DNA from: Corynebacterium confusum
GTDB taxonomy: Bacteria > Actinomycetota > Actinomycetes > Mycobacteriales > Mycobacteriaceae
Assembly (NCBI RefSeq): GCF_030408715.1
Contig: NZ_CP047202.1
Location: 1-64,000, forward strand
Direction: 5' to 3'
DNA length: 64,000 nt
The position numbers and the translations under genes were made by a program. The notes under the pieces were generated by a model. The model was not told the origin of the DNA. It saw only the letters and a program-made list of their open reading frames with translations, and made no database searches. This document shows positions 1-64,000 of the stretch, piece after piece; the first letter of the stretch is position 1, and each line of letters opens with the position of its first letter.

Positions 1-1668
1 GTGTCTGATCCGCAAGCGAACATAAACGCCACCTGGCGAACTGTGGTCGATGATCTCCTGGCTCAATCCGAGCAGCCAGACTCCGACGTACCAACCTTTA
101 CCCACTCCCAGCGCCTGTACCTGCAGATCGCCCGGCCCATCATGGTCATGAACGGCTACGCGCTGATCGCCGCGCCCGATGAAACCGGCAAGCGCACCCT
201 CGAGCAGGAACTGGGACACTACATCACCAAGTCCCTCAACCGGCACCTGGCCAGCCCCTGCGCCCTGGCCGTGACGGTCGCCGCCCCCGAGGCCCCCGCC
301 GCGCCGCAGCCCACGCCCGAGCCCGAACCGGAGCCCGAACCGGGCCTGCACCAAGTGGACGTGACCAAGATGCCGGACTTCCCGCACCAGATCACGGATC
401 CGGCCGCCGCCCAGACCGCTACGCAGCCGGCACCGGAGCAGCGCGAATTCAGCGAACAGCCGCACCGCCGCGAGCCGTGGTCCCAGACCCACGCGCCAGC
501 CAGTCTGGACGAACTGGCGGATCACTACCAGCAGCAACAGCCGGACGCCCCCGCCCCGGTGGAGCAACCGCAGCAGACGCCGCACTACGGCAACCGGATG
601 CCGCGCGAGGAGCCGGCGCACGACCCGAACCGCGATCAGTCCCTGAACCCGAAGCACACCTTCGACAGCTTCGTCATCGGCTCGTCCAACCGCTTCGCCA
701 ACGGCGCGGCCGTCGCAGTCGCCGAAAACCCGGCCCGCGCTTACAACCCCCTGTTCATCTGGGGCGGCTCCGGCTTGGGCAAGACGCACTTGCTCCACGC
801 CGCCGGCAACTACGCGCAGTACCTGCACAAGGGCCTGCGGGTCAAGTACGTTTCCTCCGAAGAATTCACCAACGACTACATCAACTCCCTGCGCGACGAC
901 CGCCAGGAATCCTTCAAGCGGCGCTACCGCAACCTGGACATCCTCATGGTCGACGACATCCAGTTCCTGGAGGGCAAGGAGTCGACGCAGGAGGAATTCT
1001 TCCACACCTTCAACGCCTTGCACCAGGCCAACAAGCAGATCATTTTGTCGTCTGACCGCCCGCCCAAGCAGCTGACCACCCTGGAGGACCGCCTGCGCAC
1101 CCGCTTTGAGGGCGGGCTCATCACGGATATTCAGCCGCCAGACCTGGAAACGCGCATTGCCATCCTGATGAAGAAGGCGGCCGCCGACGGCACCACCGTC
1201 GACCGCGCGGTCCTGGAGCACATCGCCTCCCGCTTCGAGTCCTCGATCCGCGAGCTCGAGGGCGCGCTCATCCGCGTCTCGGCCTATTCTTCGCTGGTCA
1301 ACGAGCCCATCAACGTCGAGATGGCCGAGATCGCCCTGCGGGACCTGGCCCCGGATGCCGCCGATGCCCAGATCACCCCGGCCACCATCATGGACGTGAC
1401 CGCGGAGTACTTCGACATCGAGGTCTCCACGCTGACCGGCGCCGGCAAGAAGCGCACCGTCGCCCACGCGCGCCAGCTGGCCATGTACTTGTGCCGCGAG
1501 CTCACCGAGCTTTCCCTGCCGAAGATCGGCGATCACTTCGGCGGTAAGGACCACACCACCGTCATGTACGCCGATCGCAAGATCCGCAAGGAAATGACGG
1601 AAAAGCGCGCGACCTACGACGAGATCCAAACCCTGACCCAGAGGATCAAGGCCCGCGGGCGCAGCTAA
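1..1668 (+). CDS. dnaA: Chromosomal replication initiator DnaA
   Basis: DnaA binds DnaA boxes at oriC, forms an ATP-dependent filament and melts the origin. The 555-residue protein has the four usual parts: N-terminal DnaB/DnaA-interaction domain (about 1-90), a long Pro/Glu/Gln-rich linker (about 95-215), an AAA+ domain with Walker A GGSGLGKT near residue 255 and Walker B ILMVDDIQF near 315, and the C-terminal DNA-binding helix-turn-helix with the signature GGKDHTTVMYADRKI near 515. The long linker is typical of Actinobacteria. GTG is the first base of the window, so the promoter lies upstream of what is shown. The next genes are dnaN, recF, dciA and gyrB, the standard origin-proximal order. 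Confidence 0.99.
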   Translation: MSDPQANINATWRTVVDDLLAQSEQPDSDVPTFTHSQRLYLQIARPIMVMNGYALIAAPDETGKRTLEQELGHYITKSLNRHLASPCALAVTVAAPEAPAAPQPTPEPEPEPEPGLHQVDVTKMPDFPHQITDPAAAQTATQPAPEQREFSEQPHRREPWSQTHAPASLDELADHYQQQQPDAPAPVEQPQQTPHYGNRMPREEPAHDPNRDQSLNPKHTFDSFVIGSSNRFANGAAVAVAENPARAYNPLFIWGGSGLGKTHLLHAAGNYAQYLHKGLRVKYVSSEEFTNDYINSLRDDRQESFKRRYRNLDILMVDDIQFLEGKESTQEEFFHTFNALHQANKQIILSSDRPPKQLTTLEDRLRTRFEGGLITDIQPPDLETRIAILMKKAAADGTTVDRAVLEHIASRFESSIRELEGALIRVSAYSSLVNEPINVEMAEIALRDLAPDAADAQITPATIMDVTAEYFDIEVSTLTGAGKKRTVAHARQLAMYLCRELTELSLPKIGDHFGGKDHTTVMYADRKIRKEMTEKRATYDEIQTLTQRIKARGRS

Positions 1669-1691
1669 CCGCGAAAAAGAACACAGAACCC

Positions 1692-1730
1692 AAGGCCCGC
1701 CATCTCCCCGAGGGACGGCGGGCCTTTCTG
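1692..1730 (+). terminator. Rho-independent terminator of dnaA
   Basis: A perfect 10-bp inverted repeat (AAGGCCCGCC at 1692-1701, GGCGGGCCTT at 1717-1726) is followed by TTTCTG, 24 bp after the dnaA stop codon. It separates dnaA transcription from the oriC-type region. Confidence 0.85.
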
Positions 1731-1810
1731 CGTCTCTAATCCTCCGGCCTAGATTTCCTTGTAGCTCGGTAACGCGGTAACTCGGAGCCCCAGAGTCCGC
1801 ATCAATTGTG

Positions 1811-2108
1811 GAATTACACATCCGCAGCCCGCCACGAGCCCTCCTGGTGCCGCCCCATACTGGGCATCGCGCCAGCTCGCAGCTGGAAAAGAAGTTTATC
1901 CACAACGTTTATCCACAGTTGTGTAATTACAGACTTGTAATTCATAGATCCGCCTCACAAAAATGAATTACACAGGGCAACCGCCTCCCGGCCTGATCTG
2001 TGAGGGGATTTGTGTAATTCCGGTGAACAAACCGCGCGCCCCTGTGATCAAATGACAAGAATCCGAATTTGATCACAGATCGGCCGCTTTGATCACAAAA
2101 TGATCACA
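1811..2108. repeat. Two families of short repeats in oriC
   Basis: Family 1, TGTGTAATTC or its complement: 1811-1820, 1920-1929 (last base A), 1965-1974 and 2011-2020. Family 2, TGATCACA or its complement: 2043-2050, 2070-2077, 2090-2097 and 2101-2108; two copies are preceded by TT. Neither is a DnaA box. They could be sites for an origin-binding regulator; this is inference from copy number and position only. Confidence 0.6.
1896..1917 (+). other. Tandem DnaA boxes
   Basis: Two perfect TTATCCACA boxes at 1896-1904 and 1909-1917 in the same orientation, spaced so that two DnaA protomers could bind side by side. Confidence 0.85.
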
Positions 2109-2156
2109 GCCGAACCCACAGCCTGGATCTGCGCCCCGAACTTGTCATTTAGGGCG

Positions 2157-2200
2157 CTATCCACAGATCCCACAACGGTTACTACTACTGCTACTTTAAA
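2157..2200. other. DnaA box plus DnaA-trio tract (probable unwinding site)
   Basis: CTATCCACA at 2157-2165 (one mismatch to the box consensus) is followed 16 bp later by CTA CTA CTG CTA CTT at 2182-2196 and then AT-rich TTAAATTT. On the complementary strand, read 3' to 5', this gives GAT GAT GAC GAT GAA, the DnaA-trio pattern described at bacterial origins, where DnaA loads on single-stranded DNA next to a DnaA box. The layout box, spacer, trios, AT-rich tract matches the known basal unwinding system. Confidence 0.6.
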
Positions 2201-2382
2201 TTTCTAGAGATCCAACAAAACTAGGGTGTGTGAAAAAGTCCGGCCCCGGCTCGCCTCACCCACCGAGACGGCTCGGACTAGAATGACAAAATGTCGTTCA
2301 ACCCGCAGATCGAGCGCGGGTACTGATCGGGTAAGTTGGAAGCACTTACATAATTCGCGAATTTCTAGGAGCTAGACCCACC

Positions 2383-3573
2383 ATGGATGATTCCTCTTCC
2401 GTGTCATTCCGCGTGGCCAAGGACGACCTGTCCAGCGCAGTCGCCTGGGTTGCTCGCAACCTGCCGACCAAGGTCACGCAGCCTGTCCTGCGCGCTATGC
2501 TCATCACCGCTGACGAGCAGGGACTGGAACTTACCGGCTTTGATTACGAGGTATCCACGCGCGTGCGGATCCCGGCGGAAGTGGAAAACCCCGGCCGAAT
2601 TGCCGTTGCCGGCAAGCTGATCGCTGAGATTGTGGCTAACCTGCCCAACCAGGCGGTGGATCTGCGCCTGGACGGCAACAAGGTTTTGCTGACCTGTAGC
2701 TCCTCCCGCTTCGAGCTGCCGCTGATCCCCCTGGATGACTACCCGCAGCTGCCGACGCTGCCGGAGGTCACCGGCACCATCAACCCGCAGCTCTTCGTGG
2801 ACGCGATCTTCCAGGTCGCCTCCGCCGCCGGTAAGGATGACACCCTGCCCATGCTCACGGGCGTGCACATGGACATCCAGGGCAAGACCATTCACCTCAC
2901 GGCCACGGACCGTTTCCGCCTGGCCATGCGCACGGTGGAATGGGAACCGCAGGATGACAGCGTCGAGGCCAAGCTCCTAGTCCCAGCGAAGACCCTCCAG
3001 GACAACGCCCGCACGCTGGATACCAGCCTGAACACCCCGGTCGAGATCGCCGTGGGTACCGGCGAGAACATCGGCGGCGACGGCCTGTTCGGCCTGCACG
3101 CTGACAGCCGGGAGACCACCACGCGCATGCTGGACGCGGACTTCCCGAACGTCGCCCCGCTGCTGCCGAAGACCCACACCGCGATGGCTTCCATTGAGAT
3201 TGGTCCGCTGCAGGAAGCCATCCGGCGCGTGTCCCTGCTGACGGAGCGCAACGCGCAGATCCGCATGCAGTTCACCTCCGGCCAGGTGATCCTGTCTGCC
3301 GGCGGTTCGGATTCCGGTACCGCAGAGGAAACCCTGCCGTGTGCCTTCTCCGGCGTTTCGGAGCTCATCATCGCGTTCAACCCGAGCTACCTGAAGGATG
3401 GCCTGGGCGTGGTGCACACCGACCGCGTGGTCTTCGGCTTCACCGAGCCGTCTCGGCCGGCCATCATGATCCCGGAACCCGAAAACATGCCGGAGGCAGA
3501 CGCAGACGGTAATTTCCCCACCCCGGAGACCGACTTCACTTACCTGCTTATGCCGGTTCGCCTGCCCGGTTAA
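2383..3573 (+). CDS. dnaN: DNA polymerase III beta subunit (sliding clamp)
   Basis: The sliding clamp is a ring-shaped dimer that tethers DNA polymerase III to DNA. The 396-residue protein matches the family length and shows its three repeated clamp domains, with typical segments such as RAMLITAD near residue 38, LTATDRFRLA near 168 and the C-terminal YLLMPVRLPG end. Translation starts at ATG 2383, with AGGAG at 2367-2371 upstream. A TAGAAT hexamer at 2279-2284 may be its -10 box. The gene lies 25 bp before recF and probably shares its transcript. Confidence 0.99.
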   Translation: MDDSSSVSFRVAKDDLSSAVAWVARNLPTKVTQPVLRAMLITADEQGLELTGFDYEVSTRVRIPAEVENPGRIAVAGKLIAEIVANLPNQAVDLRLDGNKVLLTCSSSRFELPLIPLDDYPQLPTLPEVTGTINPQLFVDAIFQVASAAGKDDTLPMLTGVHMDIQGKTIHLTATDRFRLAMRTVEWEPQDDSVEAKLLVPAKTLQDNARTLDTSLNTPVEIAVGTGENIGGDGLFGLHADSRETTTRMLDADFPNVAPLLPKTHTAMASIEIGPLQEAIRRVSLLTERNAQIRMQFTSGQVILSAGGSDSGTAEETLPCAFSGVSELIIAFNPSYLKDGLGVVHTDRVVFGFTEPSRPAIMIPEPENMPEADADGNFPTPETDFTYLLMPVRLPG

Positions 3574-3598
3574 ACAGAAAGCGGGGTGCGTCTAACGC

Positions 3599-4783
3599 AT
3601 GTATATTCGCGATCTGGATCTGCGGGACTACCGTTCTTGGCCCAACCTGCACTTACAGCTCGAGCCGGGGATCACTCTGTTCGTGGGCCGCAACGGTTTC
3701 GGCAAGACGAATATCGTCGAGGCGGTGGGTTATACCGCCCACCTGTCTTCGCACCGCGTCAACCACGACGCCCCGCTCATCCGCCAGGGCGCCCAGAATT
3801 CGCGCGTCTCCATGACCGCGGTCAACCAGGGCCGGGAGCTCACCACGCACCTTTTGCTCAAGCCCCATGCCGCGAACCAGGCCCAGATCAACCGCACCCG
3901 CCTGAACTCGCCCCGCGAGCTGTTGGGCGTGGTCAAGACCGTGCTCTTTTGCCCGGAGGACCTGGCCTTGGTCCGCGGCGAGCCGGCCGAGCGCCGAGCC
4001 TACTTGGACACCATCATCGCCTCGCGCACCCCGCGGCTAGCCGGGGTCAAGGCGGATTACGACAAGGTGCTCAAGCAACGCAACGCCTTGCTGAAGTCGG
4101 CATCGCCGGCCCTGCGCCGCGGCTACCAGGACGACGAGGGCGTCTCGGCGCTTTCCACATTGGATGTGTGGGACGGGCAGCTGGCGCACTTGGGTGCCCA
4201 GGTGATCGCCGCCCGTCTCGAGCTTGTCGATGCCCTCTCCGAGCTCATCCCCGCCGCTTACGCGGGGCTGGCTCCCGAGTCGCGCCCAGCGGAGATTACG
4301 TACAAGTCCACGATCGACACCAGCGACCGCGAGGTCTTAGAAGCCGTGCTGCTGGCGGAGCTGGGCAACGCCCGCAACCGGGAGATCGAACGCGGGATTT
4401 CCCTGGTTGGGCCACACCGCGACGATCTCGTCCTGAATCTGGGACCGCAGCCGGCCAAGGGCTTCGCCAGCCACGGCGAGACCTGGTCGTACACCATCGC
4501 CCTGCGTTTGGCGGAGTTTAACCTGCTGCGCCAGGAGGGAAGCGACCCGGTGCTGATCCTGGACGATGTCTTCGCGGAGTTGGATGCGAAGCGCCGGCAG
4601 AAGCTCGTGCACCTAGCCAGCGACGCCGAACAGGTACTCATCACCGCCGCGGTGGACGAGGATCTGCCGGACAACCTCGAGACCAGCCACCGCTACGAGG
4701 TCACTGTGCGCGATACCGACGAGGGCCGAATCTCGGAAATCTCCGCGGGAGACGATTCCGCGGACGACCCGGAGGAGCAGTAG
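3599..4783 (+). CDS. recF: DNA replication and repair protein RecF
   Basis: RecF is an SMC-like ATPase that helps load RecA at single-strand gaps and stalled forks. The 394-residue protein begins [14 protein letters not shown], has Walker A GRNGFGKT at residues 30-37, the family segment ERRAYLD near 136 and Walker [11 protein letters not shown] near residue 320. The stop codon overlaps the GTG start of the following dciA gene by one base (TAGTG), which points to translational coupling. Confidence 0.98.
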
Positions 4784-5487
4784 TGGCGCGCTGGGTAGAA
4801 CGTGAAGAATTTGATCCCGACGACCCGGTCAGTGAGTTCTTTCACCGCATTCGCCTGACGGCCAAGAACCCGCCCAAGCTGGCTCGCCGGGCCCGCAAGC
4901 TGCGGATGGAACCCGGCCGCGAGGACCTTTCGGTACCCGGCATCGCCGGCAAATTACTGGGAAACGTGGCGGAGCGTCCAAAGCGCGACGCGGATGACGA
5001 GACCCAGGAGACCGGCGACGAGCGGGATATTCACTCGATTTCCTCGCTCAAGCGGTATACCGAGATAGACAACTACCAGGGCTACCAGGAGGGCCGTCCC
5101 AGCGGCGCCGACGGCCGCCGGGTGGCACGCTCCATCGGCGTCCCCAGCCTCGGCATGGCGCTGGGCCGCGAAATCATCGAGCGCGGGTGGCAGCAGGACC
5201 TGGCCCACGGCTGGATCATGGGGCACTGGGCCCTGCTGGTCGGAGAGCGCATCGCCGCGCACACCCGGCCAGAAAAGATTGATGGGCAGACGGTCTATAT
5301 CCAGACCGATAACTCCAACTGGGCCACGGAGCTGCGCTACCTGCAGCGTCAGATCATCAAGCGAATCGCCGAGACCATCGGCCCCGACGTCGTCACCGAG
5401 CTGAAGATCGTAGGCCCCAAGCAACACCGCAACTACCAGGGCCGCATGTGGGTCAAACCTCAAGGCTCCCAAGATACCTACGGCTAA
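4783..5487 (+). CDS. dciA: DciA-family (DUF721) protein
   Basis: DciA recruits or loads the replicative helicase DnaB in bacteria lacking DnaC/DnaI; the DUF721 protein beside recF is the actinobacterial member. The 234-residue protein has a charged variable N-terminal half (residues 1-120) and the conserved C-terminal domain from about 135, including GHWALLVGERIAAHTRPEKI and WATELRYLQRQIIKRI. It starts at GTG 4783, overlapping the last base of recF. Function is assigned from the family and position. Confidence 0.9.
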   Translation: MARWVEREEFDPDDPVSEFFHRIRLTAKNPPKLARRARKLRMEPGREDLSVPGIAGKLLGNVAERPKRDADDETQETGDERDIHSISSLKRYTEIDNYQGYQEGRPSGADGRRVARSIGVPSLGMALGREIIERGWQQDLAHGWIMGHWALLVGERIAAHTRPEKIDGQTVYIQTDNSNWATELRYLQRQIIKRIAETIGPDVVTELKIVGPKQHRNYQGRMWVKPQGSQDTYG

Positions 5488-5494
5488 TTTAGCC

Positions 5495-5513
5495 CTTAAA
5501 AGGCGGTTTTAAG
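5495..5513 (+). terminator. Weak hairpin after dciA
   Basis: CTTAAAA (5495-5501) and TTTTAAG (5507-5513) form a 7-bp stem with a 5-base loop just downstream of dciA. It is AT-rich without a clear U-tract, so termination may be partial. Confidence 0.35.
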
Positions 5514-5548
5514 GCGTGGTAGCTGGCCTTCAGTAGGGGACCACAGTG

Positions 5549-5554
5549 TAGAAT
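5549..5554 (+). promoter_or_regulatory. Possible -10 box of gyrB
   Basis: TAGAAT at 5549-5554, about 48 bp before the gyrB start, is the only good -10-like hexamer in the gap. No convincing -35 box is seen. Confidence 0.35.
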
Positions 5555-5580
5555 GGTAAAGGTCTTAAAACTAGCTATAG

Positions 5581-7674
<2,094 letters not shown>

Positions 7675-7755
7675 GGAGGCCAACGGCAGTGGGAGTACTA
7701 CTCCTGCTGCCGTTTTTGCGTTTGCAGGTGCTGGTGGGACTTTTAGGTGACGCGT

Positions 7756-8430
7756 TTAGTGGTGACGTAACCACAAAAGCACGGCTTTGACGCGGCGGTT
7801 GTCGTCCTGGGGGCTAAAGCCCAGTTTCATGAAGACGTTGGCCACGTGTTTGCTGACGGCACCGGCGGTAAGCACGAGGCGCTGTTGGATTTCGCCGTTG
7901 CTCAAGCCTCGTGCCATGAGTTCTAGGACCTCTGTCTCCCGCGGGGTGAGGTTGGCTATACCGGAGCGACGCGATTGCAGAAGCGAGGAAATGACCTCGG
8001 GATCCACGGCGATTCCACCACCTACTACCTCGCCCAGGGTACGGTTTAGTTCAGCTACGTCCGCGATACGTTCTTTCAGCAGGTATCCGAACCCGCCGTG
8101 CTCGAGCAGGGAGTCGAGGTAGCTGGCGGCAACGTACTGGGACAAAACCACCACGGGCAGGTTACCGGCCCCGGTAGCTTCCCATTCACTCCGCAGGTCG
8201 TGAGCAGCGCGCAATCCGTCGTCCCTGTGTTCCGGGGGCATGCGAACATCCGTTACCACGATATCCGGTTGGACCAGGCGGACCTGTTGTTTGAGCTGGT
8301 CGGCATCGTTAACGGTATGAACCTCGTGCCCGAGCGCTGACAAGAGTTCGCGCAGACCCTCGCGCAACAGGACAGAGTCTTCCGCCAAGACGATGGTTAA
8401 CGGCTGGGTAGAGGAATCGGTTTTAGTCAT
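7756..8430 (-). CDS. NarL/LuxR-family response regulator
   Basis: This is the DNA-binding partner of a two-component system. The 224-residue protein has an N-terminal receiver domain (acidic pocket AED near residue 16, phospho-acceptor Asp in DIVVTDVRMPP near 57, Lys in LLKER near 118) and a C-terminal LuxR-type helix-turn-helix (NLTPRETEVLELMARGLSN, about 156-175). It overlaps the upstream histidine kinase gene by 8 bp, so the two are co-transcribed and coupled. The divergent ABC transporter genes are the likely targets, as in many antimicrobial-peptide sensing modules; the signal is unknown. Confidence 0.92.
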   Translation of the reverse strand: MTKTDSSTQPLTIVLAEDSVLLREGLRELLSALGHEVHTVNDADQLKQQVRLVQPDIVVTDVRMPPEHRDDGLRAAHDLRSEWEATGAGNLPVVVLSQYVAASYLDSLLEHGGFGYLLKERIADVAELNRTLGEVVGGGIAVDPEVISSLLQSRRSGIANLTPRETEVLELMARGLSNGEIQQRLVLTAGAVSKHVANVFMKLGFSPQDDNRRVKAVLLWLRHH

Positions 8431-9625
8431 CTTTTCGCTCCTGCAGGTTGCGATAGGGTACGGTGAGTTCTAGGCGTGCCCCACCAAGTCGGATATCGGG
8501 CAGTAGGGTCAACGTGCCGTGCAGGTCAGCCGCCCGCTCTCGCAGTCCCACTAGCCCGGTGCCGGAGGTGCTCGGGGTGGCCGGCGGGCCTTGACCATCG
8601 TCTGCGATGGAGACGAGGACAGAGTCTGCCATCCATTCGACGCGCACCGCCACACGCTGGGCTTTGCCGTGCTTCGTGGCATTGGTCAACGCTTCGGCCA
8701 CGCAGTGGTAGGCCAGTAGGGCCGAAGTGGCGTCTAGCCCGCGTTCGCGGCCGGAAAAGGAGCGAGTCGTATCCAGGCCGCTATGCACCAGCAACTCGTC
8801 GATGGCAGCCTGCAAGCCCTCATCGTAAAGGACTTGGGGCGAGATCCCGCGGACCGTGGCGCGGAGGCTCGCCAGGGCCTCACTCACATTGTGCCGCGCA
8901 GAGCGCAGAGCCTTCTCGGGGTCGCGATTAGACTGCAGCGCCAGCTCTAAGGTGGATAGGTTTAACTGCAGCGCAGTCAGGTATTGCTGCGGGCCATCGT
9001 GTAGTTCCCGCTCTATGCGTTGGCGTTCGCCATCGAAGGCGTCGATGACGGTCGTGCGCGAGGCGAGGAGAGAGTCCAGTTCCTGCTGGTCCGGGCTGAG
9101 TAGGACTGAGGTGGCTTTAACTGCCAAACCGGTGATACCCCAGCTCCCGTAGAGCAGGACGATAAACAAGACTATCCCTAGCGGCCAGCACGCCGCGGCG
9201 ACCAGGACCGGGTTGTCGGTCGACCAAAATCCCACGTCAAACCTGCTATCGATGGAGCTTAAAAAGATGAACGGCATGGCAAACAACAACGGGATGAGAA
9301 GCACCGCGGCAAACCACACGATCAGACTGACTGTGGCCAGCAGAATTTGAATTACCAGATGGATAAGCTGCGGGCCGTTTATCATCCCTTTTCCTGGCCG
9401 GGGAGCAATGTCGATCCCCATTCCACCCGCGCACGCCCGCCCCAGCGCGGCTACCGCGCGTCCGACAAGCGGGAGCCAGGGCAGCAACATTAAAGAGCAA
9501 AGCATCATCGGTAGCGCAGCCATAGCCAGAACAAAACTAATACCCAGCGCACGCCACGTATACCCGTTAGCTAGGAGTTTCCACGGTGCGGGATGAAATC
9601 CGGCGAAGACTGATGATTGCTCCAT
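8423..9625 (-). CDS. Sensor histidine kinase (HisKA_3 type)
   Basis: This membrane sensor kinase autophosphorylates on His and passes the phosphate to the adjacent regulator. The 400-residue protein has about five to six hydrophobic segments in residues 20-175, a HisKA_3 dimerisation/phosphotransfer helix (QRIERELHDGPQQYL, phospho-His near residue 210) and a C-terminal HATPase_c domain (CVAEALTNATKHG N-box near 305, DDGQGP G1 box near 343, GTGLVGLRERA near 356). No large extracellular domain is seen, so sensing may be within the membrane or through the ABC transporter across the intergenic region. Confidence 0.92.
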   Translation of the reverse strand: MEQSSVFAGFHPAPWKLLANGYTWRALGISFVLAMAALPMMLCSLMLLPWLPLVGRAVAALGRACAGGMGIDIAPRPGKGMINGPQLIHLVIQILLATVSLIVWFAAVLLIPLLFAMPFIFLSSIDSRFDVGFWSTDNPVLVAAACWPLGIVLFIVLLYGSWGITGLAVKATSVLLSPDQQELDSLLASRTTVIDAFDGERQRIERELHDGPQQYLTALQLNLSTLELALQSNRDPEKALRSARHNVSEALASLRATVRGISPQVLYDEGLQAAIDELLVHSGLDTTRSFSGRERGLDATSALLAYHCVAEALTNATKHGKAQRVAVRVEWMADSVLVSIADDGQGPPATPSTSGTGLVGLRERAADLHGTLTLLPDIRLGGARLELTVPYRNLQERKDD

Positions 9626-9739
9626 GATGCTTAGAAAGCTTATTAGGTTTTAGCCGCCAGCACAGTAGAGCTAACTCCCCAACAACTAGGCCACCTAGCG
9701 CCCTGTCTAATCCGGCTGCCGCGGAGTGAACTTGTAACC

Positions 9740-10384
9740 ATGCAGAAGACAACGAAGTCCCAGGCGGATGCGTCACCTGGGCTACACGCAAGGACAGTAA
9801 CCAAGAAATTCGGGTCGCAGATGGTTTTTCAGAACCTCGACCTCGACATTGCCCCGGGTGAGTTCGTGGCCGTGATCGGGCCGTCTGGCTCCGGCAAAAC
9901 CACGCTGCTCAACCTACTGTCGGGATTGGATACCCCGACCAGTGGCGACATCAATGCCCCGAGCCGCCGGCAACGTGCCTTCATCTTCCAAGATTACAAC
10001 CTCCTCGAGGCGCTTAACGCACGACACAACGCGGAGTTGACTAGCCGTCTCATCGGCCGGAAGGTGAGTAAGGCGGTCGTCGACCGCACATTCCGGCTGC
10101 TGGGTATAGAAAGCCTGAAAGAACGCTTACCGCATCAGCTATCAGGAGGGCAGCAGCAGCGGGTAGCCGTTGCCCGAGCGGTCATCGCGGAAGTCCCCTA
10201 TATCTTTGCTGATGAGCCCACCGGCGCCCTCGATGATACGAGTGCGTCCGCGGTTTTGGATTGTTTAGGACAAGCTGCCCAGCAGGGCAGCACCGTGGTG
10301 ATGGTGACTCACTCCGAGGCAGCCGCTGCACGGGCCGACCGGATCATTGATTTGGGGAGGGTGTCAGCATGGGACGCGGAATAG
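9740..10384 (+). CDS. ABC transporter ATP-binding protein (MacB/LolD type)
   Basis: This is the nucleotide-binding subunit of a two-gene ABC transporter. The 214-residue protein has Walker A GPSGSGKTT near residue 50, the Q-loop in FIFQDYN, signature LSGGQQQRVAVARA near 135, Walker B YIFADEPTGALDD near 155 and the switch His in MVTHSE. The MacB/LolD-like ADEPTGALD box fits antimicrobial-peptide or bacitracin-type exporters. It overlaps the permease start (10369) and is divergent from the kinase/regulator pair. Confidence 0.92.
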   Translation: MQKTTKSQADASPGLHARTVTKKFGSQMVFQNLDLDIAPGEFVAVIGPSGSGKTTLLNLLSGLDTPTSGDINAPSRRQRAFIFQDYNLLEALNARHNAELTSRLIGRKVSKAVVDRTFRLLGIESLKERLPHQLSGGQQQRVAVARAVIAEVPYIFADEPTGALDDTSASAVLDCLGQAAQQGSTVVMVTHSEAAAARADRIIDLGRVSAWDAE

Positions 10385-11685
10385 CCTATGTCTTATATAG
10401 TGAATTCGTCGCTAGCGCTTGGTCCTGGGTGGCGGTCGCGGTGTCCATGGCGATGGGAGGATTAAGCGCTGCACTAGCCCTGTTGCTCTTGGATGCCGGC
10501 GGTGATGAGGCTGGTGCCCTGGGCGGCAGCATCTTGGGGATGGCGGTACTGGTGATTGTGGCAGTGAGCTTCTCGCAGCTTCGGCTGATTATCACCGAGC
10601 GGGCATATACCTTTGCGCGTTGGAAGCTTAGCGGGATGCCAGGATGGCTGGTTTTTGTACTGTTAGGCGTGCTCATCATGGCGGTGTGCCTCCTCGGGGC
10701 TTTCCTAGGCGCTCAACAGGCCCACTGGTTTGTCGAGCCCGCGCTGGAGCAATTACGTGCCGATGGAATTCCGCTCGGTAACCCTTCCGAAGACTTTCCC
10801 GCGAAAGCTATTGCTACGTGGGTCTGCGCTGGTGCGGGCATCGTCGGCGGGTGGTTGCCGCTATGGCGGGTCGCACGGAGAGATCCGGCTCGTGTCCCGC
10901 CGTTCCCGGAAACGGAGGCTGGCCCGTGGGCGAAAGCCTGGCGGGTCGGTCGGACGGTTATCGCCTACGGCCTGTTGGCCGCCTTAATCTATCCGGCCGT
11001 AGCTAGGAAGATCACTGAGCCGGACGAGGTGATGTCCTGGGGCATGGGCCTGATTATGGCCTTCGTCGTCCTCGGGGGATGGTTGGTACCGTCCCTCGTA
11101 CAGCTGACCTGCGCGGGACGGCTGGCCGGGCCTTTAGCACAGGTCGCGGCAGCCAACCTGCGGGCCCGGGTGCGCTTTGCAGCCCCGCAGATCGTGCCGT
11201 GGGTATTGGTCGGCACGTTGTTTTTCGGCGTTGGTTCGGCGCTCCGGATCGGGGGAGCAGAGCAGGGAGCAAGCTATAGCAGTCCCGGCGTATTTGTCGT
11301 CGTCCTAGCTCCAGTGTTGGGGCCCGCGCTCGTGGCTGCCTGCGTCATCCCCTTGCTCTTGCGGCGCCGAGTAAGCCGGGATGCTCGCGGCTTGTTTCTA
11401 TCCGGAGCGGGCCGCGGCGAGCACTCCATCCTCCAAGTGTGGGAGGCGGCATATCTAACGGCAGCGACGGCTCTTGCCGTCTTGGTGCTGGGCATTATCG
11501 TCGTCGCACCCCTCCAGGCCTCCCTGGGTCACGGTTTTTTCCCTTCCAGTTGGTGGGGCCAGCTGTGGTGGACTCCCTTCATCATCGTGATTGGAGCGAT
11601 GTTCCTGGTGACCGCGGCTATCAGAATTGCGGTTAGCCGCGCGTCTAACCCAGGTTGCGCTGCAGGATCTGTCCCATGTCGGTGA
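10369..11685 (+). CDS. ABC transporter permease (FtsX/MacB-like), altered C-terminus
   Basis: This integral membrane subunit is paired with the preceding ATPase; the 16-bp overlap implies coupled translation. The 438-residue protein has about eight to ten hydrophobic segments in the arrangement of FtsX-type permeases. The last about 14 residues (after AAIRIAVSR) come from DNA that also encodes the end of the convergent gene at 11645-12091. The two genes overlap by 41 bp tail to tail, so the natural permease end may have been lost at a junction here. Transport substrate is unknown. Confidence 0.85.
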   Translation: MGRGIAYVLYSEFVASAWSWVAVAVSMAMGGLSAALALLLLDAGGDEAGALGGSILGMAVLVIVAVSFSQLRLIITERAYTFARWKLSGMPGWLVFVLLGVLIMAVCLLGAFLGAQQAHWFVEPALEQLRADGIPLGNPSEDFPAKAIATWVCAGAGIVGGWLPLWRVARRDPARVPPFPETEAGPWAKAWRVGRTVIAYGLLAALIYPAVARKITEPDEVMSWGMGLIMAFVVLGGWLVPSLVQLTCAGRLAGPLAQVAAANLRARVRFAAPQIVPWVLVGTLFFGVGSALRIGGAEQGASYSSPGVFVVVLAPVLGPALVAACVIPLLLRRRVSRDARGLFLSGAGRGEHSILQVWEAAYLTAATALAVLVLGIIVVAPLQASLGHGFFPSSWWGQLWWTPFIIVIGAMFLVTAAIRIAVSRASNPGCAAGSVPCR

Positions 11686-12091
11686 CGTAGGGCTCCAGCA
11701 GGCCGGCGGCCTTGCCCCGCAAGCTTTGGTAGGCCTTGGTGAGGGTGGCGTTGTTGACCTTCTCGGCGTGTTGGTCGGCCACGGCCAGCAGGCTGTCGAT
11801 GACTTGCTGGCTGCGCGGGGACAGGAAGACGCCGAAGTCGTCAGAGTTGCTGTCGCTGAACTCCTGCCAGTAGCCCTCCAGCTCGCCCAGCACGTCGGGC
11901 AGCAGCCGGTCGATGGCCTGAGCCAGGACGTTGGGGCGAACCTTGGTAGCCGCCTTGAGGGCGGCTTTCAAGGCAAAGCCGCTGATGCCGGTCTGGCTAT
12001 CGATGATCTTATCCGCCAGCTTTTCCAGGTCGGAGATGGTGGAGTTCCGGCGGGGCTCTTTGAGCAGGGGAGAGAGATTGGTTGCGGTCAT
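11645..12091 (-). CDS. Conserved hypothetical protein, alpha-helical
   Basis: A 148-residue soluble, mostly helical protein without a signal peptide or membrane segment. I recognise it only as a conserved corynebacterial hypothetical. Its ATG lies 9 bp after a 51-nt copy of the tail of the Doc-like gene at 12814-13083. Before that duplication it was probably the third gene of the antitoxin-toxin operon: the ancestral toxin stop codon (TGA at 12098-12100, minus strand) survives 6 bp upstream of this ATG. Confidence 0.75.
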   Translation of the reverse strand: MTATNLSPLLKEPRRNSTISDLEKLADKIIDSQTGISGFALKAALKAATKVRPNVLAQAIDRLLPDVLGELEGYWQEFSDSNSDDFGVFLSPRSQQVIDSLLAVADQHAEKVNNATLTKAYQSLRGKAAGLLEPYVTDMGQILQRNLG

Positions 12092-12099
12092 AGAAGATC

Positions 12100-12150
12100 A
12101 ATCTACCGGTTGCTCCCGAGCGCGCAGGAAGACGCGCGCGTTGAGTTCGG
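12100..12150. repeat. 51-nt direct repeat, copy 1
   Basis: Matches 12816-12866 at 50 of 51 positions (T/C difference at 12141). It encodes the last 16 codons of the Doc-like gene without the rest of the gene. Confidence 0.9.
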
Positions 12151-12381
12151 TGACTTTCCCGCGTCCAGATTGTCATCAAAAGGCCCTTCTACGCCCACCT
12201 GCTGGAGGCGTCGGCCATGCGCACGCACCCCCACTCAAAAGAACGTTGCTTTTTCATGCAATGGCAAAGTAGGTACGCGCTTTATCGGTGCTACGGTTGG
12301 GAACAATCGTGTACCACGGGAAAACATACTATGCGCGGAGCTACTCCCCAGTAGCTAATCTTCCCTGCCGCGTGTAGAACA

Positions 12382-12807
12382 ATGTCTATGAAAATTGTCG
12401 TTTGCGTCATTTATGTCCGCTACCCGGATCACACCGAACCCCTTTGCGGGTTTGTCGAGTCCGAAGAGACCGCCCGGAAGATTGACGGCTGGTGGCGTGC
12501 ACAACCCGGTGACATGATAGGAACCTGGGAAGATTTCGAGGTCGAGGTCGATAGCCGGGACCAGATTCTCTATGGAGTGTTCACAGGCGCACCCACTCCC
12601 GAAATCACCGATAGCAGCTTCTGGGACTTTGACCCTATCTGTTACGGGGTTTACACCGACCGAGAAGAAGCTGAGAAGGCAACTAAACCAAAGTCAATCT
12701 GGGCAGCAAACAACGGCCCCCAGAAATATGTCCTTCCATTTCGTCTGGGCTGGACATATGACCGGTACTTCCCCGACGGCAAGCCCTGGCCGCCATACCG
12801 GCTGTAG
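12382..12807 (+). CDS. Orphan hypothetical protein in a 716-bp inserted segment
   Basis: A 141-residue acidic soluble protein starting MSMKIVVCVIYVRYPD, rich in Trp, Tyr and Asp. I do not recognise the family; no catalytic motif or membrane segment is evident. It is the only gene in a segment flanked by a 51-nt direct repeat of the toxin tail, on the strand opposite to the toxin-antitoxin operon, and its codon use is less GC-biased than its neighbours. It looks like a recently acquired cargo gene. Start ATG 12382 could also be ATG 12388. Confidence 0.65.
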   Translation: MSMKIVVCVIYVRYPDHTEPLCGFVESEETARKIDGWWRAQPGDMIGTWEDFEVEVDSRDQILYGVFTGAPTPEITDSSFWDFDPICYGVYTDREEAEKATKPKSIWAANNGPQKYVLPFRLGWTYDRYFPDGKPWPPYRL

Positions 12808-12813
12808 CGGAGT

Positions 12814-13083
12814 TTAATCTACCGGTTGCTCCCGAGCGCGCAGGAAGACGCGCGCGCTGAGTTCGGCGAAATCCTCGTTGCCGGTGTTCAGCGCCGGGAA
12901 GGCGCGCAGGCAGGTGCGCAAGGTCCGGGCGGCGGTCAGGTCCGAGGCTTGCACGGCGATGCCGTCGATGTGGGCGTGGGCGGCCGCTGAGGCCGCGGCC
13001 AGTGCCGCGAAATTGCTCACGCGAGCCGCCGGGTGCAGACGCTGGTATTCGCGGGCCACGAGCAACAGCTGTTCCGGGCTCAT
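12814..13083 (-). CDS. Doc/Fic-like putative toxin with degenerate active site
   Basis: An 89-residue protein that overlaps the upstream ribbon-helix-helix gene by 4 bp (ATGA), the layout of a toxin-antitoxin pair. Its outline (EQLLLVAREY, VSNFAALAAA, then FPALNTGNEDFAELSARVFLR) resembles short death-on-curing proteins, in which the Fic motif HPFxDGNKR sits at the same place. Here only Gly-Asn is kept; the His and Lys/Arg are missing, so Fic-type AMPylation or phosphorylation is unlikely. Identification as Doc-like is my inference from layout and spacing; it could be a different small toxin or an inactive remnant. Its last 16 codons lie in the 51-nt direct repeat. Confidence 0.55.
   Translation of the reverse strand: MSPEQLLLVAREYQRLHPAARVSNFAALAAASAAAHAHIDGIAVQASDLTAARTLRTCLRAFPALNTGNEDFAELSARVFLRAREQPVD
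12816..12866. repeat. 51-nt direct repeat, copy 2
   Basis: Lies at the 3' end of the Doc-like gene and matches 12100-12150 at 50 of 51 positions. The 716-bp period between copies equals the inserted segment with the 141-residue gene. Confidence 0.9.
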
Positions 13084-13289
13084 CGGGCGGACCGGATTTC
13101 GGATTCCAGCTGGGCGCGGCCGGGCAGCAACGAGCGGGCGAGGTCTTGGATGGCGGCATCGTTAAGCGTGCGGGCGGCCGCCAAAGTCACGGCGCGGATG
13201 ACGGCCTCGTGTTTGGAGGTGCCCCACGCGGACGCCAGCAGGGTCAGCGCGTGGTCTAGATCGGGGGGTAGTCGCAAGGTCATGGCCAT
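13080..13289 (-). CDS. Ribbon-helix-helix (CopG/Arc-type) antitoxin
   Basis: A 69-residue protein starting MAMTLRLPPDLDHALTLLA, the classical ribbon-helix-helix fold: a short beta strand (MTLRLP), helix A, and helix B (SKHEAVIRAVTLAAA). The C-terminal tail (residues 42-69) would bind the toxin. Start chosen at 13289; ATG at 13283 is also possible. A perfect 19-bp palindrome lies just upstream and should be its operator. It overlaps the downstream gene by ATGA. Confidence 0.78.
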   Translation of the reverse strand: MAMTLRLPPDLDHALTLLASAWGTSKHEAVIRAVTLAAARTLNDAAIQDLARSLLPGRAQLESEIRSAR

Positions 13290-13297
13290 GCCCGAAA

Positions 13298-13316
13298 TGG
13301 TATCACCGTGATACCA
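13298..13316. promoter_or_regulatory. Palindromic operator of the toxin-antitoxin operon
   Basis: TGGTATCAC C GTGATACCA is a perfect 9-bp inverted repeat around one central base, 8 bp upstream of the antitoxin start. Ribbon-helix-helix antitoxins bind such palindromes to repress their own operon. It lies in the 100-bp gap shared with gyrA. Confidence 0.7.
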
Positions 13317-13389
13317 GATATGATCTTTTCGGGACATTCTGGGCCCGTGAATGCCCGTCTGCGCCTTTGTCCCAGTACAATAGGTGGTT

Positions 13390-15945
13390 ATGAGTGACAA
13401 CAATAATGAAGATTTCGATCGGATTTTTCCGATTGATATTAACCAGGAGATGGAGTCGAGTTATATCGACTACGCCATGTCCGTCATCGTCGGCCGTGCC
13501 CTCCCGGAGGTCCGCGACGGCCTGAAGCCGGTGCACCGCCGCATCCTCTACGCGATGTTCGACTCCGGCTACCGCCCGGAGCGCAGCTACGTGAAGTCCG
13601 CCCGCCCGGTCTCTGACACCATGGGCCAGTTCCACCCCCACGGCGACTCCGCCATTTACGACACCCTGGTCCGCCTGGCGCAGTCCTGGAACATGCGCTA
13701 CCCGCTGGTAGACGGCCAGGGCAACTTCGGTTCCCGCGGTAACGACGGCCCGGCCGCCATGCGTTACACCGAGTGTAAGATGACGCCGCTGGCCATGGAG
13801 ATGGTCCGCGATATCCGCGAAAACACCGTCGACTTCTCCCCGAACTACGACGGTAAGACCTCGGAGCCGGACGTTTTGCCGTCCCGCGTGCCGAACCTGC
13901 TTATGAACGGCTCCGGCGGTATTGCCGTCGGCATGGCTACCAACATCCCGCCGCACAACCTCAACGAGCTGGCCGAGGCCATCTACTGGCTGTTGGACAA
14001 CCCGAACGCCAGCGAGGAAGAAGCCTTGGCCGCCTGCATGGAACGCGTGAAGGGCCCGGATTTCCCGACCGCCGGCCTGATTGTGGGCGACAACGGCATC
14101 AAGGACGCCTACACCACCGGCCGTGGTTCCATCCGCATGCGCGGCGTGACCAGCATCGAGGAGCACGGCTCCCGCCAGACCATCGTCATTACCGAGCTGC
14201 CCTACCAGGTCAACCCGGATAACCTCATCTCCAACGTCGCGGAGTCCGTGGCCAACGGCAAGATCGCCGGCATCTCCAAGATTGAGGACGAGTCCTCCGA
14301 CCGCGTGGGCATGCGCATTGTCGTCACCCTCAAGCGCGACGCCGTGGCTCGCGTGGTTCTCAACAACCTCTACAAGCACTCCCAGCTGCAGACCTCCTTC
14401 GGCGCCAACATGCTCTCCATCGTCGACGGCGTGCCGCGCACCCTGCGCCTGGATCAGATGCTGTCCTACTACGTGGCCCACCAGATCGAGGTCATCGTCC
14501 GGCGTACCCAGTTCCGCCTAGACGAGGCCGAGAAGCGCGCCCACATCCTGCGCGGCCTGGTCAAGGCCCTCGACATGCTGGACGAGGTCATCGCCCTCAT
14601 CCGCCGCAGCCCCACCGTGGACGAGGCCCGCGAGGGCCTGAAGTCCCTGCTGGACGTGGACGACGTCCAGGCGGACGCCATCCTGGCCATGCAGCTGCGC
14701 CGCCTGGCCGCCCTGGAGCGCCAGAAGATCGTCGACGAATTGGCCGAGATCGAAGAAGTCATCGCCGACCTGAAGGACATCCTGGCCAACGAGGCCCGCC
14801 AGCGCCAGATCGTGCACGACGAGCTCGCCGAGATCGTGGAAAAGTACGGCGACGAGCGCCGCACCCAAATCGTTGCCGCGACCGGCGACGTCACGGACGA
14901 AGACCTCATCGCCCGCGAAAACGTCGTGGTCACCATCACCGGCACCGGCTACGCCAAGCGCACCAAGGTGGATTCCTACAAGGCCCAGAAGCGCGGCGGC
15001 AAGGGCGTGCGCGGTGCGGAGCTGAAGCAGGACGACATCGTCAAGAACTTCTTCATCTGCTCCACCCACGACTGGATCCTGTTCTTCACCAACTTCGGCC
15101 GGGTCTACCGCCTCAAGGCCTACGAGCTGCCGGAGGCCGGCCGCGCCGCCCGCGGCCAGCACGTGGCCAACCTGCTGGAGTTCCAGCCGGAGGAAAAGAT
15201 CGCCCAGATCATCCAGATCCAGTCCTACGAGGATGCTCCTTACCTGGTGCTGGCCACCCAGCAGGGCCGGGTCAAGAAGTCCCGCCTGACCGACTACGAG
15301 TCGGCGCGCTCGGCCGGGCTGATCGCCATCAACCTAAACGAGGGCGACGCGCTCATCGGCGCGTCCCTGGTGGGCGAAGGCGACGACATCCTGCTCACCT
15401 CGGAACAGGGCCAGGCAATTCGCTTTACCGCCGACGACGACCAGCTGCGCCCGATGGGCCGTGCGACCGCCGGCGTGAAGGGTATGCGCTTCAAGGGCGA
15501 CGACCAGCTGCTGTCCATGTCCGTCGTCCACGACGGCGAGTTCCTGCTGGTAGCCACCTCCGGCGGCTACGGCAAGCGCACCGCCATTGAGGAATACAGC
15601 CCGCAGGGCCGCGGCGGCATGGGCGTGATGACCTTCAAGTACAACCCGAAGCGCGGCAAGCTCATCGCCGCCATCTCGGTGGATGAGGAAGACGAGATCT
15701 TCGCCATCACCTCCGCCGGCGGTGTGGTCCGTACCGAAGTCAACCAGATCCGCCCGTCCTCGCGCGCTACTATGGGCGTGCGTTTGGTCAACCTGGCCGA
15801 CGGCGTGGAGCTACTGGCCATCGACCGCAACGTCGAAGAAAGCGGCGAAGAAGAAGCCAAGGCGGTAGCTAAGGGCGAAAAGACCGTGGAAGACGTACAG
15901 GCCGAACAGCTCAAGGCGAACGATTCCGCCAAGGACGAGGAGTAA
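13390..15945 (+). CDS. gyrA: DNA gyrase subunit A
   Basis: GyrA cuts and rejoins the DNA gate of gyrase. The protein (851 residues from ATG 13390; an in-frame GTG lies at 13384 but has no better ribosome site) has the winged-helix/tower breakage domain with active-site Tyr in AAMRYTE near residue 129, and a C-terminal beta-pinwheel with the GyrA box QKRGGKG near 537. In the quinolone-resistance region the motif [12 protein letters not shown] carries Ser87 and Asp91, the residues found in susceptible corynebacteria, so no classical gyrA resistance mutation is present. DUF3566 follows after 3 bp. Confidence 0.98.
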
Positions 15946-15948
15946 TAC

Positions 15949-16284
15949 ATGGCACGACGGGAAGTAACGCTTTCGCGCATCGCACCGGTCTCCGCCTTCA
16001 AGGTGGGCATGGCGATGGCCCTGGTCGGGCTCATCGCCTGGTTGCTGGCCGTGACCCTGCTCTACTTCGGCATGGCTGCCGCGGGCATCTGGGACTCGGT
16101 CAACGCGCTGGTCGGTGACGTGGGCGGTGATTTTCATGTCACTTTCGGCGTAGTCTTTTCCGCCAGCGCCCTCGTGGGCGCCATTATGGCTATCCTGGTA
16201 GCCATTCTCGTTCCGGTGATAACGATGATCTACAACGCCATCGCGGAGCTTTTCGGTGGGTTTACTTGCGACCTCGATGACTAG
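15949..16284 (+). CDS. DUF3566 transmembrane protein
   Basis: A 111-residue membrane protein encoded 3 bp after gyrA, the conserved position of the DUF3566 family in Corynebacterium and Mycobacterium. It has two long hydrophobic segments (about 19-50 and 62-95) and a basic N-terminus (MARREVTLSRI). The molecular role is not known. It must be co-transcribed with gyrA. Confidence 0.85.
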   Translation: MARREVTLSRIAPVSAFKVGMAMALVGLIAWLLAVTLLYFGMAAAGIWDSVNALVGDVGGDFHVTFGVVFSASALVGAIMAILVAILVPVITMIYNAIAELFGGFTCDLDD

Positions 16285-16300
16285 GTAAACTTTCCGTGAA

Positions 16301-16343
16301 TACCCCCTTTGAACTGGCGATTTGCTAAAGGTTCAAGGGGGTA
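16301..16343 (+). terminator. Hairpin terminator after gyrA-DUF3566
   Basis: TACCCCCTTTGAAC (16301-16314) pairs with GTTCAAGGGGGTA (16331-16343) apart from one bulged base. There is no long U-tract, but its position between the operon and the tRNA genes fits a terminator. Confidence 0.6.
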
Positions 16344-16370
16344 TGTAAAGTTCATAGTCGTTCCACACAG

Positions 16371-16447
16371 GGGCCTATAGCTCAGTCGGTTAGAGCGCAT
16401 CGCTGATAACGATGAGGTCGCTGGTTCGATTCCAGCTAGGCCCACCA
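16371..16447 (+). tRNA. tRNA-Ile(GAT)
   Basis: A full cloverleaf: acceptor GGGCCTA/TAGGCCC, D-arm GCTC..GAGC, anticodon loop CTGATAA, T-loop TTCGATT. CCA is encoded at 16445-16447. tRNA-Ala follows 8 bp later. Confidence 0.97.
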
Positions 16448-16455
16448 CGGAACAT

Positions 16456-16528
16456 GGGGCATTAGCTCAATTGGTAGAGCACCTGCTTTGCAAGCAGGAG
16501 GTCAGGAGTTCGATTCTCCTATGCTCCA
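16456..16528 (+). tRNA. tRNA-Ala(TGC)
   Basis: Acceptor GGGGCAT/ATGCTCC with the G3:U70 pair that identifies tRNA-Ala, anticodon loop TTTGCAA, T-loop TTCGATT. CCA is not encoded. Confidence 0.97.
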
Positions 16529-16540
16529 CAATCACCACAA

Positions 16541-16570
16541 ACGCCAGGCGAAACCGCCTGGTGTTTTTCT
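16541..16570 (+). terminator. Terminator of the tRNA-Ile/tRNA-Ala unit
   Basis: ACGCCAGGCG (16541-16550) pairs with CGCCTGGTGT (16555-16564), with one G:U pair, and is followed by TTTTTCTTT. Confidence 0.88.
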
Positions 16571-16634
16571 TTCCCTGCCCGGTCCCGAGGATCGTACTAG
16601 TCGGGTGTTCACCGATTAATGAAAACCTTATGCC

Positions 16635-16754
16635 GTGCGCGAGCTGGTCATGCGCACTCTCCAGGACGCCGCCAACCACATCGATGAGATGGGCTACGGC
16701 GAAGACGTCAAGGTCACCAACATGCGCCTGAAGCCACTTCCCGAATTCGCCTAA
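16635..16754 (+). pseudogene. Short coding remnant (39 codons)
   Basis: From GTG 16635 to TAA 16752-16754 there is a frame (VRELVMRTLQDAANH...KPLPEFA) with strong GC-rich coding bias but no ribosome-binding site or room for a full gene, squeezed between two tRNA units. It looks like the 3' end of a lost gene; I do not recognise the family. Confidence 0.35.
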
Positions 16755-16819
16755 AGTCGCAGCTGGGCGCCCCGATTTTTAGGCACCGGCCTCACCGGAG
16801 TACGCTTTAAAGACATAAC

Positions 16820-16892
16820 GGGGCTATAGCTCAGTTGGTAGAGCGTCGCGTTCGCAATGCGAAGGTCAGGGGTTCGATTCCCCTTAGCTCCA
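16820..16892 (+). tRNA. tRNA-Ala(CGC)
   Basis: Acceptor GGGGCTA/TAGCTCC with the alanine G3:U70 pair, D-arm GCTC..GAGC, anticodon loop TTCGCAA, T-loop TTCGATT. It reads the GCG codon, which is common in this GC-rich genome. CCA is not encoded. Confidence 0.95.
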
Positions 16893-16901
16893 CTACCGTG
16901 C

Positions 16902-16950
16902 AGGACCTGACACCGGAAACGTTGTTTTCCGGGGTCAGGTCCTTATTTTT
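16902..16950 (+). terminator. Terminator of tRNA-Ala(CGC)
   Basis: A long stem, AGGACCTGAC...GTCAGGTCCT with an inner CCGGAAA/TTTTCCGG part, followed by TTATTTTT. Confidence 0.9.
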
Positions 16951-17037
16951 AGGCTGGCTGCCCATTTTTTGGCGGGCTCAAGTAGGCGGCGCTGAGAAAT
17001 ATATTCGCTTCAGCTTTTAAGCGTTGTGTTTCCCGAC

Positions 17038-17043
17038 TACAAT
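17038..17043 (+). promoter_or_regulatory. -10 box for a leaderless marR-type gene
   Basis: TACAAT at 17038-17043 lies 7 bp before ATG 17051, so the transcript would start at or next to the start codon. Leaderless mRNAs are common in Corynebacterium, and no Shine-Dalgarno sequence precedes this gene. Confidence 0.5.
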
Positions 17044-17050
17044 ACGGTGC

Positions 17051-17533
17051 ATGAACGAAGAACCGCAGTGGCTCGACGAGGAAGAGCTGGAAGCCTTCAT
17101 GTCCCTCATGGCCGTTAACATCCGGCTGACTGCTGTCCTCGACGCCCAGCTGCGGGAGGACGCGGGACTGAGCTTCTTCGACTACACGGTGATGTCTCGT
17201 CTGTCTGAGGCCTCGGAGCACCGCATGCGCATGCGGGAGCTGGCCATTACGGCAAACGGCTCCCTGTCGCGCCTGAGCCAGGTGGTCACCCGGCTGGAGA
17301 AGAAGGGCTGGGTCGAGCGTTTCCCGGATCCCAACGACGGGCGCACCACGTTTGCCAAGCTCACCGACGCCGGCTGGGACAAGGTCGTCGCCAGCGCCCC
17401 GGGGCACGCCCGCCAGGCCCGGGCGGTGGTCGCGGACAAGCTCACCCGCTCCCAGATCCGCACCATGACGCAGGTGAACAACCGCATTATTAAGGCCATC
17501 GAGGAAGACCCCCGCTTCGGCGGGCGCTTCTAG
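17051..17533 (+). CDS. MarR-family transcriptional regulator
   Basis: A 160-residue winged-helix regulator. Helices 1-2 (about 10-60) would form the dimer interface; the recognition helix is in ITANGSLSRLSQVVTRLEKKGWVERF (about 75-101) and the wing contains the family signature DPNDGRTTFAKLTDAG. ATG 17051 was chosen over an in-frame upstream TTG because of the -10 box 7 bp before it. The stop codon overlaps that of the convergent glycosylase gene (CTAG). The nearby divergent LigB-type dioxygenase gene could be a target, but no operator is proven. Confidence 0.9.
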   Translation: MNEEPQWLDEEELEAFMSLMAVNIRLTAVLDAQLREDAGLSFFDYTVMSRLSEASEHRMRMRELAITANGSLSRLSQVVTRLEKKGWVERFPDPNDGRTTFAKLTDAGWDKVVASAPGHARQARAVVADKLTRSQIRTMTQVNNRIIKAIEEDPRFGGRF

Positions 17534-18075
17534 GCCGGGTAACCGCGCCGGCGGGACACGCTTTTATCCCAGGGGATCCAGAAGCGGAACGGCGCCTGCT
17601 GGTTCTTCGAGATGCCGATCCGCGGCCCGGCCACCCATTCGGGCTCGGCCGCGCGGGGCTCCAGCTCGACGGGGGAGGAGTTGTCCGCGAGCGTGAAGTT
17701 TAGGGCCTGGCCGAGGTTTCCCGGACCGCGCGCGAGGTTATAGAAGTCCGTCTCGCCGCGGCGGGAATAGGCTAGTTCTTTGCCGGCGACCACCTCGCCG
17801 GCGCGCAGCAGGCAACCCTGGCCGGTGCCTTCCGGCGCGCAGACGATATTGCCGTTGCGGTGGATGCCGTAGGAGGCGTAGACGTATAGCCTGCCCGGCG
17901 GGCCGAACATGGTCGCGTTCCGCGGGGTCTTGCCGCGAAAGGTGTGCGCGGCGGGGTCCTCGGTGCCCAGGTAGGCCTCGACCTCGGTGAGTCGGATCGC
18001 CACGCCGCCGAAGTGAAAGATGCAGCCCAAAAGCTGCGGGGCGACTACGTCGGCGGGGGCGGAAAAATCAATCAT
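17530..18075 (-). CDS. 3-methyladenine DNA glycosylase (AAG/MPG family)
   Basis: This enzyme removes alkylated or deaminated purines from DNA in base-excision repair. The 181-residue protein carries the family features: LTEVEAY (catalytic Glu near residue 32), the DNA-intercalating segment GRLYVYASYGIHRNGNIV near 62-79, GCLLRAGE near 88, LARGPGNLGQAL near 114 and GPRIGIS near 150. It ends tail to tail with the MarR gene and follows the dioxygenase gene by 19 bp on the minus strand, so the two may share a transcript. Confidence 0.93.
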   Translation of the reverse strand: MIDFSAPADVVAPQLLGCIFHFGGVAIRLTEVEAYLGTEDPAAHTFRGKTPRNATMFGPPGRLYVYASYGIHRNGNIVCAPEGTGQGCLLRAGEVVAGKELAYSRRGETDFYNLARGPGNLGQALNFTLADNSSPVELEPRAAEPEWVAGPRIGISKNQQAPFRFWIPWDKSVSRRRGYPA

Positions 18076-18094
18076 GGCCCCAGATTAATAGAGG

Positions 18095-18964
18095 CTAGTA
18101 GACCTCGATCGAGCGGATGTGGTTGCCCAGGCCCTTGCGGGTAAAGACCGTGTGGGCGCTGGTGGGGTCGGTGGCCGCGCCCATCGCCAGCAGCAGCGGG
18201 ACGTAGTGGTCGGCGGTGGGGTGGGCAATCCGCGCGCCTGGGCCCTGGTGCAGGTAGTCGGTCAGGGCGTCCACGTTGCCGGAGTGGATGTTGGCCGCGG
18301 CCCACTCGTCGAAGGCGTCCAGGTGGCCGGAGAGCTCGGGATTGCGGAAGACCGCGAAGGAGTGGGTCATGTAGCCGCTGCCGATGACCAGGATGCCCTC
18401 CGTGCGCTGCGGGCGCAGCTTCTCGCCCAGCTCCAGCAGGTCCTGTGGGTTCAGGCTGGGCATGGAGACCTGGACGACGGGCACGTCGCCGGCCGGATAC
18501 ATGGCCATCAGCGGGATAAAGGCGCCGTGGTCCAAGCCGCGATCGGCGAACTGGTGGACCGGCTGGTAACCCAGCAGGCCCGCGACGCGCTGGGCGAGCT
18601 CGCCGGCGTCCGGGGTGGGGTAGCGCAGGGTGAAGTACTCCGGGTCGAAGCCGGAGAAGTCGTAGAACAGCGGGGCATCGGCTGCCGTGGCGTTGATGGC
18701 CACCGGCGCGTTCTCCCAGTGCGCGGAGACCACCACGATGGCCCGCGGCTTCGGCAGGGAGCGCGACCAGTCGTAGAGGTCGTTCATCCAGCCGTGGTTG
18801 CCCAGCGCCGGCGGGGCGCCGTGGCTAATGAACAGGGCTGGCAGGGGGCCGTCGGCCGGCTCCCACCGGCGGTGCAGGTGGGTCTCGGGGAGGGCGCGTT
18901 CGCGCAGATCGTAGATGGCGCCGGCCGGGCGGACGGGGTTGAATTCTTCGGCGAGGGTGGGCAT
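18095..18964 (-). CDS. LigB-type dioxygenase (DODA / YgiD family)
   Basis: Members of this class III extradiol dioxygenase family open catechol rings (4,5-DOPA dioxygenase-like) using Fe(II) or Zn. The 289-residue protein shows the metal-site segments FISHGAPPALGN (His near 49), VVSAHWE (His near 91), DRGLDHGAFIPLMAMYP (His near 154), GSGYMTHSF and TADHYVPLLLAMG (near 250). Start ATG 18964 is preceded by AGGAG. An imperfect inverted repeat, ACTTAAAGCGTAAAGT, lies at 18979-18994 and could be an operator. Substrate is not predictable. Confidence 0.85.
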   Translation of the reverse strand: MPTLAEEFNPVRPAGAIYDLRERALPETHLHRRWEPADGPLPALFISHGAPPALGNHGWMNDLYDWSRSLPKPRAIVVVSAHWENAPVAINATAADAPLFYDFSGFDPEYFTLRYPTPDAGELAQRVAGLLGYQPVHQFADRGLDHGAFIPLMAMYPAGDVPVVQVSMPSLNPQDLLELGEKLRPQRTEGILVIGSGYMTHSFAVFRNPELSGHLDAFDEWAAANIHSGNVDALTDYLHQGPGARIAHPTADHYVPLLLAMGAATDPTSAHTVFTRKGLGNHIRSIEVY

Positions 18965-19013
18965 GGGGACTCTCCTGTACTTAAAGCGTAAAGTAAGGCT
19001 AGCCCACGAATAC

Positions 19014-19553
19014 TTAATCTGTAAAGCGTTTGACGAGAACCAGGTGGCCGTTGCGCTCGCTCTCGTGCTCAAAGCCCAGGTACTGGTAGAGCCGGTGGGC
19101 GCGGGGGTTGTTCGGATCCACCGACAGGGAGATGCCGGGAGTGCCCAGTTTGCGGGCCAGCTCGGTGGCGGCTTGGATGAGCGAGGTGCCAATTCCTTGG
19201 CCCTTGTAGCGGCCCTCCACCGCGAGCGCGAGCTCTGGGATGCCCTCCTCGGCGTGGCCGAAGCCGTGGCTTTCCTCCGTGCCCCACATCAGCCACACGC
19301 CGCCGGCTGGGACGTAGGCGTCCCAGGCGATGAATCCGCCCTCGTTCGGGTTCCACGCCGCTACGTAGTACTCGTAATCCTTATCGAAATGCTCAGAGAT
19401 CTCGCCGAATTCGTCCCCGAAAGTGTCGGTCAAGAAATTCAGGCGCGCGATGTAGGTGCGATCCGATTCCTGGGTCGCTCGCAGCTCGATCTGCAGCTGG
19501 TCAGGGTTCTGGTTCAGCTTGTCATCCTGTGTCTGAGAGTCCATGCGCGCCAT
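19014..19553 (-). CDS. GNAT-family N-acetyltransferase
   Basis: A 179-residue acetyl-CoA-dependent acetyltransferase fold. The acetyl-CoA binding motif A is visible at ELALAVEGRYKGQGIGTSLI (about 107-126, Q/RxxGxG/A pattern), followed by ISLSVDPNNPRAHRLYQYLGF (about 142-162), typical motif B. Substrate is unknown. Start at 19553 or at the Met three codons inside. It is transcribed in the same direction as the dioxygenase but separated by about 50 bp with its own probable promoter region. Confidence 0.88.
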   Translation of the reverse strand: MARMDSQTQDDKLNQNPDQLQIELRATQESDRTYIARLNFLTDTFGDEFGEISEHFDKDYEYYVAAWNPNEGGFIAWDAYVPAGGVWLMWGTEESHGFGHAEEGIPELALAVEGRYKGQGIGTSLIQAATELARKLGTPGISLSVDPNNPRAHRLYQYLGFEHESERNGHLVLVKRFTD

Positions 19554-19564
19554 TGTGGGCCACG

Positions 19565-19768
19565 CTAGGCCAGGTGGTAGTTGGCCACCTCGTGGCCAGC
19601 GAATTCGCGGGCCACCCCGGACTCGTCCACGGAGCGGAACACGGTGTCGTTCTCAATCGCAAAGCGTAGGTTTTCCACCCGGTTAGACGGATCCCCGACT
19701 ATCGGCCCCGCGGAAAAATAAAAAGTCTCCCCGTTAGTAAGTTTTACCGTCAAAGATTCAATACTCAT
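19565..19768 (-). CDS. Small hypothetical protein
   Basis: A 67-residue acidic, beta-rich protein (MSIESLTVKLTNGETFYFSA...). A Shine-Dalgarno AAGGAG lies about 13 bp before ATG 19768, and it is 11 bp upstream of the acetyltransferase gene, so the two are probably co-transcribed. No domain recognised. Confidence 0.6.
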   Translation of the reverse strand: MSIESLTVKLTNGETFYFSAGPIVGDPSNRVENLRFAIENDTVFRSVDESGVAREFAGHEVANYHLA

Positions 19769-19882
19769 CTAGCTGAAGCTCCTTGCTCCCGACCGATCGA
19801 AGTGCACAACGTTGTTCTCCATAAATTACTGTCCGGGGCGCTATAGAATCTAATTAGAAGGTCCGAATGAGATCTATGTAAT

Positions 19883-19937
19883 AAAAAGCCACCCCCGAAA
19901 GTAAGTACAACCGTGTACTTCACTTCGCGGGGGTGGC
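19883..19937 (-). terminator. Terminator of the 19960-20757 gene
   Basis: A long hairpin, GCCACCCCCG...CGGGGGTGGC, with an inner AAGTAAGTAC/GTACTTCACTT stem. On the minus strand it is followed by TTTTTAT. Confidence 0.85.
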
Positions 19938-19959
19938 GGAAGCTACGGGGGTGAAAGGA

Positions 19960-20757
19960 CTAGTCCTCGTCCTCGCGCAGGCGGTGCTTGCCCTCGTTAT
20001 CCGAGTCGTCGGTCAGGCGGGCGGTGTCCTCCTCCGGGCGCTCAGCGGTCTCCGCCTGGTGGTTGGCCAGCTGGGCGTCCAGGGAGCCGAGCAGCTCCTC
20101 GTCGCGGTCCACCACGCCTTCTTCCACCTGGGTGGACACCGGCTTCTCCGTGGTCGAGGTGTAGACCAAGGTGGAGCCGGCGGTCTGCTCGTTGCCGCCG
20201 AATTCCTCGACGCGCGGCGGCTGCTCCGACGGGGTGTCGTTGCGGCGCAGCCAGTAGTACACGCCGCCGCCGATAGCGGCCACCGCGGCCACGACCGCCG
20301 CGATCGGCCAGAACGCGGAGCGGTTCTGCTTCTTCTGCTTCTTTGTCGCCTGCTTGCGGGCCTTCTTGGCGGCCTTGGTGGCGGACTTGCGGGAGTCCTG
20401 GGCGCGGCGTTCCAGCTGGATGGCCTTCTTCTGGGACTTCTTGCGGGCTTCGGTGGCGGACTTGCGCAGGTTGGCCGTGGCGTTTTCGGTCTTGTCCTTT
20501 GCCTTGTCCTGGGCTTCGTTCGCCTGGGACTTGATGTCTTCGAGGGCGCGCTCCAGACGGGAGTGGGCGGCCTGGGTCACGCGGCCGGCCTCCTTGCGGG
20601 ACCCGGGGAACCAGTCCTGGGTGTGGTTGTCCACCTTGTCCGCGGCCTCCTCTAAAGCGTCGTAAGTCTGGCGGGCCTTTTCGTCCCGGAACTCAGCGAA
20701 CTGGTTCCACAGGGACGAACCGACTCGGTAGGCCATGTTCAAGCTGCCAAGATTCAT
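19960..20757 (-). CDS. Conserved single-pass membrane protein with basic coiled coil
   Basis: The 265-residue protein has an Ala/Lys/Arg/Glu-rich coiled-coil segment (about 25-145), one membrane segment (WPIAAVVAAVAAIGGGVYYW, about 150-169) followed by RRND, and an acidic disordered C-terminus (about 170-265). This architecture recurs near metF or cell-envelope genes in corynebacteria; its function is unknown. A Shine-Dalgarno AGGAGA precedes ATG 20757. Confidence 0.75.
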   Translation of the reverse strand: MNLGSLNMAYRVGSSLWNQFAEFRDEKARQTYDALEEAADKVDNHTQDWFPGSRKEAGRVTQAAHSRLERALEDIKSQANEAQDKAKDKTENATANLRKSATEARKKSQKKAIQLERRAQDSRKSATKAAKKARKQATKKQKKQNRSAFWPIAAVVAAVAAIGGGVYYWLRRNDTPSEQPPRVEEFGGNEQTAGSTLVYTSTTEKPVSTQVEEGVVDRDEELLGSLDAQLANHQAETAERPEEDTARLTDDSDNEGKHRLREDED

Positions 20758-21024
20758 GGTTTCTCCTAAGTAAAGGTTTATTAATCGTTCCTAGTCCAGC
20801 GTAGTGAACTTTTGGGCGGGGCGGCAATAGGAGGGGCCGAGAACACAGCCGGGTATAGACCGCTTGGTTCATTTTGGGTCGCGTTTTATTCACCCGAAAA
20901 TCGGAGATCGCTACAGCTACTGCGGTTTTAAAGGTATTACGTTTGGAAAACTCTGGTGTCAAAAATGAACAGCTTGGTACATTTCTCGCTAAGCGCAAGC
21001 CCACTACCAGCAGAGGAGGTCACC
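20758..21024. other. Intergenic region upstream of metF
   Basis: 267 bp between divergent genes. It should hold promoters for both; I see no convincing riboswitch, McbR box or hairpin. Confidence 0.5.
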
Positions 21025-21963
21025 GTGGTCCCCCGGATGTCCGCTTCCGCGCCACTAGACCAAAACGAGCTGAATGTCTACCCGGCGCCGGTGCCACAGC
21101 GCACCGCCCTGTCCTTCGAAGTCATCCCGCCGCGCCACGACGCGGATGCCGCCAAGGTCAACGGCCTGCTCGAAGCCTTGAGCTCCTACCACCCCGACTA
21201 CATCGCGGTCACCAGTTCCCAGCGCTCCGGCTGGCTGCGCGGCACCGCCGCCTTCATCGAGCGCATCGCCCAGCGCACCCAGATGCGCCCGCTCGCGCAC
21301 CTGGCCTGCACCGCCGGCACCCGCGCGGAGCTCATCGGCTGGATAGACACGCTCGTCGATGCCGGCGTGCGCGGGCTGCTGGCCCTGCGCGGCGACCTCG
21401 CCCCGGGGCAGACTTCCCTGCCGGAGGGCTACCTGCCGCACGCCGACGACTTGGTGCGGCTAGTCCGCGAGTGGGAGCAGTCCCAGGCCGCCCGCTTCGC
21501 CGCCGGGCGCCTGGCCGTGGGCGTGGCCTGCTACCCGCAGGGGCACGCCGAATCTCGCAACGCCGACGAGGACATCGACGTCTTGTTGACCAAGCAGCGC
21601 TGCGGCGCCGACTTCGCCATCACCCAGCTCTTCTTCGACGCCGCGGACTACCACCGCTTCGCCGAGCGCGCCCACCTGGCCGGGGTGAACATCCCGCTGA
21701 TCCCGGGCATCATGCCCATGACCAGCGCTAAGCGCCTGGCGCGCATGGGCGAGCTCACCGGCCTGCCCGTTCCGGCGCCGGTAGTTAACCGCCTAGCCCA
21801 GGCGCGGGACCCGGCCGAGGAGCACGAGATCGGCCTGGACCTGACCGCCCAGCTGGCCCGCGAGGTTTTGGCCGGGGGCGCGGGCGGGTTGCACGTTTAT
21901 ACCCACAACAACGCCGCCGTGACCCAGGACCTGCTGGACCGGGTGGGCATCGCCGCCGCCTAA
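21025..21963 (+). CDS. metF: Methylenetetrahydrofolate reductase
   Basis: MetF reduces 5,10-methylene-THF to 5-methyl-THF, the methyl donor of MetE next door. The frame is open from 20956, but GTG 21025 is the likely start: GAGGAGG at 21013-21019 sits 5 bp before it, while ATG 21037 is 17 bp away. The 312-residue protein shows the TIM-barrel flavoprotein features: LSFEVIPPR (catalytic Glu of the FEFFPP-type motif), ALRGDLAPG, VACYPQGHAE, KQRCGADFAITQLFFD near 190, and PGIMPMTSAKR near 219. Confidence 0.94.
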   Translation: MVPRMSASAPLDQNELNVYPAPVPQRTALSFEVIPPRHDADAAKVNGLLEALSSYHPDYIAVTSSQRSGWLRGTAAFIERIAQRTQMRPLAHLACTAGTRAELIGWIDTLVDAGVRGLLALRGDLAPGQTSLPEGYLPHADDLVRLVREWEQSQAARFAAGRLAVGVACYPQGHAESRNADEDIDVLLTKQRCGADFAITQLFFDAADYHRFAERAHLAGVNIPLIPGIMPMTSAKRLARMGELTGLPVPAPVVNRLAQARDPAEEHEIGLDLTAQLAREVLAGGAGGLHVYTHNNAAVTQDLLDRVGIAAA

Positions 21964-22001
21964 ACCGCAATCAGAACGAAAAATTAAAGGAGAACACCAC
22001 C

Positions 22002-24263
22002 ATGTCTTCACCGAAGAAATTCCCCGCCGTGACCATCGAGGGTTATCCCCGGGTCGGTGCGAACCGCGAGCTCAAGAAGGCCCTCGAGGCCTACTGGGCC
22101 GGGCGTATCGACGAGGCCAGCTTCGAATCCGCCGCCCATTCGCTGCGCGTGGACACCTACGCTCGCCTCAAAGGCCTCGGTCTCGACGAGGACTACGCCA
22201 TCCCAGCGGACGTGGCCTACTACGACCAGGTGCTGGAAACCGCCCTGACCGTCGGCGCGGTGCCGGGGCTGACGCTGGACGATGAGTTCACCCTCGCCCG
22301 CGGCAACGCCGACAAGGCGCCGCTGGAGATGACCAAGTGGTTTGATACCAACTACCACTACATCGTCCCGGAGATCGCCGACGACCTGGGCTTTAGCGCC
22401 CACCCGGACCGCCTGCTGAAGCTGGTGGACGAAGCCCGCCAGGCTGGCCACACCGTCCGCCCCTACCTCGTCGGCCCGGTCACGCTGCTGGCCCTGTCTA
22501 AGCCGGCCGAGGGCGCGACCAAACAGCCCCTGGAGCGCCTGGCGGAGCTGGTCGTCGTCTACCAGGAGCTGCTGGCAGCCCTGCACGTCAAAGGCGTGGA
22601 ATGGGTCCAGCTGGCCGAGCCCGCCGTGGTAGCGGATCTGACGGTGGCCAGCGACGCCGAACTAGCCTCCCACCTGGCCGAGGCCTACCGCGCCATCCTG
22701 GGCACGCAGACCCGCCCGAACGTCTACCTGACCACCCCGTACGGCGCGGCCCGCGCGAGCCTCGACGTCCTTCAGGATCTGGCCCCGGAGGCCGTGCAGG
22801 TGGATCTCAGCGTGGGCACGCTCGGCCAGGAGCCGGGCTACCTCGACCGGGTGGCAAAGCTGGCAGCCAAGACCCACCTGGTGGCCGGCCTGGTGGACGG
22901 GCGCAACGTTTGGGCGGCCAACCTGCACGACCTGCGGGAGAAGTTCGAGCGGCTGCCCGGAGCATCGGTGTCCACCTCGGTTTCCCTGCAGCACGTGCCG
23001 CACACCGTGGAGGCCGAAAAGAACCTGCCCGTGGACGTCGCCGGCTGGTTCTCCTTTGCGGATGAGAAAATCGCCGAGGTCGTCGCACTCGCCGCGGGGC
23101 CGGAGGCGGCCCCGCAGGCCTTCGCCAAGGCCGACCGCGCCGTGCGCACCCGCGCCGAATCCACCCGCACCCACAACGCGGACGTGCAGGCCCGCACCGC
23201 GGCCCTGCCGCACGGGGCCGTGAGCCGTGAGCCCGCCTTTGCTGAGCGCAACCGCGCCCAGAAGGAGCTGCTCAAGCTGCCGCCGCTGCCGACGACCACC
23301 ATCGGCTCCTTCCCGCAGACGCCGGAGATCCGGGCGGCCCGCGCGAAGCATAAGGCCGGTGAGCTCAGCGACGCGGCTTACACGGACGCCCTCAAGCGGG
23401 AGATCGCCAGCGTGGTAGCCCTGCAGGAGGAACTGGGCCTGGACGTGTTGGTCCACGGCGAGGCCGAGCGCAACGACATGGTCCAGTACTTCGCGGAGCT
23501 GCTCGACGGCTTCGTGGTCACCGAACACGGCTGGGTGCAGTCCTACGGTTCCCGCTGCACCCGCCCGCCGATAGTCGTCGGGGACATCTCCCGCCCGGCG
23601 CCCATGACCGTGGAGTGGACCTCGTACGCGCAGTCGCTGACCGAGCGCCCCGTCAAGGGGATGCTCACCGGCCCGGTGACCATCCTGGCCTGGTCTTTCG
23701 TGCGCGACGACGTCCCGCAATCGGTCTCCGCGGATCAGCTGGGCGTGGCCTTGGCCGACGAGGTCCGGGATCTAGAGGACGCCGGGGTGGGGATCATCCA
23801 GATCGATGAGCCGGCCCTGCGCGAGCTGCTCCCGCTGCGCGCGGAAGACCGCGCCGAGTACCTGGACTGGGCGGTGCGCGCCTTCCGCCTGGTGGCGCTT
23901 GAAGCCCAGCCCACCACGCAGATCCACACCCACCTGTGCTACTCCGAGTTCGGCCAGATCATCGACGCCGTGGCGGCGCTCGATGCCGACGTCACCTCCA
24001 TCGAGGCGGCCCGCTCCCGCATGGAGCTGCTCGAGGACCTAGACGAGAAGTTCCACTCCGAAATCGGGCCGGGCATCTACGACATCCACTCGCCGCGCGT
24101 GCCGTCGGTAGAGGAGATGGCGGAGCTCATCCGCACGGCGCTGAAGAACGTGCCGGCGGAGCGCCTGTGGATTAACCCCGACTGCGGCCTGAAGACCCGC
24201 GGCTACGAGGAGACGACTGCCTCCCTGCGCAACATGATCCGAGCGCGCGACGCCGTGGTCTAG
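22002..24263 (+). CDS. metE: Cobalamin-independent methionine synthase
   Basis: MetE transfers the methyl group from 5-methyl-THF (polyglutamate) to homocysteine, giving methionine. The 753-residue protein has the double TIM barrel; the C-terminal half begins at about 428 ([17 protein letters not shown]). Zinc ligands are visible: His and Cys in [10 protein letters not shown] near 640 and the distal Cys in [13 protein letters not shown] near 725. A Shine-Dalgarno AAAGGAGAA precedes ATG 22002 and the gene is 38 bp after metF, so metF-metE is an operon in which one product feeds the other. Confidence 0.97.
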
Positions 24264-24276
24264 CCCGCGATCGCTG

Positions 24277-24305
24277 AGGGCGTGCCGCCGCACGCGGCGC
24301 GCCCT
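24277..24305 (+). terminator. Probable terminator of metE
   Basis: AGGGCGTGCCGC (24277-24288) pairs with GCGGCGCGCCCT (24294-24305) with one mismatch, followed by TGCTTCATT. The U-tract is weak. Confidence 0.55.
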
Positions 24306-24317
24306 TGCTTCATTATC

Positions 24318-24323
24318 TATAAT
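24318..24323 (+). promoter_or_regulatory. -10 box of leaderless ppiA
   Basis: A perfect TATAAT at 24318-24323 overlaps an upstream in-frame ATG (24322) and lies 7 bp before ATG 24331. Transcription would start at about 24330, so translation must begin at 24331 on a leaderless mRNA. Confidence 0.65.
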
Positions 24324-24330
24324 GGCGGGC

Positions 24331-24858
24331 ATGACTCAGAAGACCGCTACAGCAACTCTGCACACCAACTTGGGTGACATTGTTATTGACTTGTTCGGTA
24401 ACCATGCGCCGGTTACCGTAGAAAACTTCATCGGCCTGGCCAAGGGTGACAAGGAATACGCCACCCAGAACGCTAAGGGCGAGCAGTCCGGCCCGTTCTA
24501 CGACGGGGCCATCTTCCACCGCATCATTGACAACTTCATGATCCAGGGCGGCGACCCGACCGGCACCGGCCGCGGCGGCCCCGGCTACCAGTTCCAGGAT
24601 GAGTTCCACCCGGAGCTGCAGTTCGATCGCCCGTTCCTGCTGGCCATGGCCAACGCCGGCCCGGGCACCAACGGTTCCCAGTTCTTCATCACCGTGGCTG
24701 CCACCCCGCACCTGAACAACCACCACACCATCTTCGGTGAGGTCACCGACGCCCAGTCCCAGGACGTCGTGTCCAAGATCGCCAAGGTCGACACCGACCG
24801 CATGGACCGCCCGCGCGAAGACGTGGTCATCGAATCCGTGGAGATCGCCGAGGCCTAA
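24331..24858 (+). CDS. ppiA: Cyclophilin-type peptidyl-prolyl cis-trans isomerase
   Basis: This folding catalyst isomerises Xaa-Pro bonds. The 175-residue cytoplasmic cyclophilin contains the active-site segments FHRIIDNFMIQGGDPTGTG (Arg and Gln of the catalytic site, about 66-84) and FLLAMANAGPGTNGSQFFIT (about 106-125). The start was set at ATG 24331, not 24322, because the -10 box covers the latter. This is the conserved ppiA position between the gyrase genes and crgA in Mycobacteriales. Confidence 0.95.
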   Translation: MTQKTATATLHTNLGDIVIDLFGNHAPVTVENFIGLAKGDKEYATQNAKGEQSGPFYDGAIFHRIIDNFMIQGGDPTGTGRGGPGYQFQDEFHPELQFDRPFLLAMANAGPGTNGSQFFITVAATPHLNNHHTIFGEVTDAQSQDVVSKIAKVDTDRMDRPREDVVIESVEIAEA

Positions 24859-24883
24859 GCCCTAGGCTCCCGCGATGAGCCCT

Positions 24884-24924
24884 CCCGCCCGCCCCGCCGC
24901 ATCAGCCGGCCGGGCGGGCTTTTT
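24884..24924 (+). terminator. Terminator of ppiA
   Basis: CCCGCCCG (24884-24891) pairs with CGGGCGGG (24911-24918) and is followed by CTTTTT. Confidence 0.8.
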
Positions 24925-24992
24925 GCTATCTGCTTCCTCCTAGCCTTCCTTGTTTTCGCCCCTTGGTTTTACAGAAAGCCCTCGTTTTAACC

Positions 24993-25658
24993 ATGACTTT
25001 CGAACAGCACCTGCGTTCCTATTACCGCACCGCCCCTGTCACCGCCTGGATCGTGGCCGTCAACTGCGCGGTGTGGCTGGCCACCGCCGTCCAGTCCCGG
25101 TCTGTGACCGGCAGCTACTACCACTCCTCGCTGGCGTTGAGCTGGAGTCTCTGGGGCCCCGAATTCTCCGCCGGGCACTACTGGCAGGCGGTCACCAGCG
25201 CCTTCATGCACCTGGGGCTAGGCCACCTGGCGGTGAACATGTTCCTGCTGGTGCTTATCGGGAGGGAGATTGAGACCTACCTGGGTTCGGCGCGGTACGC
25301 CCTGGTCTATCTGGCGACGGTGCTGGGGGCCTCGGCCAGCATCGTGTGGATGGCCTTCACTCAGCCGACTGCCGGTGCCTCCGGCGCGCTTTTCGCCCTC
25401 ATGGTGGTCCTGGTAGCCGTGAACTACCAAAGGCGAACCGATCTGCGCGCGCCCATCGTGCTCGTGGTGGTCAACATCGCCTACACCTTCCTGGCCACGG
25501 GCGTGTCCCTGTGGGGCCACCTGGGCGGCGTCGCGGTGGGCGTGGTGCTGGCCCTGTTCGTGGCGGCCCGCAACCCCAAAGTCTCCGGCTGGGGTGTCGC
25601 AGCGACCACGGTGGCGGCATTCGTGTTATTAGTGGCGCGAGCAGGCCTTTGGGGATAG
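24993..25658 (+). CDS. Rhomboid-family intramembrane serine protease
   Basis: Rhomboids cleave membrane proteins inside the bilayer. The 221-residue protein (from ATG 24993) has six hydrophobic segments. The catalytic Ser lies in GASGALF (GxSG motif) of TM4 near residue 133 and the catalytic His in WGHLGGVAVG of TM6 near 182; the L1-loop/TM2 segment HLGLGHLAVNMFLL near 72-85 is also typical. A rhomboid gene after ppiA is common in corynebacteria and mycobacteria. The AT-rich DnaA-box cluster begins 11 bp after its stop codon. Confidence 0.9.
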   Translation: MTFEQHLRSYYRTAPVTAWIVAVNCAVWLATAVQSRSVTGSYYHSSLALSWSLWGPEFSAGHYWQAVTSAFMHLGLGHLAVNMFLLVLIGREIETYLGSARYALVYLATVLGASASIVWMAFTQPTAGASGALFALMVVLVAVNYQRRTDLRAPIVLVVVNIAYTFLATGVSLWGHLGGVAVGVVLALFVAARNPKVSGWGVAATTVAAFVLLVARAGLWG

Positions 25659-25668
25659 GTGCGGCGTG

Positions 25669-26004
25669 TTATCCACGAGCGCAAGTGTTCGAAAAGATTT
25701 CACACCGGTTGTCCACATTGTGGATAACTACATTTTTGTAATTTCCGAACGCTTGTGTGTTTTTCGAATGACAAATCCCAGTGTAGCGATCATTTTTCGA
25801 AATTTTAATCCGGTGTGGAAACGGGGAGAAAAGTTATCCACAGGCTGTGGTAAATTCTGTGAATTACGGGCTTTCACACTTTTATCCCCAGCCTGTGGAT
25901 AACTTTTTACCCAACGGTGTCAGTAAAAGCCCTGCTTACACTCTTGTAATTTACAAAAGCACAGGTGAGTGCCCCGGTGGAAAATTTGGGGACACTGTGG
26001 AGAA
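25669..26004. other. Second DnaA-box cluster (oriC-like locus)
   Basis: Between the rhomboid gene and the convergent gene at 26037 lies an AT-rich stretch with seven DnaA boxes in 336 bp. Perfect: 25719-25727 (minus), 25834-25842 (plus), 25894-25902 (minus). One mismatch: 25669-25677, 25709-25717, 25882-25890 and 25996-26004. Two are back-to-back inverted pairs (25709-25727 and 25882-25902). It also has three TTTTCGAA motifs (25688-25695, 25761-25768, 25794-25801) and sequences like the dnaA-dnaN repeats (TTGTAATTT, GTGAATTAC, AATGACAAA). This is more boxes than in the dnaA-dnaN gap. It could be oriC itself or a DnaA-titrating/reactivating locus. Confidence 0.7.
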
Positions 26005-26036
26005 CTCTGTGGTGGGAAACTTTGCGGCGGAGAATC

Positions 26037-26387
26037 TCAGAGGCGGGGCAGCTGCGTCCAGTGCAGGCCGAGATCCGTGCCGCGGCCGAAGAACTCGTAC
26101 GCACGCTCCGTGCCGTCCTGGATGCCGTCGGCGACGTCCTCTCCGCCGGAGGTGATATCCACGGTCAGCGGCTGCTGGGAGCGGACAGCGGCCACCCACC
26201 CGCCGGAGACATACGCGCCGTCCTCGGTGCGCTCCAGGCTGTCCAGGAAGGCGGCCAGCGCGGCCTGGGCGCTATCGCGCTCGCCGTCGGTGACAACGAG
26301 CCGGACCGTCGCCGGGGTGCCGTCGTTGTGCGGGGGATTGTCCCACAGCCAGTCGTAGTCCATTTGGTATTCGCGGTTAGTGCTCAT
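26037..26387 (-). CDS. Conserved hypothetical protein next to crgA
   Basis: A 116-residue acidic soluble protein (MSTNREYQMDYDWLWDNPPH...) with no membrane segment and no motif I can name. It lies between the DnaA-box cluster and crgA. Its only neighbour upstream on the same strand is crgA, separated by a terminator, so it probably has its own promoter. Confidence 0.7.
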   Translation of the reverse strand: MSTNREYQMDYDWLWDNPPHNDGTPATVRLVVTDGERDSAQAALAAFLDSLERTEDGAYVSGGWVAAVRSQQPLTVDITSGGEDVADGIQDGTERAYEFFGRGTDLGLHWTQLPRL

Positions 26388-26410
26388 GCGCAAAAGACTA
26401 CGTGAAAAAG

Positions 26411-26440
26411 GCATGAAAAAAGGCGGCCAAAGGCCGCCTT
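26411..26440 (-). terminator. Terminator of crgA
   Basis: AAGGCGGCC (26420-26428) and GGCCGCCTT (26432-26440) form a perfect 9-bp stem with a 3-base loop. On the minus strand a TTTTTTC tract follows. Confidence 0.9.
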
Positions 26441-26452
26441 CGGGGCAAAAGC

Positions 26453-26725
26453 TTAGCGCCAGCCCATGGTCATCAGGAGACCGATGATGGCCAGGCCGAA
26501 GCCGATGAGGTAGTTCCACGGGCCGAGCTCCTGCATGAGCGGGATGTGCTCGCCGGCCAGGTAGTTGACCACGATCCAGGCCAGCCCGATGAGCATCAGG
26601 CCGAGCATCAGCACGATGTACCACTTGGAGGTGCCCTCCGAGTTGATCTTGACCGGGGTGCGGTTCGCCGAGGAGCTGGCGGTCGAGCTGATCGGGGCGT
26701 TCTTCGAAATCTTGGCCTTTGGCAT
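26453..26725 (-). CDS. crgA: Cell division protein CrgA
   Basis: CrgA is a small septal membrane protein that interacts with FtsZ, FtsQ, FtsI and PBPs in Actinobacteria. From ATG 26725 the product is 90 residues: basic N-terminus MPKAKISKN, two membrane segments (about 34-57 and 68-87) and the family sequence NYLAGE...[11 protein letters not shown] between and within them. Its position beside the pknA/pknB operon is conserved. An upstream in-frame extension exists but lacks a ribosome site. Confidence 0.93.
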
Positions 26726-26804
26726 GTTCTTTCCTAACTTTGGTGTACGGGCGGGGCGGATTCGGGCCGGGCTGGTGTTGCGCCACAGTCTAGCAGCGCC
26801 CCGG

Positions 26805-28722
26805 CTAGCGGCCCGTGACGAGGCTTTCCAGGTTGAACTCCCAATAACGGACTTCAACCAAGGTGTCCTTGCGGATGGTGTCCCCGGCGGAAACGGAGGT
26901 CCAGCCGATCTTGCCGGAGTCCACGGCGGCCCCGGTGCCGATCGGCGGGCCGACGCGCAGGTCCTGGGCGTTGCCTTCCCAGCCGGCCTCGCGCAGGGCT
27001 TCGACGGCCTCGTCCTCGGTCTTGCGGGTCAGCTCCGGCGCGGTCATGAGCATGCCGTTGGACACGCGCACCACCACGGTGCTGCCGGCATCGACCTCCC
27101 GGCCCTCACTTTGGACCTCGAGGACGCGGTTTTCCGGCTCCTCGGAGTCGACCAGCTCGAGCTGTGGCTCGACGTCCAGGGAGTCCAGGGTCTGGCGGGC
27201 GTCGTCCCAGTCCATGCCGGTCAGGCGCGGGATGCGCACCTGCTTGACCCCCTGGGAGACGGTCACCTTGACCTTCGAGCCCTTGGACAGCTGGGAACCG
27301 GGGGACGGTGACTGCGAGATGATCCGGCCCGCCGGGACGTCGTCGGTTTCTTCCTCGGTGATGTCATCGGACAGGGTCAAACCGGCCTCGTCGAGCGCGC
27401 GGGAGGCGGACTCCAGATCCATGTCGGTCACGTCCGGGACGTCGGTGATCTCCTTACCGGAGGAGACCGTCAGCGTCACGGTCGCGTTCTTCTGCAACTG
27501 GGAACCGGGGCCCGGGTTCACACGGATGACGTGGTCGCGCTCAATCTCCGGGTGGGCTTCCTCGTTGACCGAGACCTGCAGACCCAGCTCTTCGAGCTCC
27601 TGGACGACCTCGGCGCGCGGACGGTTTTCGACCTCCGGCACCTCGACCATCTGCGCGGTCTGTGCGGACTCGTCCGGGGCCAACGAAGGCTTCAGGTAGG
27701 CCCAGGCGAAGTAACCGATGGCGCCGACGAGCAGTAGCGCCAGGAGGGCCGTGAGCCACTTGATCCAGGCGCTGGTGCCCTCCTCTTCCTCCGCGGCGTG
27801 GGAGGCCGGGCGGGTGGAGGCCACCGGCGCGCGGTGGGAGGCGGCCGGCGCTTCGGCCTCGGGCTCGACGTGCGCGCGGGCCGCCTGGGTGACGTTGCCG
27901 TGGGCCAGGCGGCGCAGGTCCTCGGCCATCTCGTGAGCCGACTGGTAGCGATCCGCCGGGTGCTTGGCCATCGCGGTGAGGATGACCGCGTCCACATTCA
28001 CGCGCCCGGTCGGCGTGATGGAATCATCCAGGTATTCCGACGGCGGAATGGGATCTTCCTGCACGTGCTGGTAGGCCACGGAAAACGGGGTCTCGCCCTC
28101 GAACGGGGTGCGGCCGGTGACGGCCTCGTACATGACGCAGCCCAAGGCGTAGACGTCGGAGCGGGCATCGGCAGCCTTGCCGCGGGCCTGCTCGGGCGAC
28201 AGGTACTGGGCGGTGCCGATGACCGCGGAGGTCTGCGTCATGGCGGAGGTGGAGTCGTCCAGCGCGCGGGCGATGCCGAAGTCCATCACCTTCACCTGAC
28301 CCGTGTTGGTCAGCATGATGTTCGCGGGCTTCACGTCGCGGTGGATAATGCCGGCCTCGTGGGAGGCCTGCAGGGCATCCGCGACCGGGGTCAGGATCTC
28401 CGCGGCCTGCTCCGGGGCCATGGGTCCGTCCGCGCGGAAGATGTCGCGCAGGGTGCGCCCGTGGACCAGCTCCATGACGATGTACGGGATGGTCAGGGCG
28501 TTGTCCTCGACCTCGCCGGTGTCGAAGACGGCGACGATATTCGGGTGGTTGAGACGGCCTGAATTCTGCGCCTCGCGGCGGAAGCGCTCGCGGAAATTGG
28601 TGTCGTGCGCCATCTCCGGGCGCAGCATCTTGATGGCCACCTCGCGGCCCAGCATGGTGTCCTGGGCCGCGTAGACCTCGGACATACCACCGGAACCGAT
28701 GAGTTCACCGCGTTCGTAACGA

Positions 28723-28733
<11 letters not shown>
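26805..28733 (-). CDS. pknB: Serine/threonine protein kinase PknB with four PASTA domains
   Basis: PknB senses cell-wall precursors or muropeptides outside the cell and phosphorylates division and wall-synthesis proteins. The 642-residue protein has an N-terminal kinase (glycine loop GSGGMSEVY, Lys in [20 protein letters not shown] in [10 protein letters not shown], activation loop with several Thr/Ser), a membrane segment near residue 345 ([21 protein letters not shown]), and four extracellular PASTA repeats to the end. Start ATG 28733 is preferred; a GTG four codons upstream is possible. Both overlap the end of pknA, so the genes are translationally coupled. Confidence 0.96.
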
Positions 28734-30227
<1,494 letters not shown>

Positions 30228-30228
<1 letters not shown>

Positions 30229-31679
30229 TACTGCTCTCCTCCGTAGGCCTGAAGCATGGCGCGCCCGATCGGCGCGGCCACCTGGCCGCCCGTGGCGGAC
30301 TCGCCCAGGTTGCCGCCGTCCTTGACCACCACGGCCACGGCAATATCGCGGTCCGGATCGAATGCAACATACCACGTATGCGGGGGCAATCCGTCGCCAT
30401 GCTCAGCGGTACCGGTCTTGGAAGCAAAGGAATTGCCGTCGTAGCCGGACGTGGATCGCTCGGAGGCGAACATCAGATCCCGCAAGGTCGCGGCTGTCTC
30501 CGGGGTAATCGCCTCGGTGGCCTCCTTCGGCTCGATCTCGCGGACCTCTTGCATCTGCGAATCCGTGATCCGCTTGATGAGGCGCGGCTCCATGCGTTTG
30601 CCCTCGTTGGCCACGGTGCCGGCCATGATGGCGGCCTGCAGGGCGGACATGGTCACGTCGCGCTGTCCGATGGCCGACTGGGCGGTGGCGGCCGGATCCG
30701 GCAGCTCGCCCAGGTTGCCCGGGGAGGTGTCCACCCCGAGGTCGTAGTTTTCGCCCACGCCGAAGGCCTCGGCGTATTTGCGCAGCTCGTCGGCGCCGAT
30801 GCCCTCGCTCATCTGGACGAAGGCCGTGTTGCAGGACAGGGCGAAGGCCGTCTGCAGCGTCACCGAGTCCGCGCCGCCGCAGGACTGGTTGGCGTAGTTG
30901 GTCAGCTGGGTCGTGGTGTTCGGCAGCGTGATCGAGGCCTGGCCGGTCAGGGTCGACGACGGCGTGAAGCCATTGTTAAGACCCGCCGCGGTCGTGATGA
31001 TCTTGAAGATGGAGCCCGGCGGCAGCGTCTCCTGCGTGGCGTGGTTAAGCAGGGGAGCGCCGTCGGCCTCCTGCAACGCGGCCCAGTTGTCCTCCGCGTT
31101 AGGATCGCCCACCACGGAGTTTGCGTCGAAGCTCGGTGAGGAGGACATCGCCAGCACGCGCCCAGTGGAAGGCTGCAGCGCGACCGCCGAGCCCTGGTAG
31201 CCCGGCCCCACCAGCTGGTCGTAGGCCAGCTGCTGGAGCTGTGGGTCGATGGTGACCTCGACGTTGGCGCCGTCCGGCTGCTCGCCGGTCAGCTTGTCCA
31301 GCCAGTTCTGCTTCAGCAGCGAATCATCGGTGCCGTTGAGAATCTCGTTCTGGGAGGACTCCAGCTGGGAGGCGCCGAACTGGGAGGACAGGTAGCCGGT
31401 CACCGGGCCGAAGGCGGGGGACTGTGTCGGGTAGATGCGCGAGTAGGTCTCGTCGTCGCCGCCTTCGCCATTGCCGTCGGGAACGGACTGCGCTAGCACG
31501 GTGTTGCCGGCGTAAATCTGCCCGCGGGCGATGGTCTGCAGTTGGTAGAACTCCCGCATATTCTTTGGGTTTTTGGCGTACTTGTCCTCGCTGAAGGCCT
31601 GCACCACCGTGAGGTTGACCAGCAGGATGGCGGTCAAGATCAGGGAGAAGATAGCGGTAAAGCGGATGGTCTTATTCAT
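30228..31679 (-). CDS. pbpA: Penicillin-binding protein PbpA (transpeptidase)
   Basis: This monofunctional class B PBP cross-links peptidoglycan. The 483-residue protein has an N-terminal membrane anchor (FTAIFSLILTAILLVNLTVV) and a C-terminal transpeptidase domain with the three active-site motifs: SxxK in LPPGSIFKIITTA near 222, SxN in ALSCNTAF near 280, and KTGTAE near 421. It overlaps rodA by 4 bp upstream and pknA by one base downstream, so it is inside a tightly packed operon with its glycosyltransferase partner. Confidence 0.95.
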
Positions 31680-33025
31680 CGCTGAGCCTCCTGGACGGCG
31701 GGGAACAAGGACGTGCCGGCGCCGGACTGGGCCTCCTCGGCCGGGCGGTTGGCGGAATTCGAGATCCGCAGCAGCAGCGCCAGCAGGATATAGTTAGCCA
31801 TCAGCGAGGAACCGCCGGCCGCAATGAACGGCGTGGTCAGGCCGGTCATCGGCAGCAGCGCGGAGATGCCGCCGACCACGACGAAGACCTGGATGACCAG
31901 GGTCAGCGACAGGCCGGCCGCGACCAGCTTGCCGTAGGAGTCCTTGACGCTGAGCGCGGTGCGAAAACCGCGGGAGGCCAGCAGCGCGAACAGGATCAGG
32001 ATCCCGGCGAGGCCGATCAGGCCGAATTCCTCGCCGATGCCGGCCATGATGAAGTCGGAAAAAACCACCGGAATGATGTCCGGGTGGCCCTGGCCGAGGC
32101 CGGAGCCGGTGATTCCGCCGGAGGACATGCCGAACAGCGCCTGGGACAGCTGGAAGCCGTTGCTGTCGTAGTTGCCGAGCGGATCGAGGAAGTTGGAGAA
32201 GCGATCCTGGATCTTGGTGGAAATCTGCGCAATGCCGAAGCCGCCGATGGCCACGAGCACCACGCCGATGGCCAGCCAGGACACGCGCCCGGTGGCCATG
32301 TAGAGCATGCCCAGCACCGTGGAGAACAGCAGCAGGGCCGGGCCGAAGTCGTTCGACACGCCCATGATGACAATCGCAATGCCCCAGACCACCAGGATGG
32401 GCGCGAGGTCGCGCAGACGCGGCAGCGACAGGCCCAGGAAGCGGTAGCCCGCCACCGTGAACAGCGAGCGCTTCTGGACCAGCAGCATAGCGAAGAAGAG
32501 CAGCAGGAGGATCTTGGAGAACTCACCCGGCTGAATGGAAAACGACCCGATCTTCATCCAGATGCGCGCATCGGCCTGCGCCGGCTGCGGCCAGACCAGC
32601 GGCAGCGCCAGTAGGACCAGGCCGACCAGACCCAGCAGGTAGGAAAAGCGGGTCAGCGAGCGATGATCGCGCACGATGGCCAGCACGGCGATGAACAGGA
32701 TGAGCCCGGCGATGGTCCACATGACCTGCCGCACGGCCAGGTCTCGGCCCAAGGCCAGGTCCAGGCGCTGGATCATGATGAGGCCGATGCCGTTGAGCAC
32801 CGCCGTGACCGGCAGCATGATCTGATCGGCGTGCGGGGCCAGCAGGCACAGCGCCCAGTGGGCGACGGCAAAGACCCCAATGAATCCGCCGATGAGGTAG
32901 AGCACGTCTACGGACAGAATATTGCCCTGGGACAGCTCGAGACTCACCAGCGTGATCGCGAAGACCACCGTGGCTGCCACGAGCAGCCACAGCTCAGTGT
33001 TGCGCCAAACAAATTGCTTCAGCAT
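31676..33025 (-). CDS. rodA: SEDS-family peptidoglycan glycosyltransferase RodA
   Basis: RodA/FtsW proteins polymerise lipid II into glycan chains and work with a class B PBP, here the neighbouring pbpA. The 449-residue protein has about ten to twelve membrane segments and the family signatures near its C-terminal half (FSDFIMAGIGEEFGLIGL, then GLTTPFIAAGGSSLMANYI). The start codon directly follows the stop of pstP and its end overlaps pbpA by 4 bp. Confidence 0.95.
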   Translation of the reverse strand: MLKQFVWRNTELWLLVAATVVFAITLVSLELSQGNILSVDVLYLIGGFIGVFAVAHWALCLLAPHADQIMLPVTAVLNGIGLIMIQRLDLALGRDLAVRQVMWTIAGLILFIAVLAIVRDHRSLTRFSYLLGLVGLVLLALPLVWPQPAQADARIWMKIGSFSIQPGEFSKILLLLFFAMLLVQKRSLFTVAGYRFLGLSLPRLRDLAPILVVWGIAIVIMGVSNDFGPALLLFSTVLGMLYMATGRVSWLAIGVVLVAIGGFGIAQISTKIQDRFSNFLDPLGNYDSNGFQLSQALFGMSSGGITGSGLGQGHPDIIPVVFSDFIMAGIGEEFGLIGLAGILILFALLASRGFRTALSVKDSYGKLVAAGLSLTLVIQVFVVVGGISALLPMTGLTTPFIAAGGSSLMANYILLALLLRISNSANRPAEEAQSGAGTSLFPAVQEAQR

Positions 33026-34435
33026 CTAGTTCACCTCCCGGCAGTTCACGCCCGGCTGGCGCCGGAAGCCGTTGTCCTTCTTGTCCTCTTGGTTGCCCGC
33101 CTTATCGCGGCAGACCGGCAGCGCGTTATCGGCCAGCCGGGTCAGCTGCCCCTGGACCTCGTCGTAGCTGGCGGAATCCAGGTTGTGGACCACGCCGCGC
33201 TCGGTGGCCGGCAGGTCTTCGACCTTGAGCGGGTTGAACCCGGCGTCGCAGGAGCCGTTGCTCAGGCGCAGCGCGCCTTCCTTGTCGAGGCAGGCGACCT
33301 GGTAGGTCTCGTGCAAGTCCTTGCCAAAGACCGAGAAGTTGGCGCCGCGCTCGAGCTGGATCTCCTCGTTCGTCCCGGCGGTGGTGACGTAGTAGTTGTT
33401 GTCCAGGTAGTTTTTGCCCCAGACGCCGACGCCGGCGATGGCGGCGATCAGCACGGCCAGGACGACCGTGGTGGCGATCCAGGTGCCGCGGGAGCTTTTC
33501 CGGCGGCGATCGGGCTCCTCGTCGGCCGCTGCTTCCTCGGCGACCAGGCGGGCTGGCGCGGAGGCCTCGCGCGGCTGGCCCGTGGTCTTGTTCGTGTGCG
33601 GCTCGATGACCTGGGGGCGCCGCTCCAGGGCTGCCGCGCGACTGGCCGCCGAATCCGGGTGGGTCGGCTCCGGGGTATCCCCGGCCAAAGCACCCACGGC
33701 CACCGGCTCGGCCGGCGCCTCGTCGCTTTCGATGACCTCGGCGACGACCATGGTGACGTTGTCCGGCCCACCGGAGCGCAGCGCGAGTTCGATCAGCCGT
33801 TGGGCGGCTTCTTCCACGGTGCCCTGCTGGAGGGCGTCCTCGATGGTGGAGGCCGTGACGGGATCCGAGAGCCCGTCGGAGCACAGCAGCAGCCGGTCGC
33901 CCGGCTGCGCGTCCAGCATGAACAGCGTCGGTTCCACCGCGCGGCCGGTATATGCCTTGAGGATGAGTGATTTCTGTGGGTGGGAGGACACGTCGCTCGG
34001 ATCGAGCTTGCCCTCGTCCACCAAGGACTGCACGAAGGTGTCGTCCTTGGTGATCTGGGTCAGCTTCCCATCGCGCAGGCGGTAGCCGCGCGAGTCGCCC
34101 ACGTGGCAGACGCCGAACTGGGTGCCGTTGAACATCATGGCTGTCAGGGTGGTGCCCATGCCCTCGGTCTCGGGGTGGTCCTTGATGTGGTTGGCGATCG
34201 ACGCGTTGGCGTCGTTAGCGGCGCCGCCCAAAAGCGCCAGCATGTCGTTGTCTTCTGGGTCGCGGTTTAAGTGCTCCAGGTGCTCAACCATGAGCTGGGA
34301 GGCGACCTCGCCGGCGGCGTGTCCGCCCATCCCGTCCGCCAGGACTAAAAGATAAGGCCCGGCGTAGGCCGAGTCTTCGTTGTTCTTGCGGACCAACCCG
34401 CGGTCCGAAGCGGCGGTGAAATGTAGTTTCAGCAT
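33026..34435 (-). CDS. pstP: PP2C-family Ser/Thr phosphatase PstP
   Basis: PstP reverses PknA/PknB phosphorylation. The 469-residue protein has an N-terminal PP2C domain with the metal-binding motifs NNEDSAY near 20, VLADGMGGHAAGE near 34, GTTLTAM, CHVGDSRGYRL near 113 and SGGPDNVTMVV near 227. A basic linker leads to one membrane segment near 335 (TTVVLAVLIAAIAGVGVWG) and an extracellular domain of about 115 residues. It shares its start base with the fhaB stop codon (34435). Confidence 0.95.
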   Translation of the reverse strand: MLKLHFTAASDRGLVRKNNEDSAYAGPYLLVLADGMGGHAAGEVASQLMVEHLEHLNRDPEDNDMLALLGGAANDANASIANHIKDHPETEGMGTTLTAMMFNGTQFGVCHVGDSRGYRLRDGKLTQITKDDTFVQSLVDEGKLDPSDVSSHPQKSLILKAYTGRAVEPTLFMLDAQPGDRLLLCSDGLSDPVTASTIEDALQQGTVEEAAQRLIELALRSGGPDNVTMVVAEVIESDEAPAEPVAVGALAGDTPEPTHPDSAASRAAALERRPQVIEPHTNKTTGQPREASAPARLVAEEAAADEEPDRRRKSSRGTWIATTVVLAVLIAAIAGVGVWGKNYLDNNYYVTTAGTNEEIQLERGANFSVFGKDLHETYQVACLDKEGALRLSNGSCDAGFNPLKVEDLPATERGVVHNLDSASYDEVQGQLTRLADNALPVCRDKAGNQEDKKDNGFRRQPGVNCREVN

Positions 34436-34896
34436 TAGGCAACCAGCCTTACGATAGTGCGACCCATCTTAATATCCGTTCCCACTTCGATGCGTTCTGC
34501 CTGGTCGATGCGCGTTCCCGCAACGAAGGTGCCGTTGCGGGACTCGAGGTCTTCCACGAACCACTGGGAACCGCGACGGAACAGGCGCGCATGGTGGGAG
34601 GAGGCGAAGTCGTCGCCTAGCACGAAGTCGCAGTCCTGCGCGCGCCCCAGCGTGATGTCCTCCAGGGTGCCCAGCGCCATGTGAGAGCCCTGCAGCGGGC
34701 CTTCGGCCACGGTGATGTGGCGCGGCTTTTCTTTGCGGTCCTTCCGGCGCACCGCGGCGACGGGGCCGACGCTACTGCCGCCGGTGCGGGCCGCCTTGTT
34801 GGCATCCAACCGCATGGCGTTCAAGGCCACCAGGATAAACAGCCACAGTAAGACCAACAGGCCGATTCGCAGCGCGAGCAGCACGAATGAATCCAT
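34435..34896 (-). CDS. fhaB: FHA-domain protein FhaB (FipA)
   Basis: FHA domains bind phosphothreonine; FhaB/FipA links PknA/PknB signalling to the divisome. The 153-residue protein has an N-terminal membrane anchor (ALRIGLLVLLWLFILVALN) and a C-terminal FHA domain: GRAQDCDF near 88, SSHHARLF near 102 and SRNGTFV near 123, which are the conserved phosphopeptide-binding loops. It is the second gene of the fhaA operon. Confidence 0.93.
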   Translation of the reverse strand: MDSFVLLALRIGLLVLLWLFILVALNAMRLDANKAARTGGSSVGPVAAVRRKDRKEKPRHITVAEGPLQGSHMALGTLEDITLGRAQDCDFVLGDDFASSHHARLFRRGSQWFVEDLESRNGTFVAGTRIDQAERIEVGTDIKMGRTIVRLVA

Positions 34897-34923
34897 CGGT
34901 GACCTCCTAAAAATTATTGGGGT

Positions 34924-35742
34924 TTAATTGTCCAGCCCGGTGATTCGCACCTCAATGTGCGAATGCCCCAGGGTGATGACGTCGCCGTCGGCCAGCAGCC
35001 AGTTCTCGATGGGCGTGTCATTGACCGTGGTGCCGTTGGTGGACTGGAGGTCCACCAAGACTGCGTCCTGGCCGTTCCAGGTGATCTCAGCGTGCTGGCG
35101 GGAGACCCCGGTGTCCGGCAGGCGCAAGTCGGCATCGTTGGAACGTCCAATGATATTGGATCCTTCGTGGACGTGGTAGGTCCGCGAGGAGCCGTCCTGG
35201 AGGAGAAGATTCACGCTCGGACCGTTGGCAGCGGGTTCCGCGTCCTCGGGCTCGGGGCGGATAAAGGTTGTCGTGGCGGCCTCGTCAGCAGAATTACTGT
35301 TCATCTGGTCCTCCTGGGTTTCGGTTTCGTGGAAAATGGCGTCGAACCCGGTTTCTTCCTCGGGCTCATGGTCAATGAACGAAGAAACCCGCAACTGGCC
35401 GGTGCGGAGTCCGGATTCTTCGGCGATGCGAACGATGACGGGTCCCGCCAGGCCCCAGCCGCTGTTGCGGATGAACCGCGACAGCTGGTCGGCCAGGTTC
35501 TGCGGGATGTGTGGATCCTGCGAGAGGTTTTCCAGGTCCTTGGAACTGACCCCCACGAGCACCACATTGGGGCTGTAGAGGTTGTCGTCTTCGCCGCGCG
35601 TGAGGTTGTCTTGGGCCTCCTGCTTGAGCAGCTCTTCAATCTCGGCGGGCACAACGCGGCCGCCGAAGACGAAGGCCATCCCGTTGTCCAGTCCGCGCTG
35701 CAGGGCAGAGTCAAACTTGGCAAGCTTTTCCATGAGTGCCAT
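34924..35742 (-). CDS. fhaA: FHA-domain protein FhaA (DUF3662)
   Basis: FhaA binds phosphorylated MviN and regulates peptidoglycan synthesis in mycobacteria. The 272-residue protein starts at ATG 35742 with a strong Shine-Dalgarno AAGGAGGA. It has an N-terminal DUF3662 domain (about 1-120, FDSALQRGLDNGMAFVFGG), an acidic linker with a TTTF motif (a possible kinase target, near 170) and a C-terminal FHA domain (IIGRSNDADLRL, VSRQHAEI, STNGTTVND). It is the first gene of the seven-gene minus-strand operon ending with pknB. Confidence 0.95.
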   Translation of the reverse strand: MALMEKLAKFDSALQRGLDNGMAFVFGGRVVPAEIEELLKQEAQDNLTRGEDDNLYSPNVVLVGVSSKDLENLSQDPHIPQNLADQLSRFIRNSGWGLAGPVIVRIAEESGLRTGQLRVSSFIDHEPEEETGFDAIFHETETQEDQMNSNSADEAATTTFIRPEPEDAEPAANGPSVNLLLQDGSSRTYHVHEGSNIIGRSNDADLRLPDTGVSRQHAEITWNGQDAVLVDLQSTNGTTVNDTPIENWLLADGDVITLGHSHIEVRITGLDN

Positions 35743-35797
35743 GCTGCGGTCCTCCTTCGAACGTGGATGTATTCGGCTCTGGTAATAAACCTCAACC

Positions 35798-35803
35798 ATT
35801 ATA
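35798..35803 (-). promoter_or_regulatory. -10 box of the fhaA-pknB operon
   Basis: A perfect TATAAT on the minus strand, about 55 bp upstream of the fhaA ATG. No clear -35 hexamer. Confidence 0.55.
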
Positions 35804-35957
35804 GGCCGCGTATAGCACTAAAACGTAGCCGGAGCCCGAAAAGTTCCCACAGTTGATGCGTAGATCTCACTCTTTTTCCCGCGCACTAGCTGCGGATTTG
35901 TAAGTATGCGGGTATGCCGTGCTATCTTTATCTAGTCGCCAAGACAGACAATACCCA

Positions 35958-36042
35958 GCCCGGGTGGCGGAATTGGCAGACGCGCTGGCTTCAGGTGCCA
36001 GTGTCCTTATAGGACGTGCGGGTTCAAGTCCCGCCCCGGGCA
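35958..36042 (+). tRNA. tRNA-Leu(CAG)
   Basis: A class II tRNA of 85 nt: acceptor GCCCGGG/CCCGGGC, anticodon loop TTCAGGT, a long variable arm (TGTCCTTATAGGACGT) and T-loop TTCAAGT. It sits at the border between the conserved fhaA operon and the accessory region; I found no copy of its 3' end elsewhere in the window. Confidence 0.96.
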
Positions 36043-36068
36043 CAGCGAGCAGTTGTACAAACTGCGAC

Positions 36069-36119
36069 ACCGGAGGTAACAAACTCGAAAGGGTTCGTGA
36101 CCTCCGGTTTCTTCTATTT
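36069..36119 (+). terminator. Terminator of tRNA-Leu
   Basis: ACCGGAGGT (36069-36077) pairs with ACCTCCGGT (36100-36108), followed by TTCTTCTATTTTTG. Confidence 0.88.
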
Positions 36120-36582
36120 TTGTGTGAGATCATGCCGAGAATCGTACTTGTGGGGATGGAGTGGGAGAATCCTAGGTATGGCGGCTGATTGGGTATCTGG
36201 AACCTATCGGGTTCGCTTTTGTAGTCGTCAACTTCGTGGCATCAAAGTCGAATAGGTCTTTGCAGAATTTCTTGGAGCCGCAGATATTCCTCTCTTGCCA
36301 ACATTCTTAGGTGGACTTGCCTCATGTGGGACGCTTCAGACATTGGCGAGATTTTTGCTTATGCAGGCACACGAATGACAACAAAGGGCAGGGCTGTAAC
36401 CATCTTGAATACTGTGTTTCCAGAGTAGATCCTTGGGATAGGGGTATGCCTAATCCATGGTTGTAGCACTTTGCTTTCTATTCCGGGCCTTTGGGGCTAT
36501 CTACGAAGGGACACGTAGTAGTTTATTTTGATCTGTCTTTGATTACAGTTGAGCGCTCGAACGCCGATTTATTGGGCGTTTA
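36120..36582. other. Gene-free start of the accessory region
   Basis: About 460 bp of lower-GC DNA with only very short frames and no recognisable site. Confidence 0.6.
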
Positions 36583-37461
36583 CTAGTTGTTTCTAGGATT
36601 GTCACGAACCCACTGACCGTCTATGTAAGAAATTTTCGAAGCGAATTCGGTTCGTTTCATAATGTGATTGTCGAATAGTTGAATAAGTTTATCGACCATT
36701 TCCTCCAGAGAGTCCATTCGATCGGCGAGTCGCCATCGGTAGCTGGGATAGACGTTTCTTTTCCAGTCGGGCACTTCATAGGCGATCTCACACTTGATAT
36801 CGAACCCAGTGCTACTGTTTGGCGACAGCGAAGAATTAAGGTGGATTTTGGCAATGCGAAGTGGGGTGCCCGAACTGATGAAGGAGAATTCGCGATCGCT
36901 CAACTCAATTTGATCCCTAGACGTATGCATCGCGACTTCTTCAGGGATTGTGATCTCCAGCTGCTCGATAGCAAGTAGCACTTCGTAGAGCTTTCGGTGG
37001 CGGCTAGTGCGAGCCAATTCGTTGAGCCAGTATAGAGCGTGTCCTATCTTGCCAGTCTCAGAATTAAACGGTTGGCAAGTTTGCAATGCATTAACAGACC
37101 AGGGATGAAGTCCTTTTAAGCATTTTGCAGTCTTGAATTTTTCCTCAGAGTCGAAAATTGGAAACTGCCGGTTACCCGCAGCGGTGGGTGGATTCTGCCC
37201 CGTGTCAAAAATTGCGATCTCGTAGAAGAGGTTGTCCAAAGATGCTCGGAGAGCGTTAGCCCATCCGTAAAACTCTGTTGTCATTTCCGACGGATATGGA
37301 GCTGTGGCTTGCAGAAACAGTGAAATGGATTTGTCGTCGCGCTTTAAGAAGCTGTGAACTTTGTGTTCAGATCGATACTCTTGGTGGATTTCATTCATTC
37401 TGGCGCGATTTCTCTTAGCAGAGTTGAGTAATGCGATCGATCCTTCAGAATTGAATGTCAT
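36583..37461 (-). CDS. Hypothetical protein, HEPN-like
   Basis: A 292-residue soluble protein of lower GC content than the core genes. The segment YGWANALRASLDNLFYEIA (about 65-83) matches the pattern RxxLDxLxY seen in a large group of accessory proteins with HEPN-like helical bundles, and ELARTSRHRKL near 150 resembles their second conserved helix. Such genes are frequent in genomic islands but are uncharacterised. It stands alone, with no partner on the same strand. Confidence 0.6.
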   Translation of the reverse strand: MTFNSEGSIALLNSAKRNRARMNEIHQEYRSEHKVHSFLKRDDKSISLFLQATAPYPSEMTTEFYGWANALRASLDNLFYEIAIFDTGQNPPTAAGNRQFPIFDSEEKFKTAKCLKGLHPWSVNALQTCQPFNSETGKIGHALYWLNELARTSRHRKLYEVLLAIEQLEITIPEEVAMHTSRDQIELSDREFSFISSGTPLRIAKIHLNSSLSPNSSTGFDIKCEIAYEVPDWKRNVYPSYRWRLADRMDSLEEMVDKLIQLFDNHIMKRTEFASKISYIDGQWVRDNPRNN

Positions 37462-37679
37462 ATGTATCTCCAGTAAATCCCTTTGGTGGGCCTGTTAGCT
37501 GTGCCTTACAGAATTGAATTGATTTGCATGCAATTGGAAATGGATGGTGGTGGACAACTAAGCGATGATTCCGCTTAATCGAAAGGGGATGGTAAAGCCT
37601 GATCTCCTTTGGGTTAGGGCAGCTACACCCACGCCCCACACCACAAGTAGTGGGGCATGATTGTGAACCAGCACTAACG

Positions 37680-37790
37680 CTAGCAGCCGCACCTGACGAG
37701 ACCTGGAAGCGTGATTCCACCCCTGCCATTAGAAAGTCGTTCACGAGGCAAAACGCGCACAGAGCTGCCCGTAGCCGTACTTAGATTCAT
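37680..37790 (-). CDS. Short ORF related to the one at 42244-42483
   Basis: The 36-residue frame MNLSTATGSSVRVLPRERL... shares about two thirds of its first 25 codons with the minus-strand frame at 42244-42483 (TG-SVRV-PR-RL--GRGG), with mostly synonymous or conservative changes. The surrounding 77 nt (37721-37797 against 42411-42487) are about 78% identical. The product is unknown; the IS256-family element sits 27 bp upstream and would have cut off its promoter. Confidence 0.3.
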   Translation of the reverse strand: MNLSTATGSSVRVLPRERLSNGRGGITLPGLVRCGC

Positions 37791-37824
37791 CAATCTCGTC
37801 GTGTGGAGAATGCTTTCTCTAAAT

Positions 37825-39265
37825 GAGGGTGTCAGGAAGTTTGTGTGTGAGGCTCTGATCTAGAAGGAGTTTCACCGATAATGACTACGGTGTCACCGAA
37901 GAAAAGCCATGACCCGGCGCGGGTCAACGAGATCAGCGAGAAGCTGATGGAAAACCCTGAGGTCGCCAGCTTGATCAGCGAGCTGTCGGCTTCCGCTGAT
38001 GATGCAAGCGAGCTGGTCAAAGGCCTGTTGCAGGCATCGATCAACGCTGGTCTTAAGGCGGAGATGGATGCGCACTTGGGCTACGGCCATTCCGACCGCA
38101 ACGCCAAAGCCCAGGTCGAAACCTCACAGGAGAATAACCACCGCAATGGGTCGTACATCAAGACCGTCAATTCTGGATACGGCGCGGTGGAAGTAACTGT
38201 GCCCAGGGATCGTGCCGGCACGTTTATTCCCCGCATGGTGCCCAAGGGCGCACGCAGGCTCACAGAGCTCGACGACATGATCGTCTCGCTGTATGCCGGC
38301 GGGATGACAGTGCGCGATATTTGCCATCATCTCGCGACCACCCTTGGGGTGGATATGAGCCCCGATACGATCAGCACCATTACCGATGCGGTCTTGGAAG
38401 AGGTCATGATCTGGCAAAACCGCCAGCTCGACGAGTTTTACCCAGTGATCTTCCTCGACGCCCTACGCGTGAAGATCCGTGACGGCCACCGCGTGGTCAA
38501 CAAGGCTTGCTACATGGCGGTTGGTGTCGACATGGACGGCATCAAGCACATCCTGGGATTGTGGATCGCTGAAAATGAAGGCGCCGCATTCTGGGCATCG
38601 GTGTGCGCAGATCTGGCCAACCGCGGGGTCCAGGACGTGTTCATCGTCTGCTGCGACGGGCTCAAAGGCCTGCCAGAAGCCGTGGAGGCAACCTGGCCGA
38701 ATTCCATGGTGCAGACCTGCATTGTGCACCTGATTCGAGCTGCGAACCGGTGGGTGTCTTATCAGGACCGCAAATCTGTCTCCCGCGCGCTGCGTGAGGT
38801 CTACACCGCCACCAATGAGGACACCGCACGCGCCAACCTGGATGCTTTCGAGGCCAGTGAACTGGGCCTAAAATACCCCCAGTCGGTCAAAGTCTGGCGC
38901 GACGCCTGGGAGCGGTTCGTGCCGTTTCTACAGTTCCCGCCTGCGGCCAGGCGAGTGCTCTACACCACCAATTCGATCGAGTCACTCAACGCGCAACTGC
39001 GTAAAGCTACCCGTAACAGGGGCCAATTCCCGAACGATACCGCAGCACTGAAGACGCTGTGGCTGATGATCTGCAACATCGAAGACAAGCGTGCTGCCCA
39101 GCGGGCGAAGAAAGCCAAGCGCAACATTGAGTGCAACGGCTATATTGAAGGAGCGAAAGCCACCGGGTGGAAACAAGCCATCAACCAACTAGCCGTGGCT
39201 TACCCCAACCGATTCGCGGACTACTTGTAAACCAAGCCCCCGCACACAAACAATCGGACACTCTC
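37825..39265 (+). mobile_element. IS256-family insertion sequence (1441 bp)
   Basis: Imperfect terminal inverted repeats (left GAGGGTGTCAGGAAGTTTGT, right end reading GAGAGTGTCCGATTGTTTGT on the other strand) flank one transposase gene. Both sides carry the 8-bp target duplication CTCTAAAT (37817-37824 and 39266-39273), so insertion is recent and precise. Confidence 0.93.
37881..39230 (+). CDS. IS256-family (mutator) transposase
   Basis: The 449-residue DDE transposase has the family segments LGYGHSDRN, ELDDMIVSLYAGGMTVRDI and DDE residues in FLDALRVKIRD, CCDGLKGLPEA and NSIESLNAQLRKATRNRGQFP. A Shine-Dalgarno AAGGAG at 37863-37868 precedes ATG 37881. The frame is intact, so the element may be active. 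Confidence 0.95.
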   Translation: MTTVSPKKSHDPARVNEISEKLMENPEVASLISELSASADDASELVKGLLQASINAGLKAEMDAHLGYGHSDRNAKAQVETSQENNHRNGSYIKTVNSGYGAVEVTVPRDRAGTFIPRMVPKGARRLTELDDMIVSLYAGGMTVRDICHHLATTLGVDMSPDTISTITDAVLEEVMIWQNRQLDEFYPVIFLDALRVKIRDGHRVVNKACYMAVGVDMDGIKHILGLWIAENEGAAFWASVCADLANRGVQDVFIVCCDGLKGLPEAVEATWPNSMVQTCIVHLIRAANRWVSYQDRKSVSRALREVYTATNEDTARANLDAFEASELGLKYPQSVKVWRDAWERFVPFLQFPPAARRVLYTTNSIESLNAQLRKATRNRGQFPNDTAALKTLWLMICNIEDKRAAQRAKKAKRNIECNGYIEGAKATGWKQAINQLAVAYPNRFADYL

Positions 39266-39462
39266 CTCTAAATCGGATTGCGCAGGTTACTCGTACGTTA
39301 AAGAACTGTGTGTAGCTAATAAATATGAAAAGCTTGATTTAAATGTATTGTTGCTAGATTTTCGCATGTCCATTTGTTACGTACCTAGGCAGGTGATTTT
39401 CGTGGCTGCACTGAAGCGTCCTGGGTTTAGTTCCTACCTCAGCTAAGGAAGGATTGGGAACT

Positions 39463-39783
39463 ATGCCTAGGAAGCACTCCGTCGAGTTCAAGGAGAAGGC
39501 GGTCCATCAGATCATCGAAATGGTTCGCCTGGAGTCTTGCTCACTGCAACGCGCCTACACGGAGGTCGGTGAGCTGCTTGGAGTATCTCACCACACGTTG
39601 CGGGCTTGGTACCGTGACAGCGCTTCAGTACGTGATGACTCCGACGCGTCAGGCGGCGAAACAATGGAAGAAGAGATCAAGCGTCTGCGCCGCGAAAACC
39701 GTGAGCTGAAGCGAGCAAACGGGATTCTTAAGGCTGCTTCGGCTTTTTTCGCAGCGGAACTCGACCGACCCACGACCAAATGA
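39463..39783 (+). CDS. IS3-family transposase OrfA
   Basis: A 106-residue helix-turn-helix protein (MPRKHSVEFKEKAVHQIIEM...) with a C-terminal leucine-zipper-like coil (EEEIKRLRRENRELKRANGI). AAGGAAGG lies before ATG 39463. Its end overlaps OrfB by ATGA. A T6 run at 39746-39751 (GCTTTTTTC) is a plausible -1 slippage site for making the OrfAB transposase. Confidence 0.92.
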   Translation: MPRKHSVEFKEKAVHQIIEMVRLESCSLQRAYTEVGELLGVSHHTLRAWYRDSASVRDDSDASGGETMEEEIKRLRRENRELKRANGILKAASAFFAAELDRPTTK

Positions 39784-40688
39784 TCTCTTACATCGACACG
39801 TATAAAGATCAGTTTGGGGTCGAGGCCATCTGCCGAGTCCTTAAACAAGCAGATCGTGGATTCATTACTTCACGCGGCTACCGCAAAGCCACCACTCGTG
39901 TTCCCAGCGCAAGGGCCTTAAGCGATAGCCTTCTCATCCCAGAGATACAGCGTGTGCATGCGCAGAATTTCTCGGTCTACGGCATCCGCAAAATGTGGCA
40001 CGCGATGAACCGTGAAGGCTTTCATATTGGTCGCGACAAGACTGCACGACTGATGAAGCTAGCAGGTGTTTCTGGCCGCAGACGTGGGCGAACCCCAGTA
40101 ACAACGATCAGCCCGAAGACACCGGATCATCGCCCGGACCTTGTGCGCCGAAACTTCCGTGCGCAGGCACCAGGCAGGCTTTGGGTTGCCGACATTACCT
40201 ACGTTCGCACCCTGTCAGGATTCGCCTACACCGCGTTTGTCGTGGATGTCTACAGCCGAAAAATTGTTGGCGTTGCTACACGCTCGACGATGCGTACCGA
40301 TGCGCTGCCCATGGAGGCATTGGAACATGCGTTAACGACTGCAGGACGAATTCATGGAAACCAGTTAATTCACCATAGCGATCGGGGCAGCCAGTACGTG
40401 TCACTGAAGTATTCCACCGCGCTAGCGGAATCCGGAATCCGCCCGAGTGTGGGAACAGTCGGCGATTCTTACGACAATGCACTAGCCGAAACAGTCAACG
40501 GGCTCTACAAGGCTGAACTCATTCACGCCCAAGGCCCGTGGACTTCGGTCGGAGAAGTCGAACTGGCCACCTTGCGGTGGGTGCATTGGTGGAACACCAA
40601 GCGGCTTCATGAAGCTTTGGACTACGCCACCCCACAGGAAGTAGAAACCGAGTACTATCTCACCCAGCCCATCAACACAGGGCCGTAA
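39780..40688 (+). CDS. IS3-family transposase OrfB
   Basis: A 302-residue integrase-core protein with an HTH_21 part (VYGIRKMWHAMNREG) and the rve DDE triad: Asp in WVADITYVRT, Asp in IHHSDRGSQYVS, Glu in NALAETVNGLYKAELI. It is probably produced mainly as an OrfAB fusion by frameshifting. Confidence 0.94.
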   Translation: MISYIDTYKDQFGVEAICRVLKQADRGFITSRGYRKATTRVPSARALSDSLLIPEIQRVHAQNFSVYGIRKMWHAMNREGFHIGRDKTARLMKLAGVSGRRRGRTPVTTISPKTPDHRPDLVRRNFRAQAPGRLWVADITYVRTLSGFAYTAFVVDVYSRKIVGVATRSTMRTDALPMEALEHALTTAGRIHGNQLIHHSDRGSQYVSLKYSTALAESGIRPSVGTVGDSYDNALAETVNGLYKAELIHAQGPWTSVGEVELATLRWVHWWNTKRLHEALDYATPQEVETEYYLTQPINTGP

Positions 40689-40742
40689 AAGAAGCGGAAC
40701 TAAACCCAGGACGCTTCACACCGCTTTATAGAAAGGAAGAAA

Positions 40743-41459
40743 ATGACAAGCTCGCTTGTCGCCGACGGAATAAAAATAGTCCGTGGGAATAGAGTCATCA
40801 TCAACAATTTTTCGGCAAAGCTGAGATCCAGTGACATCGTGGCAATGGTAGGGCGAAATGGGGCCGGAAAATCAACCATCATGTCAGCGCTGACAGGCCA
40901 CCTCATACCTACCGAAGGAAAGATTCACGTTCTGTCGGATAAAAAAGAGAAAGATGACGACCTATCTTCTTCGGTTGCCTTCGTATCACAGGGTCGTCCC
41001 CTTTATTCGAGTATTACGGTAGAGCAGCATACTCGACTAGCCCGTGACATTAACGACTCTTTCAACTATCAGTGGGCAAAAGAAAAAATTGAGTCACTCG
41101 GAATATCCGGGAAATCCAAAGTATCTCAATTATCTGGCGGACAGCATACTCAAGTTGCGCTGATTATTTCTCTCGCGCGGAATAAAAAATTTATGATTCT
41201 CGATGAGCCCATGGCTGATCTAGATCCAGTAGTTAAAATCTGGGTTCGAGAACTCTTGGAACAAGCGGCGAAAGAAGACGGCGTTGGGATATTAGTATCG
41301 TCGCATACCGTATCTGATTTATCTGCAATACTTACCCACCTTTGGGTAATTGAAGAAGGAGATCTTCTTGCGGCTGTAGAGAGAGAAGAAATTGATCCAC
41401 AAAAAGATGGCGCCTTTGAAGAATTTGTGCTTGAACATCTGACTAGGAAAGGCCTCTAA
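40743..41459 (+). CDS. ABC transporter ATP-binding protein (YtrB/CcmA-like)
   Basis: The 238-residue ATPase has Walker A GRNGAGKST near 38, signature LSGGQHTQVALI near 132, Walker B FMILDEPMADLDP near 153 and switch His in SSHTVSDL near 187. The type is common in GntR-controlled two-gene transporters, but no GntR gene is present: IS3 copy 1 lies just upstream and may have replaced the control region. AT-rich codon use marks it as foreign. Its stop overlaps the permease ATG (TAATG). Confidence 0.9.
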   Translation: MTSSLVADGIKIVRGNRVIINNFSAKLRSSDIVAMVGRNGAGKSTIMSALTGHLIPTEGKIHVLSDKKEKDDDLSSSVAFVSQGRPLYSSITVEQHTRLARDINDSFNYQWAKEKIESLGISGKSKVSQLSGGQHTQVALIISLARNKKFMILDEPMADLDPVVKIWVRELLEQAAKEDGVGILVSSHTVSDLSAILTHLWVIEEGDLLAAVEREEIDPQKDGAFEEFVLEHLTRKGL

Positions 41460-42247
41460 TGCTAAAAGTAGCTTTACACTACTTCAAAATTGACCGACCC
41501 GCTTGGCTATCATGTGCGGCAATTCTTGTGCTACTGGCGTTACTGGCGGCATACGAAGTCAATTTCAAGCCTTATCTTGGGATGACTGAAATGCTGGCCG
41601 GTATTGTGCCCATGTTTGCCGGAATTGTGTGGGCAGTGGCTTTATTCTCTAAAGAATTTGAGACGAAGTCTGTTGTCTGGTCCTTAAGCCAAGATCTCTC
41701 TTCCTCCAAGTGGTTTTTCTGCCGTATTATTAGCCCTCTAATCTCAGCACTAATCTTTGGAGTTTGTGTATGGGGGATTGTGGAAGTCAGTCAGCTGCGC
41801 TCGGACGGGTTGAATCAAGGTAAAAACATGATGTCGTACTCGTACATCGCTGGCCATGCCCTCTACCCAGCTGTGGTGACGGTACTAATGGTGTCTGTTG
41901 CTTCGATTGCTGGCGTAGTTTTTAAAAAATCAATTCCCGCTGTGGCCGTAACTTTCGCATTAGGTTTATTGGTAGGAACGACAGGAGCTTCTTGGCTTAA
42001 TCCTCTCCTTCCCGTTGAAAAGGGGGAATTTTCAGGGCCACACCCAGATCCAGCTCTTCTTCCTGTCCCCGGCGATATTCTTGAAGCAGAGCCAATCGAA
42101 AACGGAAAATACTTGGTTGAGTTTTATCCAAATTCAGCGTTCTGGCAAGCACAGACGCTCTATACCTTAATGTGGCTCCTACTCTCACTAATCCTCTTGG
42201 TCTCCACGCTTTTTCTATTTAAGCGGGCTTCCAAAAAGGCGATTTAG
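41459..42247 (+). CDS. ABC transporter permease, six TM segments
   Basis: The 262-residue membrane protein is coupled to the upstream ATPase gene. Hydrophobic segments lie at about 14-31, 40-62, 88-108, 130-155, 162-180 and 232-254, with a soluble loop between the last two. The architecture matches ABC2-type export permeases. Substrate is unknown. A strong terminator follows. Confidence 0.82.
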   Translation: MLKVALHYFKIDRPAWLSCAAILVLLALLAAYEVNFKPYLGMTEMLAGIVPMFAGIVWAVALFSKEFETKSVVWSLSQDLSSSKWFFCRIISPLISALIFGVCVWGIVEVSQLRSDGLNQGKNMMSYSYIAGHALYPAVVTVLMVSVASIAGVVFKKSIPAVAVTFALGLLVGTTGASWLNPLLPVEKGEFSGPHPDPALLPVPGDILEAEPIENGKYLVEFYPNSAFWQAQTLYTLMWLLLSLILLVSTLFLFKRASKKAI

Positions 42248-42483
42248 TCTCTGGAGAAAGGGTCTGCGTTTAAGCGCAGACCCTTTCCAGCATTAGCGAT
42301 AAGAGCTACGACCTTGATTGCCAACTCCAGCTTCTTCCCGGAAGTGGCGTCAGGGTCTTTTTCTTTTGCGACCGAGTGTATCCAATGAGCGCTTACCCAT
42401 TGCCTACCTCCCCTGCCTTTATAAAGTCGCCCACGAGGGAAAACGCGCACAGAGATACCCGTAACCATGGTTAAACCCGTCAA
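42244..42483 (-). CDS. Doubtful small ORF, paralogue of 37680-37790
   Basis: A 79-codon frame (MTGLTMVTGISVRVFPRGRL...). Its first 25 codons match the short frame at 37680-37790, which supports coding in that part. The last part runs through the terminator hairpin at 42257-42286, so full-length translation is doubtful. No function recognised. Confidence 0.3.
   Translation of the reverse strand: MTGLTMVTGISVRVFPRGRLYKGRGGRQWVSAHWIHSVAKEKDPDATSGKKLELAIKVVALIANAGKGLRLNADPFSRD
42257..42286. terminator. Terminator of the ABC transporter operon
   Basis: A perfect 12-bp stem, AAAGGGTCTGCG/CGCAGACCCTTT, with a 6-base loop, 9 bp after the permease stop; it could act in both directions. Confidence 0.85.
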
Positions 42484-42548
42484 TTTCTGCGCCTATATCG
42501 TGGAGCTAAGTACACGACAGTGCAGGTGGAACTACATAAAGGAGGACA

Positions 42549-42813
42549 TATGTTATAGCGTATGTCTTGCCATATGCTTAGGCATATGTTCTGCCATACT
42601 GTAGGCACCGTGGGTGTGCATATTTACCCTCATGCCGCCGACGCTTAGACGTTCTTCAACGCCCGATACACGGTAGGCCGGGTAACTCCGAACTCCCGCG
42701 CCAAGGCTGCTTTCGACTCCCCCGTCAGTACGCGCTGTTTAATCTCCGCTACCTGCTGCGGGCTAAGCGCGGGTTTCTGGCCGTTGTATTTGCCGGCCTT
42801 TTTAGCTAACGCG
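42549..42813. repeat. Direct repeat of the serine-recombinase 3' region, copy A
   Basis: About 265 bp closely matching 45283-45545 in the same orientation. It includes the palindromic CATATGC-TTAG-GCATATG block and the end of the recombinase gene. Confidence 0.85.
42645..42813 (-). pseudogene. 3' fragment of a serine recombinase gene
   Basis: The frame encodes the last about 55 codons of a resolvase/invertase (C-terminal helix-turn-helix, ending in ...YRALKNV-like sequence) and is nearly identical to the end of the intact gene at 45375-45968. Homology stops abruptly at 42813, where unrelated DNA begins. Confidence 0.8.
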
Positions 42814-43120
42814 TCATATACTGTCAGACCTTTTGTGGTCGGGGAAGAATCATTTAAAAGTTTAATTCAATTAAACTGATGAATATGGTTACTGTCTATG
42901 GATACACCCACGGTATGGACAGAAACCATTGAAGCAACCCCGGCATACTATTTAGAGGTTACAGGCCCCTACGGGACCGCTCGACACAAAGAAGCAATGG
43001 AATATGTTAAGGCAATAGCCTTCCATAACTTTGAAGATGACGACTTCACGATTTACGGTCTTGCCCTTGACGATCCGCTTACAGTTGATGTGAAGCGTCC
43101 TGGGTTTAGTTCCGCTTCTT

Positions 43121-44029
43121 TTACGGCCCTGTGTTGATGGGCTGGGTGAGATAGTACTCGGTTTCTACTTCCTGTGGGGTGGCGTAGTCCAAAGCTTCAT
43201 GAAGCCGCTTGGTGTTCCACCAATGCACCCACCGCAAGGTGGCCAGTTCGACTTCTCCGACCGAAGTCCACGGGCCTTGGGCGTGAATGAGTTCAGCCTT
43301 GTAGAGCCCGTTGACTGTTTCGGCTAGTGCATTGTCGTAAGAATCGCCGACTGTTCCCACACTCGGGCGGATTCCGGATTCCGCTAGCGCGGTGGAATAC
43401 TTCAGTGACACGTACTGGCTGCCCCGATCGCTATGGTGAATTAACTGGTTTCCATGAATTCGTCCTGCAGTCGTTAACGCATGTTCCAATGCCTCCATGG
43501 GCAGCGCATCGGTACGCATCGTCGAGCGTGTAGCAACGCCAACAATTTTTCGGCTGTAGACATCCACGACAAACGCGGTGTAGGCGAATCCTGACAGGGT
43601 GCGAACGTAGGTAATGTCGGCAACCCAAAGCCTGCCTGGTGCCTGCGCACGGAAGTTTCGGCGCACAAGGTCCGGGCGATGATCCGGTGTCTTCGGGCTG
43701 ATCGTTGTTACTGGGGTTCGCCCACGTCTGCGGCCAGAAACACCTGCTAGCTTCATCAGTCGTGCAGTCTTGTCGCGACCAATATGAAAGCCTTCACGGT
43801 TCATCGCGTGCCACATTTTGCGGATGCCGTAGACCGAGAAATTCTGCGCATGCACACGCTGTATCTCTGGGATGAGAAGGCTATCGCTTAAGGCCCTTGC
43901 GCTGGGAACACGAGTGGTGGCTTTGCGGTAGCCGCGTGAAGTAATGAATCCACGATCTGCTTGTTTAAGGACTCGGCAGATGGCCTCGACCCCAAACTGA
44001 TCTTTATACGTGTCGATGTAAGAGATCAT
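43121..44029 (-). CDS. IS3-family transposase OrfB (copy 2)
   Basis: A 302-residue integrase-core protein, identical to that of copy 1, with the complete DDE triad. Confidence 0.94.
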   Translation of the reverse strand: MISYIDTYKDQFGVEAICRVLKQADRGFITSRGYRKATTRVPSARALSDSLLIPEIQRVHAQNFSVYGIRKMWHAMNREGFHIGRDKTARLMKLAGVSGRRRGRTPVTTISPKTPDHRPDLVRRNFRAQAPGRLWVADITYVRTLSGFAYTAFVVDVYSRKIVGVATRSTMRTDALPMEALEHALTTAGRIHGNQLIHHSDRGSQYVSLKYSTALAESGIRPSVGTVGDSYDNALAETVNGLYKAELIHAQGPWTSVGEVELATLRWVHWWNTKRLHEALDYATPQEVETEYYLTQPINTGP

Positions 44030-44346
44030 TTGGTCGTGGGTCGGTCGAGTTCCGCTGCGAAAAAAGCCGAAGCAGCCTTAAGAATCCCGTTTGCTCGCTT
44101 CAGCTCACGGTTTTCGCGGCGCAGACGCTTGATCTCTTCTTCCATTGTTTCGCCGCCTGACGCGTCGGAGTCATCACGTACTGAAGCGCTGTCACGGTAC
44201 CAAGCCCGCAACGTGTGGTGAGATACTCCAAGCAGCTCACCGACCTCCGTGTAGGCGCGTTGCAGTGAGCAAGACTCCAGGCGAACCATTTCGATGATCT
44301 GATGGACCGCCTTCTCCTTGAACTCGACGGAGTGCTTCCTAGGCAT
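44026..44346 (-). CDS. IS3-family transposase OrfA (copy 2)
   Basis: The product is identical to that of 39463-39783: helix-turn-helix followed by a leucine-zipper-like coil. It overlaps OrfB by ATGA. Confidence 0.92.
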   Translation of the reverse strand: MPRKHSVEFKEKAVHQIIEMVRLESCSLQRAYTEVGELLGVSHHTLRAWYRDSASVRDDSDASGGETMEEEIKRLRRENRELKRANGILKAASAFFAAELDRPTTK

Positions 44347-44805
44347 AGTTCCCAATCCTTCCTTAGCTGAGGTAGGAACTAAACCCAGGACGCTTCAATG
44401 AGGAACTACTGCGCTACCGCGTTTGCCTGCTATGTAGCGAGCTGTCCCTTGAACAAGAGAACCAGGGCGAGCTCGGGATGATGCGAATTCCATCACATCA
44501 TGTTTTGGTTGTAGAGGTGGACCACACGCGTGAGGCTATCGCGCAAATGTGGGAGAAGATGCCTTTGATACTTGCCGAGCAGGAAGTGTCTCAAACAGGT
44601 TTTGTCGCCGAGCGGTTTAGAAGGTCGAAAGTCGCTGCAGGGAAAAGTGAATTCCTTATACAGCTGCCTTAACCTCCATCGATTGGTAATCCTTTTCCTC
44701 TACGACATGCGGAAAGGTGCGAGTTAACGCGGCAAACTTGTTAACCTCTGTTACTTTCCTTAAGCTTCAAGGCTGAACGAAAAAGATGCGGATACTGCCT
44801 TGAAG

Positions 44806-45237
44806 ATGAAGTTTGAGTTCTTTTACCAATTTGTGGCGGCCTTTAATTTAGAAGCTACTATCAATGCAACAAGTGATAATGCGAATTATGAATCGGGAAT
44901 AGCCGAGTTGGGAGCTAAAACCTGGCATGTCCGCACAGCACGCACCACGCCTTCTAAACCGGGAGCCTTTGTGGCATTCTGGCAGCGCAACCATGAAGGG
45001 GAATCCGTGCCTTTTGAAGATTCCTCCTGCGGCGACGGTCTCCTAGTCTTTGTGATTCAAGGAGAGTACCGAGGTGTTTTTCAATTTAGCAATCAAGATT
45101 TGCAACGCCTTGGTATTACTTCCGGAGCAGGCCCAGGAAAGAGAGGTTTTAGGGTATATCCACCATGGTGTGAGGGGCTGAACTCCAACGCTTTAAAGAC
45201 TCAAAAGCAGCAACTGACATCGTTTACAGAATTCTGA
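44806..45237 (+). CDS. MepB-family protein
   Basis: A 143-residue soluble protein. The order of conserved blocks matches MepB of Staphylococcus: EAxxY-like NYESGIAEL, then TARTTPSKPGAFVAFWQRN, PFEDSSCGDGLLVFV, GVFQFSNQDLQRLGI, and the strong signature GKRGFRVYPPWCEGLNSNALKTQ near the end. In S. aureus mepB lies in the mepRAB multidrug operon, but its biochemical role is unknown. ATG 44806 was chosen; TTG 44800 is possible. It stands alone with AT-rich codons between the GyrI-like remnant and the recombinase. Confidence 0.8.
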   Translation: MKFEFFYQFVAAFNLEATINATSDNANYESGIAELGAKTWHVRTARTTPSKPGAFVAFWQRNHEGESVPFEDSSCGDGLLVFVIQGEYRGVFQFSNQDLQRLGITSGAGPGKRGFRVYPPWCEGLNSNALKTQKQQLTSFTEF

Positions 45238-45282
45238 AGACCTGTAAACATGCAGCTGACACTGCATACAACAAGACATATG

Positions 45283-45545
45283 TTAAAGCGTATGCCTTGC
45301 CATATGCTTAGGCATATGGGAAGGCATACGGCAGGCACCGTGGGTGCGCAGATTTACCCTCACGCCGCCGACGCTTAGACGTTCTTCAACGCCCGGTACA
45401 CCGTGGGTCGGGTAACTCCGAATTCCCGCGCCAAGGCTGCTTTCGACTCCCCCGCCAGTACGCGCCGCTTAATCTCCGCTACCTGCTGCGGGCTAAGCGC
45501 GGGTTTGCGGCCTTTGTACTTGCCGGCCTTTTTCGCCAACGCAAT
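45283..45545. repeat. Direct repeat of the serine-recombinase 3' region, copy B
   Basis: The intact counterpart of 42549-42813. It holds a near-perfect 18-bp inverted repeat, GTATGCCTTGCCATATGC (45290-45307) and GCATATGGGAAGGCATAC (45312-45329) around TTAG, one mismatch. It has no U-tract, so it may be a recombination or binding site and not a terminator. Confidence 0.8.
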
Positions 45546-45968
45546 CCCCTCCGCCTGTCGCTCGCGGATAATGGCCCGCTCAAACTCCGCAAACGACCCT
45601 AAAATGCCCAGCATTAAATCCGCGCGCGGATCCGTGGTGTCTTTCGCAAACGCGAGATTCTCATGCAGGAAAGTAACAGTCACACCTTTGTTGGTGAGTT
45701 CATCAACAATGTTGCGAAGATCCGCCAGCGAACGGGCAAGGCGGTCAATCGATGAGACGACGAGTTCGTCCCCGTCGCGCACATACGCCATGCACTCGAC
45801 AAGTCCAGGGCGGGCAGTCTTGGTGCGGCCGGAAATCTTATCTTCAAAGAACCGGTCAATCTTGCCGGAAGCATTGAGTAGTTCTTTTTGCCGCTGATTA
45901 TTCTGCTCCACCGTGGAGACCCGGATATAGCCCACCCGTTGCCCACGTGAACCAGAGTCATGGGCCAT
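45375..45968 (-). CDS. Serine recombinase (resolvase/invertase family)
   Basis: A 197-residue site-specific recombinase. The catalytic Ser is in YIRVSTVEQNNQRQ near residue 18; the active-site arginines are in SSIDRLARSLADL near 75, and the long E helix is GSFAEFERAIIRERQAEGI. A C-terminal Hin-type helix-turn-helix follows (SPQQVAEIKRRVLAGESKAALAREFGVTRPTVYRALKNV). The ATG overlaps the stop of the upstream small gene (TAATG). It probably belongs to a transposon or integrated plasmid; partial duplication of its 3' end is found 2.7 kb away. Confidence 0.93.
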   Translation of the reverse strand: MAHDSGSRGQRVGYIRVSTVEQNNQRQKELLNASGKIDRFFEDKISGRTKTARPGLVECMAYVRDGDELVVSSIDRLARSLADLRNIVDELTNKGVTVTFLHENLAFAKDTTDPRADLMLGILGSFAEFERAIIRERQAEGIALAKKAGKYKGRKPALSPQQVAEIKRRVLAGESKAALAREFGVTRPTVYRALKNV

Positions 45969-46234
45969 TAGTCTTCGCCCCGCGGGGAGTTAAAGGCAGC
46001 ATTCTCCTGTTTTATGACCGCATCACGATACGACTCAACTACCCGCGCCAAGTCAGACAACTGTGCTCCGTCGAGACCATCAGCGTCAGCAAGCAAGGCT
46101 TGTACAATCCTGCCCAACGCCTGCTGTCCCGACGACAACCCATCATGCAGATCTTTTACTCGCGCCAACGCGGGCACAGAGTCAATATGACTTTCAATAT
46201 GGAAACCGTCAGACGATAACACCACACTCACCAC
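45968..46234 (-). CDS. Small protein coupled to the serine recombinase
   Basis: An 88-residue helical, acidic protein (MVSVVLSSDGFHIESHIDSV...) whose stop codon overlaps the recombinase start. The one-base overlap suggests the two are translated together, so it may be an accessory or regulatory partner. No family recognised. Confidence 0.6.
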   Translation of the reverse strand: MVSVVLSSDGFHIESHIDSVPALARVKDLHDGLSSGQQALGRIVQALLADADGLDGAQLSDLARVVESYRDAVIKQENAAFNSPRGED

Positions 46235-46387
46235 TTTCTGTAAATATAAGGCCTAGACCCCACTAGACACATGTAAAACAATGCTAGGAACGGCCCTATT
46301 TTACAGGCAACATGCCACCGCAAGTACGTGTAACAATAGGGTGTACCCCAGAGCGCGAATCAGCATGGACCTATAAAGCGACTATCC

Positions 46388-46754
46388 TATACCGGTCTGG
46401 CCACCGGCGGTGATCGCCCGATAGAGGTAGCATCACCTGCCGCCGACTCGGATATAGGTCTCATCGACCCGCCAGGAACTGGCCTGGCAGTCAGGTACCT
46501 GCCGGTACCACCGTGTTTGCTTGTCCAGCTCAGGGGCGTATTTCTGGACCCAGCGGTAGATCGTGGTGTGATCGACCGGCACGCCCCGCTGAAGTCATCA
46601 TTTCCTCCAGATCGCGGTAGCTCACCCCGTAGCGGCAGTACCACCGCACTGCCCATAGAATGATGTCACGGGGGAAATGACGACCGGAGAAGATACCCAT
46701 GGCTGTGACTATTTCACGTCACTCTTCCTACTGCCCCAACTGTGCAACAGCACC
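46388..46754 (-). pseudogene. IS6-family (IS26/IS1628-like) transposase remnant
   Basis: The end GGTGCTGTTGCACAGTTGGG (46754 leftwards) is a typical IS6-family terminus. ATG 46700 starts MGIFSGRHFPRDIILWAVRW, the usual N-terminus of the family; a frameshift follows near YRDLEEMMT, the frame resumes as HTTIYRWVQKYAPELDKQTRW and WRVDETYIRVGGR, then an in-frame TGA. The rest of the gene and the other end are missing. Confidence 0.85.
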
Positions 46755-46816
46755 AATAAACTGGCGCCCCGGTTATAAGTTGGGGCGCCAAGTCGATGTG
46801 CTCGAGTCGGGGGATG

Positions 46817-48376
46817 TTAGTGGCCGGTGCCAAGCCGGCCAGACAGGCGGTTCAGCCGGTCCTGACTGGGACCGTCGAGCCCGATAATGGACACGGTTTT
46901 GCCTCTGTCCTGGAACTTCTGCGTAATCGCGTCAAAGGTCGCGACCGTGGAGGCATCCCAGATCTCCGCCTCAGTGAGATCAATAGTGATATGACGGGCA
47001 GAATCGGTGTAATCAAAGCGATAAACCAGGTCATTGCTTGATGCCCAAAACAACTGGCCATGCACCCGGTAGGTACGAGTATCAATCTCGCCATCGCCGT
47101 CGCCGTCGATCTCGGAGACCTTTTCAATGGAAGCGATATGTGCCATCCGACGGGCGAACATGATCATCGCGGTGACCACACCCAGCACCACACCAATGGC
47201 CAGGTTGCTGGTGGCTAGGGTGGCAATAATCGTCACGGCCATAACAATGGTCTCAGAGACCGGCATGAGTTTAAGGGTGCGTGGATGCACCGAGTGCCAG
47301 TCGATGGTGCCGACCGAGACCATGATCATGATTGCCACCAGCGCAGCCATCGGGATCATGCCAACGATGTCGCCCAGTGCCAGGACCAGGACCAGCAGGA
47401 ACACACCGGCTAACAGGGTGGATAGGCGGGTACGTGCCCCGGATTCGCGGACGTTGATCATGGTTTGACCGATCATCGCGCAGCCGCCCATGCCGCCGAA
47501 GAAACCGGAGGCAATATTAGCCACCCCCTGTCCCCAGGATTCGCGAGTTTTATCGGAATGAGTGTCGGTGATGTCATCGACGAGCTTGGCGGTCATCAAC
47601 GATTCCATGAGACCGACCACGGCCATGGCCAGGGCATAAGGCGCGATGATCTGCAGGGTCTCCAACGTCCACGGCACGTTCGGAATAAACAGGGACGGTA
47701 AGGTCTCCGGCATCTTGCCCATGTCCGAGACCGTCGGGACAGTCAAACCGGCGGCAATGACCAAACCGGTGAGCACGATAATCGTGACCAGCGGGGCGGG
47801 GATCACACTGGTGAGCTTGGGGAAGAAAATCATGATCACCACACCCAAGCCGACGAGTGGGTAGACTATCCAAGGCACATCAATGAGGTGTTCGAGTTGG
47901 GCGGTGAAAATCATAATGCCCAGTGCATTGACGAAACCCAGCATCACCGATCGGGGGATAAAACGCTGAAGTTTCGCCACACCGAGGGCGCCGAGCACGA
48001 TTTGTAGGACACCGCCCAACAGGACGGTGGCGATGAAATAATCCATCCCGTAACCACGCGCCACAGGAGCAATGACTAGGGCAATAGCCCCGGTGGCGCC
48101 GGTGGTCATTGCCGGGCGGCCACCGGTAAAGGCGATCGCAATGGCCATGACTACCGAGGAAAACAGACCCATGGCTGGGTCAACACCGGCAAGGATGGAA
48201 AAGGCAATGGCCTCAGGGATCAGCGCCAGGGATACCGCCAGTCCGGCCAGAATCTCTATACGGATACGGGCGGGGGAAGAAAATGCGTAACGGAAGGATG
48301 CGATGATCCCGGTAGGGGCATCAGCGCCGTCTGGACTCAGGAGGGGGCGGGGGGCCGCCGTGCTAGTTTCAGTCAT
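46817..48376 (-). CDS. SulP-family anion transporter with STAS domain
   Basis: SulP proteins carry sulfate, bicarbonate or other anions across the membrane. The 519-residue protein has a membrane domain of 10-14 segments (about 30-400; PEAIAFSILAGVDPAMGLFSSV and GGRPAMTTGATGAIALV are typical) and a C-terminal cytoplasmic STAS domain (about 420-510; HITIDLTEAEIWDASTVATFD). It is divergent from a MerR-type regulator with an operator-like sequence between them, and flanked by IS6-family remnants. Substrate not determined. Confidence 0.92.
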   Translation of the reverse strand: MTETSTAAPRPLLSPDGADAPTGIIASFRYAFSSPARIRIEILAGLAVSLALIPEAIAFSILAGVDPAMGLFSSVVMAIAIAFTGGRPAMTTGATGAIALVIAPVARGYGMDYFIATVLLGGVLQIVLGALGVAKLQRFIPRSVMLGFVNALGIMIFTAQLEHLIDVPWIVYPLVGLGVVIMIFFPKLTSVIPAPLVTIIVLTGLVIAAGLTVPTVSDMGKMPETLPSLFIPNVPWTLETLQIIAPYALAMAVVGLMESLMTAKLVDDITDTHSDKTRESWGQGVANIASGFFGGMGGCAMIGQTMINVRESGARTRLSTLLAGVFLLVLVLALGDIVGMIPMAALVAIMIMVSVGTIDWHSVHPRTLKLMPVSETIVMAVTIIATLATSNLAIGVVLGVVTAMIMFARRMAHIASIEKVSEIDGDGDGEIDTRTYRVHGQLFWASSNDLVYRFDYTDSARHITIDLTEAEIWDASTVATFDAITQKFQDRGKTVSIIGLDGPSQDRLNRLSGRLGTGH

Positions 48377-48430
48377 AGATGTCCAATCTTTGAGGGGATA
48401 GGTAACTGGGCGAACGCCCGAAAGGAATCC

Positions 48431-48452
48431 AACCCTCTAGTAACTTTAGGTT
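48431..48452. promoter_or_regulatory. Candidate MerR operator
   Basis: ACCCTCTAGT A ACTTTAGGT (48432-48451) is an imperfect inverted repeat of the type bound by MerR regulators, in the 169-bp gap between the divergent SulP and MerR genes. Confidence 0.45.
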
Positions 48453-48545
48453 TGGTGATGGTGGTCATGGTAGCGGGAGTTTTACTCAACCGCCAACCCA
48501 GGCACAGGAACCCGTGGGCAACATCACCGTGAAGGAGAACAGGCA

Positions 48546-48950
48546 ATGCAAAACAGTAATTTCAAGATCGGCGAGGTCGTTGACCAGACTGGGTTGTCGA
48601 TTCCCACCTTGCGTTATTATGACAACGTCGGCCTGATTACCCCATCGGGGCGTAGCCCTGGTGGGTTCAGGCTTTATAGTGAGGCTGATGTACGTCGTGT
48701 TTTGCTGGTGCGACGGATGAAACCGCTGGGGTTTACTCTGGATCAGATGCGAGAATTCCTGGAAGCTGCGGAGATTCTTCATAGTTCAGATGGCGGGCAG
48801 GACAGTGATCCCGCACAGCAGGCACGGAGTAATGCCAAGGCCACCCTTGCCGACATTCGTGAGGAGACGCGCACCCGCTACGAAAAGCTACGCAAGCAAA
48901 TTGCCTACGCTGAGGAATTCCTCGATCTGGTCAACACCCTGGCACCCTAA
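48546..48950 (+). CDS. MerR-family transcriptional regulator
   Basis: The 134-residue protein has the N-terminal winged helix-turn-helix (FKIGEVVDQTGLSIPTLRYYDNVGLI, about 6-31; GFRLYSEADVRRVLLVRRMKPLGFTLDQM) and a C-terminal dimerisation coil (about 95-130). No metal-binding cysteines are seen, so the signal is probably not a heavy metal. It likely controls the divergent SulP gene. A Shine-Dalgarno AAGGAG lies at 48532-48537. Confidence 0.9.
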   Translation: MQNSNFKIGEVVDQTGLSIPTLRYYDNVGLITPSGRSPGGFRLYSEADVRRVLLVRRMKPLGFTLDQMREFLEAAEILHSSDGGQDSDPAQQARSNAKATLADIREETRTRYEKLRKQIAYAEEFLDLVNTLAP

Positions 48951-49170
48951 AGTGCCCCCATCCTTCGCAGGGAGAAAAAGACCATCCGATTGAATGCGCT
49001 CTGTCGAGTCGCGTTCCAGATGAAGTGGACGAACGCCCGCGGCCTCTCCGGAGTGGATGGCGATAGTGCAGAGGACTTCTGAAATCCGTGCAGACGACTC
49101 CTCAAAACGACACAGTCATCCAAGGTCACATAATCGAAAATTGTCACTTAACCCGTTATTTTACCTACGC
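48951..49170. other. Gene-free DNA after the MerR gene
   Basis: Only a short frame ending ...WTNARGLSGVDGDSAEDF (stop near 49082) is seen; it may be a remnant but I do not recognise it. Confidence 0.4.
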
Positions 49171-49338
49171 GGTGCTGTTGCAAAGTTGGGCCAGGGTCGA
49201 AAAGCCTACCCTCAAGACATTAGTTGTCCTTGCTCCGGGGTGCTTAAGCTGTCTCGAATATCCGGCTGACGATCACCGCGTCTGGGTTCGGGTGCCCGTA
49301 GGTAAACATCGTGCCCTGGCCCAACTTTGCAACAGCGC
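49171..49338. mobile_element. 168-bp MITE-like IS6-family derivative
   Basis: The ends form a 26-bp inverted repeat with one mismatch (GGTGCTGTTGCAAAGTTGGG at the left; GGCGCTGTTGCAAAGTTGGG reading inwards from the right). This is the IS6-family terminus, with no transposase gene between the ends. No flanking duplication is seen. Confidence 0.75.
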
Positions 49339-49367
49339 CGTCTAAAAGTATGTTCAGATCTCCTTGT

Positions 49368-49857
49368 TTAAGGATTGAAAACTGTAGTGTCTTGCTGTGG
49401 AGGCAGCAAGGTGGCGTATTGAGATGCCAAGTAAGTCCCGTCTTCCCACTTGGCTTTCAGCATCCTGGCGATACACATGACAGTGACATGGTGATCGCCT
49501 GCTCGGTGCAGAGATACCGCTTCTGATTGCGCACTGGCTCCGCTGACCCAAGTGTCCTCCACTAGCAGCACGTGCCGACCGGCGACTGCAGCAGGATCTA
49601 TCACTGAAAAACGATCTGGGCTTATTGTGTGGGACGCGCCGGTGTTATCACCTGAAGATTCTAAAGCCGCTGGTGTGAGACGATTTCGGATATATGACCG
49701 AGAGCAGAATTGAGGGCACTAGCAAGTGCCCCACGGTCGCGTCCGGGACTGCGGTTGGTAGAGGGGACGTGAGTTATCACTTCTACCGGACTGACTGCTT
49801 GAGCAAGAGTTGGAAGATTATCTCGTAACGTGGTGTACCCTAACCGACTTAACTCAG
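49368..49857 (-). pseudogene. ComF-like phosphoribosyltransferase, truncated and frameshifted
   Basis: The 3' part (49368-49604 and further upstream in the same frame) encodes a PRPP-binding signature, HVLLVEDTWVSGASAQSEAV. The 5' part is in another frame (VITHVPSTNRSPGRDRGALA, ending near HISEIVSHQRL), so a frameshift lies near 49670-49690. The N-terminal third is missing; homology starts abruptly near 49855. Such genes occur in accessory DNA of corynebacteria; this one is dead. Confidence 0.75.
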
Positions 49858-50150
49858 TGTCCTAAATTGTTCATGACACGTGCAGTTTTATCAATCATGA
49901 CCGCAACTTCGTGTTGCTCGTAAACATTTTGCATATTCCGGCCAAGGCTGACGTCTATCCACCCATTTGTGGCATGTTCTGACTTTGTCTCCGTTGCAGC
50001 TATGGCATCAATGATATTGCTTTGGTCTTTCCAACGGGCATCATTCAAAATGTAGACCACGGCCTTGTCCCAGGCCTGCTCAAAGCTTGGCTCCCTACCG
50101 TAGAAGAACGTTGTCTTTAAAGTCGGCGAATATACGCGAAATTCAAACAT
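49854..50150 (-). CDS. Small hypothetical protein
   Basis: A 98-residue acidic protein (MFEFRVYSPTLKTTFFYGRE...), soluble, no known domain. ATG 50150 follows TACAAT (minus strand, about 7 bp upstream), which would give a nearly leaderless mRNA. The palindrome GGGGTGTACCCC (50169-50180) lies just upstream of that -10 box and could be its operator. Confidence 0.55.
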   Translation of the reverse strand: MFEFRVYSPTLKTTFFYGREPSFEQAWDKAVVYILNDARWKDQSNIIDAIAATETKSEHATNGWIDVSLGRNMQNVYEQHEVAVMIDKTARVMNNLGH

Positions 50151-50168
50151 GTACCTTATTGTAAAAGT

Positions 50169-50180
50169 GGGGTGTACCCC
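50169..50180. promoter_or_regulatory. GGGGTGTACCCC palindrome
   Basis: A near-perfect 12-bp palindrome at a promoter position for the 98-residue gene. An 11-bp match, GGGTGTACCCC, occurs at 46339-46349 in the gap next to the IS6-family remnant. Confidence 0.35.
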
Positions 50181-50204
50181 AAAAAGACACACCTGATTAA
50201 AGAC

Positions 50205-50600
50205 CCACCCCGGCATCGATATAAATCCCCCATGCAGCCAGGGAAAACAACCAAGTGGAACAAAAAGTGCAAGAGGTGTGGGATCGCCCATGCGCCTAGG
50301 GGGGGCAACCTCTTCCTGAGCAGCGAAAAAGCTGATCAAGACGCCCCAAAAAGTTCAAGTAGGCGAGACATCCCTCGCGGGATGACGCTGAGATACAGCC
50401 GAAACTGCACTCTGCACGCTTCCAAGCAAAACCGTCTCCCCGGGCCCATGCCCGGAAATTCAGTAATGCAATCCACGTGCGGTTTTAACGTCTGCTTCCG
50501 TCCGGAGCCGACGGCCCCCTCTACGGGGAGACGCTCGCCACCCTAACAGGACCCTGCGCCCCTGTGAACCACCGTTACCCAGTTCGAATTTAAGTTCGAC
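50205..50600 (+). ncRNA. Structured RNA upstream of tnpB, group I intron-like (candidate IStron)
   Basis: About 480 bp without a gene precede tnpB and fold extensively. In group I intron order: CAGG (50239-50242) with CCTG (50315-50318) as P4; AAGAGGT (50271-50277) with ACCTCTT (50308-50314) as P5; CAGC-GAAAAA-GCTG (50321-50334) as P6; GTTCAA (50353-50358) at the R position; CATCCC-TCGC-GGGATG (50369-50384) as P8; GAGATACAGCC (50390-50400) at the S position (canonical AAGATATAGTCC). Only three P7 pairs (GGC/GCC) are clear. CCGGGC-CCAT-GCCCGG (50440-50455) would lie in the P9 region. Group I introns joined to tnpB elements are known as IStrons. Confidence 0.45.
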
Positions 50601-50666
50601 GCTATCGGAGGGTGTCCACCCCAGTAGTTATCCTGCTCGTCCACTCACCACGAAAGGGCAACAAGG

Positions 50667-52222
50667 ATGACCAATTCACCACAAGCTAAAAAATCCTCAC
50701 CCAACACCAATCATGACCACGAAGGCTTCGTGTTTCGGCTCATTCCCACCCCTCAGCAAGAAGCCCTGTTTGAGGAGATGACACGGGCAGCACACTGGGG
50801 GTTCAACGCATTCACCGAAGCCTGGCAGAAGTACGACGAAAACTACCGGGCAAGAAAAGATCAGCTCCTGGCTGCCGGCGTGAACGCCAGCAGCGTGAAC
50901 AAGCTGATCAAAAAAGAGGCCGAAACCAACCCAGCACTAAAAAACCGCACCGTTTTTCATTTGAGACAGATGTTTTAACTCCCGAAATCCGGCGTCACCG
51001 GGAGGCAGCAAAACTGCTGTGGCAACGAGACCACGGGAAACGATGGTCACCTCAACACCAAGAACGGCTTGATGCTGTCTGGAGTCCCGATACCAAGGGC
51101 GCCCGCCCCTTTCTCCATCTCGTCAACCGTCGCTGCCCCGTCAGTGGAATCAAAAACGCAGCCGAGGCCATGAAAAACTACTACGCCAGTAAAACTGGTC
51201 GAAGAAAAGGCCGGGCTATGGGAAAACCCCAGCGCAAGACCCACCGATCTCGGAAATCAGTCACCATTCACCCAGACAGCAGAATGGGGCCAAAAGGCTG
51301 CCCTCCACCCCGAGGGCAGCCCCAGATCACCGGGTACAAGCATCTATACCTGGCCAATCTTTTCTCGCATGCCTCCAAGCCGGATAAAAAAGACCGGATA
51401 TTGCGCGTACGCGTCCATGGCTCCACCAGACGGTTGGTCAAAGCTCTGCAGAACCACCCTGACGCCAAAATCAGCAATTTTACGATCTCCCAAAAAGGCG
51501 GCTACTGGTACGTCGCTGTGATGGTTAAGTCAGCTCAACGCCAACCATCGCTAACCCGACGGCAAAAACAAGCAGACACCCTGGGCATCGATATCGGCAT
51601 CCACAACTACCTATCGCTCTCGGATGGCTCCACAGTCATCCAGCTTCCACCACTGCTCCAGCGCAACATCAAACGATCGAAAAACCTACGTAAAAAGCTG
51701 GCCCGGAGCCAAAAGGGATCCAACCGCCGTCGAAAGCTCATCGCCACGATCAAACGCGTCGACCACGAGCTGAAGTTGCAGCGCGATGGGTTTGTTCATC
51801 AGATCACCGCCGAACTGGCCCGCAACTATGCCCTGATCGGCATCGAAGACCTCAATGTTAAAGGCATGACTCGTTCAGCCAGGGGAACCGTAGACGCACC
51901 GGGAACAAACGTGAGGGCGAAATCATCCCTCAACCGCCGAATGCTTGAGGGGATCCCTGGCGAGTTTCGTCGCCAGCTGGAGTACAAAACCAAGCGCACC
52001 GGCGCTGCTCTAGAGGTCATCGACCGGTTTTACCCATCCTCCAAAACCTGCTCGAGGTGTGGTTGGAAAAACGAGAATCTTTCCCTGAGTAACCGTCAAT
52101 TCACATGTCTAGAATGCGGCCTATCACTCGACCGGGACCACAACGCCGCATTGAACATCGCAGCTGAGGCCGAAAGGAAACACCTGAAAGACACTAAGTC
52201 ACCCAAACCCAGCCACGACTAA
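50667..52222 (+). pseudogene. TnpB-family RNA-guided nuclease gene with a single frameshift
   Basis: Frame 1 (50667-50978) ends in ...NRTVFHLRQMF. The frame that continues homology (FETDVLTPEIRRHREAAKLLWQRD...) reads through to 52222. One extra T in the T5 run at 50954-50958 would join them into a 518-residue protein. The C-terminal part has the RuvC-like nuclease: Asp in GIDIGIHNYLSL, Glu in LIGIEDLNVKGM, the zinc ribbon CSRCG...CLECG and Asp in LDRDHNAALNI. No transposase gene (tnpA) is adjacent. It may be a true frameshift, a programmed one, or a homopolymer sequencing error. Confidence 0.85.
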
Positions 52223-52335
52223 CCAGACCCAAAACGTAGCGGCAACGGGGCTTCTTCCCCTCTTAACCCCGAGCTGGGACCCCACCCTCGCGGTCGCTAC
52301 AGCCCCACAAGATGGGGCCAACGAGTCGAGAATCC
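52223..52335 (+). ncRNA. Candidate omega RNA scaffold / right end of the tnpB element
   Basis: Directly after the tnpB stop, the DNA can fold into a large stem (GTAGCG 52236-52241 with CGCTAC 52295-52300, inner GGGG/CCCC stems) and a terminal hairpin GCCCCA-CAAGA-TGGGGC (52302-52318), followed by CAACGAGTCGAGAATCC. TnpB guide RNAs come from this position and end at the element border, so sequence from about 52336 would be the guide. Confidence 0.45.
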
Positions 52336-52454
52336 TATACCAACCCCTGCACGTTCTTGGCTGCGGTGATGTGCTCTGCCCATGGTCTGTCCTGGCAGAC
52401 CCGGGCAAGGTTTCCGACGCTAACCTACGAGCACAGCCTCATCACCCGCGATAG

Positions 52455-53153
52455 TTACCCCCATACCTTGGGCGACGGTCTGTCGTCCCGCACTTCGGGA
52501 AGTCTGGAGTTAGCGACTATCCACTCCGCCGCAGAGGGATCAATCCAGGTAGACAGCTTCTCTATAGCCTGCTGCGCTCGATCGAGGTTATCGTTTTCGT
52601 CCTGCAGGTCCTTTTTGATAATCGGCTCATGATGGGCGCACCGGTTACGCAGGTTGTAGACCACACCAACTTCACTTCTGAACTCGTCAAGGCTGGGAAC
52701 AAGGACATCAGGCTTGCTTCCGCCAGTGGCAGGTGCCTGTGTGCCGACCAAATCTTTACGAACCAGCGGCCAGAGAGTAGAGGCGTAGGTTTTGGTGAAC
52801 AGGTAGGCCCAGAAATCGAAGCTGAGTTCAGCGATAACCCGCCCCGGCGGTGGGGCTTGCTCTCTTCGTGTGCAGGCACGGCGTTCTGCTTTTTTAATGG
52901 CTCTCTCGGCCGGTTTTTCGAAGGGGATGGCCGGGTGGGTGTACCACCTGGGTCCGTAGCGCGGAGCGACGGCGGCGTCTACGCAGTTTCGTAGCAGCAC
53001 CTCGACATGTTGGAGGTCCTCCAGGAAGGCCTTGGTGACGCGCGTGTTCCAGAGGTAGAGGGATTCAGGATCTGGGTGGTGGGCATAGGTGCTCATCCGC
53101 GCAGGTGAGAACCACTTGTCAAGATTGATCGTCAGATTTTCGTTGGAATTCAT
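52455..53153 (-). CDS. Abi-family (abortive infection, HEPN) protein
   Basis: The 232-residue protein matches the Abi_2/AbiD-AbiF group: N-terminal WFSPARMSTYAHHP, RVTKAFLEDLQHVEVLLRN near 36-55, and the HEPN RNase motif Rx4-6H in VYNLRNRCAHHEPII near 185. The family aborts phage infection, probably by cutting RNA. The gene is alone, about 120 bp from the end of the tnpB element and beside the IS1249-type element, so it was carried in with mobile DNA. Its own regulation is not visible. Confidence 0.82.
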   Translation of the reverse strand: MNSNENLTINLDKWFSPARMSTYAHHPDPESLYLWNTRVTKAFLEDLQHVEVLLRNCVDAAVAPRYGPRWYTHPAIPFEKPAERAIKKAERRACTRREQAPPPGRVIAELSFDFWAYLFTKTYASTLWPLVRKDLVGTQAPATGGSKPDVLVPSLDEFRSEVGVVYNLRNRCAHHEPIIKKDLQDENDNLDRAQQAIEKLSTWIDPSAAEWIVANSRLPEVRDDRPSPKVWG

Positions 53154-53272
53154 GGGGACAAATGTTACGATTTTCTATGAAAGCCTCGGAGCGATCCCTG
53201 CGTTTTAGATGCATATCACCGGGGTTACTGATTTTTTGGGGGAGGCTCGGGCGCATAACGGCAGGCCAATGC

Positions 53273-54652
53273 GGGTTAAGTAAAGAAAAGTGTGTCTTTT
53301 CCGGGCGTGTTGCGGTTATTTGATCCAGCCTTTTTGGATGCCGAGGTTGTGTTGGTAGCTGGTGTCGATGGCGGTGTCGTATTCTGCTGGTGCACCGATG
53401 TCATTGGTAGTGGCTGTGGTGTTGTGGGTGATCAGGTCTGTTGCTGTGGAAAGTGCGTCTTGACCCCATCGTTGGTCCCTGGCGATCTTGACCGGATCGT
53501 CAGGGACTTCTGTATGTAGATACAGCCACCAATCCATCACTGTGCGTTGATGCGGTAGTGATAGTCCGCGGTGTCTGCGGGCTAGTTCTTTTATGGGGGC
53601 GTTGATGCCACCTTCGAGGCTGTTTGTTGTTGCTGCAAGGTTGTCGGGGTCGATGGTTGTTGGTGGGGGTTGCAGGTAGGTAAACAGCAGGTCTCTGCGG
53701 TGCAGAGATAGCAATGATTGATAGGCCGCTCGGACGCGTTGGTGGGTGTAGACCTTGGTGTAGGCGCCGGTAGCAGGGTCTTTGATGGTGGTTTTCTCGT
53801 TCATCCATTCCCGGTAGGTGTGGTCGAATTCGTGCAGGTGGGCGACCCATGTGGATGCTTGGTCAAGGTCGGTGATGCGAGTGAGTTTCAGGGCTAGGCG
53901 GTAGAGGGTTTTGCCGGCATCGGTGCGGGGGTTGCTGGTGGTGTGGCGGCGGACTGTTCGTTGGGCGTGGACGAGGCAGCGTTGGATGCGTGTTGTTGGC
54001 CAGCAGTGGTGGATGGCTGATTGGGCACCTTGTCCGCCGTCTGTGACTGCGATTAGTGGTGCGGCAATGGGGCGTAGGAGTTCGGTGTAGGCGGCGGTGG
54101 TTTCGTGTCTGGCCCAGGTCCAGTTGATGACGTGGGTTTTACTGGCTGCGATCAGGAGGCATCCGGACTTTAGATAGGTCGCGTCGAGGAAGATTTGGTC
54201 ATGGATGCGGAATGAGTCGATGGTGGGTGTGGGGATGATCCACCAGCACCATCGGAATCGGTGGTGCATGGTTTGCCTGGTTACGCCATGGTGTGCGGCG
54301 AAGGTGGTTAGAGATTGGGTGCCGGTGGCCCATTGGATGAACAAAGCCATGGTGGCGGTATTTTTGTTGTGGGTTTGGGTGTTGCGGGTAAAGGAGTGTC
54401 CGCAGTGGGTGCAGCGCCAACGGGTGGTTGATTTGCTGGTGGTGCCGTTTTTCTTTGTGTTGTTGCCGCATAGTGGGCAGCTGGGGCGGTTGGTGGTCAT
54501 CCTTTAATCCAACCGGTGTGCGGTTAGCACAAATGTGGCCGGAGGTGCGGGATGGTGTGGGTAATAGCTTTCGGGGAGCTATTCTTTGGTGATTTGTGGT
54601 GTGTGGTCTGGGGTTATGGTGGCATGCGGACACACTTTTCTTTACTTAACCC
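53273..54652 (-). mobile_element. IS1249-type insertion sequence (1380 bp)
   Basis: A perfect 24-bp terminal inverted repeat starts GGGTTAAGTAAAGAAAAGTG (53273-53296 and 54629-54652). It encloses one intact transposase gene. The flanking 8-bp sequences differ, so no target duplication is left; a deletion or recombination may have occurred next to it. Confidence 0.88.
53316..54500 (-). CDS. IS1249-family transposase
   Basis: A 394-residue transposase with an N-terminal zinc ribbon (CPLCG...CTHCG), a helix-turn-helix (TFAAHHGVTRQTMHHRF), and a mutator-like DDE core: Asp in FLDATYLKSG, Asp in AVTDGGQGAQSA, Glu in TTNSLEGGINAPIKEL. This type was first described in Corynebacterium. The frame is intact. 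Confidence 0.9.
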   Translation of the reverse strand: MTTNRPSCPLCGNNTKKNGTTSKSTTRWRCTHCGHSFTRNTQTHNKNTATMALFIQWATGTQSLTTFAAHHGVTRQTMHHRFRWCWWIIPTPTIDSFRIHDQIFLDATYLKSGCLLIAASKTHVINWTWARHETTAAYTELLRPIAAPLIAVTDGGQGAQSAIHHCWPTTRIQRCLVHAQRTVRRHTTSNPRTDAGKTLYRLALKLTRITDLDQASTWVAHLHEFDHTYREWMNEKTTIKDPATGAYTKVYTHQRVRAAYQSLLSLHRRDLLFTYLQPPPTTIDPDNLAATTNSLEGGINAPIKELARRHRGLSLPHQRTVMDWWLYLHTEVPDDPVKIARDQRWGQDALSTATDLITHNTTATTNDIGAPAEYDTAIDTSYQHNLGIQKGWIK

Positions 54653-54666
54653 TCAAAAGCTGCATA

Positions 54667-54685
54667 TTAGGTTATGCTAAGTTAA
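54667..54685. promoter_or_regulatory. DtxR-type iron box upstream of mbtH
   Basis: TTAGGTTATGCTAAGTTAA matches 15 of 19 positions of the DtxR consensus TTAGGTTAGCCTAACCTAA. It lies about 85 bp before mbtH and predicts repression in iron-replete cells. Confidence 0.75.
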
Positions 54686-54771
54686 TTCACGCTTGCTGCA
54701 CTTGTGCCACCACTTTGGCCAACGCAGCCCATAAACCCGTTATTTCCGCATCATGAGACAAGGAGCGCGTG

Positions 54772-54999
54772 TTGTCTAGCAACCCGTTTGATGACGAACA
54801 GGGCAGCTTCTTCGCCCTTATCAACGACGAGGGACAGTACTCGTTGTGGCCTACGTTCGCCGCCGTGCCAGACGGATGGACCGTGGCTCTGGGAGACCCT
54901 TCCCGTGGCGTAGACGGCGGGGTATCGCGGGACGAGGCGATGGAGTTCATCGACCGCGAGTGGACCACCTTGCAACCGGCAGGAAAGTCTCACGCTTAA
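54772..54999 (+). CDS. mbtH: MbtH-like protein
   Basis: MbtH proteins bind adenylation domains of NRPSs and are needed for their activity or solubility. The product of about 75 residues has the family signature: NPFDDEQGSFFALINDEGQYSLWP, VPDGWTVALG and the C-terminal EAMEFIDREWTTLQP. TTG 54772 was chosen because AAGGAG (54760-54765) is 6 bp before it; GTG 54769 is only 3 bp away. Its TAA is followed directly by the GTG of the first ABC gene. It is the partner of the NRPS at 60136. Confidence 0.95.
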   Translation: MSSNPFDDEQGSFFALINDEGQYSLWPTFAAVPDGWTVALGDPSRGVDGGVSRDEAMEFIDREWTTLQPAGKSHA

Positions 55000-56817
55000 G
55001 TGAGTGCCGTACTTCCCACTGCTTTGCCTGGTGAGTCCGCTGCGGAGATTGGCCGCCTGCTCCGTCGCACCGCAACTCCAGCAATTAGTGCGGTGCTGTT
55101 CACTTTCGCCGGTGCCTTGCTCTCTCTGGTGCCCATTTATCTGCTGGCCAGCGTCATCGATGCGGTAGCCGCCGGTGACGGCAAGTCTGGCGTGCTGAAG
55201 GTGATTGTGTGGGCTGCCGTGGCGTGTGTTGGTACTGCCGTTGTCGCTGGCCTTGCGGAGGCGCTGACGGGTGTGACGATTGCCCAGGTAGTTGCGAAGT
55301 TGCGTGAGCGCGCCGTCGCCGCGGTGCTGAATCTGCCTTCCACCACGGTGGAGTCCCTGGGCCGGGGAGAGGTGCTGGGCCGAGTTGGTGCGGATGTCGC
55401 CGCGCTGGTGAGCAGTGCCCGCAAGTCGGTTCCATCGACCCTCAGCGCGCTGGTGATGGTCGTGGTGGCCAGCGCTGGAATAGCGGGGTTGGATTGGCGC
55501 CTCGCGTTGGCGGGGCTGTGCGGGATTCCGTTCTATGCGCTGGGGTTGCGATGGTATCTTCCTCGTTCTGCCCCTTTGTATCGACGCCAACGCGAATTAG
55601 AAGCCGGTGTCATCGGTTCCTTGCAAGGTTCTATGGAGGGCATTCGTTCGGTTCGTTCGCATCGGCTGGTGGATAGCCGCCAAGGTCTCACCAGGCGCTA
55701 CGCGCAGGCTTCGCGGGACGAATCAATCGCTGCGTTTCGTGTGTTTTCCGGGCTGGTGGCGCGGGAGAACTTCGCGGAGTTCATGGGGTTGTCAGCCCTG
55801 TCTGTCGTAGGCTGGTTGCTCTTCCGCGAAGATGCGGTGACGGTGGGCGAGATCTCGGCAGCGTTGATTCTGTTCCACCGTCAGTTCGTGCCGATCGGCA
55901 CGATTCTGTTCACCTTTGATGAACTGCAGCGCAGCGGGGCGGCCTTGGGGCGCATCGTGGGACTCATTCGCTCCGCGGGTGCGGATACGCCACAGCCGAT
56001 TGATGACTACTCCTCGCATCGGCAGAGTCCAGCTGTAGAGGTCAAGGGCCTGAATTATCGGTACGAGGATGGCCCAGAGATCTTGCATGACTTGGCGTTC
56101 CGCATCCCTGCGGGGTGCACGGTATGCGTGGTCGGCGGATCGGGAGCTGGCAAGTCCACGGTTGCGGAAATTGTCTCTGGAACCCTCGAGATGGCAGAGC
56201 CGGGTGTGATCACCGTTGGGGGGTGCGACGTGGTGGGAATGAGTGCGCAAGAAAGAAGCTCGATCTTTTGCGTTGCCTCCCAGGAAAACTACGTCTTCGC
56301 GATGAGTTTGCGCGATAATCTCCTGCTGGCAGCCGAAGGTGCCAGCGACGCAGAAATATGGGATGCGCTGCGCCGAACCGGTGCGGAAGATTGGTGCACA
56401 TCCTTGTCCCATGGCGACAAGCAGGGCTTAGACACAATGCTGGGCGAAGGGGGCCTGCACGTAGATGCGGTGGCGGCACAGCGTCTGGCGCTGGCCAGGG
56501 TGGCATTGTCTCGGGCTGGCGTCGTCATTCTTGACGAATCAACGGCCGAAGATGACGGTGACCTCGAGGAAACACAGCAATCACACGAGGCCTTTTCGAT
56601 GTCCTTGGAGGACGCTGCCCGCGCGGCGATCCGCGGACGGACGGCGATGGTGATTGCGCACCGGCTCAGCCAAGCAACCTCCGCCGATAGCGTGGTGGTG
56701 ATGGAGCGCGGGCGCGTGGTGGAAACAGGTACGCACGAGGAGCTGGCAGCAAGAAACGGAACATATGCCGATATGTGGACCGCCTGGAATGAGCAGGGGA
56801 GGCAGGCGCGTGTCTGA
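55000..56817 (+). CDS. ABC exporter half-transporter 1 (degenerate signature motif)
   Basis: A 605-residue half-transporter: six-helix ABC membrane domain (about 20-305), then an ATPase domain. Walker A GGSGAGKST (near 380) and Walker B VVILDEST (near 510) are intact, but the LSGGQ signature is replaced by HVDAVAAQRLALARV. It must pair with the next subunit, which has the opposite defects. In siderophore loci such pairs export the siderophore or import the ferri-siderophore; with mbtH upstream and NRPS downstream, siderophore transport is likely. GTG 55000 follows the mbtH stop without a gap. Confidence 0.88.
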   Translation: MSAVLPTALPGESAAEIGRLLRRTATPAISAVLFTFAGALLSLVPIYLLASVIDAVAAGDGKSGVLKVIVWAAVACVGTAVVAGLAEALTGVTIAQVVAKLRERAVAAVLNLPSTTVESLGRGEVLGRVGADVAALVSSARKSVPSTLSALVMVVVASAGIAGLDWRLALAGLCGIPFYALGLRWYLPRSAPLYRRQRELEAGVIGSLQGSMEGIRSVRSHRLVDSRQGLTRRYAQASRDESIAAFRVFSGLVARENFAEFMGLSALSVVGWLLFREDAVTVGEISAALILFHRQFVPIGTILFTFDELQRSGAALGRIVGLIRSAGADTPQPIDDYSSHRQSPAVEVKGLNYRYEDGPEILHDLAFRIPAGCTVCVVGGSGAGKSTVAEIVSGTLEMAEPGVITVGGCDVVGMSAQERSSIFCVASQENYVFAMSLRDNLLLAAEGASDAEIWDALRRTGAEDWCTSLSHGDKQGLDTMLGEGGLHVDAVAAQRLALARVALSRAGVVILDESTAEDDGDLEETQQSHEAFSMSLEDAARAAIRGRTAMVIAHRLSQATSADSVVVMERGRVVETGTHEELAARNGTYADMWTAWNEQGRQARV

Positions 56818-58537
56818 CAACAAGGTGGTGACGCTGCGCGGGCTGGTCAGAAAAAATTCTCGCGCGATGGCTCTGAGTGGCTTGTTGCTGAGCATCTACC
56901 ACGTGGCAGAAGCCATGATTGCGGTGTTACTGGGATGGTTGGCGCACAGTCTTATCGCTAGCGAGAATGTGTGGCACCTGGTGGGTGGAATCGCAGCCTT
57001 AGGCGCTACGCTGGCGACGGTGTCTGTGAGCTGGCAGACAGGGTTCCGGATACTGCAGGCTACGTCGGCTCGGAACGTATGTGAATTGCGGGCAGGCATC
57101 ACCTCGCAGGTGGTGAGCCATGGTGGGCATTCCGACGATGCGGACAGTCTGCCTCGCCAGGAATTGCCCACGGTGGTGGGTGAAGACGTGGTGCAGGCGG
57201 TAGACATCATCGAAGTGGTCCCGGTGGGGATCAGTGCGCTGGTGGGAGCCATTTTCTGCACGATTGTTCTGGCGCTGATTGATCTGCCACTGGGAGTGGT
57301 GGTGTTGGTGCTCAGCGCGGTGGTGTTGATAGTCCTGCACCGGCTGTCTCAGATCATTGAACGCCGCGCGGAGCGGCAACAAACTCTGCTCGCGCGAGTG
57401 ACCGCGCGCATGACCGACATTCTGCAGGGGCTGCCGGTGATCTCGGGAGTGGCTGGCGCGCATCCGGCCTACCGTGGATATGCGCGTAAATCTGAAGAGG
57501 CGTGTGCGGATGCTCGGAAGCTCGCGTGGGTCAGCGGAGGTTATGAAGCCGTGGCGATGGGCAGCAATGTGCTGTTGCTGAGTGCGGTGGGCCTGTACGC
57601 GGGCTATCGAACCATTTCCGGCGATGTGACGTTGGGGGAGTTGGTCACCGTGGTGGCGCTGTCACAATTTATCGCGGAGCCGATGCGGCAGTGCAGCAGA
57701 ATGCCGCGCTTCATTGGATTGGCGAGGGCTTCCGTTCGGAGGCTGCAGCGCGTGGCGGAAGCTCAGCGGCTGCGTGAGGGGCAGGGCGTGCCATCTGCTC
57801 AGATTGGCACGCCTGCCATTTCCATGCGCGGTGGAGACGGTGAGGCCGAAGGAGACGGCGAGGTCGAGGGATCAGAGCAGGCTTCCGTGGCGTTCGCAGA
57901 GGGGCGACTGACGGTGGTGCACTGTTCAGCCGCATGGGCAGATGCTCTGGTGGATGCGTTGGTCGCGGGGGAGTCGATGGAGCTTGGCTCCCTGACTAGG
58001 CCACAAACTCAACAACTGTGGATCCGGGGGCGCGATATTTGCGAGATCTCGGTAGACGATGTGCGTTCCGCTGTGCTTGCCGAGCCTCGGAAGCCGGCAT
58101 TGTTTGGGGACACAGTGGGGCAGGCGGTGCTGCGGAGCTCTGGAGAGGGCAGGGCGGAGGATGCAGTAGACATTCTTAACGCCTTAGGGCTCGATGAACT
58201 GGCGCCGGGGGCGGCTCATTCAGCCGGGGTATTGGATCACGAGCTGACCGAAGGTGCGCGCAATCTTTCCGGTGGTCAGCGGCAGCGGCTGGGATTGGCA
58301 CGAGCGCTACTGGCTGAGCCGGAGATGTTGGTGATGGTTGATCCGGTCTCGTCAGTGGATTCAATGACGGGCATGAAAGTGGCGCGTGCGGTGAGAGATA
58401 TTCGCCGCGGGCGTACCACGGTGGTCCTGTGTGTGGGGAGGGCCTTCCAGTCGGTAGCCGAGGACGTAGTTGATGTGAAGCCTCTAGCTGGGAGTTTGCG
58501 GACGCGGGGTGAGCAATTCCCGCTAGGGGGTTGTTGA
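56810..58537 (+). CDS. ABC exporter half-transporter 2 (no Walker A, intact signature)
   Basis: A 575-residue half-transporter starting at GTG 56810, 8 bp inside the previous gene, with AGGGGAGG before it. The membrane domain (about 15-310) is normal. The Walker A region reads EGRLTVVHCSAAWADAL with no GxxGxGK, and Walker B reads LVMVDPVSSVD, with Pro where the catalytic Glu should be. The signature LSGGQRQRLGLARALL is perfect. With subunit 1, exactly one complete ATP site can form (Walker A/B of subunit 1 plus signature of subunit 2). This is an obligate heterodimer. Confidence 0.88.
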   Translation: MSDNKVVTLRGLVRKNSRAMALSGLLLSIYHVAEAMIAVLLGWLAHSLIASENVWHLVGGIAALGATLATVSVSWQTGFRILQATSARNVCELRAGITSQVVSHGGHSDDADSLPRQELPTVVGEDVVQAVDIIEVVPVGISALVGAIFCTIVLALIDLPLGVVVLVLSAVVLIVLHRLSQIIERRAERQQTLLARVTARMTDILQGLPVISGVAGAHPAYRGYARKSEEACADARKLAWVSGGYEAVAMGSNVLLLSAVGLYAGYRTISGDVTLGELVTVVALSQFIAEPMRQCSRMPRFIGLARASVRRLQRVAEAQRLREGQGVPSAQIGTPAISMRGGDGEAEGDGEVEGSEQASVAFAEGRLTVVHCSAAWADALVDALVAGESMELGSLTRPQTQQLWIRGRDICEISVDDVRSAVLAEPRKPALFGDTVGQAVLRSSGEGRAEDAVDILNALGLDELAPGAAHSAGVLDHELTEGARNLSGGQRQRLGLARALLAEPEMLVMVDPVSSVDSMTGMKVARAVRDIRRGRTTVVLCVGRAFQSVAEDVVDVKPLAGSLRTRGEQFPLGGC

Positions 58538-58547
58538 GCAATAGAAG

Positions 58548-58566
58548 ATAGGTTAGCCTACCCTTT
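58548..58566. promoter_or_regulatory. DtxR-type iron box upstream of the monooxygenase gene
   Basis: ATAGGTTAGCCTACCCTTT matches 15 of 19 positions of the DtxR consensus, with a fully matching central TAGGTTAGCCTA. It lies about 50 bp before the monooxygenase start. Confidence 0.78.
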
Positions 58567-58616
58567 GCATTGTCTACCCTAAGAAGTTGGTTGGCGCATC
58601 CTACAGAGAGGCCATA

Positions 58617-60035
58617 GTGACCATCATCGATCGTCAAGCTCAGACATCCGCAGAGCGCAGTACCCACGAAAATTCCGTCCGCGACATCGTCGGGATCGGC
58701 ATCGGCCCCGGAAACCTCGGGCTCGCGGTAGCTATCGAAGAGCAAGCTCCAGAACTCGATGCACTCTTTGTGGAAGCCCGCCCGGAATTCAACTGGCACC
58801 CAGGCATGCTCCTCGAAGGATCCAACATGCAGATCAGCTTCCTTAAAGACCTGGTTACGGTGCGCAATCCGCAGAGCCGCTTCAGCTTCATCAACTACTT
58901 GCATCACAGCGACCGCTTGATTGATTTCATTAACCGCCAAACCTTCACCCCGGAACGCGTGGAATTCGCCGATTACCTCCGATGGATCGCGGATCACATC
59001 ACCGTGGACACGCAGTACAACACCACCGTGACGTCCATCGAGACGCTTCCGGAACTGGCCGCAGACGGAGCTCGTTTTGTGGTGCACGTCCGCAGGAAGT
59101 TAGGAAGCGGTGAGTCCGAAGGGCAGCGAGCTCAGCAGTCGGAGTCCATTCGCTGCCGCAACGTGGTGGTTGCCCGCGGGCTGGAAGCCAAGATGCCTGC
59201 GTGGGCAGAGGACAGCTCCTTGGACACCTCGCGCATCTTCCACAACATCGATTTGCTCCCGCGCACCAAGAAGCTGCTGAACAGTGGGTGGGATATCCGC
59301 CGAGCTTTGGTGATCGGCGCGGGCCAGTCCGCAGCCGAGGCCATCCGGTACTTCCACGATTGCCCGCATATCGATACCGTCACGGGCAGCTTGAACAGCT
59401 ACGGCTTCATCCCCGCCGATGACAGCCCCTTCGCCAATCGGGTGTTCGACCCGGAGGCCGTTGATGACTTCTTCCATGCGCCCGATGCGATCCGCAACGA
59501 GCTGTTGATCCGCCACCGGTACACCAATTACGCCTGCGTGGAATCTGAGCTCCTCGATGAGCTCCACGACCGTCAGTATCGGGAAAGCGTCACCGGGCGT
59601 CAGCGGCTCGATATTCGCCGGACCACGGAGGTGCTCGGTGCGCGTAATTGTTCCGACGGCAGCGTCGACGTGGACATTCGCCACCGAGTAACCGGAGACG
59701 TGGTGACAGAAAACTTTGACGTGGTGGTGTGCGCCACGGGCTTCCGATCTCGCGGTCTTGCGGGGATTCACGCTGATAGTCACGGCAGTGAAGAATTCAC
59801 CGTCACTAGGGATTACGGCGCCGTGCTCAATGGCGAGCGCGTGCCAGGACTCTTCGTGCAGGGAGCAACTGAGGCCACGCATGGACTCGGTTCCACGTTG
59901 CTCTCCAACATCGCGACCCGCTCCGGGGAACTGGTGGAGGCCATCACGGGTCAGCAACGCACGCATCGTGCGCCGGCGGATGAAGATCTCCGCTCCGAGC
60001 AACATCGGGATTCTTCGCACCTGATCGCAGGCTGA
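58617..60035 (+). CDS. N-hydroxylating monooxygenase, probably L-ornithine N5-monooxygenase
   Basis: The flavoprotein hydroxylates the side-chain amine of ornithine (or lysine), the first step of hydroxamate siderophore synthesis. The 472-residue protein has the FAD motif GIGIGPGNLGLA near 25, WHPGMLLEGSNMQISFLKDLVTVRNP near 60-85, the NADPH motif VIGAGQSAAEAI near 235 and VVVCATGFRS near 372. Start GTG 58617 has AGAGAGG before it. Ornithine is preferred over lysine by inference from the NRPS A-domain code. The formyltransferase expected from that code is not in the window. Confidence 0.92.
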   Translation: MTIIDRQAQTSAERSTHENSVRDIVGIGIGPGNLGLAVAIEEQAPELDALFVEARPEFNWHPGMLLEGSNMQISFLKDLVTVRNPQSRFSFINYLHHSDRLIDFINRQTFTPERVEFADYLRWIADHITVDTQYNTTVTSIETLPELAADGARFVVHVRRKLGSGESEGQRAQQSESIRCRNVVVARGLEAKMPAWAEDSSLDTSRIFHNIDLLPRTKKLLNSGWDIRRALVIGAGQSAAEAIRYFHDCPHIDTVTGSLNSYGFIPADDSPFANRVFDPEAVDDFFHAPDAIRNELLIRHRYTNYACVESELLDELHDRQYRESVTGRQRLDIRRTTEVLGARNCSDGSVDVDIRHRVTGDVVTENFDVVVCATGFRSRGLAGIHADSHGSEEFTVTRDYGAVLNGERVPGLFVQGATEATHGLGSTLLSNIATRSGELVEAITGQQRTHRAPADEDLRSEQHRDSSHLIAG

Positions 60036-60135
60036 TTTTCCCGAGCCGTGCTCCGCTTGAGGTTGGCTGACACCTAGCCCGACGTCCGCCATCCGCGTCT
60101 GATTCCCTGTTTCCCCATCAACCGAAAGGCTCTTT

Positions 60136-63100
60136 GTGCCCACCCGATCGTCTGCTCACACTCCGTTTTCCTCTGGCGATACGCTTGCTTCTCGAGATGG
60201 CGGCGCCGTCATCGGTCATGGCCGCAGTGAACAGGATCGGATCGCCCAGCAGCGCATATGGAATGACACGGATCAGGATCGCGATCGCCCGGACCTGATT
60301 AGCCTGCTCCTGCAGCATGCGCAGGAGACCCCGGATGCGCTCGCAGTGGTGGATGACCGGCACAGACTGACCTATGCGCAGCTCGTCGCCCATGCAACTG
60401 CTGTAGCGCGAAATTTGCGGGAACACGGTATTGACGCTGGTCAGAGTGTGGGAATCTCCCTGCCGCGCAGCGCGGAGATGGTGGTGGGTATCGTCGCCAC
60501 GTTGCTCGCCGGTGGCAGTTTTGTCCCGCTAGACCCCTCGTGGCCGCAGGCGCGCCGGGAATCCGTCACCCACGATGCCAGCCTGAGCTTCGTACTCACG
60601 CCGGACAACTGCGCGCTCACCGAAGACGCGCTATTCGACCTCGATGCCACCCGCGAGCTGTTCACCCCGCCGTCCACGGACAGCGTTGCGTACGTCATCT
60701 TTACCTCTGGCAGCACCGGCCGCCCAAAGGGCGCAATGATCCGCCACGGTGCGATCGTGGAGCGCTTGCTCTGGCAGCGCGATCAGATCCTGTTCTTCGG
60801 CCGCGATGATGCCTCCCTGTTCAAGGCACCGCTGGCCTTTGATATCTCCATCAATGAGATCTTCCTGCCGCTGGTTTGCGGGGGCCGCGTGGTGGTGGCC
60901 GCGCCGGGCGTGGAGCAAGACCCCCAACGCTTGGCCCGCCTCATCCATCGCGAGGGCGTGACGTTTGCGTATCTGGTTTCGAGTGTTCTCGACGTCATGC
61001 TCAAACAGGCCGAAGGCACGAATCTATTAGACAGCTTGCGGCATGTCTGGTGTGGCGGAGAGATGCTCACCCAGGCGCTGTTCCGTCGCTTTCGCCAGCA
61101 GCTGGCCATCCCGCTGTACCACGGGTACGGGCCAGCGGAAGCTACCATCGGTGTCTCCCACGTCATCTACCGTGACGACGAGGATCGCCTCAACACGAGC
61201 ATCGGTGTGGCCAATCCCAACTGTCGGCTCTATGTGCTCGATGAGCACCTGCGGGTGGTTCCAGACCAAGAAATTGGTGAACTCTATGTGGCCGGATTCC
61301 TGCTGGCCAAGGGGTATATCAATGCCCCAGGACTCACGGCCAGCCGCTTTGTTGCGGATGTGTTTGCGTCGGACGGAACCCGGATGTACCGCACGGGAGA
61401 CCTGGTGCGCCGGCACAACGACGGCTCGCTGGAATTCGTGGGGCGGGCCGATAATCAGGTGAAAATCCGTGGCATGCGTCTGGAGTTGGAGGACGTGGAA
61501 TCTGCGCTGGTGGGACACCCAGATGTGGAGGCGGCGAGCGTGATTGCTCGGGAGGGGCGACTGCTGGGCTACGTGACGGTGACTGCGGGCCTCGTGGGTG
61601 CTGCGATCCGTAGTTGGTGTGCCGAGGTACTGCCCGAATACATGGTGCCCGCGATTATCACCGTCATGGATGAGTTGCCGCGGACGGCCAACGGAAAAGT
61701 GGATCGGAAGGCACTGCCGGAACCTGATTGGAGCTCGCTCACTGATGCCCCGGCCGATGCTGAACGTGACGGGGAAACCGTTGCTCTGCTCGCGGAGGCA
61801 ATGGCTGAAGCATTGGGGGTTAGCGCGGTGGGTGCGGAGACGGACTTCTTCGATATCGGTGGCGATAGCCTGCGGGCCATCACCCTGGTCTCGGCTCTGG
61901 GACGGCGCGGGGTGGAGGTGAGTGTGGGAGATATTTTCTCTGCGCGCACTCCACAGCAACTGGCTCGGTGCGCCGAAGAGCGCGGAACCTTCGTGCAGGA
62001 TCCAGACGATGAACCAACCGGTGAGGTGCAGTCGCTGCCGATTCTGCGCTGGTTCGATTCCATTACTGATCACGTGGACGGCTTCATTCAGTCCGTGGAG
62101 TTTTCAGTTCCAGAAGATGTGGATGCGCAGCTGGCCGGGCGAATGGTGGCTGACGTGCTGCAGGCGCACCCTGCACTGCGGGCCCGTGTGCAGCGGAATC
62201 CCTTGCGGCTGGAACTCCCGGAGGAATCTGCCGAAGAAGCGGTGGCGATCCACCCCACCACGGACATCGCTGCGCTTTCTGAACTGCTGGATCCGGCAGT
62301 CGGAGTGGTGGTAGCGGCTGGGCTGGTGCCCGGAAGATTGCGCCTTGTGGTGCATCACCTGGTGGTCGATGGCGTGTCATGGAACATTATCGGCGAGGAC
62401 CTCGCCGCGGCGTATCGCGGGGAACAGCTCGCGCCGGAGCGGACGTCCCTGCGCCGATGGACGCAGCTGCTGCAACAGGCCGTTGATACTGGCGAATTCG
62501 CGGAGGATGCCAATAGTTCCCTGCCCCCATTGCCGAGTGCAGATGAACCTCTGCGGGACCCGCAGGTGCCAGCGCTTGCTGATAGTCCCGAGAAAGCGCC
62601 CACAGTCCGTGAGGAGCGCAGCGTGGTACATGAGGCATCAGTGCAGATCACGGACGAATTACTGGGTGCGGTGCCCCACGCTTTCCGCACGGGGGCGAAT
62701 TCCGTATTGCTTACGGCATTGAGCGTGGCGTTGGCGCGTTGGCGTCGAAACAAACAAACATGGACCCTGGTGGAGATGGAGGGGCACGGCCGCGAAACCC
62801 GATTCGTACCCGGGCCACAGGGCAGGGAAGCAGACCTTTCACGCACGGTGGGCTGGTTCACCTGCCTATATCCCATGCTGATCGACCCCACCCGGGCGGC
62901 AGTGCAGGAGGCCTCCACAGAGGTCGAGGGCAGCATCGCCCCGCTAGCGCTGGCACTCAACGCAGTGAAAGACCAGCTCGCGGCCATCCCCGGCAACGGC
63001 GTTCCTTACCAGGCCCACACCTGGTTGCATCAGTCCGCGAAGACCCCTCCGCAGGCACAGGTGCTGTTCAACTACTTGGGGCGCGTATCCGCAGGAGCAC

Positions 63101-64000
63101 AAGATTTCGCTCCCGCGGGTTCCACCGGCCAACTCGGCGAGCAACGCGACCCGGACCAGCCGTTGGTCCGCGAGCTGGAGTTCAACGCGATCGCCGAAGA
63201 CACCGGCGAGGGATACGTCCTGCGCACCACGATCTCCTGGGCGCGCGGCAGGATCTCCCCCGAACGGATCGACGAATTGGTCGCGCACTGGGATGTGGCA
63301 TTGCGCGAGGTGGCAGCGCTTGCCGATCACGGCGTGTTGTCCGTGGGCGACGTTGCCCCCGCACCCGTGAACTCTGCGGACCTGGCACGAATCACTGCGC
63401 AGAGCTCCGCGGAGCTGCAGGACGTGCTGCCGCTGACCCCGCTGCAGCACGGCATGTACTTCCACTCGCTATTCGAGGAATCGGCCAGCTCGTATGTGGA
63501 GCAACAGGTCTTGCGGGTGGAATGCAGCGAACCGTTTGACCGGGAGCGATTCGCCCGCGCTGCGCGTAATTTGATCCGACGCCACCCCGCACTGAGCACC
63601 CGCCCTTGGGAAACTGACGGTGGCGATGTGGTTGCCGTGATTGATCCGGGGATTGCCGAGCATTTGCGGGTGGACTTTCGGGACGTGACGGTGCCTGCCG
63701 AGTTGGCTGGGCCTGGATTAGACGGGTGGCTCGTGCAGCGTACGGAAGAGATTGCCGCTGATGACCTCTCGCGGGGAATCTCCTTGCAGCCGCCCGGTGA
63801 TGCCGCGCCCGAGCCGCTCATGCGATGGACCGTTGTGCTCCCGACCAGTGTCGATGGTGCGGTGTGTGGCCAGGACATCGCCGTGATCCAGACGGTGCAT
63901 CACCTGATCGCCGACGGATGGTCCGTGCCCATCATGCTGCGGGATCTCCTGGAGATCTACCGGGATGACGATGCCCGAATCCCGCGCTACGACCCGGACG
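60136..64000 (+). CDS. Non-ribosomal peptide synthetase, 5' part (A-T-E-C...), siderophore type
   Basis: The frame opens at GTG 60136 (AAAGG 60124-60128 upstream) and is still open at the window end, residue 1288. It begins directly with an adenylation domain (FTSGSTGRPKGA near 188, FDISINE near 235, YHGYGPAEATIGV near 330, YRTGDL, NGKVDRK), then a carrier domain (FFDIGGDSLRA, Ser near 578), an epimerisation domain (HHLVVDGVSW near 740, FNYLGR near 980) and a condensation domain (LPLTPLQHGMYFHS near 1098, HHLIADGWS near 1255). The code read by alignment to GrsA is DINYWGGIGK, known for N5-formyl-N5-hydroxyornithine. The first residue would be converted to the D form, as in coelichelin. Confidence 0.95.
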   Translation, partial: MPTRSSAHTPFSSGDTLASRDGGAVIGHGRSEQDRIAQQRIWNDTDQDRDRPDLISLLLQHAQETPDALAVVDDRHRLTYAQLVAHATAVARNLREHGIDAGQSVGISLPRSAEMVVGIVATLLAGGSFVPLDPSWPQARRESVTHDASLSFVLTPDNCALTEDALFDLDATRELFTPPSTDSVAYVIFTSGSTGRPKGAMIRHGAIVERLLWQRDQILFFGRDDASLFKAPLAFDISINEIFLPLVCGGRVVVAAPGVEQDPQRLARLIHREGVTFAYLVSSVLDVMLKQAEGTNLLDSLRHVWCGGEMLTQALFRRFRQQLAIPLYHGYGPAEATIGVSHVIYRDDEDRLNTSIGVANPNCRLYVLDEHLRVVPDQEIGELYVAGFLLAKGYINAPGLTASRFVADVFASDGTRMYRTGDLVRRHNDGSLEFVGRADNQVKIRGMRLELEDVESALVGHPDVEAASVIAREGRLLGYVTVTAGLVGAAIRSWCAEVLPEYMVPAIITVMDELPRTANGKVDRKALPEPDWSSLTDAPADAERDGETVALLAEAMAEALGVSAVGAETDFFDIGGDSLRAITLVSALGRRGVEVSVGDIFSARTPQQLARCAEERGTFVQDPDDEPTGEVQSLPILRWFDSITDHVDGFIQSVEFSVPEDVDAQLAGRMVADVLQAHPALRARVQRNPLRLELPEESAEEAVAIHPTTDIAALSELLDPAVGVVVAAGLVPGRLRLVVHHLVVDGVSWNIIGEDLAAAYRGEQLAPERTSLRRWTQLLQQAVDTGEFAEDANSSLPPLPSADEPLRDPQVPALADSPEKAPTVREERSVVHEASVQITDELLGAVPHAFRTGANSVLLTALSVALARWRRNKQTWTLVEMEGHGRETRFVPGPQGREADLSRTVGWFTCLYPMLIDPTRAAVQEASTEVEGSIAPLALALNAVKDQLAAIPGNGVPYQAHTWLHQSAKTPPQAQVLFNYLGRVSAGAQDFAPAGSTGQLGEQRDPDQPLVRELEFNAIAEDTGEGYVLRTTISWARGRISPERIDELVAHWDVALREVAALADHGVLSVGDVAPAPVNSADLARITAQSSAELQDVLPLTPLQHGMYFHSLFEESASSYVEQQVLRVECSEPFDRERFARAARNLIRRHPALSTRPWETDGGDVVAVIDPGIAEHLRVDFRDVTVPAELAGPGLDGWLVQRTEEIAADDLSRGISLQPPGDAAPEPLMRWTVVLPTSVDGAVCGQDIAVIQTVHHLIADGWSVPIMLRDLLEIYRDDDARIPRYDPD

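Follow-up and report, generated by a model that had tools for sequence, protein, structure and literature searches.

Coelichelin, an iron-scavenging peptide of soil Streptomyces, contains an extra residue, a second formyl-hydroxyornithine introduced through the re-use of module 1 of its synthetase, and the responsible cluster, cchA-K, comprises 11 gene functions, the same as those of the corynebacterial cluster considered here. For the cluster of S. coelicolor and S. ambofaciens, the available part of PMC9854754 describes a synthetase (CchH) of three modules with epimerization (E) domains in modules 1 and 2 and no thioesterase (TE) domain, an arrangement resembling the present one, and gives threonine as the extra residue. 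Within Corynebacterium, the available sections of PMC10210951 predict that a nonribosomal peptide synthetase (NRPS) siderophore cluster, lsaBGC GCF-50, has been transferred among skin corynebacteria, being highly conserved across divergent species, flanked by mobile elements and inferred to have undergone recent horizontal transfer, and they cite the C. jeikeium K411 cluster (Tauch 2005). A metallophore region similar to the S. coelicolor coelichelin cluster, and called commonly occurring, is predicted for C. striatum in the accessible part of PMC10486106. As regards mobility, Tn5432 (IS1249-erm(X)-IS1249; PMC8304765) is a Corynebacterium composite transposon whose cargo is likewise enclosed by an IS of a related type.

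The present cluster differs from the coelichelin cluster in being located on an IS-bounded mobile segment, and from Tn5432 in that the cargo is a siderophore cluster and the IS is IS3503. The product class, composite transposon, target duplication and passenger ribosomal genes go unnamed in the available sections of PMC10210951, and an analysis of modules, codes and mobility is absent from those of PMC10486106. By description, not by sequence, we infer that GCF-50 and the C. jeikeium K411 cluster are the same as the present one. The cluster and its spread are partly in print already, and the transposon structure and passenger ribosomal genes are detailed further here. The sequence-only reading had held that no such product was known from Corynebacterium, which, as far as the literature searches reach, stands for an isolated product, no report of one having been found, and falls for clusters, which had been predicted in the available parts of PMC10486106 and PMC10210951.

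The window, the whole 64,000-nucleotide stretch of Corynebacterium confusum DNA that was analysed, and the sequence following it contain the features listed in Table 1, which are best explained, with a probability of about 0.85, as a complete, probably iron-regulated coelichelin-type siderophore cluster on a mobile segment. This reading is based on the gene counterparts, adenylation codes, full-length NRPS alignment and module order shared with known systems, on the formyltransferase with its catalytic residues, the DtxR-like boxes and the PPTase-family genes, and on the third condensation motif and intact cluster genes of relatives.

Table 1. Features of the siderophore locus and its left bracket (positions on the contig; the window ends at 64000)
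Feature	Position	Strand	Remarks
IS3503, IS256-type, left bracket of the mobile unit	53273..54652	transposase 53316-54500 on -	1380 bp; 24-bp inverted ends
DtxR-like box before mbtH and exporters	54667..54685	+	3 mismatches to TWAGGTWAGSCTWACCTWA
MbtH-like protein, CchK counterpart	54769..54999	+	PF03621, 75.5 bits; 46-52% to 3 Streptomyces clusters
ABC exporter half-transporter 1, CchG-like	55000..56817	+	PF00664 + PF00005; 42-43% to Streptomyces counterparts
ABC exporter half-transporter 2, CchI-like	56765..58537	+	PF00664 + PF00005; 32-34% to Streptomyces counterparts
DtxR-like box before monooxygenase and NRPS	58548..58566	+	3 mismatches to TWAGGTWAGSCTWACCTWA
Amino acid N-monooxygenase, CchB-like, predicted L-ornithine N5-hydroxylase	58587..60035	+	PF13434, 325 bits
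Three-module NRPS, CchH-like	60136..64000 in window, stop at 70992	+	3,618 aa; open to window end
Adenylation domain 1	60313..61698	+	code DINYWGGIGK
Carrier domain 1	61846..61872	+	serine motif FFDIGGDSL; PF00550 with three stretches in NRPS
Epimerization domain 1	62065..63330	+	PF00668 stretch; motif HHLVVDGVSW
Condensation domain of module 2	63418..64000 in window, continuing to 64716	+	PF00668 stretch; HHLIADGWS
Esterase	70995-71999	-	past window, directly after NRPS
Formyltransferase, CchA-like	72059-73003	+	about 1 kb beyond NRPS
Binding protein	73069-74085	+	past window
Importer (FecCD/ATPase)	74908-77953	-	past window

Domain profiles and motifs reveal the order A-T-E-C-A-T-E-C-A-T in the NRPS; the first two modules each include an E domain, and a TE domain is lacking. 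The A-T-E-C start claimed from the window is borne out by the PF00668 stretches and motifs, and the profile and motif scan detected no condensation-type stretch upstream of the first A domain. The third condensation domain carries the unusual motif YHLxLxDGWSR, which recurs in all five relatives checked, and a scan identified two PPTase-family genes in the genome. Pfam profiles (PF13434, PF03621 and those of the two half-transporters) agree with the neighbours previously named, an N-monooxygenase, MbtH and an ABC exporter; the esterase, both exporters, the binding protein and the importer are likewise present. Because position 56765 overlaps the preceding gene, the true start of the second half-transporter is probably a little downstream. 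The esterase had no match among solved structures at 1e-5.

Codes were read from MAFFT alignments with GrsA position numbers and motif anchors, giving DINYWGGIGK for A1, DFWSIGMVHK for A2 and DM(E/W)NLGLINK for A3, in which position 239 is W or E according to the placement of a one-residue gap. The A1 code was thereby re-derived exactly as first proposed, and it holds against relatives and a solved structure: in the alignment with the second adenylation domain of LgrA (linear gramicidin synthetase, 9be3), the stretches bearing pocket residues 235-331 are gap-free, and one single-residue gap falls between 301 and 322, several residues from either. We take these codes to be of the N5-formyl-N5-hydroxyornithine (hfOrn), threonine and hydroxyornithine types, respectively. 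The later modules, which had been expected to fit a hydroxamate peptide, match in these types the CchH module substrates in the available part of PMC9854754. The hfOrn codes of Burkholderia differ from DINYWGGIGK (PMC4786211), so this code is not universal for the monomer, and a literature text search for the code string found no paper.

The comparison with Streptomyces, the genus of G242 (S. seoulensis A01), is based on three cch-type clusters rather than on the S. coelicolor CchH sequence. Streptomyces-type loci picked by formyltransferase (L115, L088 and L063) proved to be larger NRPS systems with other codes, and the matching clusters were located by searching with the A1 domain instead. 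Each of the three clusters holds counterparts of 11 of the 12 cluster proteins queried, DedA being the exception, and the NRPS aligns over its full length to theirs at 41% identity. The odd third condensation motif is shared, the A1 and A3 codes are identical, and 9/10 A2 residues agree; the gene order and strands are rearranged. For A1, this accords with the earlier attribution of DINYWGGIGK to the first A domain of coelichelin synthetase. The single A2 difference (Ser here, Asn in Streptomyces DFWNIGMVHK) bears on the unlikely case of an analogue with the same assembly logic and another middle residue, serine or otherwise, or of a tripeptide lacking the extra formyl-hydroxyornithine. Against an analogue stand the nine shared A2 residues and a gene complement and module sequence that otherwise match Streptomyces; most corynebacterial versions read have serine at this place (own, P0030, P0066, G036 and G089), but G021 has Asn. 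The middle position varies among such synthetases, because a Renibacterium MAG combines the same outer codes with a middle code of DVWVFGMVNK, which speaks for an analogue.

The CchA-like formyltransferase sought beyond position 64000 is present and keeps the Asn-x-His and Asp aligning to the catalytic residues of ArnA. Together with the A1 code and the fitting later modules, it supports the earlier proposal of a siderophore of the hydroxamate type initiated by D-hfOrn, whose substrates and product are predicted. The monooxygenase, 38-39% identical to its Streptomyces counterparts, has the lysine enzyme MbtG as its nearest solved relative, which might suggest a lysine-based, mycobactin-like hydroxamate; given the formyltransferase and ornithine-type A codes, the presence of KtzI and an L-ornithine 5-monooxygenase next in the same structure list, and a scan of the NRPS with ten further cluster proteins that turned up neither a PKS nor a salicylate gene, this is highly improbable. 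For the coelichelin-type reading, probable regulation by DtxR is suggested by DtxR-like boxes, scored against the consensus TWAGGTWAGSCTWACCTWA: two matches were observed in the window versus 0.01 expected, and the cluster contains four, one ahead of each presumed transcription unit (0.00-0.02 expected per stretch).

A coelichelin-type pathway would proceed by N5-hydroxylation of ornithine by the monooxygenase and N5-formylation of part of the hydroxyornithine by the formyltransferase, after which module 1 would load and epimerize N5-formyl-N5-hydroxyornithine, module 2 add and epimerize threonine, and module 3 add N5-hydroxyornithine. Re-use of module 1, as in coelichelin, may add a further formyl-hydroxyornithine. 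Release would occur without a TE domain, possibly helped by the esterase; the two half-transporters would export the peptide, the binding protein and FecCD/ATPase importer would recover the ferric complex, and DtxR would control the cluster. The predicted product is likely coelichelin or a close analogue.

Several points count against the coelichelin reading: the three modules do not reveal a fourth residue, A2 has Ser in place of Asn, the closest monooxygenase structure is MbtG, and NRPS identity is only 41%.

Eleven other Corynebacterium genomes, two of them only on short contigs, share long stretches at 99.6-99.98% identity, whereas their gyrB is 77-84% identical to that of the window. The cluster is mobile, as evidenced by this disparity, the target duplications and an empty site, and the segment has moved recently and nearly unchanged between several Corynebacterium species. 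The IS3503 transposase belongs to the IS1249 family (NCBIfam NF033544, 509.9 bits against a cut-off of 300), and the element is 100% identical over 1380 bp to one annotated as IS3503-family on C. jeikeium plasmid NC_003490. Unlike a composite transposon, the window's copy has IS3503 on the left only and an IS6-family element on the right. In G183 and G080, direct IS3503 copies flank both sides, with one copy of each pair split by other DNA; in G081 they lie at both contig ends. Perfect 8-bp target duplications were seen around the whole unit in two carriers, GCACCTCC in G183 and GGAAGTGC in G080. For G183, the only carrier tried, an empty site was found in G156 (97% over 300/300 bases) and G122 (87% over 291/300). 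Spread between species probably involved IS3503-bounded composite transposition at least twice. A plasmid collection search returned three records with short NRPS scraps only, and no plasmid carrier at that sensitivity, near-host records possibly being excluded.

All 12 cluster genes are intact in seven of the 12 relatives examined, and three more (G085, G159 and G155) are cut by contig ends. The NRPS frame is broken in G157, a real lesion or an assembly error, and G241 and G132 contain nothing more than formyltransferase fragments, broken or partial, as would be expected of a silent or decaying cluster retained merely as mobile cargo. Purifying selection is likewise not visible among near-identical copies, because their differences are not mainly synonymous: of the 50 codons that differ between the window's copy and G183, 27 alter the amino acid. 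Against G036 the figure is 77 of 297, with the NRPS left out. Decay is nonetheless very unlikely in view of the seven intact relatives, the contig-end truncations, the DtxR-like boxes and the open NRPS frame (93%) of G036, a genome that aligned only in part in the gene-integrity check.

The mobile segment also carries foreign ribosomal-protein genes. There is an even chance that the IS3503-bounded siderophore transposon arose beside the ribosomal-protein operon spc in an organism related to the C. dentalis / G227 lineage and became a coelichelin module, wired to DtxR, that corynebacteria interchange, dragging along foreign, still-open S8, L6, L18 and S5 genes, so that the longest carriers would be partly diploid for ribosomal proteins. 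The passenger genes can mark which lineage was the donor and in what order the transfers took place. Many of the carriers presumably come from people, judging by strain names, and iron is a main point of competition on the skin and in the nose. If true, a whole siderophore pathway moving between species as one transposable unit would explain patchy siderophore production, the question of producers versus mere users would be testable through gene removal, and the prediction names a known, purifiable compound class.

The NRPS reading frame beginning at 60136 remains open through the end of the window and yields a product of 3,618 amino acids in a genome of 2.49 Mb. Pfam recognizes three stretches each of the AMP-binding and carrier types and four of the condensation type, and the motifs place them in the order A-T-E-C-A-T-E-C-A-T (adenylation A, carrier T, epimerization E, condensation C): GGDSL (T) and HHLVVDGVSW (E) in module 1; HHLIADGWS (C), GGDSI (T), and HHAVIDSASW (E) in module 2; and YHLVLVDGWSR (C) and GGHSM (T) in module 3. 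Both lines of evidence bear out the A-T-E-C start lacking a starter C domain that the sequence-only reading had described, and a Pfam scan of the whole protein revealed no thioesterase. With code positions anchored on residues that we take to be those of GrsA, MAFFT alignments gave DINYWGGIGK for A1, DFWSIGMVHK for A2, and DM(W/E)NLGLINK for A3, in which residue 239 is W or E depending on the placement of a one-residue gap. Against the solved second A domain of LgrA, the A1 stretches carrying pocket residues 235-331 are ungapped, the single one-residue gap lying between residues 301 and 322, so that the earlier assignment of the first code stands.

The MbtH, N-monooxygenase, and ABC exporter genes previously named as neighbors, the last as two halves, all lie within the window 5' of the NRPS gene. 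The formyltransferase that was to be sought past 64000 is also present and retains the Asn-x-His and Asp residues when aligned to ArnA. Among solved structures, the N-monooxygenase is closest to MbtG, followed by KtzI and an L-ornithine 5-monooxygenase; the assignment of ornithine as the likely substrate therefore draws on the codes and the gene company. Scanning with a presumed DtxR consensus identified four sites, each at the full three mismatches allowed and one ahead of each presumed transcription unit, against expectations from shuffles of 0.01 in the window, 0.00 in fetched locus L005, and 0.02 in L006 (4 of 200 L006 shuffles reached one site); no fifth site with up to three mismatches was found across these 92 kb.

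Features of the cluster and adjoining mobile elements (C1 positions, numbered on beyond the window, unless fetched locus L006 is named)
Feature	Position	Strand	Basis
rve-type (IS3-like) transposase, copies	39780-40688; 43121-44029; L006 4833-5741; L006 7842-8750		
IS605 OrfB / TnpB-like gene	50667-52222		HTH 50667-50978; catalytic 51170-52222
Abi-like gene	52455-53153		
IS3503	53273-54652		
DtxR-like site, mbtH-exporters	54667		
DtxR-like site, monooxygenase-NRPS	58548		
NRPS	60136-70992		Pfam, motifs
Esterase	70995-71999	minus	PF00756; enterochelin-esterase model 71 bits, under cut-off 222
DtxR-like site, divergent esterase and formyltransferase genes	72030		
Formyltransferase	72059-73003		PF00551, PF02911
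Siderophore-binding lipoprotein	73069-74085		PF01497
DedA-type membrane protein, between binding protein and importer genes	74259-74897		named by eye
Importer ATPase	74908-75744	minus	PF00005
FecCD permeases, two	75741-76835; 76835-77953	minus	PF01032
DtxR-like site, importer	78011		
Island rpsH-rplF-rplR-rpsE	78484-80519 (L006 484-2519)		
IS6-family element	80936-81779		NF033587, 261.1 bits, cut-off 125

In the genus of Streptomyces seoulensis A01, the A1 stretch was matched in 118 of 121 genomes (1e-60); among the matches listed, a group of 22 shows 65-68% identity, the match sitting in an open frame 3,643-3,804 aa long in 21 cases and in a 2,251-aa frame in the other, and the next group lies at 57-59%. 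Three of these 22 were fetched, all showing the order formyltransferase, monooxygenase, two permeases, ATPase, binding protein, exporter, NRPS, exporter, esterase, and MbtH, which we take to be the cchA-K order. The three Streptomyces NRPSs align with the Corynebacterium NRPS along the entire length at 41% identity and share its A1 and A3 codes, whereas A2 reads DFWNIGMVHK instead of DFWSIGMVHK; the third C motif, YHLLLWDGWSR in all three, departs from HHxxxDG as does its counterpart here. According to excerpts of PMC9854754, the modules of CchH, three in all, are specific in turn to formyl-hydroxyornithine, threonine, and hydroxyornithine, the first two containing E domains; CchH lacks a thioesterase, and cchJ is a separate gene. 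The earlier proposal of a coelichelin-like siderophore is upheld and is more strongly founded than was claimed, the full pathway of genes being present. A Renibacterium MAG (L150/L059) carries an NRPS of three modules whose first and last codes match these and whose middle code is DVWVFGMVNK. Esterase, monooxygenase, and formyltransferase lie close by, and the product may be related to coelichelin but differ from it in the middle residue. Additionally, genome G021 (L043-L044) contains a more distant corynebacterial version with an NRPS frame of 4,493 aa, codes DINYWGGIGK / DFWNVGMVH- / DM(W/E)NLGLIN-, and a formyltransferase at 75-76%.

The formyltransferase was matched in 159 of 242 Corynebacterium genomes, the present one included (1e-20); among the matches listed, most show 26-34% identity, a level to be expected of methionyl-tRNA formyltransferase, and four show 38-39%. 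Full-length matches of at least 75% occur in 15 genomes, again including the present one. Broken or partial remnants in G241 (C1 1810995-1811741) and G132 (C2 241753-242197) suggest that the cluster has been lost in some species. At the DNA level, among 16 other genomes compared, six share 21-26 kb at 99.94-99.98%, two share about 9 kb at 99.96-99.98% on short contigs, and three share 19.5-20.9 kb at 99.58-99.71%; G036 shows 91-95%, G089 matches at 77% along some 2 kb of the cluster, G241 and G132 match in pieces only, and G021 gives no match. At the protein level, G089 carries the entire cluster at 55-87% (NRPS 70%) except DedA, which likewise has no counterpart in the three Streptomyces clusters and is present in G036, and G021 carries part of the cluster. 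A whole-gene NRPS search agrees with this picture, with matches of at least 93% in 10 of 241 other genomes, nine of them at 99-100%. As a control, gyrB was compared as well: in the 11 near-identical carriers it shares 77-84% identity with that of the present genome. Of 12 relatives examined, seven (G183, G081, G222, G238, G080, G149, and G227) retain the full set of 12 cluster genes intact; contig ends cut the cluster in G085, G159, and G155, the NRPS frame is broken in G157, and G036 aligned partially, with its NRPS frame open at 93% identity. Codon differences from the near-identical copies are not mainly synonymous (23 synonymous and 27 not against G183) and so do not point to purifying selection within this short period; those from G036 number 220 synonymous and 77 not (NRPS left out, ribosomal genes included).

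The left edge of the mobile segment is a 1380-bp element encoding a transposase of the IS1249 family; an element on a C. jeikeium plasmid, annotated as IS3503, is 100% identical to it. The IS end and identical adjoining cargo sequence recur in G183, G080, G149, G222, and G238, and G081 is collinear at this junction, its contig ending in direct IS copies on either side. Composite transposition is evident in two relatives. In G183, the IS-cluster-IS unit is flanked on either side by GCACCTCC; the IS copy on its right is interrupted, the unit also contains about 2.9 kb of other DNA, and the joined flanks run uninterrupted in G156 (97%, 300/300) and G122 (87%, 291/300). The G080 unit has GGAAGTGC at its borders, and about 9 kb interrupts its left IS copy. 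For the window's copy, we infer the same event only in its ancestry, since IS3503 is found at the left edge and not the right, where an IS6-family element lies. The locus used in G183 corresponds to C1 464298-466009 of the present genome, where other DNA, about 1.4 kb long, interrupts it and the two matches overlap by 8 bases, so that the locus may serve as a target repeatedly. To the left of the IS, G149 has an additional 1.4 kb in common with the present genome at 99.9%, this shared flank starting at 51873. The Abi-like gene there adjoins an IS605 OrfB / TnpB-like gene split over two frames, and four copies of a 302-aa rve-type transposase, identical as read by eye, lie within 47 kb.

Two rpsH genes are present, at 78490 and 422000. 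The island ribosomal stretch is open and 77.7% identical in DNA to the native one, its four proteins being 76-82% identical to their native counterparts. It recurs at about 100% in G159, G238, and G155; the next nearest whole copies are in G036 (92%) and in G227, G157, and G228 (89%), and G081, G085, and G149 retain rpsH and part of rplF. Gene by gene, the stretch is a mosaic, with rpsH 99% and rplF 98% like G036, rpsE 99% like G227, and rplR about 91% like both. The right ends of the shared segment vary among carriers from 78010 to 80935, which fits trimming of passenger DNA. The simplest reading would be a donor close to the C. dentalis / G227 lineage.

Excerpts of PMC10210951, which cites C. 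jeikeium K411 (Tauch 2005), describe an NRPS siderophore family, GCF-50, as highly conserved across divergent Corynebacterium species, with mobile elements on its flanks and recent transfer inferred; those of PMC10486106 report that a coelichelin-like cluster is common in C. striatum, and those of PMC12188740 and PMC12542688 are surveys at a lower level of detail. Neither isolated coelichelin from Corynebacterium nor mention of passenger ribosomal genes was found in the portion of the literature searched. The cluster is of a known kind, in a genus where it was predicted before; what adds most information is the foreign origin of the ribosomal passengers, together with the composite transposon and the target duplications around it.
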